Assembly (NCBI RefSeq): GCF_001975725.1
Contig: NZ_CP019434.1
Coordinates: 1,506,387-1,570,386 of the forward strand
Length of the DNA stretch: 64,000 nt
Direction of reading: 5' to 3'
DNA from: Acidihalobacter ferrooxydans
GTDB taxonomy: Bacteria > Pseudomonadota > Gammaproteobacteria > DSM-5130 > Acidihalobacteraceae
Positions within the stretch are counted from its first letter, which is position 1, and each line of letters starts with the position of its first letter. The translations under genes were made by a program, and so were the position numbers. The notes under the pieces are model-generated. The model was not told the origin of the DNA. It was given only the letters and a program-made list of their open reading frames with translations, and did not search any database. Of this stretch, positions 1 to 64,000 are shown one piece after another.

Positions 1-4
1 TATC

Positions 5-859
5 ATGAGTCGAAATATGGAGTTGCCGGAGAGTTTGCAAGATCGTTGCGTGGCACTGCCGGAATCGCGCCAGCTTGACGTGCTGGCCGGTCTGCTGGAG
101 CGACGCGGGGCGCAGGTGCTGCGCTGTCCGCTGGTGTCGATCCTCGACACGCCTGATCAGGCGCACGTCGCCGCCTGGCTGCGGCGGTTCATCAGTGATG
201 CGTCGATCCGCGATTTCATCCTGCTCACCGGCGAGGGTTTGCGCCGCTTGCTCGCGGCCAGCGAGCGGATCGGCGTGCGCGAGGCGTTCGTGCAACGTCT
301 GGCGCAGGTGCGTAAGATCGCGCGCGGACCCAAGCCGGGGCGGGCGCTGCGGGAAATCGATCTGGCCAGCGACGTGGTGACCGAGGTGCCGACCACGGAA
401 GGGGTCATCGCAATCATGGACGGTCTGTCCTTCGCAAGCGATCAGGTCGCGGTGCAGCTTTACGGCAGCGAAGCCAATCCGCTGTTGCAGGACTATCTGC
501 GCCAGCGTGGGCTGGAGCCGGTGTGCGTGGCCCCCTATGTGTACGCCGACGAGAGCGACGAGCAGCGCGTGCTGGCGTTGATCGACGATCTGGCGCAGGG
601 GCGCGTGGATGCGATTGCGTTCACCAGCCAACCGCAGGTCCGTCGTCTGTTCGCCGTGGCCCGCGCTCATACCTGCGAACCGGCTCTGCGTGCCGGACTG
701 GAACACGGTACGGTGGCGGCTGTGGGGCCGGTGGTGGCGGATTGCCTGACCGATGCCGGCGTGCGTGTCGATGCGATGCCCGACGAGCGTTTCTTTATGC
801 GGCCTCTGGTCGACGCGTTGTTGGGGAAGATGGCGGCAGATACGCCGCATTCAAGGTGA
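5..859 (+). CDS. HemD-type uroporphyrinogen-III synthase family protein
   Basis: The 284-residue product looks like the uroporphyrinogen-III synthase fold, two Rossmann-like lobes joined by linkers. The second lobe contains the family-like stretch [15 protein letters not shown] and then [23 protein letters not shown], matching the usual 'vaFTSpsav..l' and 'aaiGpvtaeal...G' blocks. Canonical HemD converts hydroxymethylbilane to uroporphyrinogen III in the cytosol. The gene is not beside hemC, and the protein is somewhat longer than a typical HemD (about 250 residues), so it may be a paralogue with another role. The ATG lies 5 bases from the window edge; an in-frame start further upstream cannot be excluded. 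It ends 43 bp before the phosphofructokinase gene, which probably shares its transcript. Confidence 0.75.
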
Positions 860-902
860 TGATGACTGGACCGGTCCAACTTCTACGCGGAGCAGTGACA
901 AG

Positions 903-2042
903 ATGACTAAGCGCATTGGAGTGCTCACTGCGGGCGGCGACTGCCCTGGATTGAACGCGGCGATCCGGGGTGTGGGCAAGACTGCGCAGGGGACTTACGA
1001 CATGCGCGTACTGGGCTTTCGTGACGGTTTTCGTGGCCTGGTCGAGAACCGTGTTGTCGATCTTGATCGTGCGAAGCTGTCTGGAATTCTCACCATCGGC
1101 GGCACTATTCTCGGCACCAGCCGCGACAAGCCGCACAAGATGCGCGTCGATGGCCGCAACGTGGACATGACCGACGTGATTGTGCGCAACTACGCGGCAA
1201 ACCATCTGGATGCACTGGTCTGTCTGGGCGGCGGCGGCACGCAGAAAAACGCCCTGGTGCTACAGGAACATGGACTGAACGTGATCACGCTGCCGAAAAC
1301 GATCGATAACGATGTCGGCCTGACCGACGTCAGCTTCGGTTTCGATACGGCGCTCGGCATCGCCACTGACGCTATCGACCGGTTGCACAGTACGGCGCAC
1401 AGCCACCACCGTATCATCGTGGTGGAAATCATGGGGCATCGTTCCGGCTGGCTGGCCCTCGGCGCAGGCATGGCGGGTGGTGCCGACGTGATCCTGCTGC
1501 CGGAGATCCCCTACGACATTCAGGCCGTCGCCAAGGCCGTGACCGATCGGGTCCGATATGGCTTGAATTTCAGTATCGTGGCTGTTGCCGAGGGTGCCAT
1601 GAGCATGCAGGACGCGGCGCGCGTGCAGGATTACCAGCAGCGCATCGCATTGGCGCAAGAGCGCGGTGACCGCAAGGCGCGCAAGAAGGCCAAGGCAGAA
1701 CTCAAAGCCTTCGAGGCCAGCGGCGCCGACCAGCATACCCTGCGGCTCGCGCGCCAACTTGAAGCCTTGACCGGGCTGGAGTCGCGTCCGACTATTCTGG
1801 GGCACTTGCAACGCGGCGGCACGCCATCGGCGGCCGATCGTCTGCTCGCGACGCGGCTCGGCAGTGTTTGCGCGGACCTGATCGATGCGGGACATTATGG
1901 CGTGATGGTGGCTGCGCGGGGCGACAGTGCCGAACCGGTGCCGTTGGAACAGGTCGCCGGAAACAAGAAACTGGTGCCGCCCGACCATCCGTGGGTCAAG
2001 AGCGCAAAAAATGTCGGGATTTGTCTGGGAGTCGGTGTGTAG
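903..2042 (+). CDS. 6-phosphofructokinase, phosphoryl donor uncertain (ATP or PPi)
   Basis: 379-residue PfkA-superfamily enzyme that phosphorylates fructose 6-phosphate to fructose 1,6-bisphosphate. Seen: N-terminal [18 protein letters not shown], the catalytic TIDND motif (Asp135 and Asp137), [13 protein letters not shown] and [15 protein letters not shown] in the substrate-binding half. The donor region reads LGGGGT (109-113). Gly112 aligns with E. coli Gly104, the ATP-type residue, but Lys132 in LPKTIDND replaces Gly124 and is typical of PPi enzymes and the actinobacterial-like clade. The usual Asp103 is also Gly. Donor preference therefore cannot be read from sequence. The start is set at the ATG at 903 because the conserved protein begins [12 protein letters not shown]; the open frame upstream overlaps the preceding gene and has no homology. 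Confidence 0.9.
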
Positions 2043-2285
2043 CGACAAAGGTTGCGCAGTCCACTGCCGATGTTCCACTTATTTACCGTGCGCGCAATGG
2101 ATTGTCTGACTTCAATGGGCTGAATTTATTGATAGCTATTTTTTATGAAATCGACTACAGTGCGTCTCACTACAGATATTGTTATCGGTCGTTTTCAGCA
2201 TCTCCCTTCGATTGCTTCTTGAACTCCCCTCAGCACTACCTGTACGTGCAACTCCTAAATTTGATTCAGCAAAGGTGTTTATTAA
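2043..2285 (+). promoter_or_regulatory. AT-rich leader upstream of the cold-shock gene
   Basis: These 243 bp between pfk and csp are much more AT-rich than the surroundings and contain no credible gene. A long structured 5' UTR is typical of cspA-type mRNAs, where it controls stability and translation by temperature. Here the position and composition fit, but no canonical cold box or promoter was identified with certainty, so the assignment is inference. Confidence 0.35.
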
Positions 2286-2492
2286 ATGGCAACAGGTACT
2301 GTTAAGTGGTTCAACGAAAGCAAGGGCTTTGGCTTCATTTCCCAGGATGACGGTGGATCTGACGTGTTTGTGCACTTCAGCGCGATCACCGGTTCGGGCT
2401 TCAAGACTCTGGCCGAAGGTCAGGTAGTCAGCTTTGATGTCGAAAGTGGCCCCAAGGGTCCGCAGGCCAGCAACGTTGTAGCTGCGCAATAA
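2286..2492 (+). CDS. Cold-shock protein, CspA family
   Basis: 68-residue single cold-shock domain, full family length. RNP1 (KGFGFI, residues 13-18) and RNP2 (VFVHF, 27-31) are intact, and the N-terminus [16 protein letters not shown] is classical. Such proteins bind single-stranded nucleic acid and act as RNA chaperones in the cytosol. The gene stands alone behind an AT-rich leader and is followed by a strong intrinsic terminator, so it is a monocistronic unit. Whether it is cold-inducible or constitutive cannot be told from the protein. Confidence 0.96.
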
Positions 2493-2561
2493 GACTCCCT
2501 GCCGAAAGCGAAGCGAACCGCTAGCGAGAGCTATTGCGAGTCGCGCTTTCCATGGAGCATA

Positions 2562-2608
2562 CGGGTCGGCGCTTGGCCTTTCGGGGCTAAAGCTCCGACC
2601 CGTTTTTA
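2562..2608 (+). terminator. Intrinsic terminator of the cold-shock gene
   Basis: The arms CGGGTCGG (2562-2569) and CCGACCCG (2595-2602) are perfect complements, can extend inward with one mismatch, and are followed directly by TTTTT (2603-2607). Confidence 0.85.
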
Positions 2609-2692
2609 TTTGTACCGTGCGTCGGGGCTGCAACGATGGCTCTGCGATTGAACTGAATGTACGACTCGTTCGGACATTCCGGGGGTCAATGT

Positions 2693-2956
2693 ATGAAAAC
2701 TTTGTTCGTCGGCAATCTTGCCCCAGAAACCAGTGAACAGGATTTAACCGCATTGTTTGCCGAATTTGGCACAGTGCGCAAGCTCGAAATGCCGCGTGAT
2801 GTGTTTTCCGGTAAGTGCAGGGGATTTGCCCTGATCGATATGGAAGGACACGAAGCGCGTGCCGCAACGGCCGCGCTGGATGGCAAAACATTTCAAGGCG
2901 GCAGCCTCAAAATTCGCGACGAACGTCCAAAACGCAAGGGACGCGGCAGGCGTTGA
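2693..2956 (+). CDS. RRM-domain RNA-binding protein
   Basis: 87-residue protein with one RNA-recognition motif. RNP2 is LFVGNL (4-9) and RNP1 is CRGFALID, with the usual spacing TSEQDLTALFAEFG between them. A basic tail (RPKRKGRGRR) follows, as in small bacterial and cyanobacterial Rbp proteins. It presumably binds single-stranded RNA in the cytosol; no target can be inferred. The ATG at 2693 is chosen because it gives the canonical MKTLFVGNL start; an upstream ATG at 2657 adds 12 unconserved residues. It lies beyond the csp terminator, so it needs its own promoter, although the two RNA-binding genes may respond to the same stress. Confidence 0.92.
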   Translation: MKTLFVGNLAPETSEQDLTALFAEFGTVRKLEMPRDVFSGKCRGFALIDMEGHEARAATAALDGKTFQGGSLKIRDERPKRKGRGRR

Positions 2957-3013
2957 CAGCAACTGTTGTTGTCACTCGACTGAGCGACAACAACAGCCTT
3001 GATAAAGTCGCCG

Positions 3014-4252
3014 TTAGTCCTTGTTGCCGCGCAGCAGGCGATAGGCGAATTCGACTACGAAGCGCAGCAGGTACTGCGTCTTACGTGAGAAGACGATGCC
3101 GAGCAGGCCGAAAATGCCGCCACCTTTCTGTTCGGTTCCTTCCATGACTTTGAACGTGGCGTCCAGCGCGGGCAGCGCACCGGCGATCTGTGGCTGGTAG
3201 CGCTGCGCGAGCACCGCACCCTGTTCGATCCATGCCTTGAGCTGATCATCGGCCGGCATGTGCGGTTCGGCTGCGGTCAGCACCATGTTGAGTTTGCGCA
3301 GCAGGCCAGTGCGGTTGACCGTGCCGAGCATGGTCATCAGCTCGGGGATCATCTGATCCAGACCGGCCTCGCGGGCTCCTTCCAGCATGGTGCGCACGCG
3401 CGCGGCCAGGCTGTCGGCATCACCTTTGACGAGTGTAGTACCCATGCGGGCGATGTCGATCCACTCCAGTGCGCCGGCGCCGACCTTGGCGCCGAGGGCG
3501 CCAAAGTCCACTTCGCTCAGCAGTTCGGGGGCGAGGTCGCGGACGGTGCCGACCGCAACGGCCAGATGGCCGCCCCAGTATTCGGCCTGGCCCAGCAGCC
3601 ATTCGACGCGTTCGCCAATGTTTTCGGCGTCACCTTGCGCCAGACGCTTGGCGCGCAGTGCGATGTGCCACCACTGGTCGGCGATGTCTTCGATGACGGC
3701 GATTTTATCCGGCAGGTCCATCTGTACGATTTGCTCGCCGATGATGCGCGCACCCTCACGCGCGGTAGCGGTCCAGTAGCGCAGGTTTTCGTTGAGGCTG
3801 TTCAGACGCTCGCCAAGGGCTTCGGTGTCGAGGTCGGCGGTCAGCGTGCCGATCTGTTCAAGCAGGGGGGGGAGGACTTTGAGCAGGCCGCTGGCGTGCA
3901 GCGCGCCGACCAGATTGATCAATTCTGGAGTCGCCTCGCGCACCTTTGCGGTTTCCATGGCCTGCAGGTTGGCGTGGACGCTGTTTTGCAGATCTTCGGC
4001 GGATTCGATGCCGACGAAATGCATCAGTTCGGTCAGGGTCTGAAGCAGGGCTTCGACTTGCGGGCCGATTTTGTCGGCCATGCCATCGATGTCGATGCTG
4101 TCGCGCATTGACTCAAGGGCGGCCTGCGCCATCTTGAGCAGGTCGGTAATCTGGTTCGCGGTATCGCCGACCTTGCCCAAACCTTCAAGCTGACCGGCGG
4201 TCAGTGTGACTTCCGCGTTCTGGTCCTGCAGCTTCATTGCAGCGTTCGACAT
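3014..4252 (-). CDS. Uncharacterised helical protein with an internal duplication (possible DUF1641 relative)
   Basis: 412 residues, acidic, Ala/Leu-rich and predicted mostly helical, with no signal peptide. Two similar segments stand out: PELINLVGALHASGLLKVL in the first half and PELMTMLGTVNRTGLLRKL in the second, which point to an internal duplication. The pattern of short amphipathic helices around PELxxLxGxxxxxGLL recalls DUF1641 proteins, often encoded near sulfur or formate redox enzymes, but that family link is only a suggestion. The C-terminus (FRFVVEFAYRLLRGNKD-like) is basic and might associate with the membrane. The gene stands alone on the minus strand, convergent with the RRM gene. 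Function unknown. Confidence 0.75.
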   Translation of the reverse strand: MSNAAMKLQDQNAEVTLTAGQLEGLGKVGDTANQITDLLKMAQAALESMRDSIDIDGMADKIGPQVEALLQTLTELMHFVGIESAEDLQNSVHANLQAMETAKVREATPELINLVGALHASGLLKVLPPLLEQIGTLTADLDTEALGERLNSLNENLRYWTATAREGARIIGEQIVQMDLPDKIAVIEDIADQWWHIALRAKRLAQGDAENIGERVEWLLGQAEYWGGHLAVAVGTVRDLAPELLSEVDFGALGAKVGAGALEWIDIARMGTTLVKGDADSLAARVRTMLEGAREAGLDQMIPELMTMLGTVNRTGLLRKLNMVLTAAEPHMPADDQLKAWIEQGAVLAQRYQPQIAGALPALDATFKVMEGTEQKGGGIFGLLGIVFSRKTQYLLRFVVEFAYRLLRGNKD

Positions 4253-4437
4253 CGTTGCTGTGCCTCTCTAGTGGTGTGTCTTTAGTGTATTCGTGAGCGG
4301 AGCGCTCCCGCCTGCCTTGCGAACTTGCCAAATGGCTATTTTGCCACTTTTTTGCCGTGGACGCCCACTCCCTCCGCATTGCGGATGCGCAGGGAGTGCA
4401 TCAAGACGAGACCCCCATTCGTTGCGATAGTTCCCGC

Positions 4438-4498
4438 GGGTCGTTCTCGCGAGTCGTTCTCGTGAGTCGTTATCGTGAGTCGTTATCGTGAGTCGTGG
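4438..4498. repeat. 13-bp tandem repeat array
   Basis: Units of consensus GAGTCGTTATCGT: 4438-4450, 4451-4463, 4464-4476, 4477-4489 and a partial unit to 4498. Units 3 and 4 are identical; the outer ones differ by one to three bases. Confidence 0.95.
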
Positions 4499-4774
4499 GG
4501 CGGCGGAACTTCGACGCAGGCACCTGCGTGGTTTGCCTATGTCATGGCGCGGTCTGCGGTGGACTGTTTAGACACGAGCGATCATCGACAACGGCGAGAG
4601 TCCGTCGGGGTTCGACACCAACCGGAACAGTTCATCCGGCTTCGGCGCGTGGTGTGTCGGCAGCGGTGGTGCCGCCCGACGATGCCCTCCGGCACCTCGC
4701 GAACAATCGCAGATACGGGCAACGGAACATCCACGCCGACCTGGACACTGTCGATTGGAGGTCTGGTGACCTAG

Positions 4775-4935
4775 GAGCCTGTCGGACTTGGAAAGAATCG
4801 GCTGCGGCGATGGGATAATGGGCCCATTTCCCCGCTCTTTTTCGTCGAATAGAACCACTATTGTCCTCAAAAGAGCGAAAAACTGGCCTCCATTCCCCAC
4901 TCGCCTCGCTTCGATCCTCCAAGTCCGACAGGCTC
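4775..4935. mobile_element. MITE-like element, family A copy 1 (161 bp)
   Basis: Perfect 17-bp terminal inverted repeats (left GAGCCTGTCGGACTTGG, right its reverse complement) flanked on both sides by CTAG (4771-4774 and 4936-4939), which looks like a 4-bp target duplication. The interior has no coding frame. Diverged copies lie at 57278-57440 (163 bp, inverted orientation) and 13434-13578. This is the architecture of a non-autonomous element mobilised in trans by a full-length IS elsewhere. CTAG-type duplications are known for some IS families, but no transposase in this window carries matching ends. Confidence 0.85.
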
Positions 4936-5000
4936 CTAGGAGGATCGTGGCGATGCGCGAGGGGACTTGAGGGGGGCGATCTTTATGCGCAATAGTGGAA

Positions 5001-5038
5001 CGAAAAGCGCCCGGCATGACAGCTGTCATACCGGGCGC
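5001..5038 (-). terminator. Intrinsic terminator of the phosphoesterase gene
   Basis: The long hairpin GCGCCCGG-C-ATGACAG / CTGTCAT-A-CCGGGCGC (5007-5038) is nearly perfect. On the minus strand it is followed by TTTTCGTT, and it lies 12 bp beyond the stop of the gene at 5051. Confidence 0.8.
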
Positions 5039-5050
5039 GAGGTGGATTGC

Positions 5051-6736
5051 TCAGCTTTGCGCGACCGGCTCGCCGGTTTTTTCGTTCAGCAACAGGCGCG
5101 GTGCCTTGCCTGTGCCGGTGAAGTCGAACAAATCCATGAGGCTGCCGGTGCTGGCGTCGAAGGAGCCGCCGCCGAGGCGTTCGCCGCCCAGCCAGTTGTC
5201 CTCGATGAAGCGCACGATGGAGGCTTGGGTAATGCGGGTGTGGCTGACGTAGTTCTGCTTCGCCCACGGCGAGATGACGAGGAACGGAATCCGCGTGCCG
5301 GGGCCGCAGCGGCCGTTGACCGGCTTGCCGTGGAGGCCGGCCAGCGGCTGGCCCTGCCCGCACTTGCCGGGGCCGTCGAGCTGGTCGGCCTGCGGGTCGT
5401 GGGACGGGCTGGTGGGGTAGGCGAAGGCATGATCGTACCAGCCGTCGGAATCGTCCCAGGTGACGATTACGGCGGTATGCTTCCATTCGGGCTGACGTTG
5501 CAGGAAATTGATCACCTTGACGATGAAGGCCTGTTCGTCGAGCGGATCGGAGTACCCGGCATGGCCGTCCTGATAGCCGGGAGCCTTGAGGTAGCTGACG
5601 GCGGGAAAGTTGCCGGCCTTGACCGCATCGAAGAAATCATGCAGGCCGTATTCGTGGTTGGCCGGGTCGCGCCGCTGGGTGCCAGGGATGAAGGTGTGGC
5701 CGATGGCGGCGACCGAGCTGGGTCGGGCATGGGTGGGATTGGCGGTCGAGTCGTAGTACTGGAACCAGTTGTGGTGCGGGATATAGTCCTTGACCGTCTC
5801 GCCGGCAATGGGTGAATAGGTGCTGCGATGGCAGCCGTGGGTGCCGTTGGCGTTGGTGCGCTGCAGGTCGAAACCGCCCATGAACCCGCCCCAGGTGATG
5901 TGGGCGGCGCTGAGCAGATCGCCGATGTTCTTCCCTTTCATCATGACCTGGTCGTGCGGGTTGGAGCACACGTCATGGGCGGGATCGACATCGTTGATGA
6001 GGGTGTATCCGCCCTGGCCGTCCTCGATGTAATACGAATACGCGCCCCGTTTGACGTGATAGCGTTCATTGGCGTGCGTGCCATGCGGCGGGCGCTGCCC
6101 GTCCAGCGCGTGGCCGTACGGCGCCCGGGTGGTGGCGACGAGATCCAGGCCGTTGGTCTGGCCGGAGACGGCCTCCAGCGCGCCCGGCGTGGAGGGGCCG
6201 TAGGTGTCGGTGTAGGCGTTGTCGCTCATGGCGTAGTGCTGGGCATAGTTCCACAGCGCGGTGACGGTGTTGCCGTCGTAATAGCCCATCACCACTCCGG
6301 GCGTGTCGAATACCCCTTTGCCGTGATGTTCGTCACGGCCGGTGTAGCGGGGAAACAGGTCCGCTTTGCCGCCGTTGTAGGCGAGCTGTTCTGCGGTGTA
6401 GGCGTGGTCCTGATCTGCGGTGTGGGCCTGGGCGCGGCTCAGGCGGAAGGGGTTGACCGCGCCTTTACCGTTTTCGGGATTGCGCGCGTTGGGATTGTGG
6501 GTCAGCAGACCGGCGCTGACCAGGTTGTTGACCCTGGGCGTGCCGGCGAGCGGCCCGAAGGGCGGCACGCCCGGTGGATTGGCCGCGACGGGATAGGTGG
6601 CGAAGTAGTGATCGAAGGAGACGTTCTCCTGATAGATCACGACCAGGTGCTTGATCGGGGTGAGGGTGCCGGCCTGGGCGACGGTGCCGGTCAGGGCAAG
6701 CAGCAGCGCCGCGGCGAGTGTGCGATGGGTACGCAT
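5051..6736 (-). CDS. Secreted phosphoesterase (phospholipase C / acid phosphatase AcpA family)
   Basis: 561 residues, starting with a Sec signal peptide (MRTHRTLAAALLLALTGTVAQA, cleavage probably after AQA). The mature N-terminus TPIKHLVVIYQENVSFDHYF is the family signature of the bacterial phospholipase C / acid phosphatase phosphoesterases, whose conserved Glu-Asn and following residues bind the metal and nucleophile site. Further family blocks include YTDTYGPSTPGALEAVSGQTNG, HNWFQYYDS and the C-terminal TWDDSDGWYDHAF plus RIPFLVISPWAKQNYVSH. It is likely periplasmic or secreted and releases phosphate from phosphoesters; the true substrate (phospholipid, nucleotide or other monoester) is not decidable. 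A monocistronic unit with its own terminator. Induction under phosphate limitation is plausible, but no Pho box was identified. Confidence 0.88.
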   Translation of the reverse strand: MRTHRTLAAALLLALTGTVAQAGTLTPIKHLVVIYQENVSFDHYFATYPVAANPPGVPPFGPLAGTPRVNNLVSAGLLTHNPNARNPENGKGAVNPFRLSRAQAHTADQDHAYTAEQLAYNGGKADLFPRYTGRDEHHGKGVFDTPGVVMGYYDGNTVTALWNYAQHYAMSDNAYTDTYGPSTPGALEAVSGQTNGLDLVATTRAPYGHALDGQRPPHGTHANERYHVKRGAYSYYIEDGQGGYTLINDVDPAHDVCSNPHDQVMMKGKNIGDLLSAAHITWGGFMGGFDLQRTNANGTHGCHRSTYSPIAGETVKDYIPHHNWFQYYDSTANPTHARPSSVAAIGHTFIPGTQRRDPANHEYGLHDFFDAVKAGNFPAVSYLKAPGYQDGHAGYSDPLDEQAFIVKVINFLQRQPEWKHTAVIVTWDDSDGWYDHAFAYPTSPSHDPQADQLDGPGKCGQGQPLAGLHGKPVNGRCGPGTRIPFLVISPWAKQNYVSHTRITQASIVRFIEDNWLGGERLGGGSFDASTGSLMDLFDFTGTGKAPRLLLNEKTGEPVAQS

Positions 6737-6969
6737 GGTGTTTCTCCTGAGGGTCCATGCCGCTGTGCGGAGCTTGTCATGCTGTCAGCCAGCGGCGAAA
6801 TCAAACCGCTGCACTCGTGAAACACTGGCGCTCAGCGTCAGTGACTGCATCGGTGTCAGCGTGTGATATCGGTTCGGCGTCTGCAATACCTGTCTGCGAA
6901 CGCCGAACCAGACTAATCGGCAGCGATGACGTGTCGATGACGCAGGCAAGACGTTCAGGTTACAGCAGC

Positions 6970-7563
6970 CTACCCGGTAAACATGCGCTTGAGCGTGGGA
7001 TGCCCGATGAAATGGTGGACGCCGGCGAGCAGGACGTGGCCGCCGAGGTAGGCCCACATCAGGGTGGATAAAGCGGAGTGCGTTGCGTCGGCAAGCCACA
7101 ACAGCCAGCCGGGTGAATGACCGTTGCCCATCAGCAGATAGATGGTGGCGCCGGTGGCGCCCATGGCGGTCGCGAGCAACAGGCCCAGGCCGTGCACGAA
7201 ACCCGCCAATCCGGCCCGTTCGCCCTCGGAAGGCAGGCGCCAGCACAGCATTTCGCGTAAGTCGTCGACGACTTGCCAGCGATTTTGCGACCCCCAGGGG
7301 AAGAGGTGTGCGAAGAGGTGCTGCCGGTCGATGGCGAGCCATAGCCAGTGCAGCACAATCACGCCGGCGGCGACCAGGCCGAGATATTCGTGCACGCTGA
7401 ATACACCGAGACCGAATGCCGAGGGGTGACGATGAAATGGCGACGACATGATCAGACTATTGAGCATCTGCAGCGAGATCGTCAGCGCCAGCGCGCCGTG
7501 CAGCCAGCGCACGGGGCGGCGCCAGCGCTGCTGTAGCGGGGCTTGTGGGGGCGGCTGGATCAT
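6970..7563 (-). CDS. Cytochrome b561-type membrane protein
   Basis: 197 residues with four predicted membrane helices: WLHGALALTISLQML, VHEYLGLVAAGVIVLHWLW, GFVHGLGLLLATAMGATGATIYLL and MWAYLGGHVLLAGVHHF. Histidines in each helix (in WLHG, VHEY, VLHW, VHGLG, GGHVLLAGVHH) are placed like the haem-b ligands of bacterial cytochrome b561. The family moves electrons from quinol to periplasmic or soluble partners. It has no operon partner on its strand. The divergent neighbour at 7878 is an exported Rieske protein, so a shared electron-transfer role is possible, although a family B element separates them. Confidence 0.8.
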   Translation of the reverse strand: MIQPPPQAPLQQRWRRPVRWLHGALALTISLQMLNSLIMSSPFHRHPSAFGLGVFSVHEYLGLVAAGVIVLHWLWLAIDRQHLFAHLFPWGSQNRWQVVDDLREMLCWRLPSEGERAGLAGFVHGLGLLLATAMGATGATIYLLMGNGHSPGWLLWLADATHSALSTLMWAYLGGHVLLAGVHHFIGHPTLKRMFTG

Positions 7564-7675
7564 TACTGGTATCTCATGTTATAGCTTGCCGCCGAACCTA
7601 CGCGGCATTGTGTTAAACAATGCTGGAGGCATCATTACCGAGCCGTAAAGGTGTGGCGGCGCGGTTGCTGATAGC

Positions 7676-7845
7676 TTGAACCGGGATAATTCAGTAAGGA
7701 GAGGGGCTCCTTGCTTGATCTTTGAATTCACAGATTGTTTCTTCGTTCTGGGATGGCGCAACGATGCCGCCCGTTGAAGAAGATTCTTCGTGAAATCATG
7801 TCTTTGAGCAGTCATCGCCTCGTCGAGCGGATTATCTGGCCTGAA
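7676..7845. mobile_element. MITE-like element, family B copy 1 (about 170 bp)
   Basis: Starts TTGAACCGGGATAAT and ends ATTATCTGGCCTGAA, degenerate forms of the terminal repeat seen in copy 3. The interior block GAGAGGGGCTCCTTGCTTG...TCTTTGAATTCACAG... and GGCGCAACGATG is shared with copy 2 (21173-21339) in the same orientation. It is intergenic between two divergent genes, so it probably sits in or next to their promoters. An in-frame peptide is partly conserved with copy 2 but is broken in copy 3, so it is not treated as a gene. Confidence 0.75.
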
Positions 7846-7877
7846 TTTATACCGAACACCACGATGGAGACGAGATC

Positions 7878-8447
7878 ATGTGCGAGCGATTCGCAAAGGA
7901 AACCGATGACGAGCGTACCGAGCGGCGGCGCTTTCTGAAAACGGCGAGCGCGCTGCTCGGCGCCACTGTGGCGGCGCCGATGGTGGCGAGGGCCGCGCCG
8001 CAGCCAAAGGTTGTCGATATCAGCCACATTCCCCTGGATGGACTCGGTACGGTCGATTTCGAGGGCAAGCCGGTGGTCATTCTGCACCGCAGCAAGCAAA
8101 CCATCGCGACCCTTGAGCGCGATCAGAGCGGTCTTGCCGACCCGGGTTCGCACAGTTCGCAGCAGCCGAAATTCGCGGACAATCCGTACCGCTCGAAAGT
8201 GCCGGAATGGCTGGTGATGGTCAACATCTGCACGCACGCCGGTTGTCACACAAATTATCAGCAGCGCATGGAAAGCGGAGCGGGCGGGTTTTTCTGCCCC
8301 TGCCACGGGTCGAGGTTCGATGCTGCCGGGCGCGTGTTCAGGAACCAGCCGGCGCCGTGGAACATGGAAATCCCCGAGTACGCGATCGATACGCAGAAAA
8401 AACAGGTGCAGTTGATCCATGCGGATCGGGTGCGCCGTCTGTACTGA
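7878..8447 (+). CDS. Tat-exported Rieske [2Fe-2S] protein (PetA-like, orphan)
   Basis: 189 residues. The N-terminus has the twin-arginine motif ERRRFLK (R16-R18) followed by a hydrophobic stretch that could be a Tat signal anchor. The cluster motifs are complete: CTHAGC (ligands C118, H120) and CPCHGS (ligands C140, H143), with C123 and C142 able to form the stabilising disulfide, as in bc1-type Rieske proteins. It is similar in size and layout to PetA, the ubiquinol-cytochrome c reductase iron-sulfur subunit. No petB or petC is adjacent, so it is either a second Rieske protein or works with another cytochrome b, perhaps the b561 encoded divergently. A two-component system begins 45 bp downstream. 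Confidence 0.9.
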   Translation: MCERFAKETDDERTERRRFLKTASALLGATVAAPMVARAAPQPKVVDISHIPLDGLGTVDFEGKPVVILHRSKQTIATLERDQSGLADPGSHSSQQPKFADNPYRSKVPEWLVMVNICTHAGCHTNYQQRMESGAGGFFCPCHGSRFDAAGRVFRNQPAPWNMEIPEYAIDTQKKQVQLIHADRVRRLY

Positions 8448-8492
8448 GCGCGTGCCGCTGTTGGGCGCGATGGTGCGAGGAGGGTTATCATT

Positions 8493-9179
8493 ATGGATAT
8501 GAATATCCTGCTCGTCGAGGACGACCGCGAGGCGGCGGCGTATCTGGTCAAGGGCCTGACCCAGAGCGGCCATGTCGTCGAACATGCCGACAACGGACCG
8601 GACGGCCTGCATCTGGCGCTGACCGGCACCTACGATGCGCTGATTCTCGATCGCATGCTGCCGGGGCTGGATGGCCTGTCGTTGCTGTCGGCGCTGCGGG
8701 CCGCCAACAACGCTACGCCGGTGTTGTTTCTGAGCGCTCTGGGCGAGGTCGACGATCGCGTTGCCGGCCTGCGGGCCGGAGGCGACGATTATCTGGTGAA
8801 GCCTTATGCGTTTTCCGAGCTGGTGGCGCGGCTCGAAGGGCTGGACCGCCGGGTGCGTCAGGAGCCGGCCAATGCACGTCTGCAGATCGCCGATCTGGTG
8901 TTTGATCGTGACCGTCATCGTGTCACCCGCGCCGGGCGGACCATCCGGCTTCAGCCGCGTGAAATGCGTCTGCTGGAATACCTGATGCGCAATGCCGGCA
9001 AGGTCGTCACCCGGACCATGCTGCTGGAACAAGTCTGGGACTACCATTTCGACCCGCAAACCAACGTCATCGACGTGCACATATCGCGCCTGCGCGCCAA
9101 GATCGACCGCGATTTCACGCCTTCCCTGCTGCACACCGTCCGTGGTGCCGGTTACCGCCTGGGCATTGCCGAGGAATGA
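8493..9179 (+). CDS. OmpR/PhoB-family response regulator
   Basis: 228 residues with an N-terminal receiver domain (acidic pocket VEDDRE, phosphoacceptor Asp53 in LILDRMLPG, Lys103 in LVKPYAF) and a C-terminal winged helix ending HTVRGAGYRLG, typical of the QseB/CopR/IrlR branch. It binds DNA when phosphorylated by the kinase that follows. Its stop overlaps the start of the histidine kinase by 4 bp (ATGA), so the two are translationally coupled. The signal and targets are unknown; the upstream Rieske gene is a candidate member of the same transcription unit or regulon. Confidence 0.95.
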   Translation: MDMNILLVEDDREAAAYLVKGLTQSGHVVEHADNGPDGLHLALTGTYDALILDRMLPGLDGLSLLSALRAANNATPVLFLSALGEVDDRVAGLRAGGDDYLVKPYAFSELVARLEGLDRRVRQEPANARLQIADLVFDRDRHRVTRAGRTIRLQPREMRLLEYLMRNAGKVVTRTMLLEQVWDYHFDPQTNVIDVHISRLRAKIDRDFTPSLLHTVRGAGYRLGIAEE

Positions 9180-10591
9180 TTCGGCGGCACTGGCGTAATT
9201 TCCTGCGCCTGCTGCGCACCACCGTATTTCGTTTGGCCATCATCTATGCGCTGGGCTACAGCGTGATTGCGGCGATGGTGCTCGGCGGCGTGTTTTTTGT
9301 CAGCAATTACTACCTGGACAAGCAGGTGGATCGTGAGTTGATCGATTCACGCAGCGTACTGGAGCGACTCCTGTACGAGGATGGCGGCAAGGACTTGCAC
9401 GAATTGCTGGGCCGGCCTGATCGCCACCTGCCGGGGGCGCGTCTGCTGCTCCTGGTCGACCAGCATGCGCACCCGCTGGCGGGTACGCTGCGGGCATGGC
9501 CCAGGAACGTACCCCTGCATCAAGGGTTCTACACATTCTCTGCACGTGCGACGGACTTGCCCTATCGTCTGCATTCGCACGATCCCGATGATTTGCGTGT
9601 GCGCGGTCTGGTGACACGCCTGCACGGTGGCAAGGGCTGGTTGCTGATCGCTCAGCCACTGGCCGAGGCGGACGCATTTGCCGATGTCATTCAGCTGTTG
9701 CTGATCGTGGCGCTGGGGCTGATCAGCCTGTTCGGCGTGGCCGGCGGCGTGCTCATGGGACGCGGCGTGCTGCACCGCATCGACGCCGTGCGCGAGACGG
9801 CTGCCGACATCATGGCCGGCGATCTCAATCAGCGCATCACGCTCAACGGCCGCCCTGATGAGTTTGCCGAGTTGGGTGAGCACCTCAATGCCATGCTGGC
9901 GCGCATCGAGGCGCTGATCCATGGCATGCGCGCCGTGACCGACAATGTCGCGCACGATCTGCGCAGCCCGCTCAACCGACTGCGCAGTCAGCTCGAAGTG
10001 GCGTTGCTGGAAGCCCACACACCGGACGAATATCGCGAGGTACTGGAGGAGGCGGTGCGGGAACTCGAAGGCGTGGTGCGCACCTTCAATGCGCTGCTCA
10101 GCATTGCGCAGGCCGAATCGGGCGTGCGCCGGGAAGACCTGGCCGATGTCGATCTCAGCCATCTGGCGGCCGATCTGGCCGAACTCTACGAAGCCCCGGC
10201 CGATGAGGCCGGCTTGAGTCTGCACGCGCAGATCGCCAGTGGCATGCAGGTGCGCGGCCAGCGCGAACTGCTGGCCCAGGCCTTGAGCAACCTGCTCGAT
10301 AACGCGATCAAGTACAGCCCGCCGGACGGTCAGATTAATCTGAGTGTGGCGCGTGAGGACGGTGCGGTGTGCCTGCGAGTGTGCGATACCGGGCCGGGTA
10401 TCCCGGTCGCGAACCGCGAGCAGGTATTGGAGCGCTTTGCACGCCTGGACACGGCCCGCAGTACTCCCGGTAACGGCCTCGGTCTGGCGCTGGTCAAGGC
10501 CGTGGCGCAAGTGCATGGCGCGCGGCTGGAATTGCACGACGCGGATCCGGGGTTATGCGTCGTGCTGCGCTTCGCTCGGCCCGGGCGGTAA
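9176..10591 (+). CDS. Membrane sensor histidine kinase
   Basis: 471 residues. Two membrane segments (about residues 18-43 and 166-192) enclose a periplasmic sensing domain of roughly 120 residues, followed by HAMP. The H-box is VAHDLRSPLNRL with phospho-acceptor His260, the N-box is NLLDNAIKYSP, and the G boxes are DTGPGIP and NGLGLALVKAVAQVHG. This is the standard partner of the overlapping response regulator. The periplasmic domain has no recognised ligand fold; metal or envelope signals are usual for this branch, but this is not visible here. Confidence 0.95.
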   Translation: MIRRHWRNFLRLLRTTVFRLAIIYALGYSVIAAMVLGGVFFVSNYYLDKQVDRELIDSRSVLERLLYEDGGKDLHELLGRPDRHLPGARLLLLVDQHAHPLAGTLRAWPRNVPLHQGFYTFSARATDLPYRLHSHDPDDLRVRGLVTRLHGGKGWLLIAQPLAEADAFADVIQLLLIVALGLISLFGVAGGVLMGRGVLHRIDAVRETAADIMAGDLNQRITLNGRPDEFAELGEHLNAMLARIEALIHGMRAVTDNVAHDLRSPLNRLRSQLEVALLEAHTPDEYREVLEEAVRELEGVVRTFNALLSIAQAESGVRREDLADVDLSHLAADLAELYEAPADEAGLSLHAQIASGMQVRGQRELLAQALSNLLDNAIKYSPPDGQINLSVAREDGAVCLRVCDTGPGIPVANREQVLERFARLDTARSTPGNGLGLALVKAVAQVHGARLELHDADPGLCVVLRFARPGR

Positions 10592-10760
10592 ACGCCGTAG
10601 CGGCGCGACCAGGCTGCTTTTGTCGTCTTCTCATGCGGTGCGAGAGGTCTTTTGTGCGCGCTTGCACCCCCTTTCGGGAGGCAATCTTTCTTTCGGGCCC
10701 GCCTGAGTGCGGTCGAAATTGTAATGGCGATCGGTGATTCGGGCGGGGTAAATCTGCGGG

Positions 10761-12035
10761 CTAACAACCACCCAAGGGTTCCTTTCCTGATGGATCATCC
10801 GGGTTCAGTCCCGCGATAGCCGCGATGCGCTCCCTGCGCAGGGCTGCGGCCAGTTCCGGCCCATGCAAACCACGTTCGAGCAGGGGCTGCGCGGCGACGG
10901 CGCGCGCTGCATCCAGCGCGCGTTGCAGATAAGCTGCCTGCGGGTAGGCGTCGCGTTCGTGGCCGGGGCGACCGCGGGCATCGGCGGTACAGGCGAGCAG
11001 GGCAGCGGCGAAACGTTCGGGGCGACGGAAGGCGTCGGCCGCCTCGAGCAGTTTGAGCACGGTGGCCGGGCGCAGTTCGAGCGCGCGGTGCACGTTGCCA
11101 TGCTCGCGCGCGACGAGGCGGGCGAGATCGCGGAATTCGTGCGGAGCCTTGAGCCGGGCGCAGATGTCGAGCACCAGGCCTTCGCCGCGTTGCTCGTGGC
11201 CGTGGTGGCTGGGCCAGTGCGCCGGCGGCGTAGTGCCCTTGCCGAGATCGTGCAGCAACGCGGCGAAGCGTACCGCAGGGTCCGTCGAGAGCAGGACGGC
11301 CTGGTCGAGCACGCGCATGATGTGATCGCCGGTGTCGATTTCGGGGTGGTACTGCGGCGGCTGCGGCACGCCCCACAGGCGATCCAGTTCAGGGATGAGG
11401 CGGGCCAGTGCGCCGCAGGCGCGCAGCGTCTCGAAGAAGGCGCGTGGAGCGGCTTCGGTCAAGGCGCGGGCCAACTCCTGCCAGACGCGTTCCGGCACCA
11501 GGGCATCAACCTCGCCAGCCTCGACCATCTGCCGCATGAGCGCGAGCGTCGGGTCGGCGACCCGGAAGCCGAGCGGGGCGAAGCGGGCGGCGAAGCGCGC
11601 CACGCGTAGGATGCGCACGGGGTCCTCGGCGAAAGCGGGTGAAACGTGGCGGAGCAGGCGGTTTGCGAGGTCGGACTGGCCGCCGTAGGGGTCGATCAGC
11701 GTGCCGTCGCTGCTCTGCGCAATGGCGTTGACGGTCAGGTCGCGGCGGCGCAGATCGTCTTCCAGGCTGACGTCCGGGGCGGCGTGAAAGGAAAAGCCAT
11801 GATAACCGGGGGCCGTTTTCCGTTCGGTGCGGGCGAGAGCGTATTCCTCGTGCGTTTGCGGATGCAGGAAGACGGGGAAGTCCTTGCCGACGGGACGGAA
11901 GCCGGCCGCGCGCATGGCCTCTGGCGTACTGCCGACCACGACCCAGTCGCGTTCGTGTACGGGCAGGCCGAGCAGCCGGTCGCGCACGGCTCCGCCGACC
12001 CGATACACCGTGCCCGGAATCCGGGTCATCGTCAT
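10761..12035 (-). CDS. cca: CCA tRNA nucleotidyltransferase (with HD domain)
   Basis: 424 residues, bacterial class II CCA-adding enzyme. Seen: [11 protein letters not shown] (nucleotide-binding loop), the palm motif [58 protein letters not shown] and the C-terminal HD phosphohydrolase motif HDLGKG, as in the multifunctional E. coli enzyme. The first metal-binding acidic residue, normally Asp in the DxD pair (E. coli KDRD), is Glu28 here, paired with Asp30; this substitution is conservative. The start is taken as the ATG at 12035, which overlaps the stop of the upstream SDR gene (ATGA); the frame is open further upstream, but only inside that gene. It repairs or builds 3' CCA ends, although both tRNAs in this window encode CCA. 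Confidence 0.96.
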
Positions 12036-12979
12036 CTGCCCGTTTCGCGCAGGCGTTGCAGCCGACGATGAGTCTCGCCTGGCCCGAGATACGTTGGCGC
12101 AATGGCCTCCAGCGCGGTCGGGCAGGCAGGCGCGCCGGCTTTGCAAACGTTGTCTTTTTGCAGCGAACGGTAGTTGTCCAGCGAGAAGGGCTTGCCGGGG
12201 GCGTATTCGAGCAGCGTGGCCTGCAGGCGAGCGGCCCAGTCGGGCAGGCCGAGAATGTGCCGGTCTGCGCCGATGAGTCGAGCGGTATACTGCACGAGTT
12301 CGCGCAGGGTGTAGACGCGCGGACCGCAGAGGTTGAGGCGCTGACCGTGCGTATCCGGGTTGAGCAGTGCGCGGGCGAATGCGTCGACCACGTCGCCGAC
12401 GTAGACCGGTTGAAAGCGCGCCTCAGGGCAGGCGAGCGGGAACACGATGGGTACGGCACGCAGGAGGCTGGCGAAGCGGTTGAGAAAGCTGTCGCCACGA
12501 CCAAAAATTACCGACGGGCGGAAGCTGGTGACGGCCAGTTGGCTGCCGGAGCGCATGTGGACCAGGTTTTCGCCCTCGGCCTTGCTGCGCAGATAAAAAC
12601 TGGTGTCTTGTGCCGACTCGGCGCCCAGCGCACTCATGTGCAGCAGACGGCGCACACCCCGCGCATGGCAGGCGTCGACGACTTTGCGGCTCAGCTCGAC
12701 GTGTGCGTGTTCGAAGCCGCTGCCATCGTGGTCGCGTTCGTTGAGGATGCCAACCAGATTCACCACAGCCTGGCAGCCGACAAACAGATCCGCCAGCGCC
12801 TGCGGGTCGTGAATATCAGCCTCCAGCAATTCAATGCCAGGCAGTACCAGCAGTTCGCGGTGGCGCTCGCGTCTGCGCGTCGGTATGCGCACGCGATAAC
12901 CGGCTCCCGCCAGTCGCGCGGCGAGGTGCCGCCCGACGAAACCGGTGCCGCCGAGAATACAGAGGGTATTGATGTGCAT
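12032..12979 (-). CDS. NAD(P)-binding SDR protein, NDUFA9/complex I-associated type
   Basis: 315 residues. Rossmann motif [15 protein letters not shown] at the N-terminus, then [17 protein letters not shown] and YLRSKAEGE, where the catalytic Tyr/Lys of classical SDRs is altered ([11 protein letters not shown]). This is typical of the atypical SDR group called 'complex I NDUFA9 subunit family' or NAD-dependent epimerase-like. These proteins bind NAD(P) and are often implicated in quinone or respiratory-complex biogenesis, but a specific activity is not established. Coupled to cca by a 4-bp overlap. Confidence 0.85.
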
Positions 12980-13087
12980 GGCTGATTCCTTGCCCGTGGT
13001 GGTGGTTACGGGACGCGGTAGCGATTCGTTCCGGCGCCCCGGCCAGCAGTGCAGTCCATTATCGCACCGGCGATTTGCTGTGGCGCG

Positions 13088-13143
13088 TTTTTCATGAGCC
13101 GATTTTCATGAACTGTTTTTCGTGATCTGTTTCCTGTGAGCTG
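13088..13143. repeat. Degenerate 13-15 bp tandem repeat, four units
   Basis: Units TTTTTCATGAGCCGA (13088-13102), TTTTCATGAACTG (13103-13115), TTTTTCGTGATCTG (13116-13129) and TTTCCTGTGAGCTG (13130-13143) share the consensus TTTTCRTGARCTG. Confidence 0.8.
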
Positions 13144-13433
13144 TGTCAGCGTATTAACCCGAATGTTTCACAACTAGTCACTGCCGTCCTATAACCTCGG
13201 CATAAATAAGCTTGAAAACCGACTTGTTTTGATACTGGCAGACTGTTCTTCGAATGGATCCAGCAGAATACAAGATCAAGACCATTCTCGGCACATCAAA
13301 AAACGCCATCTGTTTGAACGACGCGACTTCCAGGCATTGTTTCGAGGTGATCTGCCAGAACCAGAAACCTCAACTCTAACAAACGACATTACGATTTTCG
13401 TGAAAGTTTATGGGGCAGCAGTGATAGTATTTA

Positions 13434-13578
13434 AAAGGTTGTCGAGATTTTACTCATGCGGCACGGCAGGGCGTCAAAATCTGGCGCAAAATACTCATTT
13501 GCGTTCTGCTAAAAAAGCACAAAACCGACTTTATATTGCATGCTCTCCTCGCCACGATCCTGCAAGTCCGACAGGATC
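13434..13578. mobile_element. Degraded MITE-like element, family A copy 3
   Basis: The right end is clear: CTCCTCGCC.CGATCCT and then GCAAGTCCGACAGGATC match the right end of copy 1 at 4935. The preceding AAAAAAGCACAAAACCGAC corresponds to the interior AAAAGAGCGAAAAACTGGC. The left end (AGGTTGTCGAGATTT near 13434) is only weakly similar to the TIR, so the left boundary is approximate. Confidence 0.55.
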
Positions 13579-13782
13579 AGGGGGTGTACGTGTGACTGTT
13601 GCCGGGTCGAGAGAGGCACGCGGGGGTGGATGAGCCGGGCTGACGCGCGCTTGCGGAGCAAATCTTTCCCGGATTCGGTAAGCTTGCCCGCAAATCGCGC
13701 ATGTGGCCGGGGCTGCGCGTAGCAACAGCGGCCACGCGCAATCCTTTCAATCTTACTGCCGCCCCGTGCGGCCAAGCGTGTT

Positions 13783-15423
13783 ATGGGACTCAAACTCGCC
13801 CTGGTGCAATGTAACCCGCTGGTCGGAGACGTGGAGAACAATGCCCGGCTGGTGATCGAGCGAGCCACGTATGCCCGCGATGAGCTGGGTGCGCAGCTTG
13901 TCGTGTTACCGGAACTGGTGTTGACCGGTTATCCGCCGGAAGATTTGCTGCTCCGTGCTTCGCTGCTGGAGCGGGTCGAAGCGGCTCTGGCGATGGTCGC
14001 CGCCGAGACTCCGGGTGTGGCGCTGGTGGTCGGGGCGCCCTACCGCGATGCGCAGGGGCTGCGCAATGGCGCGCACTTTATCCAGTACGGGGCGGTGCAG
14101 GCCCGTTACGCCAAGTGCCGTCTGCCGAATTACAATGTGTTTGACGAGAAGCGCTATTTCGTCGAAGGCACGCAACCTTGCGTCGTTACGGTGGATGGCG
14201 TGCGGGTCGGTGTGCTGATCTGCGAGGATTTGTGGTTTCCGGAGCCGGCGCAATCGGCCTGTGCGGCGGGCGCGGATCTGTTGGTCGGGCTGAACGCTTC
14301 GCCGTTCCGGCTGGGCCAGGATGCTGCGCGCGAAGCCGTGTTGAGCCAGCGCGCGCGGGAAAATGGCGTGGCGGTAGTCTATGTCAATCAGGTCGGTGGT
14401 CAGGACGAACTGCTGTTCGATGGTGCGTCCATGGTGTTGAACCCGGCCGGTGAGGTCATCTGCCGCCTGCCGTCTTTTGCGGAACGAACCGCGCTTTGCG
14501 ATCCCTGGGGCGGGGCGTGCGAACGCGCCGCGCTGCCGGACCCGGACGAGGCGTGCTACGAGGCGCTGGTGCTTGGCGTACGCGATTACGTGCGCAAGAA
14601 CGGCTTCCCCGGAGTCGTTGTCGGCCTCTCAGGGGGGATCGATTCGGCGTTGACGCTGGTGTTGGCCGTCGATGCCCTGGGCGCTGATTCGGTGATGGCG
14701 GTGATGATGCCGTCGCGCTATACCGCGGACATGAGCCGAGAGGATGCTCGACGCGAATGCGAACGGCTCGGTGTCGAGGTGCATGAACTGTCCATCGAGC
14801 CGCCGTTCAATGCATTTCTGGAATCACTGGCCTCCTTGTTTGGCGATGCGCCGCGTAATACGACTGAGGAGTTTGGCGATGCGCCGCGTAATACGACTGA
14901 GGAAAATATCCAGGCGCGCTGTCGTGGCGTCATGCTGATGGCGCTGTCCAACAAGACCGGACGCATGGTGCTGACTACTGGCAACAAGAGCGAAATGGCG
15001 GTCGGGTACGCTACTCTCTATGGGGACATGGCGGGTGGCTTTGCGCCGCTCAAGGACGTGCCGAAAACGCTGGTGTATCGTCTGGCGCACTGGCGCAACA
15101 GCCGAGCTCAGGCGATTCCGGAGCGGGTGCTCACGCGACCGCCCTCCGCTGAACTGGCCCCGGATCAGAAGGATTCCGATTCGCTGCCGTCGTATGAGGT
15201 GCTCGATCCGATCCTGGAGCGTTTCGTGGAGCGTGACTGGTCTGTGGCGCAAATCGTGGCCGACGGTTATCCGCGCGAGGTGGTGGAGCGCGTGGCGAGC
15301 CTGGTCTTGCGCAATGAGTACAAGCGGCGCCAGGCGCCGCCAGGCGTGCGCATTTCGGGGCGTGCGTTCGGCAAAGATCGGCGTTATCCGATCACATCCG
15401 GCTATGGCCGGTCACTGAGTTGA
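13783..15423 (+). CDS. nadE: Glutamine-dependent NAD+ synthetase
   Basis: 546-residue two-domain enzyme that amidates deamido-NAD using ammonia from glutamine. The N-terminal nitrilase-like glutaminase carries the triad Glu (LPELVLTGYPPEDLL), Lys (YAKCRLPNYNVFDEKRYF) and Cys (ICEDLWFPEP). The C-terminal synthetase has the PP-loop GLSGGIDSALTL, ENIQARCRGVMLMALSN, TGNKSEMAVGYATLYGDMAGGF and PPSAELAPDQKDSDSLPSYE. An 11-residue unit, FGDAPRNTTEE, occurs twice in tandem (353-363, 364-374) just before ENIQAR; one copy is the expected loop, so the other is an in-frame insertion from a 33-bp duplication. The rest of the catalytic core is intact, so activity is likely retained. Confidence 0.97.
   Translation: MGLKLALVQCNPLVGDVENNARLVIERATYARDELGAQLVVLPELVLTGYPPEDLLLRASLLERVEAALAMVAAETPGVALVVGAPYRDAQGLRNGAHFIQYGAVQARYAKCRLPNYNVFDEKRYFVEGTQPCVVTVDGVRVGVLICEDLWFPEPAQSACAAGADLLVGLNASPFRLGQDAAREAVLSQRARENGVAVVYVNQVGGQDELLFDGASMVLNPAGEVICRLPSFAERTALCDPWGGACERAALPDPDEACYEALVLGVRDYVRKNGFPGVVVGLSGGIDSALTLVLAVDALGADSVMAVMMPSRYTADMSREDARRECERLGVEVHELSIEPPFNAFLESLASLFGDAPRNTTEEFGDAPRNTTEENIQARCRGVMLMALSNKTGRMVLTTGNKSEMAVGYATLYGDMAGGFAPLKDVPKTLVYRLAHWRNSRAQAIPERVLTRPPSAELAPDQKDSDSLPSYEVLDPILERFVERDWSVAQIVADGYPREVVERVASLVLRNEYKRRQAPPGVRISGRAFGKDRRYPITSGYGRSLS
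14839..14904 (+). repeat. 33-bp tandem duplication inside nadE
   Basis: 14839-14871 and 14872-14904 are identical except for the last base (GAG versus GAA, both Glu). The near identity implies a recent duplication; each unit encodes FGDAPRNTTEE, so the reading frame is kept. Confidence 0.98.
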
Positions 15424-15466
15424 TGGGGCAGGGCCCCAGACGACCGCCGTTGGCGGTAATCCATAA

Positions 15467-15823
<357 letters not shown>

Positions 15824-15859
15824 CCCGCATCGCTGCGCGGACAATACCGCGTCGCGCCG

Positions 15860-16384
15860 TCAGGCGTCGTGCTCGACAACGATTTCGTCGAGCCGGCGCC
15901 GCGTGGTCGGTTCGGGCAATTCGGCCGCGTAGCCGAGGGCCAGCATGGCGACCGGGGCGAGGTGGGCTTCCAGGCCGAGCGTGGCAGCTACGTCAGGTGT
16001 CACGAAACCACCTACCCAGGCGCTGCCCAGACCACCGGCCACTGCCGCAAGCTGCGCATAGGCGGCGGCGATGGTCGTGTCCTGTAGCGCGAAGAGTTCG
16101 CGTCCGCGTTCGCCGAAGGTCTGCGCGGAGCGTTCCGCATCGGTGCAGAACACGAGGCAGACCGGTGCTTCGGCAAGGAAGGCGTGGTCGGTGACGTCGG
16201 CCAGTTTGCGCCGGGTTTCGGCGGCGCGCACCACCACGATCTGGTAGGCCTGCAAGTCGCCGGCGGACGGCGCGGCGATGGCGCTTTCAAGGATGGCGTG
16301 GAGTTTTTCCGTCTCGACGGCCATGTCCGCCTGATAGCGGCGGACGGAATGCCGACGGCGAATGGTGGCGAAGAAATCCGTCAT
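15860..16384 (-). CDS. Nitroreductase-family flavoprotein
   Basis: 174 residues; N-terminal IRRRHSVRRYQ is the FMN phosphate-binding signature, then ESAIAAPSAGDLQAYQIVVV, and LGSAWVGGFVTPDVAATLGL near the C-terminus. These NAD(P)H-dependent FMN enzymes reduce nitro compounds, quinones or flavins; the substrate is unknown. The ATG at 16384 is preferred over a TTG at 16393 that overlaps the bamD stop. Probably co-transcribed behind bamD. Confidence 0.88.
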   Translation of the reverse strand: MTDFFATIRRRHSVRRYQADMAVETEKLHAILESAIAAPSAGDLQAYQIVVVRAAETRRKLADVTDHAFLAEAPVCLVFCTDAERSAQTFGERGRELFALQDTTIAAAYAQLAAVAGGLGSAWVGGFVTPDVAATLGLEAHLAPVAMLALGYAAELPEPTTRRRLDEIVVEHDA

Positions 16385-16389
16385 GAGTG

Positions 16390-17142
16390 TCAACCCTGTT
16401 TTTTCGCGTGCGGAGTCGGTTCGTTCAGCTTGAGAACCTGGCGGGTCTGTTTGGCCAGCGCGGACATGCCGAGCTTGTCGTAGGCTTCGGCCATCAGCTT
16501 AAGCGCCTGGTCGGTATTGCTGGCCCCCGGGAACCGGGTCAAGATGGTCTGGCAGCGGTTGACGACGGCGATGTAGGCGCCACGGCGCATGTAATAGTCG
16601 GCGACGTAGAGTTCATGCGCGGCCAGTTCGTTGCGCAGAAACGCCATGCGGCGGCGCGCGTCCGGGGCGTACTTGCTGTGGGGGAACTTCTCGACCAGCG
16701 TCTTGAATGCTCTGAACGACTTGCGCAACGGACTGACATCGACCTGTATCTGGATGCCAGGGCGCAACATGCGCAGCAGCCCGCTGGTGTTGTCGAAATT
16801 GGCCAGACCGATGAGGTAGTACGCATAGTCGACATGCGGGGACAGCGGATTTTCCTTGATGAAGCGTCGCGCTGCGGCAATGGCCGATTCGGGTTCGGCG
16901 TTCTTGTAATACGCATAGGCCACTTCGAGTTGCGCTTGTTGCGCATAACGCCCCAGTGGGTAGCGGCCTTCCAGCGTCTGGAAGTAATTGATCGCCTTGG
17001 TATAGTCGCCCGTGTTGAGAGCGGCCTTGGCCTGGTCGTAGAGATGTTGCGGCGACCAGCCCTGCGTAGGATCAGTCGATCCGGCGCAGCCGGCGAGCAT
17101 CGATAGTAGGACCAGTGGGGCAGCGTAGCGCCAAAAACGCAT
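16390..17142 (-). CDS. bamD: Outer membrane assembly lipoprotein BamD
   Basis: 250 residues. Signal peptide with lipobox LAGC (MRFWRYAAPLVLLSMLAGC), then the BamD tetratricopeptide repeats: LYDQAKAALNTGDYTKAINYFQTLEGRYPLGRYAQQAQLEVAYAYYK-like, with FIKENPLSPHVDYAYYLIGL further on. BamD is the essential lipoprotein that links BamA to client recognition in beta-barrel insertion on the periplasmic face of the outer membrane. The start at 17142 is fixed by the signal peptide; the frame continues upstream across the promoter region. Divergent from rluD with 62 bp between, the normal gammaproteobacterial arrangement. Confidence 0.95.
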   Translation of the reverse strand: MRFWRYAAPLVLLSMLAGCAGSTDPTQGWSPQHLYDQAKAALNTGDYTKAINYFQTLEGRYPLGRYAQQAQLEVAYAYYKNAEPESAIAAARRFIKENPLSPHVDYAYYLIGLANFDNTSGLLRMLRPGIQIQVDVSPLRKSFRAFKTLVEKFPHSKYAPDARRRMAFLRNELAAHELYVADYYMRRGAYIAVVNRCQTILTRFPGASNTDQALKLMAEAYDKLGMSALAKQTRQVLKLNEPTPHAKKQG

Positions 17143-17204
17143 GACAGTTCCGATTGTAGCCTGAATAATAGGCCGCGAGTATACCTGAGCGCAGTTCCTA
17201 CGGC

Positions 17205-18170
17205 ATGTCTTCCGAATCCCCTGTGAGTATCCAGATTCCCCCCGAATTGGCCGGTCAGCGCCTCGATCAGGCGTTGGCGCAGATCCTGCCCGAGTATTCG
17301 CGCAGCCGCCTGAAAGGCTGGATCGAGGCCGGGCGCGTGATGCTCGACGGACGCCTGCCGCGGCCACGCGATGCGGTCAGCGGCGGCGAAGCCGTCGAGC
17401 TGCGGCCATTGCTGGAGCCGGTGCATCACGACCGGCCGCAGGCGATCGAGCTTGACGTGCGCTATGAGGACGCTGCCATCGTCGTGCTCAACAAACCAGC
17501 CGGACTGGTCGTGCATCCGGCGGCGGGCAATCCCGAGGGCACGCTGCTCAACGCGCTGCTGCACCGGGCACCGGAGCTTGCCGCGCTGCCGCGCGCGGGC
17601 ATCGTGCACCGGCTGGACAAGCAGACCAGCGGACTGATGGTGGTGGCCAAAACGCCCGCCGCGCATCGACATCTGGTGGCGGCGCTGGCCGAGCACGCGG
17701 TCGGGCGCGAGTATCTGGCGCTGGTGCAGGGCGAGCTGATCGCCGGCGGCACGGTCGATGCGCCCATTGGCCGGCATCCGCGCGACCGCAAGCGCATGGC
17801 CGTGGTGCTGGGCGGCAAGCATGCGGTCAGTCATTACCGCGTGGAGGAGCGTTTCGTCGGGCATACGCTGCTGCGCGTGCATCTGGAAACCGGTCGCACG
17901 CATCAGATTCGCGTACACATGGCGCACATCCGTCACGCCATCGTCGGCGATCCGGCCTACGGCGGCAGACTCCGCCTGCCACCGGCTGCCGGCGAGGCGT
18001 TGACCGCGCAGTTGCGTGGCTTCGGGCGTCAGGCGCTGCATGCGGCCCGCCTCACGCTGGAGCATCCGGTCAGCGGCGAGGTCTTGAGCTGGGCGGCCGA
18101 CATCCCCGATGACATGCACGCGCTGCTCGACGCTTTCCGGGCGCATCGGCAAGCCCGCTCCGATGACTGA
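17205..18170 (+). CDS. rluD: 23S rRNA pseudouridine synthase RluD
   Basis: 321 residues. N-terminal S4 domain (GQRLDQALAQILPEYSRSRLKGWIEAGRVMLDG) and RluA-type catalytic domain with the active-site Asp in GIVHRLDKQTSGLMVVAK, then ETGRTHQIRVHMAHI. Family role: makes pseudouridines 1911, 1915 and 1917 in helix 69. Gene order bamD / rluD-yfiH supports RluD over RluA or RluC. It overlaps yfiH by 8 bp. Confidence 0.95.
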   Translation: MSSESPVSIQIPPELAGQRLDQALAQILPEYSRSRLKGWIEAGRVMLDGRLPRPRDAVSGGEAVELRPLLEPVHHDRPQAIELDVRYEDAAIVVLNKPAGLVVHPAAGNPEGTLLNALLHRAPELAALPRAGIVHRLDKQTSGLMVVAKTPAAHRHLVAALAEHAVGREYLALVQGELIAGGTVDAPIGRHPRDRKRMAVVLGGKHAVSHYRVEERFVGHTLLRVHLETGRTHQIRVHMAHIRHAIVGDPAYGGRLRLPPAAGEALTAQLRGFGRQALHAARLTLEHPVSGEVLSWAADIPDDMHALLDAFRAHRQARSDD

Positions 18171-18918
18171 AGCGGACGCATCGGCCATCTGGCTGCGCCC
18201 GGACTGGCCTGCATCGACGCCTGTGCGGGCCTGGTGCACGACGCGCGTGGGCGGAGTCAGCGTCGGACCGTATGCCAGCCTCAATCTCGGCAGCCACGTC
18301 GGCGACGACCCTGCGGCCGTGGCGGAAAATCGCCAGCGCCTGTGCGCGAACGGCGGCTTGCCGGCCGCGCCGGTGTGGCTGAATCAGGTGCATGGGATCA
18401 AGGTGGCGCGCATAGATGCGCACACGGCGAGTGGCGTCGATGCCGATGCCTCGATGACCCGCGTGCCGGGCGCGGTGTGCGCGGTACTCACGGCTGATTG
18501 TCTGCCGGTGCTGTTTTGCGACCGCGCCGGTACACGCGTCGCGGCGGCGCACGCCGGCTGGCGAGGACTGGCCGCCGGCGTGCTCGAAGCTGCTGTGACC
18601 GCATTGGCAACGCCGCCCGAGAACCTTCTCGTCTGGCTGGGGCCGGCGATCGGACCGGATGCCTTCGAGGTGGGCGAGGAGGTGCGCGCCGCGTTCGTGG
18701 CGCACGATGCGGCGGCGGCAACCGCGTTCAGCGCGTCGCCGGATGGGCGTTGGCTGGCCGATCTGTACGCGCTGGCGCGGCTGCGGCTGGCGGCGGTCGG
18801 AGTCGATGCGGTCCACGGCGGCGGCTGGTGTACATATACGGATGCAGCGCGGTTTTATTCCTACCGCCGCGACGGAGTGACCGGGCGCATGGCGAGTCTG
18901 GTATGGCTGGAAGGATGA
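18163..18918 (+). CDS. YfiH / LACC1-family purine nucleoside phosphorylase-like protein
   Basis: 251 residues, family 'polyphenol oxidase / laccase domain' (YfiH, PgeF). Metal-site motifs are present: NQVHGIKV (His), TADCLPVLFCD (Cys) and AAAHAGWRGLAAGVLE (His). Family members act on adenosine and related nucleosides and, in E. coli, correct misincorporation during peptidoglycan precursor synthesis. The ATG at 18163 overlaps the rluD stop, so translation is coupled; an earlier in-frame ATG at 18109 lies deep in rluD and is less likely. Confidence 0.92.
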   Translation: MTEADASAIWLRPDWPASTPVRAWCTTRVGGVSVGPYASLNLGSHVGDDPAAVAENRQRLCANGGLPAAPVWLNQVHGIKVARIDAHTASGVDADASMTRVPGAVCAVLTADCLPVLFCDRAGTRVAAAHAGWRGLAAGVLEAAVTALATPPENLLVWLGPAIGPDAFEVGEEVRAAFVAHDAAAATAFSASPDGRWLADLYALARLRLAAVGVDAVHGGGWCTYTDAARFYSYRRDGVTGRMASLVWLEG

Positions 18919-19059
18919 AATCTGGGTATGTGCTGAAATCGGAGAGGCCGTTGTGAGGCGCGGTCGAGCGGTCGGAGACGTGTCCTTGCATCTCCTGTTC
19001 AGCATCAGGATTGGGTGGGGCGTGTCTTCTGTGCACGCCTCGCGGCGACGTTTTCGCGG

Positions 19060-19212
19060 ATGACGCGGGGCGTATTGATCTACGGCAGGGACAGCGCGGC
19101 GTTGGCCCGCGCTTTGAGCGGCAGGGTCGAGCATCCGCGAGTCATCCCGATGGGTGCGGCGCAATTGCTGCTGTGGGGGCCTCCCCAGCGGTTTGAATTG
19201 AAAGGACACTGA
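19060..19212 (+). CDS. Small hypothetical protein upstream of the ACT-domain gene
   Basis: 50-residue frame MTRGVLIYGRDSAALARAL... ending RFELKGH, stop 3 bp before the ATG of the ACT-domain gene, whose ribosome-binding site (AAAGGA) lies in its last codons. High third-position GC and a sensible amino-acid composition suggest it is translated, perhaps as a leader coupled to the next gene, but I recognise no family. It could be spurious. Confidence 0.35.
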   Translation: MTRGVLIYGRDSAALARALSGRVEHPRVIPMGAAQLLLWGPPQRFELKGH

Positions 19213-19215
19213 CGA

Positions 19216-19737
19216 ATGAAAAACTGGTACATGTTGACAGTGGTCGGGGCTGATCGGGCGGGTATCGTGGCGCGGCTGACGCGCGAGCTGTTCGATGCGG
19301 GCGCGTATCTGGGCGAGGCGTCGATGCTGCGCCTTGGCGGCAATTTCACGATCATGCTCATGGTCTGTGGCACGTGGTCGGCGGACGGGTTGCGCGAGCG
19401 TCTGAGTGCGGTCGCTGGCGAGTGGGGTCTGCGCGTGCATGTGGATGCGATCGAAGGGGGCTTGCATCAGCATGTGCTGCCGGATGTGCGCGTGCATGTG
19501 CATGGCGCGGACCGTGTCGGCATCGTGGCTGAGGTGACCGAAGTGCTGGCCCGGCTCGATGTCAACATTCTGTCGCTGGATTCGGATGTCGGCGGTGTGC
19601 ATGCCGCGCCGTTCTATGTGATGCAGATCGAGGGCGTGGCGACTGCCGGCGTCGGGGCGGTTGAGGCGGCGCTGGAGCCGCTGCGCGCGCGCGGCATCGA
19701 CGTGCGGGTGGAAACGATCGAAACGCTGGTGGGCTGA
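19216..19737 (+). CDS. GcvR-like protein with two ACT domains
   Basis: 173 residues. Two ACT domains: LTVVGADRAGIVARLTRELFDAGAYLGEASMLRLGGNF-type at the N-terminus, and VHVHGADRVGIVAEVTEVLARLDVNILSLDSDV in the second half. This matches the glycine-cleavage repressor GcvR / amino-acid-binding regulator group, which act by protein-protein contact or ligand sensing rather than by binding DNA directly. No gcv genes are nearby. The deformylase gene follows after 2 bp, so they form an operon. Confidence 0.85.
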   Translation: MKNWYMLTVVGADRAGIVARLTRELFDAGAYLGEASMLRLGGNFTIMLMVCGTWSADGLRERLSAVAGEWGLRVHVDAIEGGLHQHVLPDVRVHVHGADRVGIVAEVTEVLARLDVNILSLDSDVGGVHAAPFYVMQIEGVATAGVGAVEAALEPLRARGIDVRVETIETLVG

Positions 19738-19739
19738 CG

Positions 19740-20243
19740 ATGGCGGTGTTGGAGATTCTGCTCTGGCCGGATGAACGCCTGCGCCGGCCTTCGTTGGCTG
19801 TGGAGGCATTCGATGCCGAATTCCAGGCCTTCGTTGCGGATTTGGAGGAGACGCGCCGCGCCGGCCCGGCGGCGGTCGGCATTGCAGCGCCGCAGGTCGG
19901 GCGTCATCAGCAGGTGGTCATCGTCGACTGTTCGCAAACGCGCAGGCCGGTACCCAATCACGGATGGCTGGTGCTGGTGAATCCGCAGATTCTGTCCTGG
20001 GAGGGGCATGCGATGGGGCGCGAGGGCTGCCTGTCGGTGCCGGACTATACGGGCAACGTGCTGCGCGCCGAGCGCATCACGTTGCGTGCGCATGATCCGG
20101 ACGGCCAGATGCATGAATACGACATGGAGGGCTTCGAGGCGCGTGCCGTACAGCACGAACTCGATCATCTCGACGGTCGGGTGTTCCTCGACCGCGTGGT
20201 CAGTCGGCACACCGATGTGTTTCGCCGCAAGCAGTACACGTAG
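19740..20243 (+). CDS. def: Peptide deformylase (paralogue not linked to fmt)
   Basis: 167 residues. All three deformylase motifs are present: GIAAPQVG (motif 1, usually GxGLAAxQ; here the first Gly is changed, AAVGIAAPQ), EGCLSVP (motif 2, Cys metal ligand) and QHELDHLDG (motif 3, HExxH). It removes the formyl group from nascent N-termini at the ribosome. Not beside fmt, so this may be a second copy. Immediately downstream of the ACT-domain gene. Confidence 0.93.
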   Translation: MAVLEILLWPDERLRRPSLAVEAFDAEFQAFVADLEETRRAGPAAVGIAAPQVGRHQQVVIVDCSQTRRPVPNHGWLVLVNPQILSWEGHAMGREGCLSVPDYTGNVLRAERITLRAHDPDGQMHEYDMEGFEARAVQHELDHLDGRVFLDRVVSRHTDVFRRKQYT

Positions 20244-20249
20244 CCACGG

Positions 20250-21176
20250 ATGACAAACGCACAACACGGCGGTCAGGCCGGCCCGCGACTGGCATTGCTT
20301 TCGGTGTCCGCCGTCTGGGGGCTGACCTTCGTGGTGGTCGCGGATGCGGTCGCGGTGACGAATCCCTTCATGTTCAACGCGGCGCGTTTCGTGCTGGGCG
20401 CGGCGCTGGTCGGCGTGGTTGTCGCGTTGCGTGGAGGTTTGCGTCGTGGTGCCGGCGCGGGGCGCAGTGTCGGTGACGGGCTGGTGCTTGGCGGCGTGCT
20501 GTTCGGTGGATTTATCACGCAGACTATCGGATTGCAGAGCACTACGCCCGGCAAGGCGGGTTTTATCACCGGGTTGTCGGTCGTGCTGGTGCCGTTTCTC
20601 AGCTATGCGATGTTTCGCACCCGCTTGCGACTGATTGAGACGGTGTCGGCTGCGTTGTCGGTTTGCGGTCTGTTCCTGCTGTCATTGAACGGTGGGGTGC
20701 ACCAATTGGTGGCCGGCGATGCCTGGGTGCTGCTGTGCACGGTGTTCTTCGGTGTGCACATCGTGCTGACCGACCGCTTCGTGCGTCGCGAGGGCGTCAG
20801 CGTTGGCGTGCTGACCTTCGTGCAGCTTGCGGTCGTGGCGCTGGCGAGCCTGGGGTTTGCCACGGTATTGGACGGCAATCTGCTCGGGCAGGCGCAGGCC
20901 CTGCTCGATCCCAGGGTTTATGTCGGCGTGCTTATCTGCGGCGTGTTGGCGACCGCTTACGCCTATCTCGTGCAGACCGGCATGCAGCGGCGGGTGAACC
21001 CGGCGCAGGTGGCTCTGATCTTCATCATGGAGCCGGTGTTCGCCGGCCTCTTCGATTATCTGTTCAATGGCCAGGGGCTGGGTTGGCTGCAGTTGCTTGG
21101 TGCGGCCCTGATCGTTTTCGCGATGGGCCTGTCGGAAATTCCACTGCGCAGGCCGCGCCCGGTGCAGGCGGCTTGA
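20250..21176 (+). CDS. EamA/DMT-family transporter
   Basis: 308 residues with about ten hydrophobic helices and two EamA repeats. Conserved features include the N-terminal LLSVSAVWGLTFVVVADAV, TTPGKAGFITGLSVVLVPFL and, in the second repeat, LIFIMEPVFAGLFDYLF. DMT exporters move metabolites or amino acids out of the cytosol; the substrate is unknown. It follows def by 6 bp. Its final codons and stop (GCT TGA) lie at the left end of a family B element, so the element inserted exactly at the 3' end and may have changed the last residues. Confidence 0.85.
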   Translation: MTNAQHGGQAGPRLALLSVSAVWGLTFVVVADAVAVTNPFMFNAARFVLGAALVGVVVALRGGLRRGAGAGRSVGDGLVLGGVLFGGFITQTIGLQSTTPGKAGFITGLSVVLVPFLSYAMFRTRLRLIETVSAALSVCGLFLLSLNGGVHQLVAGDAWVLLCTVFFGVHIVLTDRFVRREGVSVGVLTFVQLAVVALASLGFATVLDGNLLGQAQALLDPRVYVGVLICGVLATAYAYLVQTGMQRRVNPAQVALIFIMEPVFAGLFDYLFNGQGLGWLQLLGAALIVFAMGLSEIPLRRPRPVQAA

Positions 21177-21339
21177 TCCCCGCTCATCTGTTGGGAGAGG
21201 GGCGCTTGCTTGATCTTTGAGTCCACAGATTGCTTCTTCGCTCGGGCGTGGCGCAACGATGCAGTTCGCTGAAGAAAACTCCCTGTGAATCCAAATCTCT
21301 GTGCAACCATCACCTCGCCTTATGGACTATCCGGGTTGA
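21173..21339. mobile_element. MITE-like element, family B copy 2 (167 bp)
   Basis: Right end GGACTATCCGGGTTGA is well preserved; left end TTGATCCCCGCTC is degenerate. It shares TTGCTTGATCTTTGAGTCC...CAGATTGCTTCTTCG... and GGCGCAACGATG with copy 1, and CTCCCTGTGAATCC and ATCTCTG.GCAA.CATCA..TCGCC with copy 3. It begins at the stop codon of the EamA gene and ends just before the stop of ugpQ, between convergent genes. Confidence 0.8.
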
Positions 21340-21345
21340 TGGCGG

Positions 21346-22065
21346 TCAGCCGAGGAGTGCCGGCGGGGCGTCGGTGAACACGGCTTCCACACCCCAGTCG
21401 ATGAGTTCCTGCGCTCGCGCTCGATCATTGACCGTCCAGGCGCGCAGTGCCATGCCAGCCTCGCGCAGCATGGGCGCCAGCTGCGGGGTAATGACGGCGG
21501 CGTCCACATGCCAGGCTTCGAGTTCCAACCGTTCGCTGAGTTCCCGCCAGTTCTCCGGAAAATGCTCGGCGCCCTGGGCACGCAGGTGCTCGGGTGCCAG
21601 TTCATGCATGGCGGCAACGGTGGCGCTGGCAAAACTGGAGAGGATGAGCCGTTCGGGCAGCGCGGTGGTATGCAGCAGGGCCGCGACGGCCGCGGCGGTG
21701 TCGGTTTCGTGTGGATTGGCTGGTTTGATTTCCAGATGCAGACCGATGCCGAGTGCGCGGCAGCGTTCGAGTACGTTGTCCAGGCGCGGGATGCGTGTGC
21801 CCGCGAATTGCGCGGCGAACCAGGTGCCGGCGTCGGCAGAGGCCAGCGTCGCGTAGTCGTGTTCGCGCACGGTGCCGTGGAGGTTGGTGGTGCGCTCCAG
21901 AGTGTCGTCGTGCAGAAGCACCAGGACGCCGTCGCGGCTGAGCTGGGTATCGATCTCGACCCAGGGCAGGCCGAGGCGGGCGGCCAGTTCGATGCCGGGC
22001 AGGGTGTTTTCCGGCGCAAGGCGGGCGGTGCCGCGATGGCCGATCAAATGCTGGACGGTGAGCAT
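21346..22065 (-). CDS. ugpQ: Glycerophosphodiester phosphodiesterase
   Basis: 239 residues, GDPD family. Catalytic motifs GHRGTARLAPENT (first His), EIDTQLSRDGVLVLLHDDTLERTT (metal-binding Glu/Asp and second His) and LHLEIKPAN are intact. The C-terminal ALRAWTVNDRARAQELIDWGVEAVFTDAP is the family's usual ending. No signal peptide, so a cytosolic UgpQ-type enzyme that hydrolyses glycerophosphodiesters to glycerol 3-phosphate and an alcohol. No ugp transporter is linked. Confidence 0.94.
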   Translation of the reverse strand: MLTVQHLIGHRGTARLAPENTLPGIELAARLGLPWVEIDTQLSRDGVLVLLHDDTLERTTNLHGTVREHDYATLASADAGTWFAAQFAGTRIPRLDNVLERCRALGIGLHLEIKPANPHETDTAAAVAALLHTTALPERLILSSFASATVAAMHELAPEHLRAQGAEHFPENWRELSERLELEAWHVDAAVITPQLAPMLREAGMALRAWTVNDRARAQELIDWGVEAVFTDAPPALLG

Positions 22066-22254
22066 GCGGGAGTCCTGAATGGAAAGCTGACGGCGATGCT
22101 GCCAAGCGGGCTGGCTTCAGACAAGTGGTTTGTGGCCTGCTGTGGTGGCCGCGAGAATGTAATCGCGGCCACGGTTTACGGCGATTCGCTCCGCGTCGCT
22201 GAGCGGGCTGTGCCGGGCGGATTTTTTGCGCCGTGTTCGACCTGCGGCTCGGCG

Positions 22255-24465
22255 TCAGCCGAGCAATGACTGGCAACGGGCAGCGAGATCGGCGCCGGTC
22301 ATGCCGTTGAGTGTGAACAGTTCGTCCGGCGAGGCGGTCGTCTCGCCACGCTTCCAGGCAAATACGTCGCGGCGCGGTGCGCGGGTGCGCAGCAGCACCG
22401 GCTCCAGCGCGCCGCTGGCGCCGCCGGTTACGCCGAGCAGCGCATCGCCGTCGAACAGCGCATTGAAATGCGCATCATCCATGAACGTCGGGTCGGGCTG
22501 CGATACGGTGTCCCAGGCGATGTCGCTCGGCCGGTATAGCCGGCGCGGGTTGGCGACCTCGACCACGCGCACGCGGTAGCCTGCGGCTTCCAACACGTCG
22601 CGCGCGGCGAACACCGGCAGCAGCACCATATCGCCGGTGACGGCGAACACCACCGTGCGCTTGCCGCCGGTGCTTTCGTACAGCGTGACGGCGCCGGTCG
22701 CGATGGCCGCGCGAGCCTGTGCGGGCGACGTGCGGATCGGCAGCGGACTCTTGGAGGCGATGATCGGTACGCATTTGTTGTGCGAGTCCAGCGCCCAGGC
22801 GTAGGCGGCCTGGATCATGTTGGCGTCGCAGGGGAACAGCGGATAGGTATTGCCATTGCGCATCATCGCGGCGAAGTAATTCTCGATTTCCGGGCGCTGG
22901 TGGGTCCAGCCGTTGCGCCCCTGCTCCAGCGCGCCGGCAGTGAACATGCACACCAGCGACGGTGTCTTGCGGCGCAGTTCGGCCATTGCCTGCGCCACGG
23001 TCTGCACGATGGGCCAGCCGTTGATAGCGAAGCTTTCGTAGGACAGCCACGCCGCGCGCGCGCCGAACAGAGCGAGCGCGGCGGCCAGCCCGGCGCAGGC
23101 GTCTTCGTTGAGCGGCTCGTAGACCTGCCCGCCCGGTTCCTGGTTGTACAGCGGGTCGGCCGTGGGGTGACGGATCTTGAGCGCGTCATTGATATTTTTC
23201 ATCGCCGAAGCTTCGTTGCCGTCGGCATTGGTGACGACGAAGCGGGCATCCTGCTGGCCGACATAGGCGACCAGCGCGCCGAAGGCGGTGGCGGGCACCT
23301 GTTTGTCGCCCACAGCGAAGTCCTGCAGCGGCAGCGTGCTGAGCGGGGCGAGGGCGAGCTCGCGTTCGGTGACGGCGGTCATCGCCGCAGGGCCGCCGCC
23401 GGCGCGCACGAAGTTGGCGCGCACGGTGGCCCAGGCTTCGGGGTTGAGCGCGCGGCGTTGCAGGCCCTCGAGGATGTGCGGCTGGTCCAGGGTGTCCCTG
23501 GGATAGAGGTTGTGTGACTTGGCGCCCACGGTGTGCACGCCCGCACCCTTGAGCTGCTTGACGATGAACGCGGTCAGGCGCCCGCCCAGGGCGGATTCGG
23601 CGGCGCGCGCCGCGCCGCTCAGCACGGCGCCGGCGAAGGCCAGACGCTGACCGTGCGAAAAGCGCGAGCTGTCCACATAAGCGCCGTCCTGTCCGGCATC
23701 GTCGTAGTCCCTGGCATCGACCAGCACGACTTCCTGGAAGCCGTGTCCGCGCCAGTAGGCGAGCATTCTGTCGTTGCTCCAGGTGGAGCACATGGAGTGG
23801 TGTTCCTGGCTGTAGCCGTTCCACACCAGCACCGGCAGGAAATTGGTGGTCTGCGGGTAGGCGGTGTGGAAATGGGTCATGGCGTTGAGCACATAGGGCT
23901 CGCCCATGCCGCCGTCGCCGATGGTCACCGGGAACAGCGTACCGGGATGCAGCAGCGCCCCGGCCATGGCGAAGTGCTGGCCCTGGCCGAGCGGCCCGGC
24001 GGGGGCGAGCAGGCCGGGAATGGCACCGGACAGATGGCCGAGCAGACCGTCGCGTTCGCGGAAGCGCTCGCGCAGGTCGGCGACCGTGCGGATACCCATG
24101 GTTTCCAGCGAGGTGTCGAGGAACATGGCACTGTAGAAGCCGGGCGCGTGGTGGCCGACTTCGGTGACGATGTTGGTATGTCCGAGCATGACCAGCGCGG
24201 CGTAGGCATCGGCCGCGGAGGCGAAGCCTCCGGGATGGCCCGATCCCTTGGCGCCGGTGATCTGCAGTGTGAGGTAGCGCAGCGCGTCGGCCATTTGCAG
24301 GGTTTGAAAAACGGCTGACGGGTCGTGCGGGTCGGCAATGGCGGTGGCGTCCGCGGCTATCGCGGGCGAGACGCCGAGCGCTGCAAAGTCGGGCCAGGCG
24401 GCGGCGAAGTGCTGGATACCTGCACAGAAGGCGGGGTGGGTCTGGGCGTGTGCGGTGGTGCTCAT
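22255..24465 (-). CDS. Phosphoketolase-like TPP-dependent enzyme
   Basis: 736 residues related to xylulose-5-phosphate/fructose-6-phosphate phosphoketolase. Seen: GAKGSGHPGGFASAADAY, HHAPGFYSAMFLD, WNGYSQEHHS, the TPP-site segment VTNADGNEASAMKNI, QEPGGQVYEPLNEDACAGLAAALALFG, SYESFAINGWPIV, THQRPEIENYFAAMMRNGNTYPLFPCDANMI and IIASKSPLP, the last two matching the phosphoketolase 'sHQdPG...PPDAN...iagKqp' region. Canonical enzymes are longer (about 790-830) and carry slightly different motifs, so this may be a divergent subgroup. If active, it splits a ketose phosphate with phosphate to acetyl phosphate. The ATG at 24465 is preferred over an in-frame upstream start inside the operator. Divergent from an IclR regulator. 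Confidence 0.72.
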   Translation of the reverse strand: MSTTAHAQTHPAFCAGIQHFAAAWPDFAALGVSPAIAADATAIADPHDPSAVFQTLQMADALRYLTLQITGAKGSGHPGGFASAADAYAALVMLGHTNIVTEVGHHAPGFYSAMFLDTSLETMGIRTVADLRERFRERDGLLGHLSGAIPGLLAPAGPLGQGQHFAMAGALLHPGTLFPVTIGDGGMGEPYVLNAMTHFHTAYPQTTNFLPVLVWNGYSQEHHSMCSTWSNDRMLAYWRGHGFQEVVLVDARDYDDAGQDGAYVDSSRFSHGQRLAFAGAVLSGAARAAESALGGRLTAFIVKQLKGAGVHTVGAKSHNLYPRDTLDQPHILEGLQRRALNPEAWATVRANFVRAGGGPAAMTAVTERELALAPLSTLPLQDFAVGDKQVPATAFGALVAYVGQQDARFVVTNADGNEASAMKNINDALKIRHPTADPLYNQEPGGQVYEPLNEDACAGLAAALALFGARAAWLSYESFAINGWPIVQTVAQAMAELRRKTPSLVCMFTAGALEQGRNGWTHQRPEIENYFAAMMRNGNTYPLFPCDANMIQAAYAWALDSHNKCVPIIASKSPLPIRTSPAQARAAIATGAVTLYESTGGKRTVVFAVTGDMVLLPVFAARDVLEAAGYRVRVVEVANPRRLYRPSDIAWDTVSQPDPTFMDDAHFNALFDGDALLGVTGGASGALEPVLLRTRAPRRDVFAWKRGETTASPDELFTLNGMTGADLAARCQSLLG

Positions 24466-24517
24466 GGCGTTGTTCCTGTGGCGGCGCGTGTCACGCAACG
24501 TAGAGCATATGCACATA

Positions 24518-24551
24518 TTTCACAATACAGGATATATTTCGTATTATGAAA
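24518..24551. promoter_or_regulatory. Putative IclR-family operator between the divergent genes
   Basis: Inverted repeat TTTCACAATAC (24518-24528), 12-bp spacer, GTATTATGAAA (24541-24551); arms match at 10 of 11 positions. It lies in the AT-rich 112-bp gap between the IclR gene and the phosphoketolase-like gene, where autoregulation and control of the neighbour would be expected. Confidence 0.6.
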
Positions 24552-24577
24552 AATCGAAACGAAACGATGGATCTCTT

Positions 24578-25351
24578 ATGAGTGCCACTGAGCGTCAGTC
24601 TCCTTCCGGAATTCAAGTCATCGACCGCATGTCGCAACTGCTTGACGCGATCGCGCGCTATACAGGGCCGGTCAGTTTGAAGGTTCTGGCGGCGGAAACC
24701 GGCCTGCATTCTTCGACCGTGTTCCGCATTCTCGGCGCTTTGGCCAGCCACGGTTTTGTCGAACGCGACGAGGGTGGCGGTGGCGGCTATCGTCTCGGGC
24801 GGCGTCTGCTGCAACTCGGCGCCCGCGTGCGTTCGGGCGTGGACATCCGCCAGGCAGCGTTGCCAGCGATGGCGTGGCTGCGCGATGAAGTCGGCGAGAG
24901 CGTGAATCTAACCATCCGGGAGGGTGACGAGGTCATTTACGTCGAACGCGCGGTGCCAAACCGCATGATGCGGGTGGAGCAGATCATTGGTAGCCGTGCG
25001 CCGCTGCATGTCACCGCGGTCGGTAAAATGATGTTGGGCTTCGAGGGAGCGGAGGCGATTCACGAGTATGCGCGGCGCACCGGTTTGCGTGCGTTCACCG
25101 CGAACACGCTGGTCGATGCGCAGCGCCTGATAGAAGTGAGCGCCGCAGCGCTGGCGCAGGGCTATGCCTACGATGACGAGGAGGCTGAACAGGGCGTGGG
25201 TTGCATCGGCACGCTGGTGCGCGATGCCACGGGCGCGGTCGTGGCCGGTCTGTCGATCTCGGCGCCGATCGAGCGTCGACGCGATGCCTGGGCTGCGCTG
25301 CTGCTCGAAGCGTCGGCGCGAATATCTGCGCATCTGGGCTATCGGTCATAG
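24578..25351 (+). CDS. IclR-family transcriptional regulator
   Basis: 257 residues. N-terminal winged helix ([49 protein letters not shown]) and C-terminal IclR effector domain with [52 protein letters not shown]. The typical Cys-Ile (GVGCIGTLV) motif of the effector pocket is present. The start at 24578 is chosen because the upstream open frame runs back through the operator and the phosphoketolase gene. It likely controls the divergent phosphoketolase-like gene; the effector is unknown. Confidence 0.93.
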
Positions 25352-25476
25352 CGTCGGGATCAGGTGTCCGCCGGACGCGCGTTGCAGCATCACACGCGGG
25401 GGTGTCACGACTTCGGCGGGTTGGGTACACTTGCCGGGCCCGATCGATTGACCCCGACTCCACTAAGGACGGCCCA

Positions 25477-26349
25477 GTGAAAGGCATTATTCTCGCCGGT
25501 GGTTCCGGCACGCGGCTCTATCCGCTGACGCATGCTTTGTGCAAGCAACTGTTGCCGGTCTACGACAAGCCGATGATTTACTACCCGCTGTCCACTCTGA
25601 TGCTGGCGGGTATTCGGGATATCCTGATTATTTCCACACCGCGCGATATGCCCCGGTTTCAGGAGTTACTCGGCGACGGCGCGCAGTGGGGGCTGCGCCT
25701 GTCCTACGCGGAACAGCCCGCGCCGGAAGGGCTCGCGCAGGCCTTTCTGATCGGTGAATCCTTCATCGGCGGCGAGCCGGTGGCGCTGGTGCTCGGCGAC
25801 AATCTGTTCTTTGGCCCCGGGCTTGGCCGGCAGTTACAGTCGGCGGCGCAATTGAGCCATGGCGGTCAGGTGTTCGCCTATCATGTGCAGGACCCGCAAC
25901 GCTATGGCGTGGTTTGTTTCGATGCCGATGGGCGCGCGCAGGATATCGAGGAAAAACCCGCGCACCCCAAGTCGAACTTTGCGATTACCGGCCTGTATTT
26001 CTACGACGCGCGTGTCGTGGAAATCGCCAAAGACATCCGGCCCTCGGCGCGTGGCGAACTCGAAATCACCGAAGTCAACCGCCGCTATCTGACTGACGGA
26101 CAACTGCGCGTCACCCAGCTCGGACGCGGAACTGCGTGGCTGGATACCGGCACGCACGAATCGCTGCTGGAGGCGGCCAACTTCATCGAAGTGGTCGAGC
26201 AGCGCCAGGGGCTGAAAATTTCCTGTCCCGAGGAAATTGCCTGGCGGCTGGGCTATATTGACGACGCAGAACTCGCCCGCCAGGCCGAACCGCTGCGCAA
26301 GAACAACTACGGCGGCTACCTGCTGCGTCTGCTTGAGGCGTGCGACTGA
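25477..26349 (+). CDS. rfbA: Glucose-1-phosphate thymidylyltransferase
   Basis: 290 residues, the standard RmlA/RfbA length. [18 protein letters not shown] starts at a GTG (25477) preceded by [39 protein letters not shown] and [16 protein letters not shown] are diagnostic. First step of dTDP-L-rhamnose synthesis: Glc-1-P + dTTP to dTDP-glucose. Head of a four-gene operon with overlapping reading frames (A-C-D-B). Confidence 0.97.
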
Positions 26350-26897
26350 TGCGTTTCGTGCCGACGGCCATTGCCGATGTCGTGATTGTCGAACCGGATG
26401 TGTTCGGGGATGCCCGGGGGTTTTTTCTGGAAACCTGGCAGGACGAAAAATTCCGCGCCGGTGGCATCGACGTAGCGTTCGTGCAGGACAACCACAGCCG
26501 CTCGCGCCAGGGTATTCTGCGCGGTCTGCATTATCAGTTGACTCAGCCACAGGGCAAGCTGGTGCGCGTAGTGACCGGCAGCGTGTTCGATGTGGCGGTG
26601 GATCTGCGTCGTGCATCACCGACTTTCGGCCAATGGGTCGGGGTGGAATTGTCGGAAGACAATCACCGCATGCTCTGGGTTCCGCCCGGTTTCGCACACG
26701 GTTTCTACGTGCTCAGCGCAATGGCCGATTTCGTCTATAAGTGCACCGCCGCCTACGCCCCGGAGGATGAACGCTGTATCCGCTGGGATGATCCTGATCT
26801 GGCGATAGACTGGCCGGTTCCCGCGCATGCGACCCCGCTGGTGTCGGAAAAGGACGCCGCTGGCGCGACTTTCGGCGAGGCGGAGGTCTATCCGTGA
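26349..26897 (+). CDS. rfbC: dTDP-4-dehydrorhamnose 3,5-epimerase
   Basis: 182 residues. Active-site region DNHSRSRQGILRGLHYQ with catalytic His, and later VWVPPGFAHGFYVLS-type segment (LWVPPGFAHGFYVL). Cytosolic third enzyme of the rhamnose pathway. The ATG shares its A with the rfbA stop (TGATG), which sets the start; an in-frame GTG at 26340 is inside rfbA. Confidence 0.96.
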   Translation: MRFVPTAIADVVIVEPDVFGDARGFFLETWQDEKFRAGGIDVAFVQDNHSRSRQGILRGLHYQLTQPQGKLVRVVTGSVFDVAVDLRRASPTFGQWVGVELSEDNHRMLWVPPGFAHGFYVLSAMADFVYKCTAAYAPEDERCIRWDDPDLAIDWPVPAHATPLVSEKDAAGATFGEAEVYP

Positions 26898-27769
26898 GGG
26901 TGCTGATCACAGGTGGCGGCGGTCAGCTCGGCGCGCAACTGCGCCGCGTCGCGCCCTCCGAGGCGGTGGTGTCGGTAACCGGTCGCGCCGAGCTGGATAT
27001 CACCGACGCCGCGGCGGTACAGCGACATTGTGCGGCCTTCGCGCCGGACTGGATCATCAATGCCGCAGCCTATACCGCGGTAGACCGTGCCGAAAGCGAT
27101 GCGCAGACCGCGCATACGGTCAACGCCGACGCGGTGCGGCATTTGGCCAGTGCCGCCGCTGCCAGTGGCGCGCGCCTGCTCCAGGTCTCTACGGACTTCG
27201 TTTTCGATGGCGCGCAGGGTCGCCCCTACCGGCCCGCCGATCCACCGCAGCCGCTCGGGGTCTACGGCACCACCAAGCTGGCTGGCGAGCGGAGCGCGAC
27301 CGAGGTGCTGGGCGGGCGCGCGCTGATCGTGCGCACCGCCTGGGTCTATGCCGCGCAGGGGCGGAATTTCGTGCATACCATGCTGCGGTTGATGCGTGAA
27401 CGCGAGCAGATCGGGGTGGTGGCCGATCAGGTCGGCACGCCGACCAGCGCGCACGGGTTGGCCAGGGCGTTGTGGGCGTTAATCGACGTTAACGCCTCCG
27501 GCATTCATCATTGGACCGAGGCAGGCGTGGCTTCCTGGTATGACTTCGCGCTGGCGATTCGCGACGAGGCGCTGGCGTGCGGGCTGCTTGAACGAGCCGC
27601 TCACGTCGCGCCGCTAAGCACCGCCGAATATCCCCTGCCGGCGCCTCGCCCGCCCTATAGCGTACTGGACAAGAGCGCGACCTGGGGTGTGCTTGGCCAG
27701 GCTGCGCAGCATTGGCGGGCAGCCCTGCGGGACGTGTTGACCGAAATCGCCCGAATGGAATCCGCATGA
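26894..27769 (+). CDS. rfbD: dTDP-4-dehydrorhamnose reductase
   Basis: 291 residues, extended SDR. VLITGGGGQLGAQLRR (NADPH binding), NAAAYTAVDRAES, STDFVFDG, the catalytic YGTTKLAGE and VRTAWVYA are all in place. Last step, giving dTDP-L-rhamnose. GTG start overlapping the rfbC stop by 4 bp. Rhamnose is then used for LPS or exopolysaccharide; no glycosyltransferases follow in this window. Confidence 0.96.
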   Translation: MRVLITGGGGQLGAQLRRVAPSEAVVSVTGRAELDITDAAAVQRHCAAFAPDWIINAAAYTAVDRAESDAQTAHTVNADAVRHLASAAAASGARLLQVSTDFVFDGAQGRPYRPADPPQPLGVYGTTKLAGERSATEVLGGRALIVRTAWVYAAQGRNFVHTMLRLMREREQIGVVADQVGTPTSAHGLARALWALIDVNASGIHHWTEAGVASWYDFALAIRDEALACGLLERAAHVAPLSTAEYPLPAPRPPYSVLDKSATWGVLGQAAQHWRAALRDVLTEIARMESA

Positions 27770-28827
27770 CCACTTCACAACGCCTGCTCGTCACCGGTGG
27801 CGCCGGTTTCATCGGTGCCAATTTCGTTCGTTACTGGCTGGAGCGCCATCCCGGCGGGCGCGTCGTGGTGCTTGACGCGCTGACCTACGCCGGCAATCGG
27901 GCCAGTCTCGCCGCGGTCGAGGCGCGCCCGGAATTTCGCTTCGTGCACGGTGACATCCGCGATGAGGCGCTGGTCGAGCGCCTGCTGCGCGAGGAGGGGA
28001 TCGACACGCTCGTGCACTTCGCGGCCGAGAGCCACGTCGATCGCTCGATTGCCGGCCCGGATGCCTTTATCGACACCAATGTCGTCGGCACGCACAGCCT
28101 GCTCAAGGCCGCGCGCACCGTATGGCTGGGCGGCGCAACCGTGCCCGGACACCGCTTCCACCATGTTTCCACCGACGAAGTCTACGGCTCGCTTGGGCCG
28201 CAGGACCCTGCGTTCAGCGAAACGACCCCCTACGCGCCGAACTCCCCGTATTCGGCGAGCAAAGCCGCCTCCGATCACCTCGTGCGCGCCTATCACCACA
28301 CGTATGGGCTCAACACTACGATCAGCAACTGCTCGAACAACTACGGCCCGTTGCAGTTCCCGGAAAAGCTGATCCCGCTGTGCATTCTCAACCTGCTCGG
28401 CGGTCAGCCATTGCCGGTTTATGGCGACGGGCGGAACGTGCGCGACTGGCTGCATGTCGAGGATCATTGCCGCGGCATTGAACTGATCCTGCAAGGCGGC
28501 CGCGTCGGGGAAACCTACAACGTCGGCGGTGGTGCCGAGCGGACCAATCTGCAGGTGGTCGAAAGCCTCTGCGCGATCATGGATGAACTGCGCCCCGCGA
28601 GTGCGCCGCACAACCGGCTGATCGAGTTCGTCGAAGATCGTCTGGGCCATGACCGTCGCTACGCGATCGACGAACGCAAGTTGCATGGAGAGCTGGGCTA
28701 TGTGCCCGCGAACCGTTTCGAGGCAGGGTTACGCGAGACGGTTTCATGGTATCTCGACAATGCCGCCTGGTGGCAGCCGATTCTCAGCGGCGAATATCTC
28801 GAGCGGGCCAGACCCGATGGCCGCTAA
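27766..28827 (+). CDS. rfbB: dTDP-glucose 4,6-dehydratase
   Basis: 353 residues. LLVTGGAGFIGANFVRYW, HFAAESHVDRSI, STDEVYGSLG, catalytic YSASKAASDHLVRAY, and NCSNNYGPLQFPEKLIPL, all RmlB/RfbB signatures. Second pathway step. The ATG at 27766 overlaps the rfbD stop by 4 bp; an earlier ATG at 27712 lies inside rfbD. The TAA overlaps the convergent prmC stop by 3 bp, so the operon ends without an intergenic terminator. Confidence 0.97.
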   Translation: MTTSQRLLVTGGAGFIGANFVRYWLERHPGGRVVVLDALTYAGNRASLAAVEARPEFRFVHGDIRDEALVERLLREEGIDTLVHFAAESHVDRSIAGPDAFIDTNVVGTHSLLKAARTVWLGGATVPGHRFHHVSTDEVYGSLGPQDPAFSETTPYAPNSPYSASKAASDHLVRAYHHTYGLNTTISNCSNNYGPLQFPEKLIPLCILNLLGGQPLPVYGDGRNVRDWLHVEDHCRGIELILQGGRVGETYNVGGGAERTNLQVVESLCAIMDELRPASAPHNRLIEFVEDRLGHDRRYAIDERKLHGELGYVPANRFEAGLRETVSWYLDNAAWWQPILSGEYLERARPDGR

Positions 28828-29728
28828 TGATTCGCAGTCGGCGCGTCAGTTGCACGCGTCCCGGATCGAGCGCTACGGCCTTCGCTGATACGTTCACGCC
28901 GCTCCAGATCGCATCGGGTGCGCACGTCGGCGTAACCGGCCCGTTGCAGTAAGGCGCGGATTTCCGCGCCCTGGTCGTGACCGTGTTCCAGCAACAGATA
29001 GCCGCCAGCGGTCAGATGCTGCGTCGCGCAGCCGATGATCGCGCGAATGTCGTCCAGGCCGTCCGCGCCGGAGGCCAGTGCCTCGATGGGTTCGTGCGGC
29101 AGATCGCCCTGCGTCAAATGCGGATCGTGCAGGGCGATGTACGGGGGATTGGAAACGATAAGGTCGAACGACTGCCGGCCGAGCGCGGCGCACCAGTCGC
29201 CGTGGCGGAATTCGACGTTTTTCAGATGCAGCCGCGTGGCGTTGCGCCGGGCGATGGCCAGCGCGGTGGCTGCGCGATCGGTGGCGACGAGGCCGCTCAG
29301 CGGGCGTTCGCCGGCGATGGCCAGGGCGATGGCGCCGGAGCCGGTGCCGAGGTCGGCGACGCGGACAGGGCGGTCGGATGGAAGTAATTGGAGTGCGCGC
29401 TCGACCAGGGTTTCGGTATCGGCGCGCGGGATCAGCACGCCGGGGCTGATCTCCAGCTCCAGTGACCAGAACTCGCGCCGTCCGAGCAGGTAAGCCAGCG
29501 GTTCGCCGGCGAGGCGGCGGTCGAGCAGTGCGGAGAGGGTCGCGGCCTGGGCGCGGCTCAGCGTGCGCTCCGGCCAGGCGCGCAGATAGCTGCGCGGCTT
29601 TGCGAGTGCATGGGCGAGCAGGAGTTCGGCATCCAGCGGCGCCGAGTCGGCGGTGCCGGCGAGTCGCTCGCGGATGCATTTCAGCACGGCGTCGAGACGT
29701 GCGCCGTGCATATCGCGAAGGTCATGGA

Positions 29729-29732
<4 letters not shown>
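28824..29732 (-). CDS. prmC: Peptide chain release factor N5-glutamine methyltransferase
   Basis: 302 residues. SAM-binding [18 protein letters not shown] and the substrate motif SNPPY identify PrmC/HemK, which methylates the GGQ glutamine of release factors. It is encoded directly after prfA, its substrate, with a 4-bp ATGA overlap. About 20 residues longer than usual at the C-terminus ([17 protein letters not shown]), a tail of low conservation running into the convergent rfbB stop. Confidence 0.95.
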
Positions 29733-30810
<1,078 letters not shown>

Positions 30811-30814
<4 letters not shown>

Positions 30815-32082
30815 GGTTTGTTCGTGTCGCGCGGCAGGTGCAGCAGTTCGTGGGCGGCGGCGATGAGTTCGAGGCGGCCGTCGCGGGCGGCATGATCGAG
30901 CGCGGCGGTCGGCTCGTGGGTCAGTTTGTTGGTCAGCGTCTCGGCCAGGAAGGTCAGCACCTCCTCGGGCGGGCGACCCTGGGCGAGCTGGCGCTGCGCC
31001 TTGTGCAGCACGTCGTCACGGGTGCGCTCGGCGCGGTCGCGGTAGCTGCGGATCAGGCTGACCACGTCCTGCGCGCGGAGCCATCCCATGAAGTGTTCGG
31101 TCTGCGCGGCGACGATTTCTTCGGCTTGCGTGGCCGCCTCGTAACGCGAGGCGATGTTCTCGGCGACGACCCGTTCCAGATCGTCGACGGTGTAGAGGTA
31201 TACGTCGTCGAGCGTGCCGACCTCAGGCTCGATGTCGCGCGGCACGGCCAGATCGACCATGAACATCGGCTGGTGGCGACGCTGGCGGATGGCGCGTTCG
31301 ACTGCGCCCTTGCCGAGAATCGGCAGCGGGCTGGCAGTGGAGGAGATGATGATGTCGGCCTGATGCAGCACCTGCGGAATGTCGGTCAGGCTGATAGCCA
31401 TGGCGCCGATTTCGTTGGCCAGTCGGGCGGCGCGCTCGGGCGTTCGGTTGGCGACGATGGCCTCGGTCAGGCCGTTACCGCGCAGATGGCGCGCGGCCAG
31501 TTCGATGGTTTCGCCGGCGCCGATCAGCAGTGCGCGTTGCTGACTCAGGTCGGCGAAAATCTGTCGCGCCAGACTGACCGCGGCAAAGGCAACCGATACC
31601 GCGCTGGAGCCGATGGCGGTGTCGGTGCGGACGTGCTTGGCCACCGCAAAGGCATGCTGGAACAGGCGGCGCAGGTACTTGCCCAGGGTGCCGTGCTCGG
31701 CGGCGACGCCGTAGGCAGTCTTGAGCTGGCCGAGAATCTGGGGTTCGCCGAGCACCATCGAGTCGAGGCCGCTGGCGACGCGGATGGTATGCTTTACAGC
31801 GTCGGCGTCGGAAAAATCGTAAAGGTACGGACGCAGGCTCTGGCTGTCGAACCGGTGGTACTGTCCGAGCCAGTCGATGACCGGCCCATGCGGCGCGGTT
31901 TCCTGCAGATTGCAGTACAGTTCGGTGCGGTTGCAGGTGGAGAGAATGGCCGCTTCGCGCAGGCCCGGCAGTTCGATCAGTTCGTGCAGCGCGTTGTTCA
32001 TCTGCTCCGGCGCGAAGACCACTTTCTCGCGGACATCGAGCGGCGCTGTCTTGTGGTTGATCCCGATGGTGACGAGCGGCAT
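30811..32082 (-). CDS. hemA: Glutamyl-tRNA reductase
   Basis: 423 residues. The catalytic Cys50 lies in [12 protein letters not shown], and the NADPH domain contains [17 protein letters not shown] and [13 protein letters not shown]. The C-terminal dimerisation helix is present. It makes glutamate-1-semialdehyde from Glu-tRNA for haem synthesis. First gene of the hemA-prfA-prmC operon and divergent from the TPR lipoprotein gene, as in Pseudomonas. Confidence 0.98.
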
Positions 32083-32230
32083 TTTCGCGAGGCATTGGAG
32101 CGAACACGAAATTTTGCTGGATGGATCGATTATTTACAAGCATGAGCACGCTGGCGGTCCATTCGAATACACAAGAACGTGGCGGATGCAGCCGCGTGCG
32201 CCCGGGTGACGCGGCGGCGCAGGCCAACGC

Positions 32231-32260
32231 GAAGTTCGGCAGCATGAAGTTCGGCAGCAT
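32231..32260. repeat. 15-bp tandem duplication before the TPR lipoprotein gene
   Basis: GAAGTTCGGCAGCAT occurs at 32231-32245 and again at 32246-32260, directly upstream of the ribosome-binding site GGAGAAG. It creates extra in-frame ATGs (32244, 32259) before the preferred start. Confidence 0.95.
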
Positions 32261-32270
32261 GGAGAAGACG

Positions 32271-34001
32271 ATGGCAATAAGAGGGGGATGGTCTGGCGGC
32301 GCGCTGATACTGGCGGTGCTTCTGGGGGGCTGCGCAATGGCACCTGCCGGGCAGCATCCGCCAGTGGCCGGGGCGGATAGGCCGCAGTTGGGCGCGGCGG
32401 TGCCCGCGCTGACGCCACGCAACCAGGCGATCTACACGGTGCTTGCGGGGGAGCTGGCCGGTCAGGCCGGTGACGCCAAGCAGGCCCTGGACTTCTACCG
32501 CAAGGCTCTGGACGCCATGCCCGAGCCCGCTTTGGCACAGCGGGTTGTCGAGGTGGCGAGCTATCTGGATGACACCCGGGTGGCGGTGTCGGCGGCACGG
32601 CGCTGGGTCGCGTTGGATGGCGACAATCCGGAGGCCTGGCGCGTGGCCGGGGTGGTCGAGGCGCGTAGCGGGGATTCGGCGCACGCGAGCGCGGATTTAC
32701 GCCGTTTCGTCGAGTTGAACGGAAAGCCTTACGGGCATGGCCTGGTGAGAGTCAGTGAGTTGCTGCAACAGGGAGTGACGCGTGAGGTCGCGCTGCGGGT
32801 CATGCGTGAACTGGTCGGTGATTTCAGGCATGACGCCTATGCGCACTATGCACTCGGGGTGCTGGCGCTGCATTTCGGGGACGCCGGCCAGGCCCTGGCG
32901 TCAGCCAAACAGGCGCTGGCGCTGGACGCGGCTTTCCAGGCGGCGCTGATCCTCAAGGCGCAGGCCCTGATGGAGACGGGGCAGACCGCGGTTGCCTTGC
33001 ATGCGTTGCAGACGGCGCTACGCAAGCAGCCCCGCGACCAGAGCCTGCAGTTCGCCTATGCGCGTCTGCTGGTGCAGGCCAAACGCTATCCCGAGGCGCG
33101 CGCGACGTATACCGAAATTCTCCGGCAGCACCCGGACAATCCGGGTGTGCTGTTCGCGCTGGGCTTGCTCGATTACGACCTCGGGGACAAGGCCGCGGCA
33201 CGCCGGCATCTGCAGCGGTTTCTGAGCGGCGGTCGGCACAATGCGGCGGCCGACTATTTTCTCGGGCGCATTGCCCAGGATGATGGGCGTTTTTCGGCTG
33301 CGGTCAAACGCTATAGCCAGGTCACTTCCGGACCTTATGCCGAGGATGCGCAAGTACGCGTGGCCTCTATTCTGGCGCAGCATGGTCAGTTGGCGCAGGC
33401 ACGTCGGTACCTTGCGTATCTGCGCGCGCAAACAACCGATCCGGCCCGCAAGATCGGCCTCTATCTGGTGGAGGGTGATGTGTTGACCCGCAACGGTGAC
33501 GGCGCACAAGCGCTCGCACTCTACAACGAGGCGCTGCAACGTCATCCAGGCAATGTACGCCTGCTCTATGCCCGCGCGCTGCTGGCTGACAAGCGCGGCG
33601 ATCTGAGCCAGGCCGAGGCCGGTCTCAGCAGGATAATCCAGCAGCATCCGGACGATGCGATGGCGCTCAACGCGCTGGGCTATACTCTGGCCGAACACAC
33701 TGATCGCTATGCCGAGGCTTTGAGGTACATCCAGCGTGCATTGGCTGTGCGTCCGGACGATCCGGCCATTCTCGATAGCATGGGCTGGGTGCAGTTTCGC
33801 CTGCGGCATTATGCCGCTGCGCTGCATTATCTGCGCGCGGCCTATGCGAAGCTCCCTGATCCGGAGGTGGCCGCACACCTTGTCGAAGCGCTGAATGCCG
33901 CGGGCCGGCCTGCGCAGGCGCGGCAGACTCTGCGTGCGGCCTTGGCCAAACATCCGGGTGACGCCCGATTGCAAAAACTCAAACAGCGACTCGATCCATG
34001 A
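32271..34001 (+). CDS. TPR lipoprotein, LbcA-like
   Basis: 576 residues. A lipoprotein signal ending LLGGC follows the ATG at 32271, which has GGAGAAG five bases upstream; earlier in-frame ATGs are judged unlikely. The rest is a long run of tetratricopeptide repeats (for example ALDFYRKALDAMPEPAL, ARATYTEILRQHPDNPGVLFALGLLDYDLG, ALRYIQRALAVRPDDPAILDSMGWVQFRL). It occupies the place between hemA and lolB held in Pseudomonas aeruginosa by PA4667 (LbcA), the outer-membrane lipoprotein that activates the periplasmic protease CtpA. That function is inferred from synteny and architecture only. Confidence 0.82.
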   Translation: MAIRGGWSGGALILAVLLGGCAMAPAGQHPPVAGADRPQLGAAVPALTPRNQAIYTVLAGELAGQAGDAKQALDFYRKALDAMPEPALAQRVVEVASYLDDTRVAVSAARRWVALDGDNPEAWRVAGVVEARSGDSAHASADLRRFVELNGKPYGHGLVRVSELLQQGVTREVALRVMRELVGDFRHDAYAHYALGVLALHFGDAGQALASAKQALALDAAFQAALILKAQALMETGQTAVALHALQTALRKQPRDQSLQFAYARLLVQAKRYPEARATYTEILRQHPDNPGVLFALGLLDYDLGDKAAARRHLQRFLSGGRHNAAADYFLGRIAQDDGRFSAAVKRYSQVTSGPYAEDAQVRVASILAQHGQLAQARRYLAYLRAQTTDPARKIGLYLVEGDVLTRNGDGAQALALYNEALQRHPGNVRLLYARALLADKRGDLSQAEAGLSRIIQQHPDDAMALNALGYTLAEHTDRYAEALRYIQRALAVRPDDPAILDSMGWVQFRLRHYAAALHYLRAAYAKLPDPEVAAHLVEALNAAGRPAQARQTLRAALAKHPGDARLQKLKQRLDP

Positions 34002-34636
34002 GCCGAACGATTCTCTACTCGTCACGCCGCGGTTACGGCGCGGGTGCGTTGCTCGCGTTGTGCCTTGCCATGCTCGGGGGATGCGCGGTGGCGCCGCCGC
34101 ATCCCGCCACCGATGGCGGCGCGGCGTGGCAGCGGCATCAGGCATGGGTGCGCGCGCACCCGAACTGGTCGTTGAACGGAAGGTTCGCACTGAATGTGGC
34201 CGGACGCGGGTGGAGTGCGTCGCTGCGCTGGCTGGAGCAAGGTACGTCGTATCGCATCGATATTTTTGGTCCGTTCGGACGCACCGTGGCGCAGCTTGAA
34301 GGTGGCGCTCAGGGCGTGAGCCTGCGCACTCAGAACGAGCCTTTGCGTACGGCGGATTCGGTCAGCGCATTGATGCAAAGCGCGCTGGGCTGGAGCTTGC
34401 CAGTCACAGGCTTGCGTTACTGGGTGCGTGGCGTGCCGGCGCCCGGCACGCCGATTTCCAGTCAACGTATCGGCGGCAGCGGGCACTTGTCGGAACTGAA
34501 CCAGGACGGTTGGACGATTCGCTACCTCGGATACAACTATGCATTCGGCACACGCGCTCTGCCGACACATCTGCGGTTGAGCAACGGCAATGTGAAGCTG
34601 AATCTGTTGGTGGATCGCTGGGGGGCGGCGCAATGA
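33998..34636 (+). CDS. lolB: Outer-membrane lipoprotein LolB
   Basis: 212 residues. Signal peptide with lipobox LGGC (CLAMLGGCAVAPP), then W-x-L-x-G-R-F (WSLNGRFALNVAGRGWSASLRW) and the LolB pattern YRIDIFGPFGRTVAQL. It receives lipoproteins from LolA and inserts them into the outer membrane. ATGA overlaps link it to the TPR gene upstream and ispE downstream. Confidence 0.92.
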   Translation: MSRTILYSSRRGYGAGALLALCLAMLGGCAVAPPHPATDGGAAWQRHQAWVRAHPNWSLNGRFALNVAGRGWSASLRWLEQGTSYRIDIFGPFGRTVAQLEGGAQGVSLRTQNEPLRTADSVSALMQSALGWSLPVTGLRYWVRGVPAPGTPISSQRIGGSGHLSELNQDGWTIRYLGYNYAFGTRALPTHLRLSNGNVKLNLLVDRWGAAQ

Positions 34637-35478
34637 CCGATGCCGTCTGGCCAGCGCCTGCCAAGCTCAATCTGTTCCTGCACATCGTTGGGCGACGGGC
34701 GGACGGTTATCACCTGCTCCAGACGGTGTTTCAATTCGTGGATCATGGCGACAGTCTGCGCTTCACGTCTCGGCCTGGACGCGTGATTCAGCGTATCGGC
34801 GGCGCGTCGCAAGTGCCGGAGGCCGAGGATTTGTGCGTGCGCGCTGCCCGCCTGCTGCAGCGGGCGACCGGCGCCCGCGAGGGCGTGGCGATCCATCTCG
34901 ACAAACGTCTGCCACTGGGCGGCGGGTTGGGTGGCGGCAGTTCCGACGCGGCGACGACCCTGGTCGCATTGAACGCACTGTGGAATACCGGTTTGAGTGA
35001 GGACGATCTGGCAGGACTGGGCCTCGAACTGGGGGCCGATGTGCCGGTGTTCGTGCGTGGCCGGGCTGCCTGGGCGCAAGGGGTCGGGGAACACCTTCGG
35101 GTACTCGATGCACTGCCTGAGCCGTGGTACGTGGTGGTCTGCCCGCAAGTGCACATCTCTACTGCGGAGCTGTTTGCGGATGCGAAATTGACACGGAATT
35201 GTCCGCCCCTCACAATACGCGCCTTTCTGCGCGGTGAAGGTGGCAATGTGTTTGCTCCAGTGGTGCGAGAGCGCTATCAGGAAGTCAACGACGCCCTTGA
35301 TTATCTTGGACAATTTTCCGAGGCCAGATTAACCGGTACGGGCGCGTGCGTGTTTGCGGCATTTCCGAATGGCGAAGAGGCGCGACGGGTGCTCGCATCG
35401 ATGCCGCAGACGTGGATCGGCTTCGTCGCACGCGGTCTTAACCGATCGCCCTTGTTGGACCGTCTGCAGCAGAATTGA
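34633..35478 (+). CDS. ispE: 4-diphosphocytidyl-2-C-methyl-D-erythritol kinase
   Basis: 281 residues, GHMP kinase. [28 protein letters not shown], the ATP loop [17 protein letters not shown] and [12 protein letters not shown] are diagnostic. Phosphorylates CDP-ME in the MEP isoprenoid pathway. The ATG at 34633 overlaps the lolB stop; an open frame extending upstream lies inside lolB. Confidence 0.97.
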
Positions 35479-35490
35479 AATTACAGATAT

Positions 35491-35565
35491 TGGGCCGTAG
35501 CCAAGCGGTAAGGCAACGGGTTTTGATCCCGTCATTCCCAGGTTCGAATCCTGGCGGCCCAGCCA
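35491..35565 (+). tRNA. tRNA-Gln (anticodon TTG)
   Basis: Acceptor TGGGCCG pairs with CGGCCCA, followed by discriminator G and encoded CCA. Anticodon stem ACGGG/CCCGT closes the loop TTTTGAT with TTG; T-arm CCAGG-TTCGAAT-CCTGG. It lies between ispE and prs, its usual place in gammaproteobacteria. Confidence 0.98.
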
Positions 35566-35663
35566 TATTGAACAGGCAGCACCGATTGGCCGTCGCAACG
35601 CAGGCGGGAAAGACAACCCGGAACGAGTCGTTTTCAGCCGTGTCAGTTACCGAAACCAGCAGA

Positions 35664-36602
35664 ATGATGGTCTTTGCCGGCAATGCCAATCCACGGCTTG
35701 CCGAGAAGGTTGTGCGCCACCTGAATATCCCCATGGGCAAAGCGCTGGTCGGGCAGTTCAGCGACGGCGAGGTTCAGGTCGAAATTCTCGAAAACGTACG
35801 CGGCAAGGATGTATTTATCATCCAGCCGACCTGCCGGCCGACCAATCATAACCTGATGGAACTGTGCATCATGTGCGACGCGCTGCGGCGTGCGTCGGCC
35901 TGGCGGATCACGACCGTGATCCCTTACCTGGGGTACTCTCGCCAGGATCGTCGCGTACGTTCGGCTCGGGTACCGATTTCGGCGAAAGTGGTGGCCAACA
36001 TGCTCAGCGTGGCCGGTGCCGACCGTATCCTGACTGTCGATCTGCACGCTGATCAGGTGCAGGGTTTTTTTGATGTGCCTGTGGACAATGTGTACTCCTC
36101 GCCGGTTCTGTTGGGTGACATCTGGCGTCAGAAGCACGAGAATCTGATCGTCGTTTCGCCCGATGTCGGCGGCGTGGTGCGCGCTCGCGCGCTGGCAAAG
36201 CGGCTGGACGATGCGGAGCTGGCAATCATCGACAAACGACGCCCGCGCGCCAATGTGTCGCAGGTCATGCATATCATCGGCGACGTTGAGGGCAAGACCT
36301 GCCTGATCATCGACGACATGGTCGACACTGCAGGCACGCTGTGCAAGGCGGCCGATGCGCTCAAGCAGCATGGCGCGACCCGCGTGGTGGCCTACGCCAC
36401 GCATCCGGTGTTGTCGGGTCCGGCAGTCGATAACATCACGAATTCTTCGCTCGACGAACTGGTGGTTACGGACACGATTCCATTGCTGCCGGAAGCCGAA
36501 CAATGCAAGCAGATTCGCCAGCTCTCGGTGGCGGGTATCCTGGCCGAGACGATTCACCGGATCAACCGCGAAGAGTCGGTCAGCAGTTTATTCATGGATT
36601 AA
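35664..36602 (+). CDS. prs: Ribose-phosphate pyrophosphokinase
   Basis: 312 residues. [54 protein letters not shown] and the PRPP-binding loop [14 protein letters not shown] are all canonical. Makes PRPP for nucleotide, His, Trp and NAD synthesis. Start chosen at the ATG-ATG at 35664; a GTG at 35640 is an alternative and neither has a strong ribosome-binding site. Farther upstream in-frame codons run through the tRNA and are excluded. Confidence 0.96.
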
Positions 36603-36721
36603 CGCGACGCCTCTGGCGCGTGTGTGGGGGCGGGCGGCATGGCCGTACGCCATTTTTCCGTCCCTGGTCGCGGGGGCGGTTCTGGCCTTAACGAAACGGC
36701 CTTTTGGAGTTGGAGTTGAAA

Positions 36722-37357
36722 ATGGATACGAGTTTTGAAGTGATCGCCGAAAAGCGCGACGACCAGGGCAAGGGTGCGAGCCGCCGCCTGCGTCGTGCCG
36801 GCCGTGTGCCGGGCATCATCTATGGTGGCAGCGGTGAGTCGGCGCCGATCAGCGTGCTCGCCCATGTGCTGAACAAGCATCTGGAGAATGAGGCATTCTA
36901 TTCGCACATCCTGACGGTGCAGCTCGACGGCAAGCGTGAGCGCGTCGTGTTGCGCGATCTGCAACGTCACCCGTCGCATCCGACAATTTTGCATTTCGAC
37001 CTGCAGCGCGTGAGCGAAGATCAGGCGATTCACGTCCGTGTACCGCTGCACTTTCTCAATGAAGAGACCGCGCCGGGCGTCAAGCAGAGTGGCGGTCTGG
37101 TCAGTCGCCAGTTGAATGAGGTCGAGGTCAGTTGTTTGCCGAAGGATCTGCCGGAAGCCATCGAAGTCGATCTGGGTGCCTTGGAGATGAATGAGTCCAT
37201 CCATCTGTCCGACCTGAAGCTGCCTGCCGGCGTGACGCTGGTCGAACTGAGCTATGGCGAAGAGCACGATCAGCCTGTTGTGGCCATTCACGCGCCGCGC
37301 GTTGCTGCCGAGACCGACGACGAGGCAGAGGCAGACGAAGAAGAAGAGGCTGAGTAA
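36722..37357 (+). CDS. rplY: 50S ribosomal protein L25 (Ctc/TL5 form)
   Basis: 211 residues: N-terminal L25 5S-rRNA-binding domain (FEVIAEKRDDQGKGASRRLRRAGRVPGIIYGG) plus the C-terminal TL5/Ctc extension, ending in an acidic tail EADEEEEAE. The long form is usual in Pseudomonas-like gammaproteobacteria. The ATG at 36722 follows GGAGTTGGAGTTGAAA and gives the canonical start; an ATG at 36704 adds six residues. Confidence 0.96.
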   Translation: MDTSFEVIAEKRDDQGKGASRRLRRAGRVPGIIYGGSGESAPISVLAHVLNKHLENEAFYSHILTVQLDGKRERVVLRDLQRHPSHPTILHFDLQRVSEDQAIHVRVPLHFLNEETAPGVKQSGGLVSRQLNEVEVSCLPKDLPEAIEVDLGALEMNESIHLSDLKLPAGVTLVELSYGEEHDQPVVAIHAPRVAAETDDEAEADEEEEAE

Positions 37358-37366
37358 GGTCAGGCG

Positions 37367-37945
37367 GTGGGCGAGCCTTTGCGCCTTATCGTCGGACTTG
37401 GTAATCCCGGCCGAAAGTACGACCAGACCCGGCATAATGCCGGGTTCTGGCTCGTTGACGAACTGGTGCGCCGATACCGTGGCCAGTGGCGTATCGAGAG
37501 CCGGTTTTTGGGCGAAGTCGCCCGAATCACGTTCGATGACGGTGCCGATGTCTGGTTGCTCAAGCCCGCCACCTATATGAATAAAAGCGGGCAGTCGGTG
37601 GCAGCACTGGCCGCGTTCTACAAAATCAAACCTGCTGAAATGACGGTCGCGCACGACGAAATCGATCTTCCGCCAGGCGATGTGCGGTTCAAGTTCGGCG
37701 GTGGGCACGGAGGCCACAATGGTCTGCGCGACATTTTCTCCCATCTGGGGCGCGATTTCTGGCGCGTGCGTCTCGGCGTCGGGCATCCCGGCCACCGCGA
37801 TCAAGTGATCGACTACGTGCTCGGTCGCCCCGGTCGCGACGAGCAGATGCTGATAGACGCCTGCGTCGAGAAGGCTGCCGATCAGCTGCCTCGATTGGTC
37901 GCAGGCGACAGCGAACGCGCGATGCACGCGCTGCATTCGAGGTAA
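37367..37945 (+). CDS. pth: Peptidyl-tRNA hydrolase
   Basis: 192 residues with a GTG start. [22 protein letters not shown] carries the catalytic His, [30 protein letters not shown] the Asp and substrate loops. Recycles peptidyl-tRNAs released from ribosomes. Nine bp after rplY and 4 bp before ychF, a conserved rplY-pth-ychF operon. Confidence 0.97.
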
Positions 37946-37949
37946 GTAC

Positions 37950-39041
37950 ATGGGTTTCAAGTGCGGTATCGTCGGCCTGCCAAACGTTGGCAAGTCGACT
38001 CTGTTCAACGCGCTCACCAAGGCCGGCATCCAGGCCGAAAACTATCCGTTCTGCACTATCGATCCGAACGTCGGCGTGGTTCCCATGCCCGATCCGCGGC
38101 TCGACGAACTGGCGCAGATCGTCAATCCCGAGCGCGTTCTGCCGACAACCATGGAATTCGTCGACATCGCCGGTCTGGTCGCCGGCGCGTCGCAGGGCGA
38201 AGGGCTGGGCAACCAGTTTCTGGCGCATATCCGCGAGACCGACGCCATCGCTCAGGTCGTACGCTGCTTTGACGATGATGACGTGATCCATGTCGCCGGC
38301 CGAGTCGACCCTTTGGCTGACATCGAGGTGATTGGCACGGAGTTGATCCTGGCCGACATGGACACGGTGGATAAAACCATCAAGCGTCTCGGCCGCGTTG
38401 CCAAGTCTGGCGACAAGGAAGCGATCGCGCTGCTCGCGCTGTGTGAGGCGTTGCAGAAACATCTCGATGGCGGGCGCCCCGCGCGTGCGATGAAACTGGA
38501 TCCGGAGCAGCGCCGCTTACTGCGCGAACTGCACCTGATCACCCTCAAGCCAACCTTGTATATTGCCAACGTTGCCGAGGATGGCTTCGAGAGCAATCCG
38601 TACCTTGATCGTGTGCGTGAATATGCAAGAGGCGAAGACGCCGAAGTGGTACCCGTGTGCGCTGCCATGGAGGCTGAAATTGCTCAGCTTGACGATGACG
38701 ACAAGGTCGATTTTCTTGCCGAGATGGGGCTGACCGAACCGGGACTGGATCGCGTGATCCGTGCCGGTTACCGCCTGCTGGGCTTGCAGACTTTTTTCAC
38801 CGCCGGCGTCAAAGAGGTTCGTGCCTGGACCGTACGCCAAGGGGCGACGGCTCCGCAAGGCGCGGGTCGGATTCACACCGATTTCGAGAAAGGGTTTATT
38901 CGCGCCGAAGTGATAGGGTACGACGATTTTATCGCGTGTGGCGGTGAACAGGGCGCCAAGGATGCAGGCAAATGGCGCCTGGAAGGTAAGGATTACGTTC
39001 TGCGCGAGGGCGATGTCGTCCACTTTCGTTTCAATGTTTAG
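37950..39041 (+). CDS. ychF: Redox-regulated ATPase YchF (OLA1 family)
   Basis: 363 residues. [15 protein letters not shown] (P-loop), [12 protein letters not shown] (switch I), [29 protein letters not shown] (switch II), coiled-coil domain and C-terminal TGS domain ([34 protein letters not shown]). The family prefers ATP over GTP, binds the ribosome and is linked to oxidative-stress responses. Confidence 0.97.
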
Positions 39042-39052
39042 GCGCACGCGGC

Positions 39053-39081
39053 TTGACTTGCCATGCATGCTTGTCGAGAAT
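39053..39081 (+). promoter_or_regulatory. Likely sigma-70 promoter of tRNA-Met
   Basis: TTGACT (39053-39058), 17-bp spacer, GAGAAT (39076-39081), 17 bp before the tRNA 5' end. The -35 box is strong and the -10 box weak. Confidence 0.5.
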
Positions 39082-39098
39082 ACGCGCCTTTCCTCGAT

Positions 39099-39175
39099 GG
39101 CTATGTAGCTCAGCTGGTTAGAGCACAGCACTCATAATGCTGGGGTCGTTGGTTCGAATCCAACCATAGCCACCA
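39099..39175 (+). tRNA. tRNA-Met (elongator, anticodon CAT)
   Basis: Acceptor GGCTATG/CATAGCC, discriminator A, encoded CCA. Anticodon stem CAGCA/TGCTG with loop CTCATAA; T-arm GTTGG-TTCGAAT-CCAAC. It resembles E. coli elongator tRNA-Met far more than the CAT-anticodon Ile tRNA. Its 3' end adjoins an integrase gene, so it probably serves as an attachment site. Confidence 0.97.
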
Positions 39176-39208
39176 TTACACAGACCGCTAAAGTCCGGAA
39201 AAGTCCGC

Positions 39209-39234
39209 AAGCCCGCATAAACGCGGGCTTTTTT
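39209..39234 (+). terminator. Intrinsic terminator after tRNA-Met
   Basis: Arms AAGCCCGC (39209-39216) and GCGGGCTT (39223-39230) around ATAAAC, with a run of six T (39229-39234). Confidence 0.9.
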
Positions 39235-39259
39235 GTGTCTGTAGTGTTCGTTTGAGTCC

Positions 39260-39338
39260 GGGGCCAACCGTTGACAGCCGGGGCCAAGTGGGGCCAACTA
39301 TGGGGCCAAGTCGCCCGCCGCCGTAGGGAGTTGGCCCC
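39260..39338. repeat. Cluster of GGGGCCAA repeats before the integrase (arm-type sites?)
   Basis: GGGGCCAA occurs directly at 39260, 39280, 39290 and 39302, and inverted (TTGGCCCC) at 39331, ending at the integrase ATG. Clustered short repeats between a tRNA attachment site and an integrase gene are typical of integrase arm-binding sites and autoregulation. The 20-bp-class double motif at 39288-39309 is repeated at 45591-45612 on the far side of the small-gene block. Confidence 0.65.
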
Positions 39339-40583
39339 ATGCCGCTATCAGATACGCAGATTCGCAACGCCAAGCCCGGCCTGACGCCGCAAGGCAAACA
39401 GACCGACAAGTCCTACAAGATGGGCGATTCTGGCGGCCTGTATCTTGAGGTGGCCCCAAGTGGTGGCAAGTGGTGGCGCTTCAAGTACCGTTTCGACGGC
39501 AAACAAAAGCGCCTGTCCCTTGGCGTCTATCCCGATGTTTCCCTGAAAGCCGCCCGTGAACGGCGAGACGAAGCCCGCACGCTGATAACCGAAGGCGTAG
39601 ACCCTGCCGAACACCGCAAGGCTGCGAAAGCGGCCAAGAGCGAGCGCGCGGCCAACAGTTTCGAGGTGGTGGCGCGGGAGTGGGTCGCCAAGCATTCCCC
39701 GAACTGGGCCAAGACGCACGCCAGCCGCACCATTAACCGCCTTGAGGGTGATGTTTACCCGTGGATCGGCAGCAAGGCTATTGCTGAGATAGAAGCGCCG
39801 GAGCTGCTGACCGTCGCCCGCAGGATCGAGGAGCGGGGAGCGCTAGAGACGGCGCACCGCGTCTTGAGCATCTGCGGCCAAGTGTTCCGCTATGCTGTCG
39901 CCACCGGGCGTGCCAAGCGCGACCCTACGCGCGATCTGCGCGGCGCATTACCACCCTACAAGGGCAAGCACTTTGCCGCTGTCACGGAACCCGACAAGCT
40001 GGCCGAGCTGCTACGCACGATGGACGGCTACGAAGGCACGCTAACCGTGCGCTGTGCTTTGCGATTGGCTCCGCTGGTGTTCGTGCGCCCTGGCGAGCTG
40101 CGGCAGGCACAGTGGGCCGATATAGACCTGGACGCCGCCGAGTGGCGCTACCACGTCACCAAGACCGACACACAGCACATCGTGCCCCTGTCCACGCAAG
40201 CCGTGGCGATCCTGCGCGAGCTTGAGCCGCTGACCGGGCGGGGGCATTACGCGTTCCCGAGCGCCAGAAACCCGCGTGGCGACCGTCCTATGTCCGAGAA
40301 CACCGTTAACGCCGCCATGCGCCGCCTGGGTATCCCCAAGGACGAAATGAGCGGCCACGGCTTTCGTGCGGCGGCAAGAACGATTCTGGACGAGGTTCTA
40401 GGCTTCCGGCCCGACTTCATCGAACACCAGCTAGCGCACGCGGTACGCGATCCGAACGGGCGAGCCTACAACCGCACGGCGCACCTGCCCGAGCGGAGGA
40501 AGATGATGCAAGCCTGGGCGGACTACCTGGACGCGATCAAAAGCGGAGCCAACGTTACACCCATTAGGCGGGCTGCGTCGTGA
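39339..40583 (+). CDS. P4-type tyrosine recombinase (integrase)
   Basis: 414 residues. N-terminal DUF4102 arm-binding domain (PLSDTQIRNAKPG...KMGDSGGLYLEVAPSGGKWWRFKYRFDGKQKRLSLG-type), a SAM-like core and the catalytic domain: Arg in VRPGELRQAQW, HGFRAAART (His-x-x-Arg), HQLAH and the nucleophile Tyr in NGRAYNRTAHLPERRKMMQAWADYL. P4-type integrases recombine at tRNA 3' ends, in agreement with tRNA-Met 163 bp upstream. It looks intact and defines the left end of the accessory block. The start ATG sits on an inverted GGGGCCAA repeat, suggesting self-regulation. Confidence 0.95.
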   Translation: MPLSDTQIRNAKPGLTPQGKQTDKSYKMGDSGGLYLEVAPSGGKWWRFKYRFDGKQKRLSLGVYPDVSLKAARERRDEARTLITEGVDPAEHRKAAKAAKSERAANSFEVVAREWVAKHSPNWAKTHASRTINRLEGDVYPWIGSKAIAEIEAPELLTVARRIEERGALETAHRVLSICGQVFRYAVATGRAKRDPTRDLRGALPPYKGKHFAAVTEPDKLAELLRTMDGYEGTLTVRCALRLAPLVFVRPGELRQAQWADIDLDAAEWRYHVTKTDTQHIVPLSTQAVAILRELEPLTGRGHYAFPSARNPRGDRPMSENTVNAAMRRLGIPKDEMSGHGFRAAARTILDEVLGFRPDFIEHQLAHAVRDPNGRAYNRTAHLPERRKMMQAWADYLDAIKSGANVTPIRRAAS

Positions 40584-40987
40584 AGAAAAAGAAGCCAGAC
40601 CACATACCGCTTGAATCGCTTTTCAAAGACGACTCTTTTCTGCGCCACGCTGAATTTCTTTTCCACTATGAGGAACGGGACGCAACTGATCCGCGTTTGA
40701 AACTGGCGATCCTGGGGGAACTGGCGCGAAATGCCGGCGAGAACGTGAGGAAAAAAGATAGTCGAAGGGAGCAGGCATCTAGTGGTGGCAAGCGAACCGG
40801 GGAGGCTAGGAAACAAGCTGCCGAGAAGTCACATCAAAATATTGCCAACGACGCAAGGCAGCTTCTCCAAAGCGGCAAAGCACCGCACGAACTGGCTGGG
40901 ATACTTTCACCAAAACACAGCCTAACAAAAACCCAGATTCGCAACATTCTGCACGAGACAGGAGTTAAGCCAAAAAAGCGAAAGTGA
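40580..40987 (+). CDS. Hypothetical protein of the integrative element
   Basis: 135 residues, Lys/Glu/Arg-rich, soluble. GTG start overlapping the integrase stop by 4 bp, so it is coupled to integrase expression. The C-terminus SPKHSLTKTQIRNILHETGVKPKKRK resembles a helix-turn-helix tail, but no family is recognised. Possibly an accessory DNA-binding or excision factor. Confidence 0.65.
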   Translation: MKKKKPDHIPLESLFKDDSFLRHAEFLFHYEERDATDPRLKLAILGELARNAGENVRKKDSRREQASSGGKRTGEARKQAAEKSHQNIANDARQLLQSGKAPHELAGILSPKHSLTKTQIRNILHETGVKPKKRK

Positions 40988-41063
40988 AGCATCGGGCGTG
41001 CTTTCGTTTAGGTGGGAATGATTGCTCCACCGGCCCGCGTGGGCCATTAACGGAGCAATCGAA

Positions 41064-41279
41064 ATGCAGAGCCTTCCTGAAACCGGCTTCCTTCGTCTGC
41101 CGCAAATTATCGGCGATCCAAAGCGCAATCTTCCTCCGCTCATTCCCGTAGGTAAAACCACATGGTGGGAAGGCGTGCGTGCGGGGAAATTCCCCCAGCC
41201 CGTCAAGTTGTCGAGTCGAGTCACCGTCTGGCGAGCCGAGGACATTCGGGCGCTGATCGAATCGACCAGTGCGGCTTGA
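41064..41279 (+). CDS. AlpA-like DNA-binding protein
   Basis: 71 residues with the AlpA/HTH_17 pattern: GFLRLPQIIG...IPVGKTTWWEGVRAGKFPQPVKLSSRVTVWRAEDIRALIES. AlpA-type proteins activate or direct excision in P4-like elements. The ATG at 41064 is chosen to match the family start. It follows the hypothetical gene and precedes the split HTH gene, all in the integrase direction. Confidence 0.85.
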   Translation: MQSLPETGFLRLPQIIGDPKRNLPPLIPVGKTTWWEGVRAGKFPQPVKLSSRVTVWRAEDIRALIESTSAA

Positions 41280-41542
41280 AGGGGGCGATCATGGAGGCAA
41301 AGAAAAACCCGCCCCCGATGGCAGTCGGGCAAGCGGGCTATAGCGAAACGTGCAAAGCTGCGTATTCCGACCCATCGTGACCGCTGATTCCGATTGATCG
41401 TGACCGATTTCGGCCATATTGCCGGAATCGTCGGTCACGATCCGGAATGACTGGTCACGATCGTCCGGAATGGATGCCAACGCGCTGGAATTCTTGATGT
41501 TTATCCGGCATACCTCCGCACTTTTCTACTGAGCGAGAGGCC

Positions 41543-43069
41543 ATGCCAACACCGAGGGTTCCTATGCGAAAAATCCACGAGGTTCTGCGTCTGAAACATG
41601 ATGCGGGTTTGAGTCACGCGAAGATCGCCCGCGCGGTTGGCTTGTCCAAGGGCGCGGTATCGAAGTACATCAGTCTGACGGCGGCCCAGGGCATCGGCTG
41701 GCCAACGGCGTTGACAGAGGCACAGCTCGAAGCGCGCTTGTTTCCGGCGGCGCCGCGGGCATCGGAGCGCGTTGAGCCGGACTTTGCCGCCCTGCACACC
41801 GAGCTGAAGCGCAAGGGCGTCACGCTGCAGCTGTTGTGGTCGGAGTATGTCGCCGCCGCAGGCGACAGGGCATACCGCTACAGCCAGTACTGCCAGCTCT
41901 ATCGGGACTGGCGGGCGCGCCAGCGCCGCAGCATGCGGCAGGTCCACCGCGCCGGCGAGAAGACGTTCTTCGACTACGCCGGGCCGACCGTGCCGGTGAT
42001 CGACCCGGCCAGCGGCGAGATTCGCCGGGCACAGGTCTTCGTCGCCGTGCTGGGTGCATCGAGCTACACCTATGCCGAGGCGACCTGGACGCAGTCGCTG
42101 CCGGATTGGATCGGCAGTCACCGCCGGGCGCTGGAATTCTTTGGCGGCTCCAGCGCCCTGTGGGTGCCGGACAACCTCAAATCCGCCGTGGCGCAGGCCA
42201 GCCGCTACGATCCGACGCCCAATTCGACCTATGCCGAGATGGCCCAGCACTACGGCGCCGCCATCCTGCCCGCGCGGCCCTACAAGCCCAAGGACAAGGC
42301 CAAGGTCGAGGTCGGCGTGCAGCTGGTCGAGCGCTGGATTCTGGCCCGGCTGCGGCACCGGCGGTTTTTTTCGCTGGGTGAGCTCAACGCCGCCATCCGC
42401 ACGCTGCTCGATGCGCTCAATCACCGGCCGTTCCAGAAGCAGCCGCACAGCCGCGCCGAGCTGTTCGAGGCACTGGACAAACCGGCCCTCAAGCCGCTGC
42501 CGGCGCAAGCCTACGAGTACGCCGAGTGGCGGGTGGCCAAGCCCGGCATCGACTACCATCTGGCCATCGGCGACAAGCTCTACAGCGTCCCGCACGCCCT
42601 GGTCGGCCACAAGCTCGACGTGCGCCTGACCGCCGCAACGGTCGAGGTGTTTCACAAGGGCCACCGGGTCGCTGTGCATCCCCGCGACATCCCGGGCCGG
42701 CACGCCACCATACCCGATCACATGCCCAAGTCGCACCGCGCCCATGCGCAGTGGTCGCCCGGTCGCTTCCTGAATTGGGCTTCCGACATCGGTCCGTCAA
42801 CCCATGCCGTCGTCCGCCATCAGCTGCATGACCGGCCGCACCCCGAGCACGGTTACCGCGCCTGCCTGGGGCTGCTCAGCCATGCCCGGCGCTACGGCAA
42901 GGCCCGGCTCGAAGCCGCCTGCCGGCGGGCGCTGATGATCGGCGCGCCGACTTATCGCTCCATCACCTCGATTCTGGCCAAGGGCCTCGATCAGCAGACA
43001 CCGCACGAGACCGACGCCACCCCCTTGCCGGATCACGCCAATGTCCGCGGCGCCGGCTACTACCACTGA
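41543..43069 (+). CDS. istA: IS21-family transposase IstA
   Basis: 508 residues. N-terminal HTH ([23 protein letters not shown]), rve-type DDE core with Asp in [13 protein letters not shown], Asp in [10 protein letters not shown] and Glu in [16 protein letters not shown], then the Mu-transposase-like C-terminal segment. It cuts and joins element ends with help from IstB. Ends 11 bp before istB. Confidence 0.97.
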
Positions 43070-43080
43070 CAGGAGATTTT

Positions 43081-43836
43081 ATGCTCAATCACACCACCGT
43101 CCATCAACTCCACAGCCTCAAGCTCGCCGGCATGGCCGAGGCCCTGGCCCAGCAGCTCGATCAGCCGCATGCCTTTGAACTGGCCTTCGAAGAACGCTTG
43201 GCCTTGCTGATCGACCGCGAGATCAGCCATCGCGACACCCGCCGACTCACCCGGCTGCTGCAACTCGCCAAGCTCCGCACCCCGGCGACCATCGAGGATA
43301 TCGACTACCGCGCCGGGCGCGGCCTCAAACGCGAGGTGCTCAGCACCCTGGCCACCGGCCAGTGGATAAAGCGCCGCCACAACCTGACCATCACCGGGCC
43401 TACCGGCTGCGGCAAAACCTACATCGCCTGCGCGCTGGGCCACCAGGCCTGCCGGCAGGGTCTGTCCACCCGCTACTTTCGCCTCACCCGGCTGCTCGAA
43501 GACATCCGCATCGCCCACGGCGACGGCCGCTACGCGCGGCTGATGAAAACGCTCGCCAATACCGAACTGCTGATCCTCGACGACTTCGGCATCCACAAGC
43601 TCTCTGCCGCCCAGCGCAATGACCTGATGGAAGTCATCGAGGAGCGCCACGAGAAAAAAAGCACCCTGGTCGCCAGTCAGCTCCCCGTCGAACACTGGCA
43701 CGATGTCATCGGCGAGGCCACCCTGGCGGACGCCATCCTCGACCGCCTGCTGCACCGTGCACACCGCATCACGATGACCGGCGACTCGATGCGCAAGCGA
43801 CAAGCCGATTTGACGGATCGTGACCGAAAGGACTAA
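43081..43836 (+). CDS. istB: IS21 transposition helper ATPase IstB
   Basis: 251 residues, AAA+ ATPase of the DnaC/IstB group: Walker A ITGPTGCGKTYIACALG, Walker B ELLILDDFGIHKL, sensor KKSTLVASQLPVEHWHDVIGE. It selects the target and stimulates IstA. Translated from a start with AGGAG upstream. Confidence 0.97.
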   Translation: MLNHTTVHQLHSLKLAGMAEALAQQLDQPHAFELAFEERLALLIDREISHRDTRRLTRLLQLAKLRTPATIEDIDYRAGRGLKREVLSTLATGQWIKRRHNLTITGPTGCGKTYIACALGHQACRQGLSTRYFRLTRLLEDIRIAHGDGRYARLMKTLANTELLILDDFGIHKLSAAQRNDLMEVIEERHEKKSTLVASQLPVEHWHDVIGEATLADAILDRLLHRAHRITMTGDSMRKRQADLTDRDRKD

Positions 43837-44208
43837 AAATCACACCTCCAGCGCGACCGCATGCGCGGTCGGTCACGATCGCCCGGAACGAACGGTCATG
43901 ATCGTCGGAATGCGCACAAAGCCGATTCTAGCAAGCGCCCGCGCAAGATTCATCGGGTATTGCGCGCACTGGCAAGCGGGCGGTCATTCAACCGCTTTGA
44001 GGCTGAGCAGGCATTGCACGATCACTGCCTACACACCACCGTCGCCAGCATCCAGCGCGATTACGGAATCAGCGTCTACCGAGAGATGGAAACCGTAGCA
44101 GGCTACGAAGGCGCACCCACCCGCGTATGCCGCTACAAGCTGTTGCCTCACGAACGGGCACTTGCGCAAACCTTGCTTGCCAAGCAGAACGGCAAGGAGG
44201 CGTGATGG

Positions 44209-44640
44209 ATGAGTGCCCATACAAAACGCCAACGTGCGACCGGACGCCGCGAGTCAGGATCGTTTGCCGCGATTCCGCACGCAGTCCTGAAAACACGCAA
44301 ATACGCCAGTCTGTCCGCGTGGCCCGTCAAGCTCATGCTGGACTTGGTGGCGCAATACACAGGAAAAAACAACGGCGACTTCACGGCGGCATGGTCGGTC
44401 ATGCGCGAGAAAGGATGGAACTCGAAAGGCACGTTGACCCGCGCGCTGGACGAGCTTGCGGCAGTGGGGTTCATCAGGCTGACGCGCCAAGGTGGCCGGC
44501 ATCGATGCGCACTCTATGCGATCACCTGGCAGCCGATAGACGAATGTCTAGACCGGCGCACACGCAAACCGAAGTTGGATGTTATGCCGACGAAAACGCC
44601 GCCGGGTGGGTGGCGAGACGAGCACGACGAAGAGGCATGA
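44209..44640 (+). CDS. Winged-helix protein of the integrative element
   Basis: 143 residues; IPHAVLKTRKYASLSAWPVKLMLDLVAQYTGKNNGDFTAAWSVMREKGW and SKGTLTRALDELAAVGFIRLTRQGG form a helix-turn-helix plus wing pattern like that of replication-initiation or regulatory proteins on small elements. It follows the split HTH gene after 3 bp. The cluster of CCCCGTATG repeats immediately downstream would be a natural binding target. Function inferred only. Confidence 0.7.
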   Translation: MSAHTKRQRATGRRESGSFAAIPHAVLKTRKYASLSAWPVKLMLDLVAQYTGKNNGDFTAAWSVMREKGWNSKGTLTRALDELAAVGFIRLTRQGGRHRCALYAITWQPIDECLDRRTRKPKLDVMPTKTPPGGWRDEHDEEA

Positions 44641-44654
44641 AATTAAAAACGGTG

Positions 44655-44790
44655 CCCCGTATGTGTACCAATGTGCCCCGTATGAGGGTCAATCGTGAGA
44701 GAGCGCGCGCCAGATTCGCGCTGATTACCCCGTATGAGGGTCAATCAGGCAAGTTTTGCGGACTCAATTACCCCGTATGTGTACACCTAC
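44655..44790. repeat. Four iteron-like CCCCGTATG repeats
   Basis: Copies begin at 44655 (CCCCGTATGTGTACCAATG), 44676 (CCCCGTATGAGGGTCAATC), 44728 (CCCCGTATGAGGGTCAATCA) and 44771 (CCCCGTATGTGTACACC). Two subtypes alternate as outer pair and inner pair. They fill most of the 243-bp gap between the winged-helix and SSB-like genes and could be an origin or operator array. Confidence 0.8.
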
Positions 44791-44883
44791 TAATCTACCA
44801 GGGGGTACGCCTAACGATCTACGTCGGCATAGCATCATGAATTCATGGATGGCCGCTGAATTGAGCGCGCGAGGTCATCAAAA

Positions 44884-45261
44884 ATGATCGACGCCCTCAT
44901 AAGCGGCAAGCTGTACGGCACGCCGCAGGAACGCACAGCCAGCACCGGCAATCCCTTCATTGCGCTCAAGCTACGCGCGACCGCAGGCGACGGCGCAAGC
45001 CTGTTCGTGAACGTGATTGCCTTTGCACCTGACACATGCGCGGCGCTGATGGCCCTGGGCGATGGAGACAGCGTGGCCTTGGCTGGAACGCTCACACCGA
45101 AGGCATGGATTGACCGAGAAGGCGAAGCGCGACCCTCGCTCGACATGGTGGCGCACGCCTGCCTGAGCGCCTATCACGTCACCCGCAAGCGCAAAGCCAT
45201 GAAAGCCCCCAACGAGCCGCACACGGACGCAGGCAGGCCAGCGACTGTTGAAAAATGCTGA
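44884..45261 (+). CDS. SSB-like single-stranded DNA-binding protein
   Basis: 125 residues with an OB-fold pattern: ALISGKLYGTPQERTASTGNPFIALKLRATAGDGASLFVNVIAF and GDSVALAGTLTPKAWIDREGEARPSLDMVAHAC. It lacks the acidic C-terminal tip (DDDIPF type) of housekeeping SSB, as element-borne forms often do. It may coat DNA during element replication or transfer. Confidence 0.75.
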   Translation: MIDALISGKLYGTPQERTASTGNPFIALKLRATAGDGASLFVNVIAFAPDTCAALMALGDGDSVALAGTLTPKAWIDREGEARPSLDMVAHACLSAYHVTRKRKAMKAPNEPHTDAGRPATVEKC

Positions 45262-45485
45262 AACCATGGCCGCGATTCAGGAGCGGGTTAAAGTGGTTTC
45301 AGAACACACGCCGCATCGAACGCATACGCGAGCGCCTGGGCTGGAAACCGGAATTTCTGAACGGTAGCGGGTGGAAACCCAAAGGGATGCAATGGCGGAC
45401 GTTCTGGCGGCTTCATGCCGAGCACGAGGCGCTGACCACGCAGGCCGTGGCGCTGATAGCCGAACGCTTCGGCTTCAGGCCTTGA
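45255..45485 (+). CDS. Small hypothetical element protein
   Basis: 76 residues, basic and aromatic-rich (RRIERIRERLGWKPEFLNGSGWKPKGMQWRTFWRL). It overlaps the end of the SSB-like gene by 7 bp, in the same direction, so is probably co-transcribed. The opposite strand carries the read-through tail of the truncated integrase; this strand is preferred because of the operon overlap. No family recognised. Confidence 0.6.
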   Translation: MLKPWPRFRSGLKWFQNTRRIERIRERLGWKPEFLNGSGWKPKGMQWRTFWRLHAEHEALTTQAVALIAERFGFRP

Positions 45486-46691
45486 TCCAGTTTGCGAAAC
45501 CAACCCCATAAGCGAACCGCGCGAACTTGATAAAACCTGAAGTAGCGGAGGTGTTCGACAGCCGGGTAAAGTAGGGGTAGCAAGCCCCGAGTGGGGCCAA
45601 CTATGGGGCCAACCATGATTTTTGAAAACGACAACTTCTCTGAATATCAGCAAGTTACGATGGTTTTTCGGTAGAAACCATACCACCATATTTTTCAATG
45701 ACTTAGTCGTTTTCTCCGTCGCGACTTCCCCGCCGGCGTGACCAAATCGTGACATCCGATCCAGTACGCTGACCGCGTTGCGGCTCTGCTGCGGGTTCAA
45801 ATGCGCATACTTTTCCGTGACTTGCACGGTCGTATGACGCAGCAACTCCCGCACCTCGACCAACGCCACACCGGCCTGAACCAGCCAAGCGGCGCAGGTA
45901 TGTCGCAGATCGTGGATGTGGAAGTCTTCCAAGCCCGCCTTGCTCACCGCGGTACTGAAGCTCTTCTTGACCGATTGCAGACGCTCTCCGTCTTTGTGAC
46001 AGAAGACCCACGGAGAGGTCTTGCAGTGCTTCTTACGAAAACTCGCCAGCCTGTCCTGGATTGCCATAGCCGCTTCATTGAGTGGCACCGAGACGTTGCG
46101 CTTGCCTTTGTTCTTGCCTGAGGGCAGATAGACCAGACGCTGAGCGAGATCGACCCGGTTCCATTCGAGGCGCAGAAGCTCGTCTCGCCGGCATCCGGTA
46201 TGCAGTGCCAGCTCGATGAAGTCCGCCAGGAGAGGCGCGTGCGAGTTCCCTTTGGCCGCTTGGATCAGCCTTGCCGCCTCCTTCGGTGTGATCCATCGGA
46301 CACGGTGTTCGCCCATGGGTGGTTTACGTCCCATGACCGGATTGGGGGGGTTCCATTCCCACTGACGTCGTGCATAGTTGATCGCCGCCGACAGCATGCC
46401 GAGTTCACGGCGAATGGTGCTGTCTTTGCGTCCTAAGCTGCGACGCGCTTCGATATAGCTGTGAATGTGCTTCGCGGAGTGGGTGTTCATGACAGCGCCG
46501 CTGAAATGCGGTTGCAGGATGCGGGCGATCGATAGATCTCGCTCTGCCGCGCGTTTCCAGGGCTGTGTCTCTCTCAGATAGCGCACCATCAGCTCATCGT
46601 AAGTGTGAGTGGGTTCTTCGCCCCACGTACGGATCCGGTGGGTTTCTAGCCGCCACTTGGCGAGGATCGCGGCTACTGTGGCCTGTCGAAT
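45288..46691 (-). pseudogene. Truncated second tyrosine recombinase
   Basis: The frame carries the phage-integrase catalytic set: Arg in HTGCRRDELLRLEW, HDLRHTCAAWLVQAG (His-x-x-Arg), LLRHTTVQVTEKYAHL (His and Tyr). The frame continues upstream of the first ATG (46589) with convincing integrase sequence (VAAILAKWRLETHRIRTWGEEPTHTYDEL) until a stop at 46692-46694, so the 5' end has been lost at the junction with the IS3 remnant. At the 3' end it reads on past the expected C-terminus (after about 45620) into sequence antisense to element genes, which implies that its own stop was also lost. Probably inactive. Confidence 0.85.
45591..45612. repeat. Second copy of the double GGGGCCAA motif
   Basis: This 22-bp sequence is identical to 39288-39309 (two GGGGCCAA units separated by CTAT). 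It bounds the small-gene block on the right and may be a remnant of the other attachment-site arm. Confidence 0.75.
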
Positions 46692-46710
46692 CTACGCATT
46701 CGCCCGCGCA

Positions 46711-47259
46711 GACGACTGAACAGGACAAGCCTGATCCTCTTAAACAACCGCTACGCCGTAACCAGGTGTGGTCGATCGACTTCATGCATGATCAGTTGTC
46801 AGACGGCCGGAGCTATCGCCTGTTCAATGTGATCGACGACCACCGCCGAGAGGGCTTGGCGATTGAGGCTGGCTTCTCGCTACCATCACCGCGGCTAATC
46901 CGAACGCTGGGTCAACTGATTGAGTGGCGCGGCAAACCCTCCGTCATTCGCTGTGACAATGGACCGGAGTTCATCAGTCATGAATTCATCCAGTGGGCAA
47001 AACAGCAAAAGATTCGGATTGAGTACATCCAGCCAGGCAAGCCACAGCAAAACGCCTATATTGAACGTCACAACCGAACGATTCGCTACAGCTGGCTCAG
47101 CAAACACCTCTTCGAAACATTGGAGCAAGTTCAGGATTATGCAACGCGATGGCTCTGGTTTCACAATCATGAGCGACCGCACAAAGCCAACGGCGGTCTG
47201 CCACCGCTGAAGGCGGCTTAACCTCTACTTTTGGCATCCACTGAAAAGGGAGATTACCA
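46711..47259 (+). mobile_element. IS3-family (IS407/IS51-like) transposase OrfB remnant and right end
   Basis: The frame ending at 47221 encodes the C-terminal two thirds of an rve transposase: Asp in NQVWSIDFMHDQL, Asp in IRCDNGPEFIS and Glu in QQNAYIERHNRTIRYSWL, ending NHERPHKANGGLPP. OrfA and the OrfB start are missing; the break lies between 46692 and about 46711, where integrase sequence begins on the other strand. The element's right end appears to be ...GGGAGATTACCA at 47259. The end falls two bases before the stop codon of the convergent ABC substrate-binding gene. Confidence 0.85.
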
Positions 47260-47261
47260 GA

Positions 47262-48359
47262 TCAGACTTTCCAGGGTACGCGCTTGCCGGTGGCCATTTC
47301 CCATACGCTCCATTCGGCTACGTTCTTGGCGGGCTGGGTCTTGAGCACCTTCAGTGAATTTAACAATGCGATGTTGTTGTCGAGTTCGGATTTCTCCAGC
47401 AGGCCGGCATCGCCTTTGAGGGTGGGACCAGCTTCGTAGAGCTGGGCGATGTGTGCCATCATCCAGGTTTGATGCTTGAGGCCGCTCGCCGCCTTGCCGG
47501 CACCCTTGCAGTACGGACCGCACTGTGAAAGCACCATGCTCACCGCTTCAGCCTGGTGCTTGACGGCCCAATCCCAACCCTTGAGCGAGGCGCGCAGGAG
47601 TCTGGCGCCGACTTCCTTGCCGCTAATGCCGCTGCCTTTGAAGTTGCCTTCGTTCAGCACGTTCTGTGTGGTGAACATATTGTCTTCGAGCAGATTGATG
47701 CCGTAATCGGCCAGATCGAAAATCTTTAGCGTATCCAAGGGGTAGCCCATGTTGATGATCTGGTCGACCTCGTTGTAAATCATCGCTGAGACGACCTGCG
47801 CTTTGTCGGGGAACACCAGCTTGGGATCGAAACCGTAGGTGACGAGTTTTACGTCGGGGTTGCCGACGCCGGGTTCGAGCGAGGTGGTCAGGCCGTATTT
47901 CTTGAAGAATGCCAGCGCCGGATAGGCGTTACCGCCCGGCCAGATGCCGACGGTGTGACCCTTGAAGTCGGCGGGTTTTTCGATGCCGTATTTTTTCAAA
48001 GTGGTCAGGGTGAAGCCGGATTTCTGGAAGATCTGCGCGATCTCGACTACCGGCAGGCCGCGCGAAGAGGCGGTCAGCAGGTCGGTGATCCAGGTGGTGC
48101 CGAAGTCGGCAGCCCCGGCGACTACGGTCTGGATCGGCGACTGTTCGCCGATCGGCAGCAGGGTCACGTCCAGCCCCTCGGCGGCGTAGAAGCCCTTGCC
48201 CTTGGCGACGAAGTAGCCGGCGAACTGGGCCTGCGGGAACCACTTGAGCTGCAGGCGTACGGGCACCATCCCCGCAGCGTGGCCAATGCGGGGCAGAGAC
48301 GAGCCAGCGGCGGCCAGTGTGCCGGCGCCGAGTGCTTTGAGAAAATCGCGACGTTGCAT
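47262..48359 (-). CDS. ABC transporter substrate-binding protein (NMT1/THI5-like, Tat signal)
   Basis: 365 residues. Tat signal MQRRDFLKALGAGTLAAAG, then the NMT1/SsuA-type fold beginning VRLQLKWFPQAQFAGYFVAKGKGFYAAEGLDVTLLP. ADFGTTWITDLLTASSRGLPVVEIAQIFQKSGF is the ligand-cleft segment. Family members bind pyrimidines, thiamine precursors, sulfonates or nitrate; as the last gene of a pyrimidine-degradation operon, a nucleobase or its breakdown product is the likely ligand. The gene is intact although an IS3 remnant abuts its stop. Confidence 0.92.
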   Translation of the reverse strand: MQRRDFLKALGAGTLAAAGSSLPRIGHAAGMVPVRLQLKWFPQAQFAGYFVAKGKGFYAAEGLDVTLLPIGEQSPIQTVVAGAADFGTTWITDLLTASSRGLPVVEIAQIFQKSGFTLTTLKKYGIEKPADFKGHTVGIWPGGNAYPALAFFKKYGLTTSLEPGVGNPDVKLVTYGFDPKLVFPDKAQVVSAMIYNEVDQIINMGYPLDTLKIFDLADYGINLLEDNMFTTQNVLNEGNFKGSGISGKEVGARLLRASLKGWDWAVKHQAEAVSMVLSQCGPYCKGAGKAASGLKHQTWMMAHIAQLYEAGPTLKGDAGLLEKSELDNNIALLNSLKVLKTQPAKNVAEWSVWEMATGKRVPWKV

Positions 48360-48392
48360 GGTTGTTACCCCCTCGGGTTACGGTTGAAATCC

Positions 48393-49343
48393 TTAACGCA
48401 TGGACGGGTGCCAGAATGTGAGTCTGCGTTCCAGCAGGACGATGACCGCGTACAGGGCGAGCCCGAGCACGGTCGTGTAGAGAATCGCGGCCCACACCAG
48501 CGGCATGTTGAAGACCGAGACCTCGAATTTGATGCGAAAGCCGAGCCCGACGCCGGGCGAGCCGAAGAATTCCCCGACGATGGCGCTGATCAGTGCCAGC
48601 GTCAGGTCGATCTTGAGTGCAGTGAACAAAAAGGGCAGCGCGGCGGGCAGGCGTAGCGGTGCGAAGGTGCGCAGGCCTTCGAGACCGTAGCTTCGCAGCA
48701 GGTCCAGCGCCAGCGGTGAAGCGGACTGCAGGCCGCGCACGCCGTTGATGACGGTGGGGAAGATTGTCGCGATAGCGACGATCAGCGCTTTGGATTCCCA
48801 GCCGGTGCCGGCTACGGCGACCGCCAACGGTGCCATGGCCGGCACCGGGAGGCTGGCGAATAGCACCATGTACGGCAGCAGGCCACGCTCGAAGAAGCGC
48901 ACGCGCACGATCAACACGGCAAGCGCCAGGCCGACGGCGACGCCGATCGTCATGCCACTCAGGGCTTCAAGCACGAAGGTCTGCCAGCTATCTTTGAGCA
49001 GCAGCGAGCGGTAGGTCCAGGCCGAATGGAACATTTCCAGCGGTGTCGGGATGAGCCCGCTGGGCACCCGGTAGATCGCGAGCAGGGCCTGCACGGCAGT
49101 CAGCGCGAGCAGGCCGCTGTACAGCGGCGGCAGCAGGCCGGCCAATAGGTTCTCCTTGTCGCCGCCGCGCCCGCCGGCCAGCGGGCCGATGGCCAGCGCG
49201 CCAAGTACCGCCAGTGCGAGCGCCAGCGGTCCGGCCCAGCCCGGCGCCGGCACCGACAGCGCGCCGAGCGCGAGCAGGCAGCCGAGCCACACGGCCAGTG
49301 CGAGTCGCGGCGAGCGCAGCGGAATCAGCGTCGGGGCGACCAT
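48393..49343 (-). CDS. ABC transporter permease (importer, subunit 1)
   Basis: 316 residues, about six to eight membrane helices. The BPD permease EAA loop is visible: FPTVINGVRGLQSASPLALDLLRSYGLEGLRTFAPLRLPAALPFLFTALK. The N-terminal extra hydrophobic part (APTLIPLRSPRLALAVWLGCLLALGAL) is longer than in SsuC. The start at 49343 lies within the end of the second permease gene (19-bp overlap). Works with the other permease as a heterodimer. Confidence 0.9.
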   Translation of the reverse strand: MVAPTLIPLRSPRLALAVWLGCLLALGALSVPAPGWAGPLALALAVLGALAIGPLAGGRGGDKENLLAGLLPPLYSGLLALTAVQALLAIYRVPSGLIPTPLEMFHSAWTYRSLLLKDSWQTFVLEALSGMTIGVAVGLALAVLIVRVRFFERGLLPYMVLFASLPVPAMAPLAVAVAGTGWESKALIVAIATIFPTVINGVRGLQSASPLALDLLRSYGLEGLRTFAPLRLPAALPFLFTALKIDLTLALISAIVGEFFGSPGVGLGFRIKFEVSVFNMPLVWAAILYTTVLGLALYAVIVLLERRLTFWHPSMR

Positions 49344-50193
49344 GGCGTCACCACGCGTTCGAGCAGGGAGAGCAGGGCGTACAGCGCGATGCCGAGCACG
49401 CCGGAGGCGATCATCACCACCCACAGGCCGACGATGTCGCCGGCGTAGTAACGCGCCAGCAGCATTGCGCCCAGGCCTGAGAAAGTCACTGTGGACAGTT
49501 CGGCGACGATGGCGCCGACCAGTGCGCCGGCGGCGGCGACCTTGAGGTTGGTCATGATCATCGGCAGCGCGACCGGTAGGCGCACGTGCCAGTACACGAA
49601 CCACGGCGAGGCGCAGTAGCTGCGCATCAGGTCGAGGCGCAGCGGGTCAAGGCTGGCGAGACCACGGGCGACGCCGACGGTCAGCGCGAAGAAAGCGATG
49701 TAGCCCGAGATCAGTGCCTTGGGCAGCAGCCCCTCGACGCCGAAGCGCCCGAGCAACACCACCAGCACCGGCGCCAGGGCGATGATGGGCACGTTCTGGC
49801 TGGCGACGATCCATGGCAGGGTAGCGCGCTCGAAGGGCTTGGAGAAGGCCAGCAGCGTGCCGGTGAAGAACGCCACGACCAGTGCCAACAGCAGGCCGAG
49901 CAGGGTTTCCCAGCCGGTGTAGAGCATGTTATAGAGCAGACTCGACGTGCCCCACCAGGGATGCAGCATGTTCATCGCGCCGCGGAAAAATTGCCCCGGC
50001 GCGGGCAAGATAGGATCGCTCAGCGTGCTGGCGCACGCATACAGGCCGTGGCAGCCGCCGGCAGCGAGCGCCGCTTGCGCGGCCGAGTAATTGGCGAGCA
50101 CGGTCAGCGCGGGCCACGACGCCAGCGCGCCGAGCCCGACGACCGCGACCGGCACGGCGGCGACTAGGCGTCTAGCGGGCATGGCGGACGCAC

Positions 50194-50197
<4 letters not shown>
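49325..50197 (-). CDS. ABC transporter permease (importer, subunit 2)
   Basis: 290 residues with a BPD permease domain: TLLGLLLALVVAFFTGTLLAFS, SQNVPIIALAPVLVVLLG and the EAA loop FFALTVGVARGLASLDPLRLDLMRSYCASPWFVYWHVRLPVALPMIMTNLK. Overlaps the ATPase gene by 4 bp and the next permease by 19 bp, so all transport subunits are made together. Confidence 0.92.
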
Positions 50198-53798
<3,601 letters not shown>

Positions 53799-53802
<4 letters not shown>

Positions 53803-55142
53803 GCTTCGTCCTCCCGTGCGGCGAGCCAGGCATGGATGGCGCGGGCGGCGCGTTTGCCGTCCTCGGCGGCGACGACGGTCAGGTCGTCGCCGGTGCCGAC
53901 GCAGTCGCCGCCGGCCCAGACACCGGGCAGCGGGGTTTGCAGCCTGGCGTCGACGGTGAGGCGTGCCTTGGCGTCGAGCGGCGCGCCATCGCCCAGCGGC
54001 GCGGTGTCGAGGCGCTGACCGATGGCCTTGAATACCTGGTCGGCCGGCAGGGTGAGGGTTTCGCCGGTGTCGGTCAGGCCGTTCGGGCCGGCGGCTGTGC
54101 GGGCGAAACTCACGGCTGCTGCGGCGCCGTTGTCAGCGTCGATGCGCAGCGGACGCAGCCAGTGATGGATGAACACGCCGTGGTCGCGGGCGAGTTGTTG
54201 TTCCAGCGGGCTCGCGCCCATCGTCTCAGGGCCGCGGCGGTAGCACAGGTGTACTTCCTCGGCGCCAAGCAGCCGGCTTTGCACGGCGATGTCGATGGCC
54301 GTCATGCCGCCGCCGATGACCACCACGCGACGGCCGACTTCGAGTTCCTCCAGCGGGCCTTTACGCAGTCGTTCGATGTATCGCACGGCGTCTTCCACAC
54401 CCGTCAGTGCCTCGCCCTCGATACCGAGCTCGGCGACATTCTGTAAGCCGATGCCGATAAATACAGCGTCGTGTTCACGACGCAGTTGGTTCAAAGTGAT
54501 GTGGCGGCCGAGCATGACGCCGGTGCGCAGTTCGACGTTGCCATTGCCGGTGAGATAGTCGACTTCACGCTGGACCACGTCGCCCAGCACCTTGTAGGCA
54601 GCGATGCCGTGCGCGCTCAGGCCGCCGGGGATGTCGCGGGCCTCGTACACGGTGACACGATGGCCGAGGTGCGCCAGCGTATGCGCGCAGCTCAGGCCGG
54701 CCGGGCCGGCGCCGACGACTGCGATACGGTGCCCATCGGGCGGCGGCGCATCATTGGCGATGCGCCGTCTGGCGAATTCGGCATCCATGGCATGGCGTTG
54801 AAGCTGGCCGATCTGCACCGGTCGGTCTTCCTCGGTGTGGCGCACGCAGTCGGCTTCGCACAGCGTTTCCACCGGACAGACCCGCGCGCAGACGGCGCCG
54901 ACCGGATTGGCGCGCAGGATGCGTGCGGCGGCCACGTCGGGCCGGCCACCGGCAATGGCGCGGATGAAGCCGGGAATGTCGATGCCGGTTGGGCAGGCGG
55001 CGGTGCAGGGCGCGTCGTAGCAGTAGTAGCAGCGCTCGGCCTCGATCTTCACCTCGGCCTCGCGCAGGGGCGGATGCACGGCCGCGAAACGCTGTTCAAG
55101 CGTTGCGGCGGATAGGCGTCTGGCACGTATGTCGCCGGTCAT
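53799..55142 (-). CDS. preT: NAD-dependent dihydropyrimidine dehydrogenase subunit PreT
   Basis: 447 residues, GltD-like. N-terminal Fe-S region CYYCYDAPCTAACPTGIDIPGFI and CARVCPVETLCEADCVR, FAD motif VVGAGPAGLSCAHTLAHLG and NAD motif VVVIGGGMTAIDIAVQ, ending TPLPGVWAGGDCVG. It passes electrons from NADH to PreA. The ATG at 55142 is used; the frame is open upstream into the next gene, but family similarity starts just after this Met. Confidence 0.96.
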
Positions 55143-55152
55143 GACATGCGCC

Positions 55153-56022
55153 TCACGGTTGGCACAGTTCGGAATACATATCCGGGCGGCGGTCGCGGTA
55201 GAACTGCCAGAGGTTGCGGATTTCCTCGATCTGGTCGAGATCGAGATCGTGTACCAGCAGTTCGTCCTGGTCGCGGCTGGCCTGGGCGACGATCTGGCCG
55301 CGCGGATCGGCGAAGTAGCTCTGGCCGTAGAACTCGCCGATCTCCCAGGGCTTTTCAACGCCGACGCGATTGATCGCGCCGACGAAGTAGCCGTTGGCGG
55401 CGGCGTGCGCCGGCTGCTCCAGTTTCCACAGGTACTCGGACAGTCCGGCGACGGTGGCCGAGGGGTTGAATACGATCTCCGCGCCGTTCAGGCCCAGCGC
55501 ACGGGCGCCTTCGGGAAAGTGGCGGTCGTAGCAAATATAGAGCCCAACCTTGGCGTAGGCGGTCTGGAAGACGGGGTAGCCGAGATTGCCGGGACGGAAG
55601 AAGAACTTTTCCCAGAACCCCTTGACCTGCGGAATATGTGTCTTGCGGTACTTGCCGAGGTAGCTGCCGTCGGCATCGATGATGGCGGCGGTGTTGTAGT
55701 ACAGCCCGGTCATTTCGCGTTCATAGAGCGGCACCACGATAACCATATCATGACGCTTGGCGTATTCGCGCATCAGCGCGGTGGTCTCGCCGTCGGGCAC
55801 GTATTCGGTCAGTGCGTACCACGCCGGATCCTGGCTTGGGCAGAAATAGGGTCCATAGAACAGTTCCTGAAAGCACAGGATCTTCACGCCCTGCGCGGCG
55901 GCGGCGTCGATCATCGGCAGGTGCTTGTCGAGCATGGCCTGCTTGATGGCGGCAGGGGGCATGGATTCGGCGCCTGCAGGTTGCGACATCTGAATAAGAC
56001 CGGCGCGGACGATGTTAGCCAT
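55153..56022 (-). CDS. Beta-ureidopropionase (N-carbamoyl-beta-alanine amidohydrolase)
   Basis: 289 residues, nitrilase superfamily. Catalytic Glu in LCFQELFYGPYFC, Lys in YRKTHIPQVKGFWEKFFF and Cys in GLYICYDRHFPEGAR. The residues FYGPYFC and FWEKFFFRPGN are typical of beta-alanine synthases and the related N-carbamoylputrescine amidases; the operon with preT/preA/hydA decides for the former. It hydrolyses the ureido acid to beta-alanine, CO2 and ammonia. Ten bp upstream of preT. Confidence 0.92.
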   Translation of the reverse strand: MANIVRAGLIQMSQPAGAESMPPAAIKQAMLDKHLPMIDAAAAQGVKILCFQELFYGPYFCPSQDPAWYALTEYVPDGETTALMREYAKRHDMVIVVPLYEREMTGLYYNTAAIIDADGSYLGKYRKTHIPQVKGFWEKFFFRPGNLGYPVFQTAYAKVGLYICYDRHFPEGARALGLNGAEIVFNPSATVAGLSEYLWKLEQPAHAAANGYFVGAINRVGVEKPWEIGEFYGQSYFADPRGQIVAQASRDQDELLVHDLDLDQIEEIRNLWQFYRDRRPDMYSELCQP

Positions 56023-56869
56023 AGGTCAAGTCTCCAGGAGCGAGATGGAAATACGATGGGTGAGGCAGCGATTCGTCAGCGGTGATGGCGACGGCTGACG
56101 CTTCGGGGTTGAAAGCCAGTCTAGATCTCGCATGCGGCGTACTCAACGGACACAGTGTCAAAAAAACATCCCGTGGGTATCGATTCAGGGCGGTGAGTAG
56201 ACGTCCGCCGAGTTCCGGATTCCCGCGCAGATCGCCGACGAGGTCTTCGAGCTGGGCGTAGCGGTAATAGAGGCTTTGCCGGCGCAGGCCGAGCGCGCGC
56301 GCCGCCTTGCTCATGTTGAAGTGAAGTTGCAGCAGAACGTGCAACGTTTCCATGAGGCGCAAGCGTTTTTTATCGGGTAACCGCAACAATGGTGCAAGTT
56401 CGCTACAGGCCCAGACATAGGCGTTTTCATCGCTGGCTGGTGCGTGTGCGTCCGTCCCGGGTGGGAATATAGGAGTCGTGTCTTGGGCGAATATTCTTTG
56501 CGCCAATCGATGTTCGATGGCGCTGAAACTGACTTCGCGGCGAAAAACGATCAACGGAATGCCCGATTTTTTTGCCCACTGCGGGAATAGCGAGGGGAGC
56601 TCACCGAAACTGGTAACCAGTTCGAATGCCAGCGCGCTGATGTTGCCGGCGGCGAGCGAGCGCAGGTAATGCGTCTGCGTCTGCGCGGTTGCACGGGCCA
56701 ATGACATGCCTGTAGTCAACAACAGCTCACCGCCTTCGAGCAGGTTGGCGATGTGTAGCACTTCTGCGGAATGCACCCAGCGCAAGGGACGTTGCAGGCC
56801 GTTATGTCCAGCAATCAATTCCGCATGCTGCATGCAGGGATCGGTGAGTGCATCGGCAACGCTCAACAT
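56015..56869 (-). CDS. PucR-family transcriptional regulator
   Basis: 284 residues. N-terminal PucR domain (MLSVADALTDPCMQHAELIAGHNGLQRPLRWVHSAEVLHIANLLEGGELLLTTGMSL) and C-terminal PucR-type HTH (LHVLLQLHFNMSKAARALGLRRQSLYYRYAQLEDLVG). It lacks the central GGDEF-like domain of longer members. PucR proteins regulate purine and other N-compound catabolism. It is the first gene of the operon and overlaps the beta-ureidopropionase start by 8 bp, so its own level rises with the pathway. Effector unknown; a pathway intermediate is likely. Confidence 0.9.
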   Translation of the reverse strand: MLSVADALTDPCMQHAELIAGHNGLQRPLRWVHSAEVLHIANLLEGGELLLTTGMSLARATAQTQTHYLRSLAAGNISALAFELVTSFGELPSLFPQWAKKSGIPLIVFRREVSFSAIEHRLAQRIFAQDTTPIFPPGTDAHAPASDENAYVWACSELAPLLRLPDKKRLRLMETLHVLLQLHFNMSKAARALGLRRQSLYYRYAQLEDLVGDLRGNPELGGRLLTALNRYPRDVFLTLCPLSTPHARSRLAFNPEASAVAITADESLPHPSYFHLAPGDLTYG

Positions 56870-57277
56870 AGTGATCTACGCTCCAGTCTGGCGTATTGCG
56901 CATTTAAAAAACGACTGCACGTACGAGGAAATCGATACGGCATCGGGTACGTTCCGACGGCTTCAAGTAGCGCCTTGTGGCTCAATCGACGTGTATGGTC
57001 CAAGTCGCTGCTCCAGTTGCGAACCATCGAATGTGTGAAAATAAACGCAAAAACCGTACCGTTAATTATGGTTGCTTGCGTTGAGATGTTTTTGCACGTA
57101 GGCGCAGGCATTGCACCGATCGCGGCGAACACTTGCGGAGAATTTTGTGAGTGTCGGAACCAAATCGGGGCTTTGGGGAGTGGTTGCGCACCATAGTGGT
57201 GCGTAATATCGGGTGTTACCTATGGGTACAGACCCGAAGAGAGGGGGATAACTAAGCTTGGCATAAGACCTGCCTGG

Positions 57278-57440
57278 GAGGCTTGTCGGACTCGGTGGAT
57301 CGTAGCGGGGCAGTGGGCAGAGGAGGCCGGTTTTTCGTTCTTTCAATGAAAACTAATGATAGTTCTCAAGCCGAAAAAGGATGGGTTGTGGGGCCATTCT
57401 CTCCTCGCCGCTAAATTCTTATCAAGTCCGACGGTGGCTC
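57278..57440. mobile_element. MITE-like element, family A copy 2 (163 bp)
   Basis: Left end GAGGCTTGTCGGACTCGG, right end CAAGTCCGACGGTGGCTC, both diverged forms of the 17-bp terminal repeat. In reverse complement it aligns along its whole length with copy 1 (4775-4935), sharing GCGAAAAACTGGCCTCC-like and CCCACT.GCC.CGCT.CGATCC interior blocks. No target duplication is visible. Confidence 0.75.
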
Positions 57441-57624
57441 CCGGCCGGTTGGATTGGGTGGCGAACCTATGATGAACTGTTGAAATTCCCCCAGGCGAGC
57501 GCGAGAGAAGGACTTGTGGGCTGAAAAACGCAGTTTACATGGCGTAAAAGAGTTTTTGAGCCGAATTATGATGCGCTGTCGTGTCGCATGAGTAGATTAA
57601 CGACAACGGTTTAGGGCCGCGACA

Positions 57625-57792
57625 TTGAACCCGGATAATCCATTAGGCGAGATGATGATTGCGCAGAGATGTGGATTCACAGGGAATTTGCCGAGCGTGC
57701 GGTGTAGTTGCGCTATGCCTTAACGACAAAAACTTTCTATGAATACAAAGATCAAGAAAAGGCGCCTTTTCTAAAGGAATATCCGGGTTGAA
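57625..57792. mobile_element. MITE-like element, family B copy 3 (168 bp)
   Basis: Best-preserved ends of the family: TTGAACCCGGATA (57625-57637) and TATCCGGGTTGAA (57780-57792), 12 of 13 bases complementary. Opposite orientation to copies 1 and 2; shares GGATTCACAGGGA and GGCGAGATGATGATTGCGCA with the reverse complement of copy 2. Confidence 0.85.
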
Positions 57793-57816
57793 CAATAAAA
57801 TAGGTGATGTACTGCA

Positions 57817-59223
57817 ATGGAAGACGTAATTATCGCGGCGGACTGGGTGCTGCCCATGGATCCGAGATTGCCATCTTGCATTGAGCGTGGTGCGGTCTGG
57901 TTGCGTGAGGGTCGGATTGTTGCCGTCGGCCCGCGCGACGAAGTGTTGGCGGAGCGGCGTGCGGCGGGATATACCGATCTGGTAGCTGTTGACGAGGGGC
58001 CTGGACATGTTCTGTTGCCCGGGCTGGTCAACGCGCATACGCATTTGTTTCAGAGCTATTTGCGCGGCGTGCATGACGACGCGGTGCTGGAAGAATGGTT
58101 GCGGCGGGTGATCTGGCCCTGGGTCGAGCATTTCACGCCGGAGGATTACCGTCACGCGACTTTGCTCGGCGCGTTGGAGAACCTCCGTTCGGGGGTGACG
58201 ACCGTGGCCGAACACGCCTACATGACCGGCGGCATGGAAACGGTCGAAGCCGTTGTCGATGCTTTTGCCGAGAGCGGGTTGCGCGGACAGATCGCCTACG
58301 GATTCGCCGACCAGAATTACCCGCACATGCTGCGCGAGACGGTCGACAGCGTGCTAGCCAAGCTCGACCACCTACGTGCGCAGGTTGCGCCGCACGCCGG
58401 AATGCTGAAAGCGGGAGTCGGACCGAACACGTTGTGGGGCGTATCTGGGCCGCTTTACCGCATTGCGGGTGAATACGCCGCCGAGCATGGTTTGCCGATG
58501 CACTGCCACGTCGCCGAAACGCAACTGGAAGTCGAATACACGCTTCAACACTACGGGCGCCGCAACGTCGAGACGCTGGCCGAGTGGGGCTTATTGCGCA
58601 CGGGGATGCAGATGGTGCATTGCGTGTGGCTGGAGGGGAGCGAGGTCGCTCTAGCCGCTGGCAGTGGAGCCGTCATGATGCACTGTCCGACCTCGAACAT
58701 GTATCTGGCTTCCGGCGCGGCGCCGGCCTGGGAAGCGCAGCAGCAGGGCATGCCGGTCGTGCTAGGCACCGATGGCCCGGCCAGCAACAACAGCCAGGAC
58801 ATGCTGGAAACGCTGAAGATGGCGGCCTGTCTGGCTAAGGTCACGCGGCTGGACCCGACCGTCATGCCTGCGCGTGACTTATTGCACATGGCGACACTGG
58901 GGGCTGCCGAGCAGCTCGGCCTGGGTGATCGCTGCGGCAGCCTGACGCCGGGCAAGGTGGCCGATCTCACGCGTGTCGACCTTCGCGGCCTGCATTGCAT
59001 GCCCGTGCACGACCCGGCGTCCAGCCTCGTCTACAACGCACAGATCGGGGACGTAAGCGATGTGTGGGTCGAGGGACGACAGCTCCTGCGCGGCGGCGAG
59101 GGCGTGCACCACGACTTTGCTGCGGAGGCGGCGCGAGCCCAAGCGCGCATCCATGTCTTGCAACCTGTCATCAGGCCCTGGGACGACGTGCGCCTGAAAC
59201 AGGAAGGGCTGTCCGCCGCCTGA
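57817..59223 (+). CDS. ATZ/TRZ-type aminohydrolase (nucleobase or SAH/MTA deaminase-like)
   Basis: 468 residues, amidohydrolase superfamily. Metal ligands: HTHLFQSYLRG (two His), HCHVAET (His) and GTDGPASNNSQDML (Asp); the motif TDGxASNN is shared by SAH/MTA deaminases, atrazine chlorohydrolase types and guanine-type deaminases. N-terminal IIAADWVLPMDP...LREGRIVAVGP is the usual composite beta-sandwich. It deaminates an N-heterocycle in the cytosol; the exact substrate is not decidable. Divergent from the pyrimidine operon and 134 bp before a Rieske oxygenase, which suggests a shared catabolic route. Confidence 0.88.
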   Translation: MEDVIIAADWVLPMDPRLPSCIERGAVWLREGRIVAVGPRDEVLAERRAAGYTDLVAVDEGPGHVLLPGLVNAHTHLFQSYLRGVHDDAVLEEWLRRVIWPWVEHFTPEDYRHATLLGALENLRSGVTTVAEHAYMTGGMETVEAVVDAFAESGLRGQIAYGFADQNYPHMLRETVDSVLAKLDHLRAQVAPHAGMLKAGVGPNTLWGVSGPLYRIAGEYAAEHGLPMHCHVAETQLEVEYTLQHYGRRNVETLAEWGLLRTGMQMVHCVWLEGSEVALAAGSGAVMMHCPTSNMYLASGAAPAWEAQQQGMPVVLGTDGPASNNSQDMLETLKMAACLAKVTRLDPTVMPARDLLHMATLGAAEQLGLGDRCGSLTPGKVADLTRVDLRGLHCMPVHDPASSLVYNAQIGDVSDVWVEGRQLLRGGEGVHHDFAAEAARAQARIHVLQPVIRPWDDVRLKQEGLSAA

Positions 59224-59357
59224 CCCTGCGGCTGCAGCGCTGTGTTGCGGTGGCCGCGTAGCGGCGTGGCATCGATCTTGCGATAGTACACACGGGAATT
59301 GCTCGAAGGCGTCACTCCTGACATGCCGGGGCAATCACCCGCTGAAGGAGATTCACC

Positions 59358-60419
59358 ATGCTCGTCACCCATCAACCCGTCCTGCGACGCTTCTGGTATC
59401 CCGTTCTGCCTCTCGAACAACTCGATCCCGGCCCCGTGCCGTTCACCCTGCTCGGCGAGCGCATTGTGCTGTGGCGGGGTGCCGACGGCGTGCCCGCCGC
59501 GTTGGCCGACCGTTGCTGCCACCGCACCGCACAGCTCTCCAAGGGCTGGGTCACGGAAGCCGGCGAACTGCAGTGCGGCTACCACGGCTGGACCTTCGAT
59601 CGCTGCGGCCAATGCGTGCACATCCCGCAGCAGCCGGACCTGCCGCCGCGCGGGCAGGTTGCCTCGTATCGCTGCGAGGCGCGTTATGGCTACGTCTGGG
59701 TCTGTCTGGACGAGCCCCTGACCGAACTGCCGGACTTCCCCGAAGCACGCGAGGACGGCTACCGCCAGATCGACGAGTTCTACGAACCCTGGGCCTGCGC
59801 CGGCCTGCGCGTGATGGAAAACTCCTTCGACAATGCGCATTTCAGCTTCGTGCACCGCGCCACCTTCGGCCTGTCCGACAACCCCAGGCCGGCCGAACTC
59901 AAGATCACGCCGGCCGAGTACGGCTTCGTCATGCGTGCGGTTGCGCCGGTGCGCAATCCCGAGTTGCAGAAGGAACTGCTGCAGATGGCTGACGAGCGTA
60001 CCGAGCGCCACATGGAAAGCCGCTGGTTCATGCCCTTCGTGCGCAAGCTGCGCATCGCCTATCCGAACGGGGTGGTGCACTCCATCGTCACCGCCGCCAC
60101 GCCCATCGACGACCGCCACTCGCAGATCGTGCAATGGGCTTGGCGCAACGATAGCGAGGCAGATGCGCCGGCGGCCAAAGTCATCGCCTTCGACCGTCAG
60201 GTGACCGAGGAAGACCGCGCGATCCTCGAAACCACGGATTTCGACGTGCCGCTAGACGCGGCCGGCGGCGAGAGCCACATGCCTAGTGACAAACCCGGTC
60301 TCGTCATGCGCCAACAGCTGCGGGAACTGCTGGCCGCCCACGGCGAACGCGAAGTGCGGCGCAGCGACGCACCGCGCGGACAGGCCGTCACTCTGCTGCG
60401 CAAGATGTCCGGTGAGTGA
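59358..60419 (+). CDS. Rieske-type non-haem iron oxygenase, alpha subunit
   Basis: 353 residues. Rieske centre C53-x-H55 (DRCCHRTAQL) and C73-x2-H76 (LQCGYHGWTF); mononuclear iron triad in NSFDNAHFSFVHRATF (H161, H166 and a C-terminal Asp), with bridging Asp158. Length and layout match the O-demethylase/N-demethylase group (VanA, NdmA/NdmB). No reductase or ferredoxin partner lies in the window, so electrons must come from elsewhere. Lying between two aminohydrolase genes, it may oxidise or N-demethylate a purine- or pyrimidine-like ring; this is inference from context. Confidence 0.9.
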   Translation: MLVTHQPVLRRFWYPVLPLEQLDPGPVPFTLLGERIVLWRGADGVPAALADRCCHRTAQLSKGWVTEAGELQCGYHGWTFDRCGQCVHIPQQPDLPPRGQVASYRCEARYGYVWVCLDEPLTELPDFPEAREDGYRQIDEFYEPWACAGLRVMENSFDNAHFSFVHRATFGLSDNPRPAELKITPAEYGFVMRAVAPVRNPELQKELLQMADERTERHMESRWFMPFVRKLRIAYPNGVVHSIVTAATPIDDRHSQIVQWAWRNDSEADAPAAKVIAFDRQVTEEDRAILETTDFDVPLDAAGGESHMPSDKPGLVMRQQLRELLAAHGEREVRRSDAPRGQAVTLLRKMSGE

Positions 60420-61085
60420 AGCCCTGCTGTGCGGCGCTGAAGCCGTGCTGACCGGACTGTCCGGCGCAGCAGAGTGACGGCCGCATCGCCGAGCTGGGGC
60501 AAATCTCATGCCGGAAGCCGGCGAACGCGTGCTCGACGCCTCCGGCTGCGTGGTCAATCCCGGCTGGGTGAACACCTACCACCACCTGTTCCAGAGCCTG
60601 CTCGACGCCGTGCCCGAAGGGCTCGACCAGCCGCTGATGGGCTGGTTGGCAGCGGTGCCGTTTCGCTTTCAGGGCCGCTTCGATCCCGAACTGCTGGAGA
60701 CCGCCGCGGCCATCGACGCACATGATGTCCGAGACGCGCCCGGCCTGGCTGGTACACCGCGCCGTCGGCGGCGCGCAGGCCGCCACGGTCGAAGACGTGG
60801 TGCATTGGGGCACCCGCGGCGGCGCCCGCATGCCTGGTCTGGACGCGGTCGGCACGCTGGAGGTCGGCATGGCCGCCGATCTGGCCGTCTACGAGCTGTC
60901 GCACCCGCGCTACTTCGGCCAGTTCCAGCCGGCGCTGGCGCCGGTGCTGGGCGGAGGTGCGCCGGTGATGCGGTCTGTACTGGCCGGGGGCGCGTGGTGG
61001 CGGGAACGGTGTGATCCCCTGGCTCGACATGCAAGTGCTGCGTATCAGTGCGGCGAAAGGCGTGGCGTGGTTGCGGGTTGCTTGA
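60412..61085 (+). pseudogene. Decayed aminohydrolase, 8-oxoguanine-deaminase/AtzB-like
   Basis: Pieces of one gene in different frames: EALLCGAEAVLTG (from GTG 60412), DGRIAELGQIS (60475-60507, other frame), then EAGERVLDASGCVVNPGWVNTYHHLFQSLLDAVPEGLDQPLMGWL (to about 60720), then WLVHRAVGGAQAATVEDVVHWGTRGGARMPGLDAVGTLEVGMAADLAVYELSHPRYFG (another frame) and finally VIPWLDMQVLRISAAKGVAWLRVA, stop at 61085. At least three frameshifts or stops, and the central half with the HxH partner His and catalytic Asp is deleted. The metal motif also reads HHLF. Its GTG overlapped the oxygenase stop, so it was once in the same operon. Confidence 0.85.
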
Positions 61086-61555
61086 GCGGTGTTCGTGCGC
61101 GTGTGCTTTTCTCTCGGATTATCAATCGTTTTGATCCGTACAGCGGATGAGACACTAACGTATGAATCATTGAAACCAAGCTTTCCAGACCGTTGATTCT
61201 TTTCTCGTGCTCGCTTGAGCGACAAAGGCCTTGCTGGCGAACCATTCGGGTGACTGCGGGTTACGAATCAGGTGCTGCAATCGTGGCTCGTCACGCACAT
61301 GCACCTGGGCGCGGCCTGTGGGTGACGGGCGCGGATTTGTGCGCAGAATTTGTGCCCATAAAAACAAGGCGCTGGCTTCGCTGGATGTCTATTGCAAAGA
61401 GGTCATCGAATTGAGCGGCGGCGCTGTTATCATACCGACCGTGGTTGATAAACTCCGTAGACACTGCCGAGAATAAACAATGACCCCGATTCGCCCTGAC
61501 GCAGCATCGAATGTTTTTGCAACAAGGGTCAATCTGCCATAGAGGCCGCCGGTCG
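61086..61555. other. Intergenic region without recognisable features
   Basis: About 470 bp between the pseudogene and the sulfotransferase gene. Short frames exist, but none has a domain or start signal I trust. It must contain the promoter of the sulfotransferase gene. Confidence 0.5.
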
Positions 61556-62308
61556 ATGAAAAACTGCCTGATTCTTGGTTGCGGTCGCAGTGGCACCAGT
61601 ATGCTGACCGGCACGCTGGCGCGTGCCGGTTATTACATGGGCGATTGGTTGTATCGGCCCAATGCAGCCAATCCCAAGGGATTTTTCGAGTCCTACACGG
61701 TCAATTCGATCAACGAACGCCTGCTGACGCGCGTTTCTCCGGCGTCGCGCAGCCGCTCGCTTCTCAAGCGACTCTGGCGCACGAGTTTCCCGTCCGAGCG
61801 TTGGCTCATACGTCTGCCGGTTCATACACCGATCGAAGGCGATGCCCGTTCTCTGCGGCGCATCAGTCGGCTGGTCTCGAAGGCGCCCTTTGCCTATAAA
61901 GATCCACGTTTTTGCTACACCCTCGACGCCTGGCGCGACCGGCTGCCCGATGACACGGTATTCCTGTGCATATTCCGTGAACCCGGGCGCACCGTGCAAA
62001 GCATGCTCAAGGAACACCAGCGCGTGTATTCCGATTTGCCGTTCAGCACCGATGATGCCTTCGGGGTATGGAATGATATGTACCGGCATATTCTGGAGCG
62101 CCATCGGCATCAGGGCGACTGGCTGTTCATCCATTTCGATCAGATGCTTGACGGATCGAAGGCCGAAGCAATCGAAAGCCTGTTGAACACGCGCATCGAC
62201 CGCGATTTTCCTGACCGTCGCCTCCAGCGGTCCGCACCCGGGGCGACCCCGGATTATGCGCTGGAGACCTACCGGGAATTGTGCCGCCTGGCCGGTTACG
62301 AAGCTTGA
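61556..62308 (+). CDS. Sulfotransferase-family protein
   Basis: 250 residues. PAPS-binding 5' loop CLILGCGRSGTSMLTGTLARAGYYMG at the N-terminus and 3' phosphate motif FLCIFREPGRTVQSMLKEH in the middle; KAPFAYKDPRFCYTLDAWRDRLP precedes it. This fits the PF13469-like sulfotransferases that modify glycans or lipids from cytosolic PAPS. The ATG at 61556 gives the expected start. The stop overlaps a possible start of the following membrane protein, so they are probably co-expressed; a sulfated envelope lipid or glycan is a reasonable guess. Confidence 0.82.
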   Translation: MKNCLILGCGRSGTSMLTGTLARAGYYMGDWLYRPNAANPKGFFESYTVNSINERLLTRVSPASRSRSLLKRLWRTSFPSERWLIRLPVHTPIEGDARSLRRISRLVSKAPFAYKDPRFCYTLDAWRDRLPDDTVFLCIFREPGRTVQSMLKEHQRVYSDLPFSTDDAFGVWNDMYRHILERHRHQGDWLFIHFDQMLDGSKAEAIESLLNTRIDRDFPDRRLQRSAPGATPDYALETYRELCRLAGYEA

Positions 62309-63282
62309 CCGGTCGTCAGCGCACCGTTCTGGGCCTGGGCATGGCTCTGGCGGCCAGTCTGGGCATTCCTGCCTGGCTCGGTGGCAGCCAGGTTTTTCTG
62401 CATATCGGCCGAACCGCGCCCTGGGCATTGGTTGGCGCGCCTGTGCTGATGTTTCTGGCCTGGTGCGTGAACGGACTCAGAGTCCGCTATCTGCTGGCCA
62501 TCAATCGACATTCGATCTCCTATGCCCGTGCATGGCTGATTGCCGCAGGCGGAGACTTCGGTGGTGCGTTGGGGCCCGGTCTGTTGACTGGAATCGGTGC
62601 CTATGTCCTCCTGACGACTCGGGCTGGGCTCGCCTCTTTTACCGCAGTGGCGCTGTTCACGCTGGAAAAATTGCTCGATCTGAGTGTGTTTTTCGCAACT
62701 CTGGTGGTCAGTATTACTTTGCTGGCCTGGCTGGCGCCGGGTCATGTGCCCTGGTATATCCCGATCACAGCCGTGGCGCTGAGCACTGTATTACTGACGG
62801 CGATCGGGTTGGGGGCCGGCTGCGCACGAACCATTCTGAGGGGCAGCGCGGGTCTGATGGGGCACGTTGGCGTGTCGGGAAAATTTCGTCGCCGATGGCT
62901 GCGCTGGGGGTTGGGGTTTCGCCGGGACGTGCGTCGGGTAATGGCGCAACCGCCGCACCGACTCGCTGTCCTGCTGACGCTGGCGGCCGGTTATTGGTCA
63001 TGTCGCTTTGCTATTCTGCCCTTGCTGGCAGCGGGGCTCGGTCTGTCGGTTCCTTGGCCGTATTTGGTTCTGGTGCAGGTCCTGGCGGTGTTTGCCGGGC
63101 AATTATCCGTATTGCCTGGCGGGGCTGTCTCGGTGGAGGTGTTATTCGCCTTGCTGCTGGCGCCCTGGATTGAACGGGAAATGCTCGGCACCTTGTTGTT
63201 GTTATGGCGCGCCAGCGTCTTTTATCTCACCCTGGTTGGCGGAGGAGTCGCCTTCGCCGGTGCATTGGGGCGCGTGCGGTAG
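62281..63282 (+). CDS. Lysylphosphatidylglycerol synthase TM-region family protein
   Basis: Up to 333 residues with about eight membrane helices. PF03706-type pattern: FLAWCVNGLRVRYLLAINRHSISYARAWLIAAGGDFGGALGPG, LFTLEKLLDLSVFFATL and, near the end, GQLSVLPGGAVSVEVLFALLL, matching the 'lPGGlG..E..l' motif of UPF0104/AglD proteins. There is no MprF aminoacyltransferase domain. These proteins may act as flippases or glycolipid-related factors. The start is uncertain: GTG 62281 (28-bp overlap), TTG 62305 on the sulfotransferase stop, or ATG 62341. Confidence 0.78.
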   Translation: MPPGRLRSLTGRQRTVLGLGMALAASLGIPAWLGGSQVFLHIGRTAPWALVGAPVLMFLAWCVNGLRVRYLLAINRHSISYARAWLIAAGGDFGGALGPGLLTGIGAYVLLTTRAGLASFTAVALFTLEKLLDLSVFFATLVVSITLLAWLAPGHVPWYIPITAVALSTVLLTAIGLGAGCARTILRGSAGLMGHVGVSGKFRRRWLRWGLGFRRDVRRVMAQPPHRLAVLLTLAAGYWSCRFAILPLLAAGLGLSVPWPYLVLVQVLAVFAGQLSVLPGGAVSVEVLFALLLAPWIEREMLGTLLLLWRASVFYLTLVGGGVAFAGALGRVR

Positions 63283-63455
63283 ATTCGCAGTGGCGGCAGT
63301 TATGGCCACGGATTGAGTTCAAGAGGCGAGAGCCCGTCGGACGGCGCAACGCACAAGTGCGGTGCTTACGAAAACATAAACGATGCACAGCCGTTTGCGC
63401 TCAAACCAACACTTCATTGCGGCTTGAATGAGGGGGCGAATGTGACTGTCACTTC

Positions 63456-63501
63456 CGACGAATAGCTTCGACGAATAGCTTCGACGAATAGCTTCGACGA
63501 A
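63456..63501. repeat. 13-bp tandem repeat, three units plus part
   Basis: CGACGAATAGCTT is repeated exactly at 63456-63468, 63469-63481 and 63482-63494, followed by CGACGAA. Confidence 0.97.
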
Positions 63502-63524
63502 CTGCCGTCATTGACCTCTGAAGG

Positions 63525-63558
63525 CCGCCCCGCCGACCGTGATCGGTCGGCAGGGCGG
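63525..63558. terminator. GC-rich hairpin, possible bidirectional terminator
   Basis: Arms of 15 bases (CCGCCCCGCCGACCG and CGGTCGGCAGGGCGG) pair at 14 positions around TGAT. It is placed between convergent genes but has no long T-run on either side, so Rho-independent function is uncertain. Confidence 0.5.
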
Positions 63559-63627
63559 ATTTCGTCGCTGCTCCGGATGAGCGTAGTGGCTGATGAATAT
63601 GTTTATCCGGGGTTAACCCTTGCAGCC

Positions 63628-64000
63628 TTAACTATCCAGCGACTCCTTGTGCTTGGGCTCCGGCGGCGGTTCGGTTGCGCTTATGGCGGTAGGTGTCGCT
63701 GGCGGCGGCGTCCATTTTTCTTCGGCGATTCGTTCCGCTGCCGCAGTCGTCTGCACAGGTTTTGCGTCGCGAGCCGTTTCATGGATTGCAGAAGATGATG
63801 GCTCGGCCTTGGTCTGCGCCGGGTTTTCGCTGGCCTCCGATACACTGTCCTTCGGAGCCTTCGCGGCGGCCGTTTCGTTCTTTTGCTCGCGCGGTTTTTC
63901 GCTTACGGATTCCACACGGGAGCGCGCTGATTTCTGGTCGTCGTTCGGCGCCGTCGGCGCGCTGACGGCTGCTGCGGGCGCGGTCTCGTCTGCCGGGGTG
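63628..64000 (-). CDS. C-terminal low-complexity tail of a protein continuing past the window edge
   Basis: The minus-strand frame is open from the window edge (reading TPADETAPAAAVSAPTAPNDDQKSA...) to a stop at 63628. The 123 visible residues are rich in Ala, Pro, Glu, Lys and Thr (SEKPREQKNETAAAKAPKDSVSEASENP, then ATEPPPEPKHKESLDS at the end). Such a disordered, charged tail resembles the C-terminal scaffold of RNase E, but TonB-like or other proteins are possible. A GTG at 63915 could serve as an internal start; a longer protein is more likely. Identity unknown. Confidence 0.55.
   Translation of the reverse strand, partial: TPADETAPAAAVSAPTAPNDDQKSARSRVESVSEKPREQKNETAAAKAPKDSVSEASENPAQTKAEPSSSAIHETARDAKPVQTTAAAERIAEEKWTPPPATPTAISATEPPPEPKHKESLDS

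Follow-up and report, generated by a model that had tools for sequence, protein, structure and literature searches.

A CTAG-inserting type II MITE family in Acidihalobacter ferrooxydans, very probably mobilised by IS1182-family transposases and keeping a conserved fold

A short palindromic sequence without coding capacity lies near the start of the stretch of the Acidihalobacter ferrooxydans genome analysed here (64,000 nucleotides, hereafter the window), and it raises the questions of what kind of element it is, what moves it and why its interior folds as it does. The initial annotation took it for a MITE-like element with perfect terminal inverted repeats (TIRs) and a CTAG duplication, accompanied by two diverged copies in the same window. 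The answer that we consider highly probable is that it belongs to a type II MITE family mobilised into CTAG by IS1182-family transposases, that the transposase source has decayed in this genome, and that the fold is kept, probably as transcribed RNA. Copy 1 is 161 bp long with CTAG on both sides, as first described, and its TIRs, small size, high copy number and lack of coding capacity bear out the designation MITE-like. The TIRs are indeed perfect, and their length is 18 bp (GAGCCTGTCGGACTTGGA), one more than the 17 bp originally given. Throughout, the sense orientation is defined by a TCGTAGCGAG motif near the 5' end, which places the sense strand of copy 1 on the '-' strand (Table 1).

Table 1. 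Parts of copy 1 and of its two relatives in the window (positions are those of the window)
Feature	Position	Strand	Remarks
161-bp MITE, copy 1	4775..4935	-	Covariance model 154.5 bits on '-'
CTAG target-site duplication, first side of copy 1	4771..4774	.	4-bp duplication backed by empty sites elsewhere
CTAG target-site duplication, second side of copy 1	4936..4939	.	
Terminal inverted repeat	4775..4792	+	GAGCCTGTCGGACTTGGA, 18 bp
Terminal inverted repeat	4918..4935	-	Perfect partner of GAGCCTGTCGGACTTGGA
Conserved subterminal internal loop, 5' strand	4905..4912	-	Consensus GTAGCGAG
Subterminal internal loop, 3' strand	4797..4806	-	Copy 1 CGCAGCCGAT, consensus CGCAGTAGAT
Central conserved loop, 5' strand	4858..4868	-	Copy 1 GAGGACAATAG, consensus GAGGCGAATAG
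Central conserved loop, 3' strand	4842..4852	-	Copy 1 CTATTCGACGA, consensus CTATTTAACGA
Old diverged copy 2, 163 bp	57278..57440	+	Flanks CTGG / CCGG; 73% over 156 bp; covariance model 33 bits
Half-copy within copy 3 as first named (13434-13578)	13511..13578	.	About the last 68 bp homologous

The copy census combined searches of the single 3.45-Mb contig that contains the window with the stretches around the copies; 107 copies are covered in the counts of flanks and gene context. With a covariance model made from relatives, and with opposite-strand duplicates removed, the genome holds ~112 distinct copies, which fall into 86 long (~160 bp) and 26 short ones (mostly ~95 bp, without the central hairpin). 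A search with the element itself returned at least 40 copies that are 92-100% identical to the query, among which one equals copy 1 exactly. If up to 2 mismatches are allowed, the 17-bp end has 219 matches in the genome compared with 2 for a reversed control, and these matches together with the ~112 copies exclude a chance palindrome. The family is thus dispersed, as had been proposed, and extends far beyond the three copies first noticed. Of the two relatives in the window, copy 2 is a genuine diverged copy. Copy 3 resembles the element over one end and the adjoining subterminal part and falls below the model threshold; it is a half-copy or remnant. Short derivatives that have lost the central hairpin occur at further loci as well (L059, L063, L012 and L052). 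Together with the 26 short copies here, they retain the ends and, in most cases, the GTAGCGAG/GCAGTAG part, and they have arisen in several genomes. Since some shortened copies are flanked by CTAG at either end, movement apparently does not require the central hairpin. Another dispersed repeat, ~150 bp long and containing GGATGTTTCAT, was seen at L033 (genome 3280100+; 3045-3380) and L040 (6379-6527 and 138-253), and one copy of it is interrupted by the MITE.

Copy number exceeds 100 in this genome, compared with few or no copies in close relatives. Further afield, the covariance model matches 31 of 200 genomes drawn across the phylum, 27 of them outside the window's class, in three families. 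Exact matches to the TIR plus GTAGCGAG are present in Pseudomonas borbori, P. cuatrocienegasensis, Pseudomonas sp. CC6-YY-74, Marinobacterium profundum and Thiohalomonas denitrificans, as well as in assemblies of Nitrosomonas, Thiobacillus, Halothiobacillus, Marinobacter, Janthinobacterium and Lysobacteraceae, many of these named genomes being metagenome bins. Copies on two Pseudomonas plasmids lie ~20 bp past a stop codon, in the sense direction; a single query against phage records gave no match.

The interior of ~160 bp is kept in many genera, which belong to two or more classes of the phylum, and full-length copies of other genomes measure 159-161 bp in 85 of 93 cases. In 21 aligned representatives the stems vary widely while opposed motifs are fixed, GTAGCGAG with CGCAGTAGAT and GAGGCGAATAG with CTATTTAACGA. 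RNAalifold folds these representatives into one hairpin of 60 pairs, 36 of which show compensatory changes. Paired cells make up 95.9%; the value is 82.1% for shuffles and does not exceed 48% when partners are slid, and none of 500 shuffles reaches any observed covariation measure. Taken singly, a copy folds better than its shuffles by 10 standard deviations on the sense strand and by 9 on the opposite one. The near-constant length noted in the initial annotation is therefore confirmed; probably it is the conserved fold that keeps the interior constant, and not precise mobilisation alone. A conserved RNA structure had been named as a finding that would speak against a mobile element. Such a structure is present in a sense, but here it is a property of the mobile element and does not argue against one. 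A tRNA or any other known RNA family is excluded, since no Rfam family matches: at gathering thresholds the window contains two tRNAs and no other match, and the best match of a permissive search reached 28.9 bits, on both strands, against a cut-off of 137. An intrinsic terminator is excluded by the absence of a U-run after the hairpin.

Selection on a double-stranded DNA hairpin would tolerate G.T and A.C equally. Among 73 elements from other genomes, G.U outnumbers A.C by 193 to 47 at pairs dominated by Watson-Crick combinations, and three pairs are mostly G.U while none is mostly A.C. In the decaying local copies the distinct changes number 36 G.U and 32 A.C, as neutral mutation predicts. 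The difference between genera and local copies gives a Fisher p of 1.4e-5 when cells are compared with distinct changes, and 4e-4 when both sides are counted as cells (193:47 against 82:48), both values being only indicative, as the cells lack phylogenetic independence. In 71 of the 73 elements it is the sense strand that folds better. Taken together, these counts likely reflect selection for a structured RNA (or, less likely, for one single strand of DNA) in the transposing lineage, with local copies free to decay.

The same fold might instead be kept at the level of DNA, as a cruciform or single-strand hairpin that transposition requires, or through mutual correction of the arms by template switching. 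A near-palindrome of 160 bp is the right substrate for such processes, and template switching between palindrome arms imitates compensatory change; moreover, the ends covary symmetrically (GAGGCTG/CAGCCTC in an element from another class, L380) and the ~95-bp copies have spread without the central hairpin. We give this explanation some weight and nonetheless judge it unlikely. Correction between arms would erase mismatched internal loops, yet the loops are among the most conserved internal columns, and a symmetric process predicts about as many G.T as A.C, a balance seen in local decay (~1:1) but not between genera. Because template switching would neither spare fixed loops nor create strand asymmetry, selection on RNA is favoured, for which, by analogy with Correia and ERIC elements, a role in 3'-UTR processing or stability would be the most economical guess.

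We turn now to movement. Both flanks read CTAG in 22 of the 107 copies, and each single side is CTAG in 37; the remaining flanks are mostly one substitution off, CCAG or CTGG. As CTAG is palindromic, such flanks could on their own belong to longer inverted repeats, and it is empty sites that decide. Directly after ssb, where one copy occupies 2958786-2958946, the genome reads TTCTAG, element, CTAG. The ssb orthologues of a same-genus genome and of two of three sister-genus genomes have TTCTAG, with the ssb stop codon, and lack the element; the site is preceded by the conserved DDD[VI]PF C terminus, and the third sister-genus genome has TTCTGA. At two nested or paralogous sites, one copy lying inside an unrelated repeat and another inside an older copy of the same family, the joined flanks match intact paralogues gap-free only if 4 bp are counted once. 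Hence the 4 bp are duplicated. The initial annotation had claimed this duplication and pointed to a comparison of empty sites; such sites exist, the element-free ssb orthologues among them, and with the nested or paralogous sites they support the claim. For copy 1 no orthologous empty site was obtainable, the nearest genomes not being syntenic for the neighbouring genes.

Decay of the CTAG flanks is directional in the 107 copies, with CCAG exceeding CTGG on the left (19:12) and CTGG exceeding CCAG on the right (22:13). Read into the element from either side, CTAGG tends towards CCAGG, as with a very-short-patch-repair-like process. Two other loci (L046 977-2555 and L106 1253-2832) carry 97% identical copies of an element with an IS1380-like transposase (~439 aa; family judged by eye), whose ORF is intact at one site and interrupted in its reading frame at the other. 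One of the two has a MITE exactly where the shared sequence stops, which makes the pair unusable as an empty site.

The ends also lead to a candidate mobiliser. When CTAGGAGCCTGTCGGACTT was searched with one mismatch in 369 genomes of the class, matches were found in 69 genomes, representing 56 of 271 genera, and mostly as pairs ~168 bp apart. One pair, in genome G154, is 1.6 kb apart, with CTAG directly next to CAGCCTGTCGGACTT ends. Found by its ends alone, it encloses an ORF for a 452-aa transposase that matches NF033551 (transpos_IS1182) at 6.5e-108, with 361.7 bits against a cut-off of 270, and that contains the Pfam domains DUF772, DDE_Tnp_1 and DDE_Tnp_1_6. A search with this protein yielded relatives that are intact in G095 and G309 and fragmentary in G177, G279 and G355, their [C/G]AGCCTGTCGGACTT-type ends again adjoining CTAG. 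Ends of 14-17 bp with CTAG are found on every complete IS1182 member close to L081 and on most 5' fragments. The full-length transposase that the initial annotation had supposed to lie elsewhere is thereby supported, as is its expectation of an IS that combines these ends with CTAG: IS1182-family ISs with [C/G]AGCCTGTCGGACTT ends next to CTAG are intact in other genomes. Likeness between IS and MITE is confined to 17-31 terminal bp in BLASTN comparisons, and the covariance model run on the IS loci gave nothing significant. From these comparisons the element is a type II MITE, with ends in common with the IS and an unrelated interior; confinement of the likeness to the TIRs of an autonomous IS is the definition of that type (PMC10969869). 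Its mobiliser is very probably an IS1182-family transposase acting in trans.

Within the A. ferrooxydans genome no intact IS1182 partner was found, a protein search giving broken pieces with stops only, and no full-length IS surrounds the lone ends. A relic at ~1967838 has CTAG and the same end, with CTAGCAGCTTGTCGGACTTGG just before a stop-ridden N-terminal ORF, and is split by another insertion. The sequence that interrupts it (L104 ~2140-3450, genome ~1968140-1969450) is an apparent IS with a putative IS256-like transposase, assigned by eye. The genome's own PF01609 (DDE_Tnp_1) transposases were rejected as a source, as none is bounded by these ends; the MITE ends in two such loci, L043 and L047, are those of adjacent MITE copies. 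In a genome of another class (G370), where the family numbers 14 copies or more, both ends of one element (L380) have changed together, to GAGGCTGTCGG and CGACAGCCTC, and are flanked by CTAG. This suggests a transposase with shifted end specificity.

A different transposase, for instance one of the IS5 group, some of which duplicate CTAG, might move the element, the IS1182 ends being then a coincidence or a shared acquisition. MITEPsy1, which is tied to an IS5-type element, does duplicate CTAG or YTAA (PMC3189936), and some high-copy genomes are without IS1182 matches: this subgroup gave none in G159, G199 and G311, where the mobiliser could sometimes be another one or be lost quickly. The MITEPsy1 ends (GGAAGGTCTGAAAAAGCC) are, however, unrelated, the present ends occur with CTAG both on the complete IS1182 members and on the relic in this genome, and they do not bound its DDE_Tnp_1 loci. 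We therefore consider another transposase improbable, and retain the IS1182 family as partner.

Most copies lie between genes (97 of 107), though ~78% of the sampled DNA was called coding by a simple codon-based gene caller. Sixteen abut a called gene exactly, the flanking bases forming the gene's stop codon, and in all but two of these the stop is TAG or TAA at the CTAG-derived site, nearly always the TAG that was duplicated. The zero-distance peak at stop codons is seen in other genera too. CTAG is about tenfold rarer than composition predicts, with 21 occurrences in the window against 217 expected. We infer that insertion into an amber stop rebuilds the stop, so that such insertions survive. 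Between co-directional genes the sense orientation prevails by 20 to 7 in other genera (p = 0.02) and by 38 to 15 in this genome (p = 0.002), but if genes are called more crudely, the latter ratio drops to 24:13 (p = 0.10); the bias along transcription is modest.

Intergenic placement, together with a covarying fold kept across genera, is also what would be seen if the element were in the first place a structured RNA or regulatory element of the cell that is copied around and is no transposon. This is very improbable in view of the duplication with an empty orthologous site at ssb, the nesting in older copies, the more than 100 copies here against few or none in close relatives, and ends identical to those of an IS. 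REP/BIME-type elements spread by RAYT (TnpA_REP) proteins are likewise short, palindromic, intergenic and abundant, but to our knowledge REPs have neither target duplications nor long TIRs, and with a 4-bp duplication and ends that match a DDE IS in the present family they can be dismissed.

In the mechanism that we propose, an IS1182-family DDE transposase would recognise the [C/G]AGCCTGTCGGACTT ends, excise or copy the element and join it into CTAG, duplicating the 4 bp. Amber stop codons would be rebuilt on insertion, and nearly all other copies would lie between genes; many survivors would be in amber stops because CTAG contains the TAG stop and is rare elsewhere. As the transposase source has decayed here, leaving relics only, the ~112 copies would now be mostly orphaned and mutating. 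The interior is predicted to form one long hairpin with fixed internal loops, kept across genera by compensatory change. The element would be transcribed, mostly by read-through from the upstream gene, and would act, or be tolerated, as a structured 3'-UTR-like RNA. Since the fold is kept across genera, and preferentially on one strand, transcription as structured RNA is the likeliest reason for its conservation.

How does this family compare with known systems? Like other bacterial type II MITEs (PMC10969869), it is non-coding and mostly intergenic, with TIRs, a target-site duplication, likeness to an IS in the TIRs only and a stable fold of the whole element. The MITEs met in the literature surveyed are genus- or species-restricted, whereas here a single interior of ~160 bp, whose stems covary and whose internal loops are fixed, persists in many genera and classes. 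ISPse1, an experimentally captured IS1182 member, is 1653 bp long with IR 16/16 and DR 4 (PMC3281130). Ends of ~15-19 bp, a 4-bp duplication, a length of ~1.6 kb and one DDE transposase are common to the IS1182 family, and the members found here are also in CTAG. The MITE differs from these ISs in lacking a transposase and in having an interior that does not derive from the IS. ERIC and Correia/NEMIS elements are also palindromic and ~100-160 bp long, and are transcribed with genes. They duplicate TA, and the present family differs from them in ends, target, partner and hosts. RNase III processing has been reported for Correia elements and transcript effects for ERIC (cited in PMC10969869). 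MITEPsy1 of Pseudomonas syringae (PMC3189936) is likewise a small MITE that duplicates CTAG or YTAA, and it has been shown to move in vivo; it differs in its length of 100 bp, unrelated TIRs, IS5-type partner and narrow host range. The MITEs of Thiomargarita have different repeats (a 10-bp direct repeat; TATAG). In open-licence publications the end sequence was met only as part of a Geobacter primer, and we found there neither a link between IS1182, MITE and CTAG nor a description of the family.

In bacteria, MITEs are commonly regarded as defunct IS remnants confined to a species; the present family is much wider and more constrained than a typical one. The same length, loops and covarying stems recur in different genera of the Gammaproteobacteria (as GTDB defines them) and in one or more further classes of the phylum. 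That more than 100 copies are carried with little harm would follow from the insertion rule, CTAG often being part of the stop codon site itself. Going further, we put forward as a tentative possibility that this MITE lineage carries a genuine structured RNA, one strand of which has been selected across at least two classes, and that this RNA protects or controls host transcripts, typically just after their stops, thereby making insertions tolerable. The element would then amount to a mobile, ready-made 3'-UTR element. Should the RNA reading be true, this would be a mobile RNA element with a directly testable function; even should it be false, the covariance model and the partner would be available for annotating a repeat of many genomes.

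Follow-up and report, generated by a model that had tools for sequence, protein, structure and literature searches.

The closest described gene set is a xanthine riboswitch regulon that, in the available text of Yu and Breaker (2020; PMC7373994), includes Rieske, PRK12393 and TadA-like genes; the association of Rieske genes with this riboswitch is therefore already known. According to the same text, the NMT1-motif aptamer binds xanthine and urate and turns expression off, and the precise functions of the dioxygenases in the regulon are not established. On the deaminase side, environmental enzymes of the 8-oxoguanine-deaminase family act on isoxanthopterin and pterin-6-carboxylate (PMC5270733, accessible part), and the accessible part of PMC9513972 describes a Variovorax pterin deaminase of 399 residues with an endoribonuclease gene downstream. 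A literature search that covered mainly open-access papers, subscription titles lying mostly outside it, returned no described Rieske/pterin or Rieske/purine route beyond the riboswitch paper, as far as its available text goes (PMC7373994). Within that scope, this agrees with a previous reading of the locus from the sequence alone (hereafter the sequence-only reading), which knew of no demonstrated route.

An intact Rieske gene and a broken deaminase gene beside a pyrimidine operon

The window, that is, the whole stretch of 64,000 nucleotides analysed here (C1:1506387-1570386), belongs to a genome of 3.45 Mb in a single contig. The features discussed below are located in the window or in L084, a locus 30 kb downstream of the Rieske gene:

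47262-56869, minus strand: reductive pyrimidine operon (NMT1-type ABC transporter, dihydropyrimidinase, PreA, PreT, carbon-nitrogen hydrolase, PucR-type regulator)
57628-57766, minus strand: dispersed intergenic repeat immediately upstream of the amidohydrolase gene, 75.7% to window 21181-21350
57817-59223, plus strand: intact ATZ/TRZ-type amidohydrolase, 468 aa, HTHLFQ motif (PF01979, E 4e-63)
59358-60419, plus strand: intact Rieske non-heme iron oxygenase of the NdmA/SxtT type, 353 aa (PF00355, E 8e-23; PF19112 VanA_C, E 3e-16)
60412-60715, plus strand: 5' part of a decayed PRK12393-type deaminase gene, with an internal stop and small deletions, 80.6% nucleotide identity to the intact paralogue in the same genome
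60713-61100, plus strand: 3' remainder of this deaminase gene, 88.9% nucleotide identity to L084 14777-15169
L084 13783-15156: intact PRK12393-type deaminase paralogue, with a Rieske fragment directly before it

The reductive pyrimidine operon is genuine, as its dihydropyrimidinase scores 588 bits against the TIGR02033 cut-off of 393 and its PreA scores 675 against the NF006183 cut-off of 335. The amidohydrolase, the Rieske oxygenase and the broken deaminase gene are all divergent from it, and this layout of two intact genes and a deaminase remnant, as the sequence-only reading had described it, was borne out by the PF01979, PF00355 and PF19112 matches and by the alignments to L084. Further copies of the intergenic repeat are found at L083, L084 and L130.

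Reciprocal decay of a duplicated Rieske–deaminase pair

The deaminase remnant begins at a GTG inside the Rieske gene, with 8 nt of overlap up to the Rieske stop. About 660 bp from the middle of the gene are gone (60412-61100) and its reading frames are broken. Window positions 60264-60715 align to L084 13633-14116 of the same genome at 80.6% nucleotide identity, and since both alignments of the remnant to L084 have an E value of 1e-130 or better, it is no chance match. When the Rieske protein was compared with its own genome, the one further match was the C-terminal fragment in L084, which comprises the last ~51 residues of the gene. According to the nucleotide alignment, the overlapping junction of Rieske stop and deaminase start is common to both copies. 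Because the Rieske gene is whole and the deaminase broken in the window, and the reverse holds in L084, the two loci are best read as reciprocal decay of one duplicated Rieske and PRK12393 pair, the halves of which decayed in opposite copies. The functional pair would then probably consist of the window Rieske enzyme and the L084 deaminase, which may act jointly.

The third enzyme had been assigned to the 8-oxoguanine deaminase type, and the family likeness stands. The specific assignment does not: the intact paralogue scores 426 against the PRK08203 cut-off of 532 and 704 against the PRK12393/NF009059 cut-off of 543, which rules out a true 8-oxoguanine deaminase and places the remnant in the latter type. 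Its nearest solved chain is PDB 2paj (E 4e-146, residues 4-456 of 457), which we take to be an isoxanthopterin deaminase, an activity assignment that reportedly goes back to Hall et al. 2010a. This proximity suggests that the L084 enzyme is isoxanthopterin-deaminase-like. The L084 neighbourhood also encodes NMT1-type ABC transporters, a creatininase-family protein, an FAD oxidase, 2OG-Fe oxygenases, a nucleobase permease, Flavodoxin_2 and FAD_binding_4 proteins, and a PRK07572-type cytosine deaminase.

The Rieske enzyme resembles oxygenases of bicyclic N-heterocycles

The Rieske protein shows the CxH...CxxH cluster and the D-x2-H-x4-H plus Asp iron site of the VanA/NdmA type, with both PF00355 and PF19112 above their cut-offs. 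Its 2Fe-2S ligands (C53, H55, C73 and H76) and its iron-site positions (D158, H161, H166 and D286) are invariant in all 26 aligned homologues. An AlphaFold2 model built with these 26 homologues reached a pLDDT of 91.9, and among the matches listed its best solved fold was NdmA (Z 34.4, rmsd 2.0, 312 aligned residues, 31% identity), with SxtT (Z 34.2) and GxtA (Z 33.8) close by, followed in the same list by dicamba monooxygenase (Z 31.8) and guaiacol demethylase (Z 30.3). As the protein is closest in both sequence and modelled fold to NdmA/NdmB and SxtT/GxtA, which act on purine-like bicyclic rings, an N-heterocycle is its likely substrate, in keeping with the earlier proposal of an NdmA-sized oxygenase of N-heterocycles. 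The nearest solved folds give no indication of vanillate or another aromatic acid as the substrate, and the likeness to VanA is limited to the common C-terminal domain PF19112.

Given NdmA as the best solved fold, a methylxanthine-type N-demethylase acting, like NdmA/NdmB, on a methylated purine or pterin has to be considered. However, the NdmA position that was changed from Asn to Gln in the solved QL mutant, and which we take to be a substrate-contact position, corresponds in the window enzyme to Asp279, neither Asn nor Gln and invariant in 26 of 26 homologues; this argues for a substrate contact unlike that of NdmA. Moreover, no Ndm cluster was seen, and the riboswitch rejects methylated xanthines, according to the available text of PMC7373994. 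Overall, we consider N-demethylation very unlikely.

Rieske relatives keep company with deaminases and transporters, not with pyrimidine genes

Of 269 candidate stretches confirmed when genome contigs were scanned, 80 Rieske loci were kept, and neighbours were counted as tblastn matches up to 10 kb on each side. As 52 of these loci come from Variovorax, the counts reflect lineage and not independent events. The nearest relatives, in Elioraea and Roseomonas, share ~61% identity with the window enzyme; most belong to Variovorax and other Burkholderiales (~50%), and further ones were found in Opitutaceae and in one cyanobacterial MAG. A CDA-fold deaminase lies within 3 kb of the Rieske gene at 63 of the 80 loci and an NMT1-type binding protein or permease is nearby at 64. 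Eight loci have two or more members of the set CodA-like deaminase, RidA, creatininase and FAD_binding_4.

According to the sequence-only reading, the amidohydrolase would deaminate, and the Rieske enzyme oxidise or demethylate, a base that feeds the adjoining reductive pyrimidine pathway. The genes are indeed adjacent and divergent in this genome, with a PucR-type regulator between the operon and the amidohydrolase and Rieske genes. However, PreA or PreT was found by tblastn at none of the 80 loci (up to 10 kb a side), a dihydropyrimidinase-like match at only four, and elsewhere the Rieske gene tracks purine- or pterin-type genes and the xanthine riboswitch. A role as an accessory of the reductive pyrimidine pathway was rejected on the PreA/PreT count; the adjoining operon is a neighbour and no partner, and the pyrimidine route as a whole is highly improbable.

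The amidohydrolase speaks against this route as well. All of its metal and catalytic positions (H74, H76, H231, E234, H268 and D319) are present and invariant in an alignment of seven sequences, and among solved chains it comes closest to MTA/SAH deaminases such as 4f0r. It scores below the cut-offs of both the TRZ/ATZ hydrolase PRK09045 (335 versus 540) and the 8-oxoguanine deaminase PRK08203 (248 versus 532). Relatives were absent from all 44 Rieske-carrying genomes at E<=1e-80, and at E<=1e-100 the only one of the 369 genomes of the class with a match was its own; the best match outside it, among 398 genomes of the phylum, showed 38% identity. The amidohydrolase thus appears as an orphan and a candidate amino-heterocycle deaminase, and an amidohydrolase–Rieske set as a conserved unit was rejected, as the pair was found in no other genome of these three collections. 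The case that the sequence-only reading had named as a refutation, the pair elsewhere without nucleobase genes, did not arise in them; the Rieske gene by itself does occur without pyrimidine genes, in the company of deaminases, transporters and the xanthine riboswitch.

In the family of the source organism, only its own genome out of five carries either of these two genes, and the Rieske gene (E<=1e-50) is present in two of the 369 genomes of the class. This rarity makes a horizontal arrival likely.

PRK12393-type genes were found in 11 of 398 genomes of the phylum, including this one. In four of the other ten, a Rieske gene lies within ~5 kb (L103, L107, L109 and L110), and L103 shows the same Rieske–deaminase order, with the stop and start overlapping as GTGA. 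In one genome (G589), the pair is located near genes for urate oxidase and hydroxyisourate hydrolase; an 8-oxoguanine deaminase of the PRK08203 type and a guanine-deaminase-like protein are encoded separately in that genome. PRK12393 was found in just two of the 44 Rieske carriers, so that the deaminase partner differs among them, and in most Rieske-carrying relatives the CDA-fold deaminase seems to replace it.

A xanthine riboswitch precedes the Rieske gene in many relatives

A search of 56 genomes detected the RF03054 xanthine aptamer in 34, and none of 14 control genomes gave a match. It occurs somewhere in 26 of the 44 Rieske-carrying genomes, and in 25 of them it lies on the same strand and ends 22-72 bp before the start of the Rieske match. 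These comprise all 17 genomes from Variovorax and one close relative, and eight of the 27 non-Variovorax genomes. Comparison of coordinates placed the aptamer directly before PRK12393 or its operon as well (G623, G644, G716, G740 and G771). In the genome studied here, there were no matches under the stricter filters applied to sets above 40 genomes; none lay in window 46000-62000, where an Rfam search with E up to 5 gave sub-threshold matches alone. Thiamine or HMP degradation, hinted at by the NMT1/THI5-like binding proteins, was dropped as a candidate, since the available text of PMC7373994 separates the NMT1 genes linked to the riboswitch from those for thiamine. Degradation of cytokinin, creatinine or riboflavin was considered at the level of gene names.

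Such a regulon might also serve plain purine oxidation without any pterin, the Rieske enzyme hydroxylating hypoxanthine, xanthine or oxoguanine as proposed for Klebsiella HpxD. Yu and Breaker tie the riboswitch-linked oxygenases to HpxD/HpxE (PMC7373994, available text), and G589, with its urate oxidase and hydroxyisourate hydrolase close to the pair, points the same way. Furthermore, as the ligands shown for the riboswitch are xanthine and urate, plain purine oxidation fits them equally well. Against it, the separate PRK08203 and guanine-deaminase-like genes of G589 would make PRK12393 redundant; the genome studied here has a xanthine-dehydrogenase-like gene as well, but one below every specific cut-off. 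We regard plain purine oxidation as a possible but unlikely explanation.

A proposed route of deamination and ring hydroxylation

We lean towards a reading in which the surviving Rieske enzyme of the duplicated pair serves deamination and ring hydroxylation of a pterin or oxopurine, ending in xanthine or urate. We infer that an oxidised bicyclic N-heterocycle, either a pterin such as isoxanthopterin or an oxopurine, would be imported and then lose its 2-amino group to a deaminase, which would be the PRK12393 enzyme here and the CDA-fold enzyme in most relatives; the window amidohydrolase may be a further deaminase in the route. The Rieske enzyme, with electrons from a separate reductase, would then hydroxylate the ring; a Fer2/NAD reductase is encoded at L129:8977-10005. 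In many relatives, although not in this genome, accumulation of the end product would shut the genes off via the xanthine riboswitch. We favour pteridines as the substrate class, with hydroxylation of deaminated isoxanthopterin at C6/C7.

This reading draws on the reciprocal decay, the Rieske–PRK12393 linkage, the aptamer before the Rieske gene, the frequency of CDA-fold deaminases, the sequence and fold nearest to NdmA/SxtT, and the urate-related genes beside the G589 pair. The leaning towards pterins follows from the proximity of PRK12393 to 2paj and from a cluster in V. paradoxus NBRC 15149, where a CodA-like gene, exactly 399 codons long, and the RidA gene just after it overlap and stand beside Flavodoxin_2, NMT1, FAD_binding_4, permease and Fer2 reductase genes. 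In length and position the CodA-like gene fits what the accessible part of PMC9513972 says of the Variovorax F1 pterin deaminase. Clusters built from these families also surround the Rieske gene at eight of the 80 loci, and L084 has NMT1 ABC, creatininase, Flavodoxin_2 and FAD_binding_4 genes in common with them, although its cytosine deaminase is of another type (PRK07572). Several observations count against the proposed route: this genome lacks RF03054 and has no pterin-deaminase-type gene at E<=1e-40, PRK12393 is rare among Rieske carriers, the V. paradoxus cluster and Rieske gene are on separate contigs, and deaminopteroic acid is barely degraded by Variovorax F1 extracts (PMC9513972, accessible part).

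More doubtfully, the whole xanthine-riboswitch regulon could represent pteridine catabolism, in which deamination and Rieske hydroxylation would yield 2,4,6,7-tetrahydroxypteridine, ring contraction (EC 5.5.1.3) xanthine-8-carboxylate, and decarboxylation xanthine, which would repress the genes; creatininase, cupin or FAD proteins may supply the missing steps. The isoxanthopterin pathway is reportedly due to McNutt. To our knowledge, the bacterial route from pteridines to xanthine is known only from the enzymology of the 1960s, and no gene has been assigned to EC 5.5.1.3. Should the pterin reading hold, these clusters would provide candidate genes for this orphan pathway.

Comparison with known systems

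The Rieske family, so far unassigned, is now tied to both the xanthine riboswitch and pterin-type deaminases, which offers an answer to the question posed by Yu and Breaker of why genes that act ahead of xanthine are under a xanthine OFF switch. As in their regulon (PMC7373994, available text), which has Rieske (hcaE), PRK12393, TadA-like deaminase, 2OG-Fe (pcbC) and NMT1 transporter genes, Rieske relatives of the window enzyme carry the aptamer. In contrast, the genome studied here lacks it, and its Rieske gene has been relocated, with a pyrimidine operon and an unrelated amidohydrolase as neighbours.

The Rieske enzyme shares fold, size and the Rieske and iron ligands with NdmA/NdmB, but differs in its identity of only ~31%, an invariant Asp in place of the substrate-side Asn/Gln, and its gene context. 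SxtT/GxtA (SxtDIOX, saxitoxin biosynthesis) are equally similar in structure (Z ~34) at ~30% identity, and the Rieske neighbourhood here is catabolic rather than biosynthetic. As for the deaminase, 2paj resembles the intact L084 paralogue over nearly its full length, whereas the window copy is broken. Finally, the Variovorax pterin deaminase clusters, as described in the accessible part of PMC9513972, share the creatininase, Flavodoxin_2, NMT1 ABC transporter, FAD_binding_4 and RidA families, but their deaminase type is absent from this genome at E<=1e-40 and no Rieske gene lies beside the V. paradoxus cluster.

Gene cluster downstream and repeats in the window

The own-genome locus that carries the intact PRK12393-type deaminase paralogue (L084) holds a gene cluster, which combines transport genes (an NMT1 ABC transporter, a second NMT1 binding protein and an NCS1 permease) with creatininase-family, two 2OG-Fe-type, cytosine-deaminase subfamily, cupin, CocE-type hydrolase and FAD_binding_4 genes.

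L084 2806-20000, gene cluster, 30 kb downstream from the pair in the window

Immediately 5' of the window amidohydrolase gene lies an intergenic repeat (57628-57766), with further copies in the window:

21181-21350, dispersed intergenic repeat
7698-7822, dispersed intergenic repeat

It also occurs in L083, L084 and L130. Copies are ~50-170 bp long and pairwise 70-91% alike, and the repeat is possibly a small mobile element. Elsewhere in the window, two ORFs (41543-43833) were judged by eye to resemble an IS21-type transposase and helper pair.

Relatives of the two enzymes

Outside Proteobacteria, Rieske homologues (53-57%) were found in Opitutaceae (L007, L080) and in a Microcoleus MAG (L008), which suggests that the gene has been widely transferred; for the Microcoleus homologue, known from one MAG, a binning error is the alternative. 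A second Rieske oxygenase gene (L103 12727-13707), whose product matches the window Rieske protein at 47%, is clustered with that locus's Rieske-PRK12393 pair. Genome G771 encodes an amidohydrolase of the HTHLFQ type (L133 1435-2880), 35% identical to the window amidohydrolase, and also has a PRK12393 gene preceded by a xanthine aptamer.
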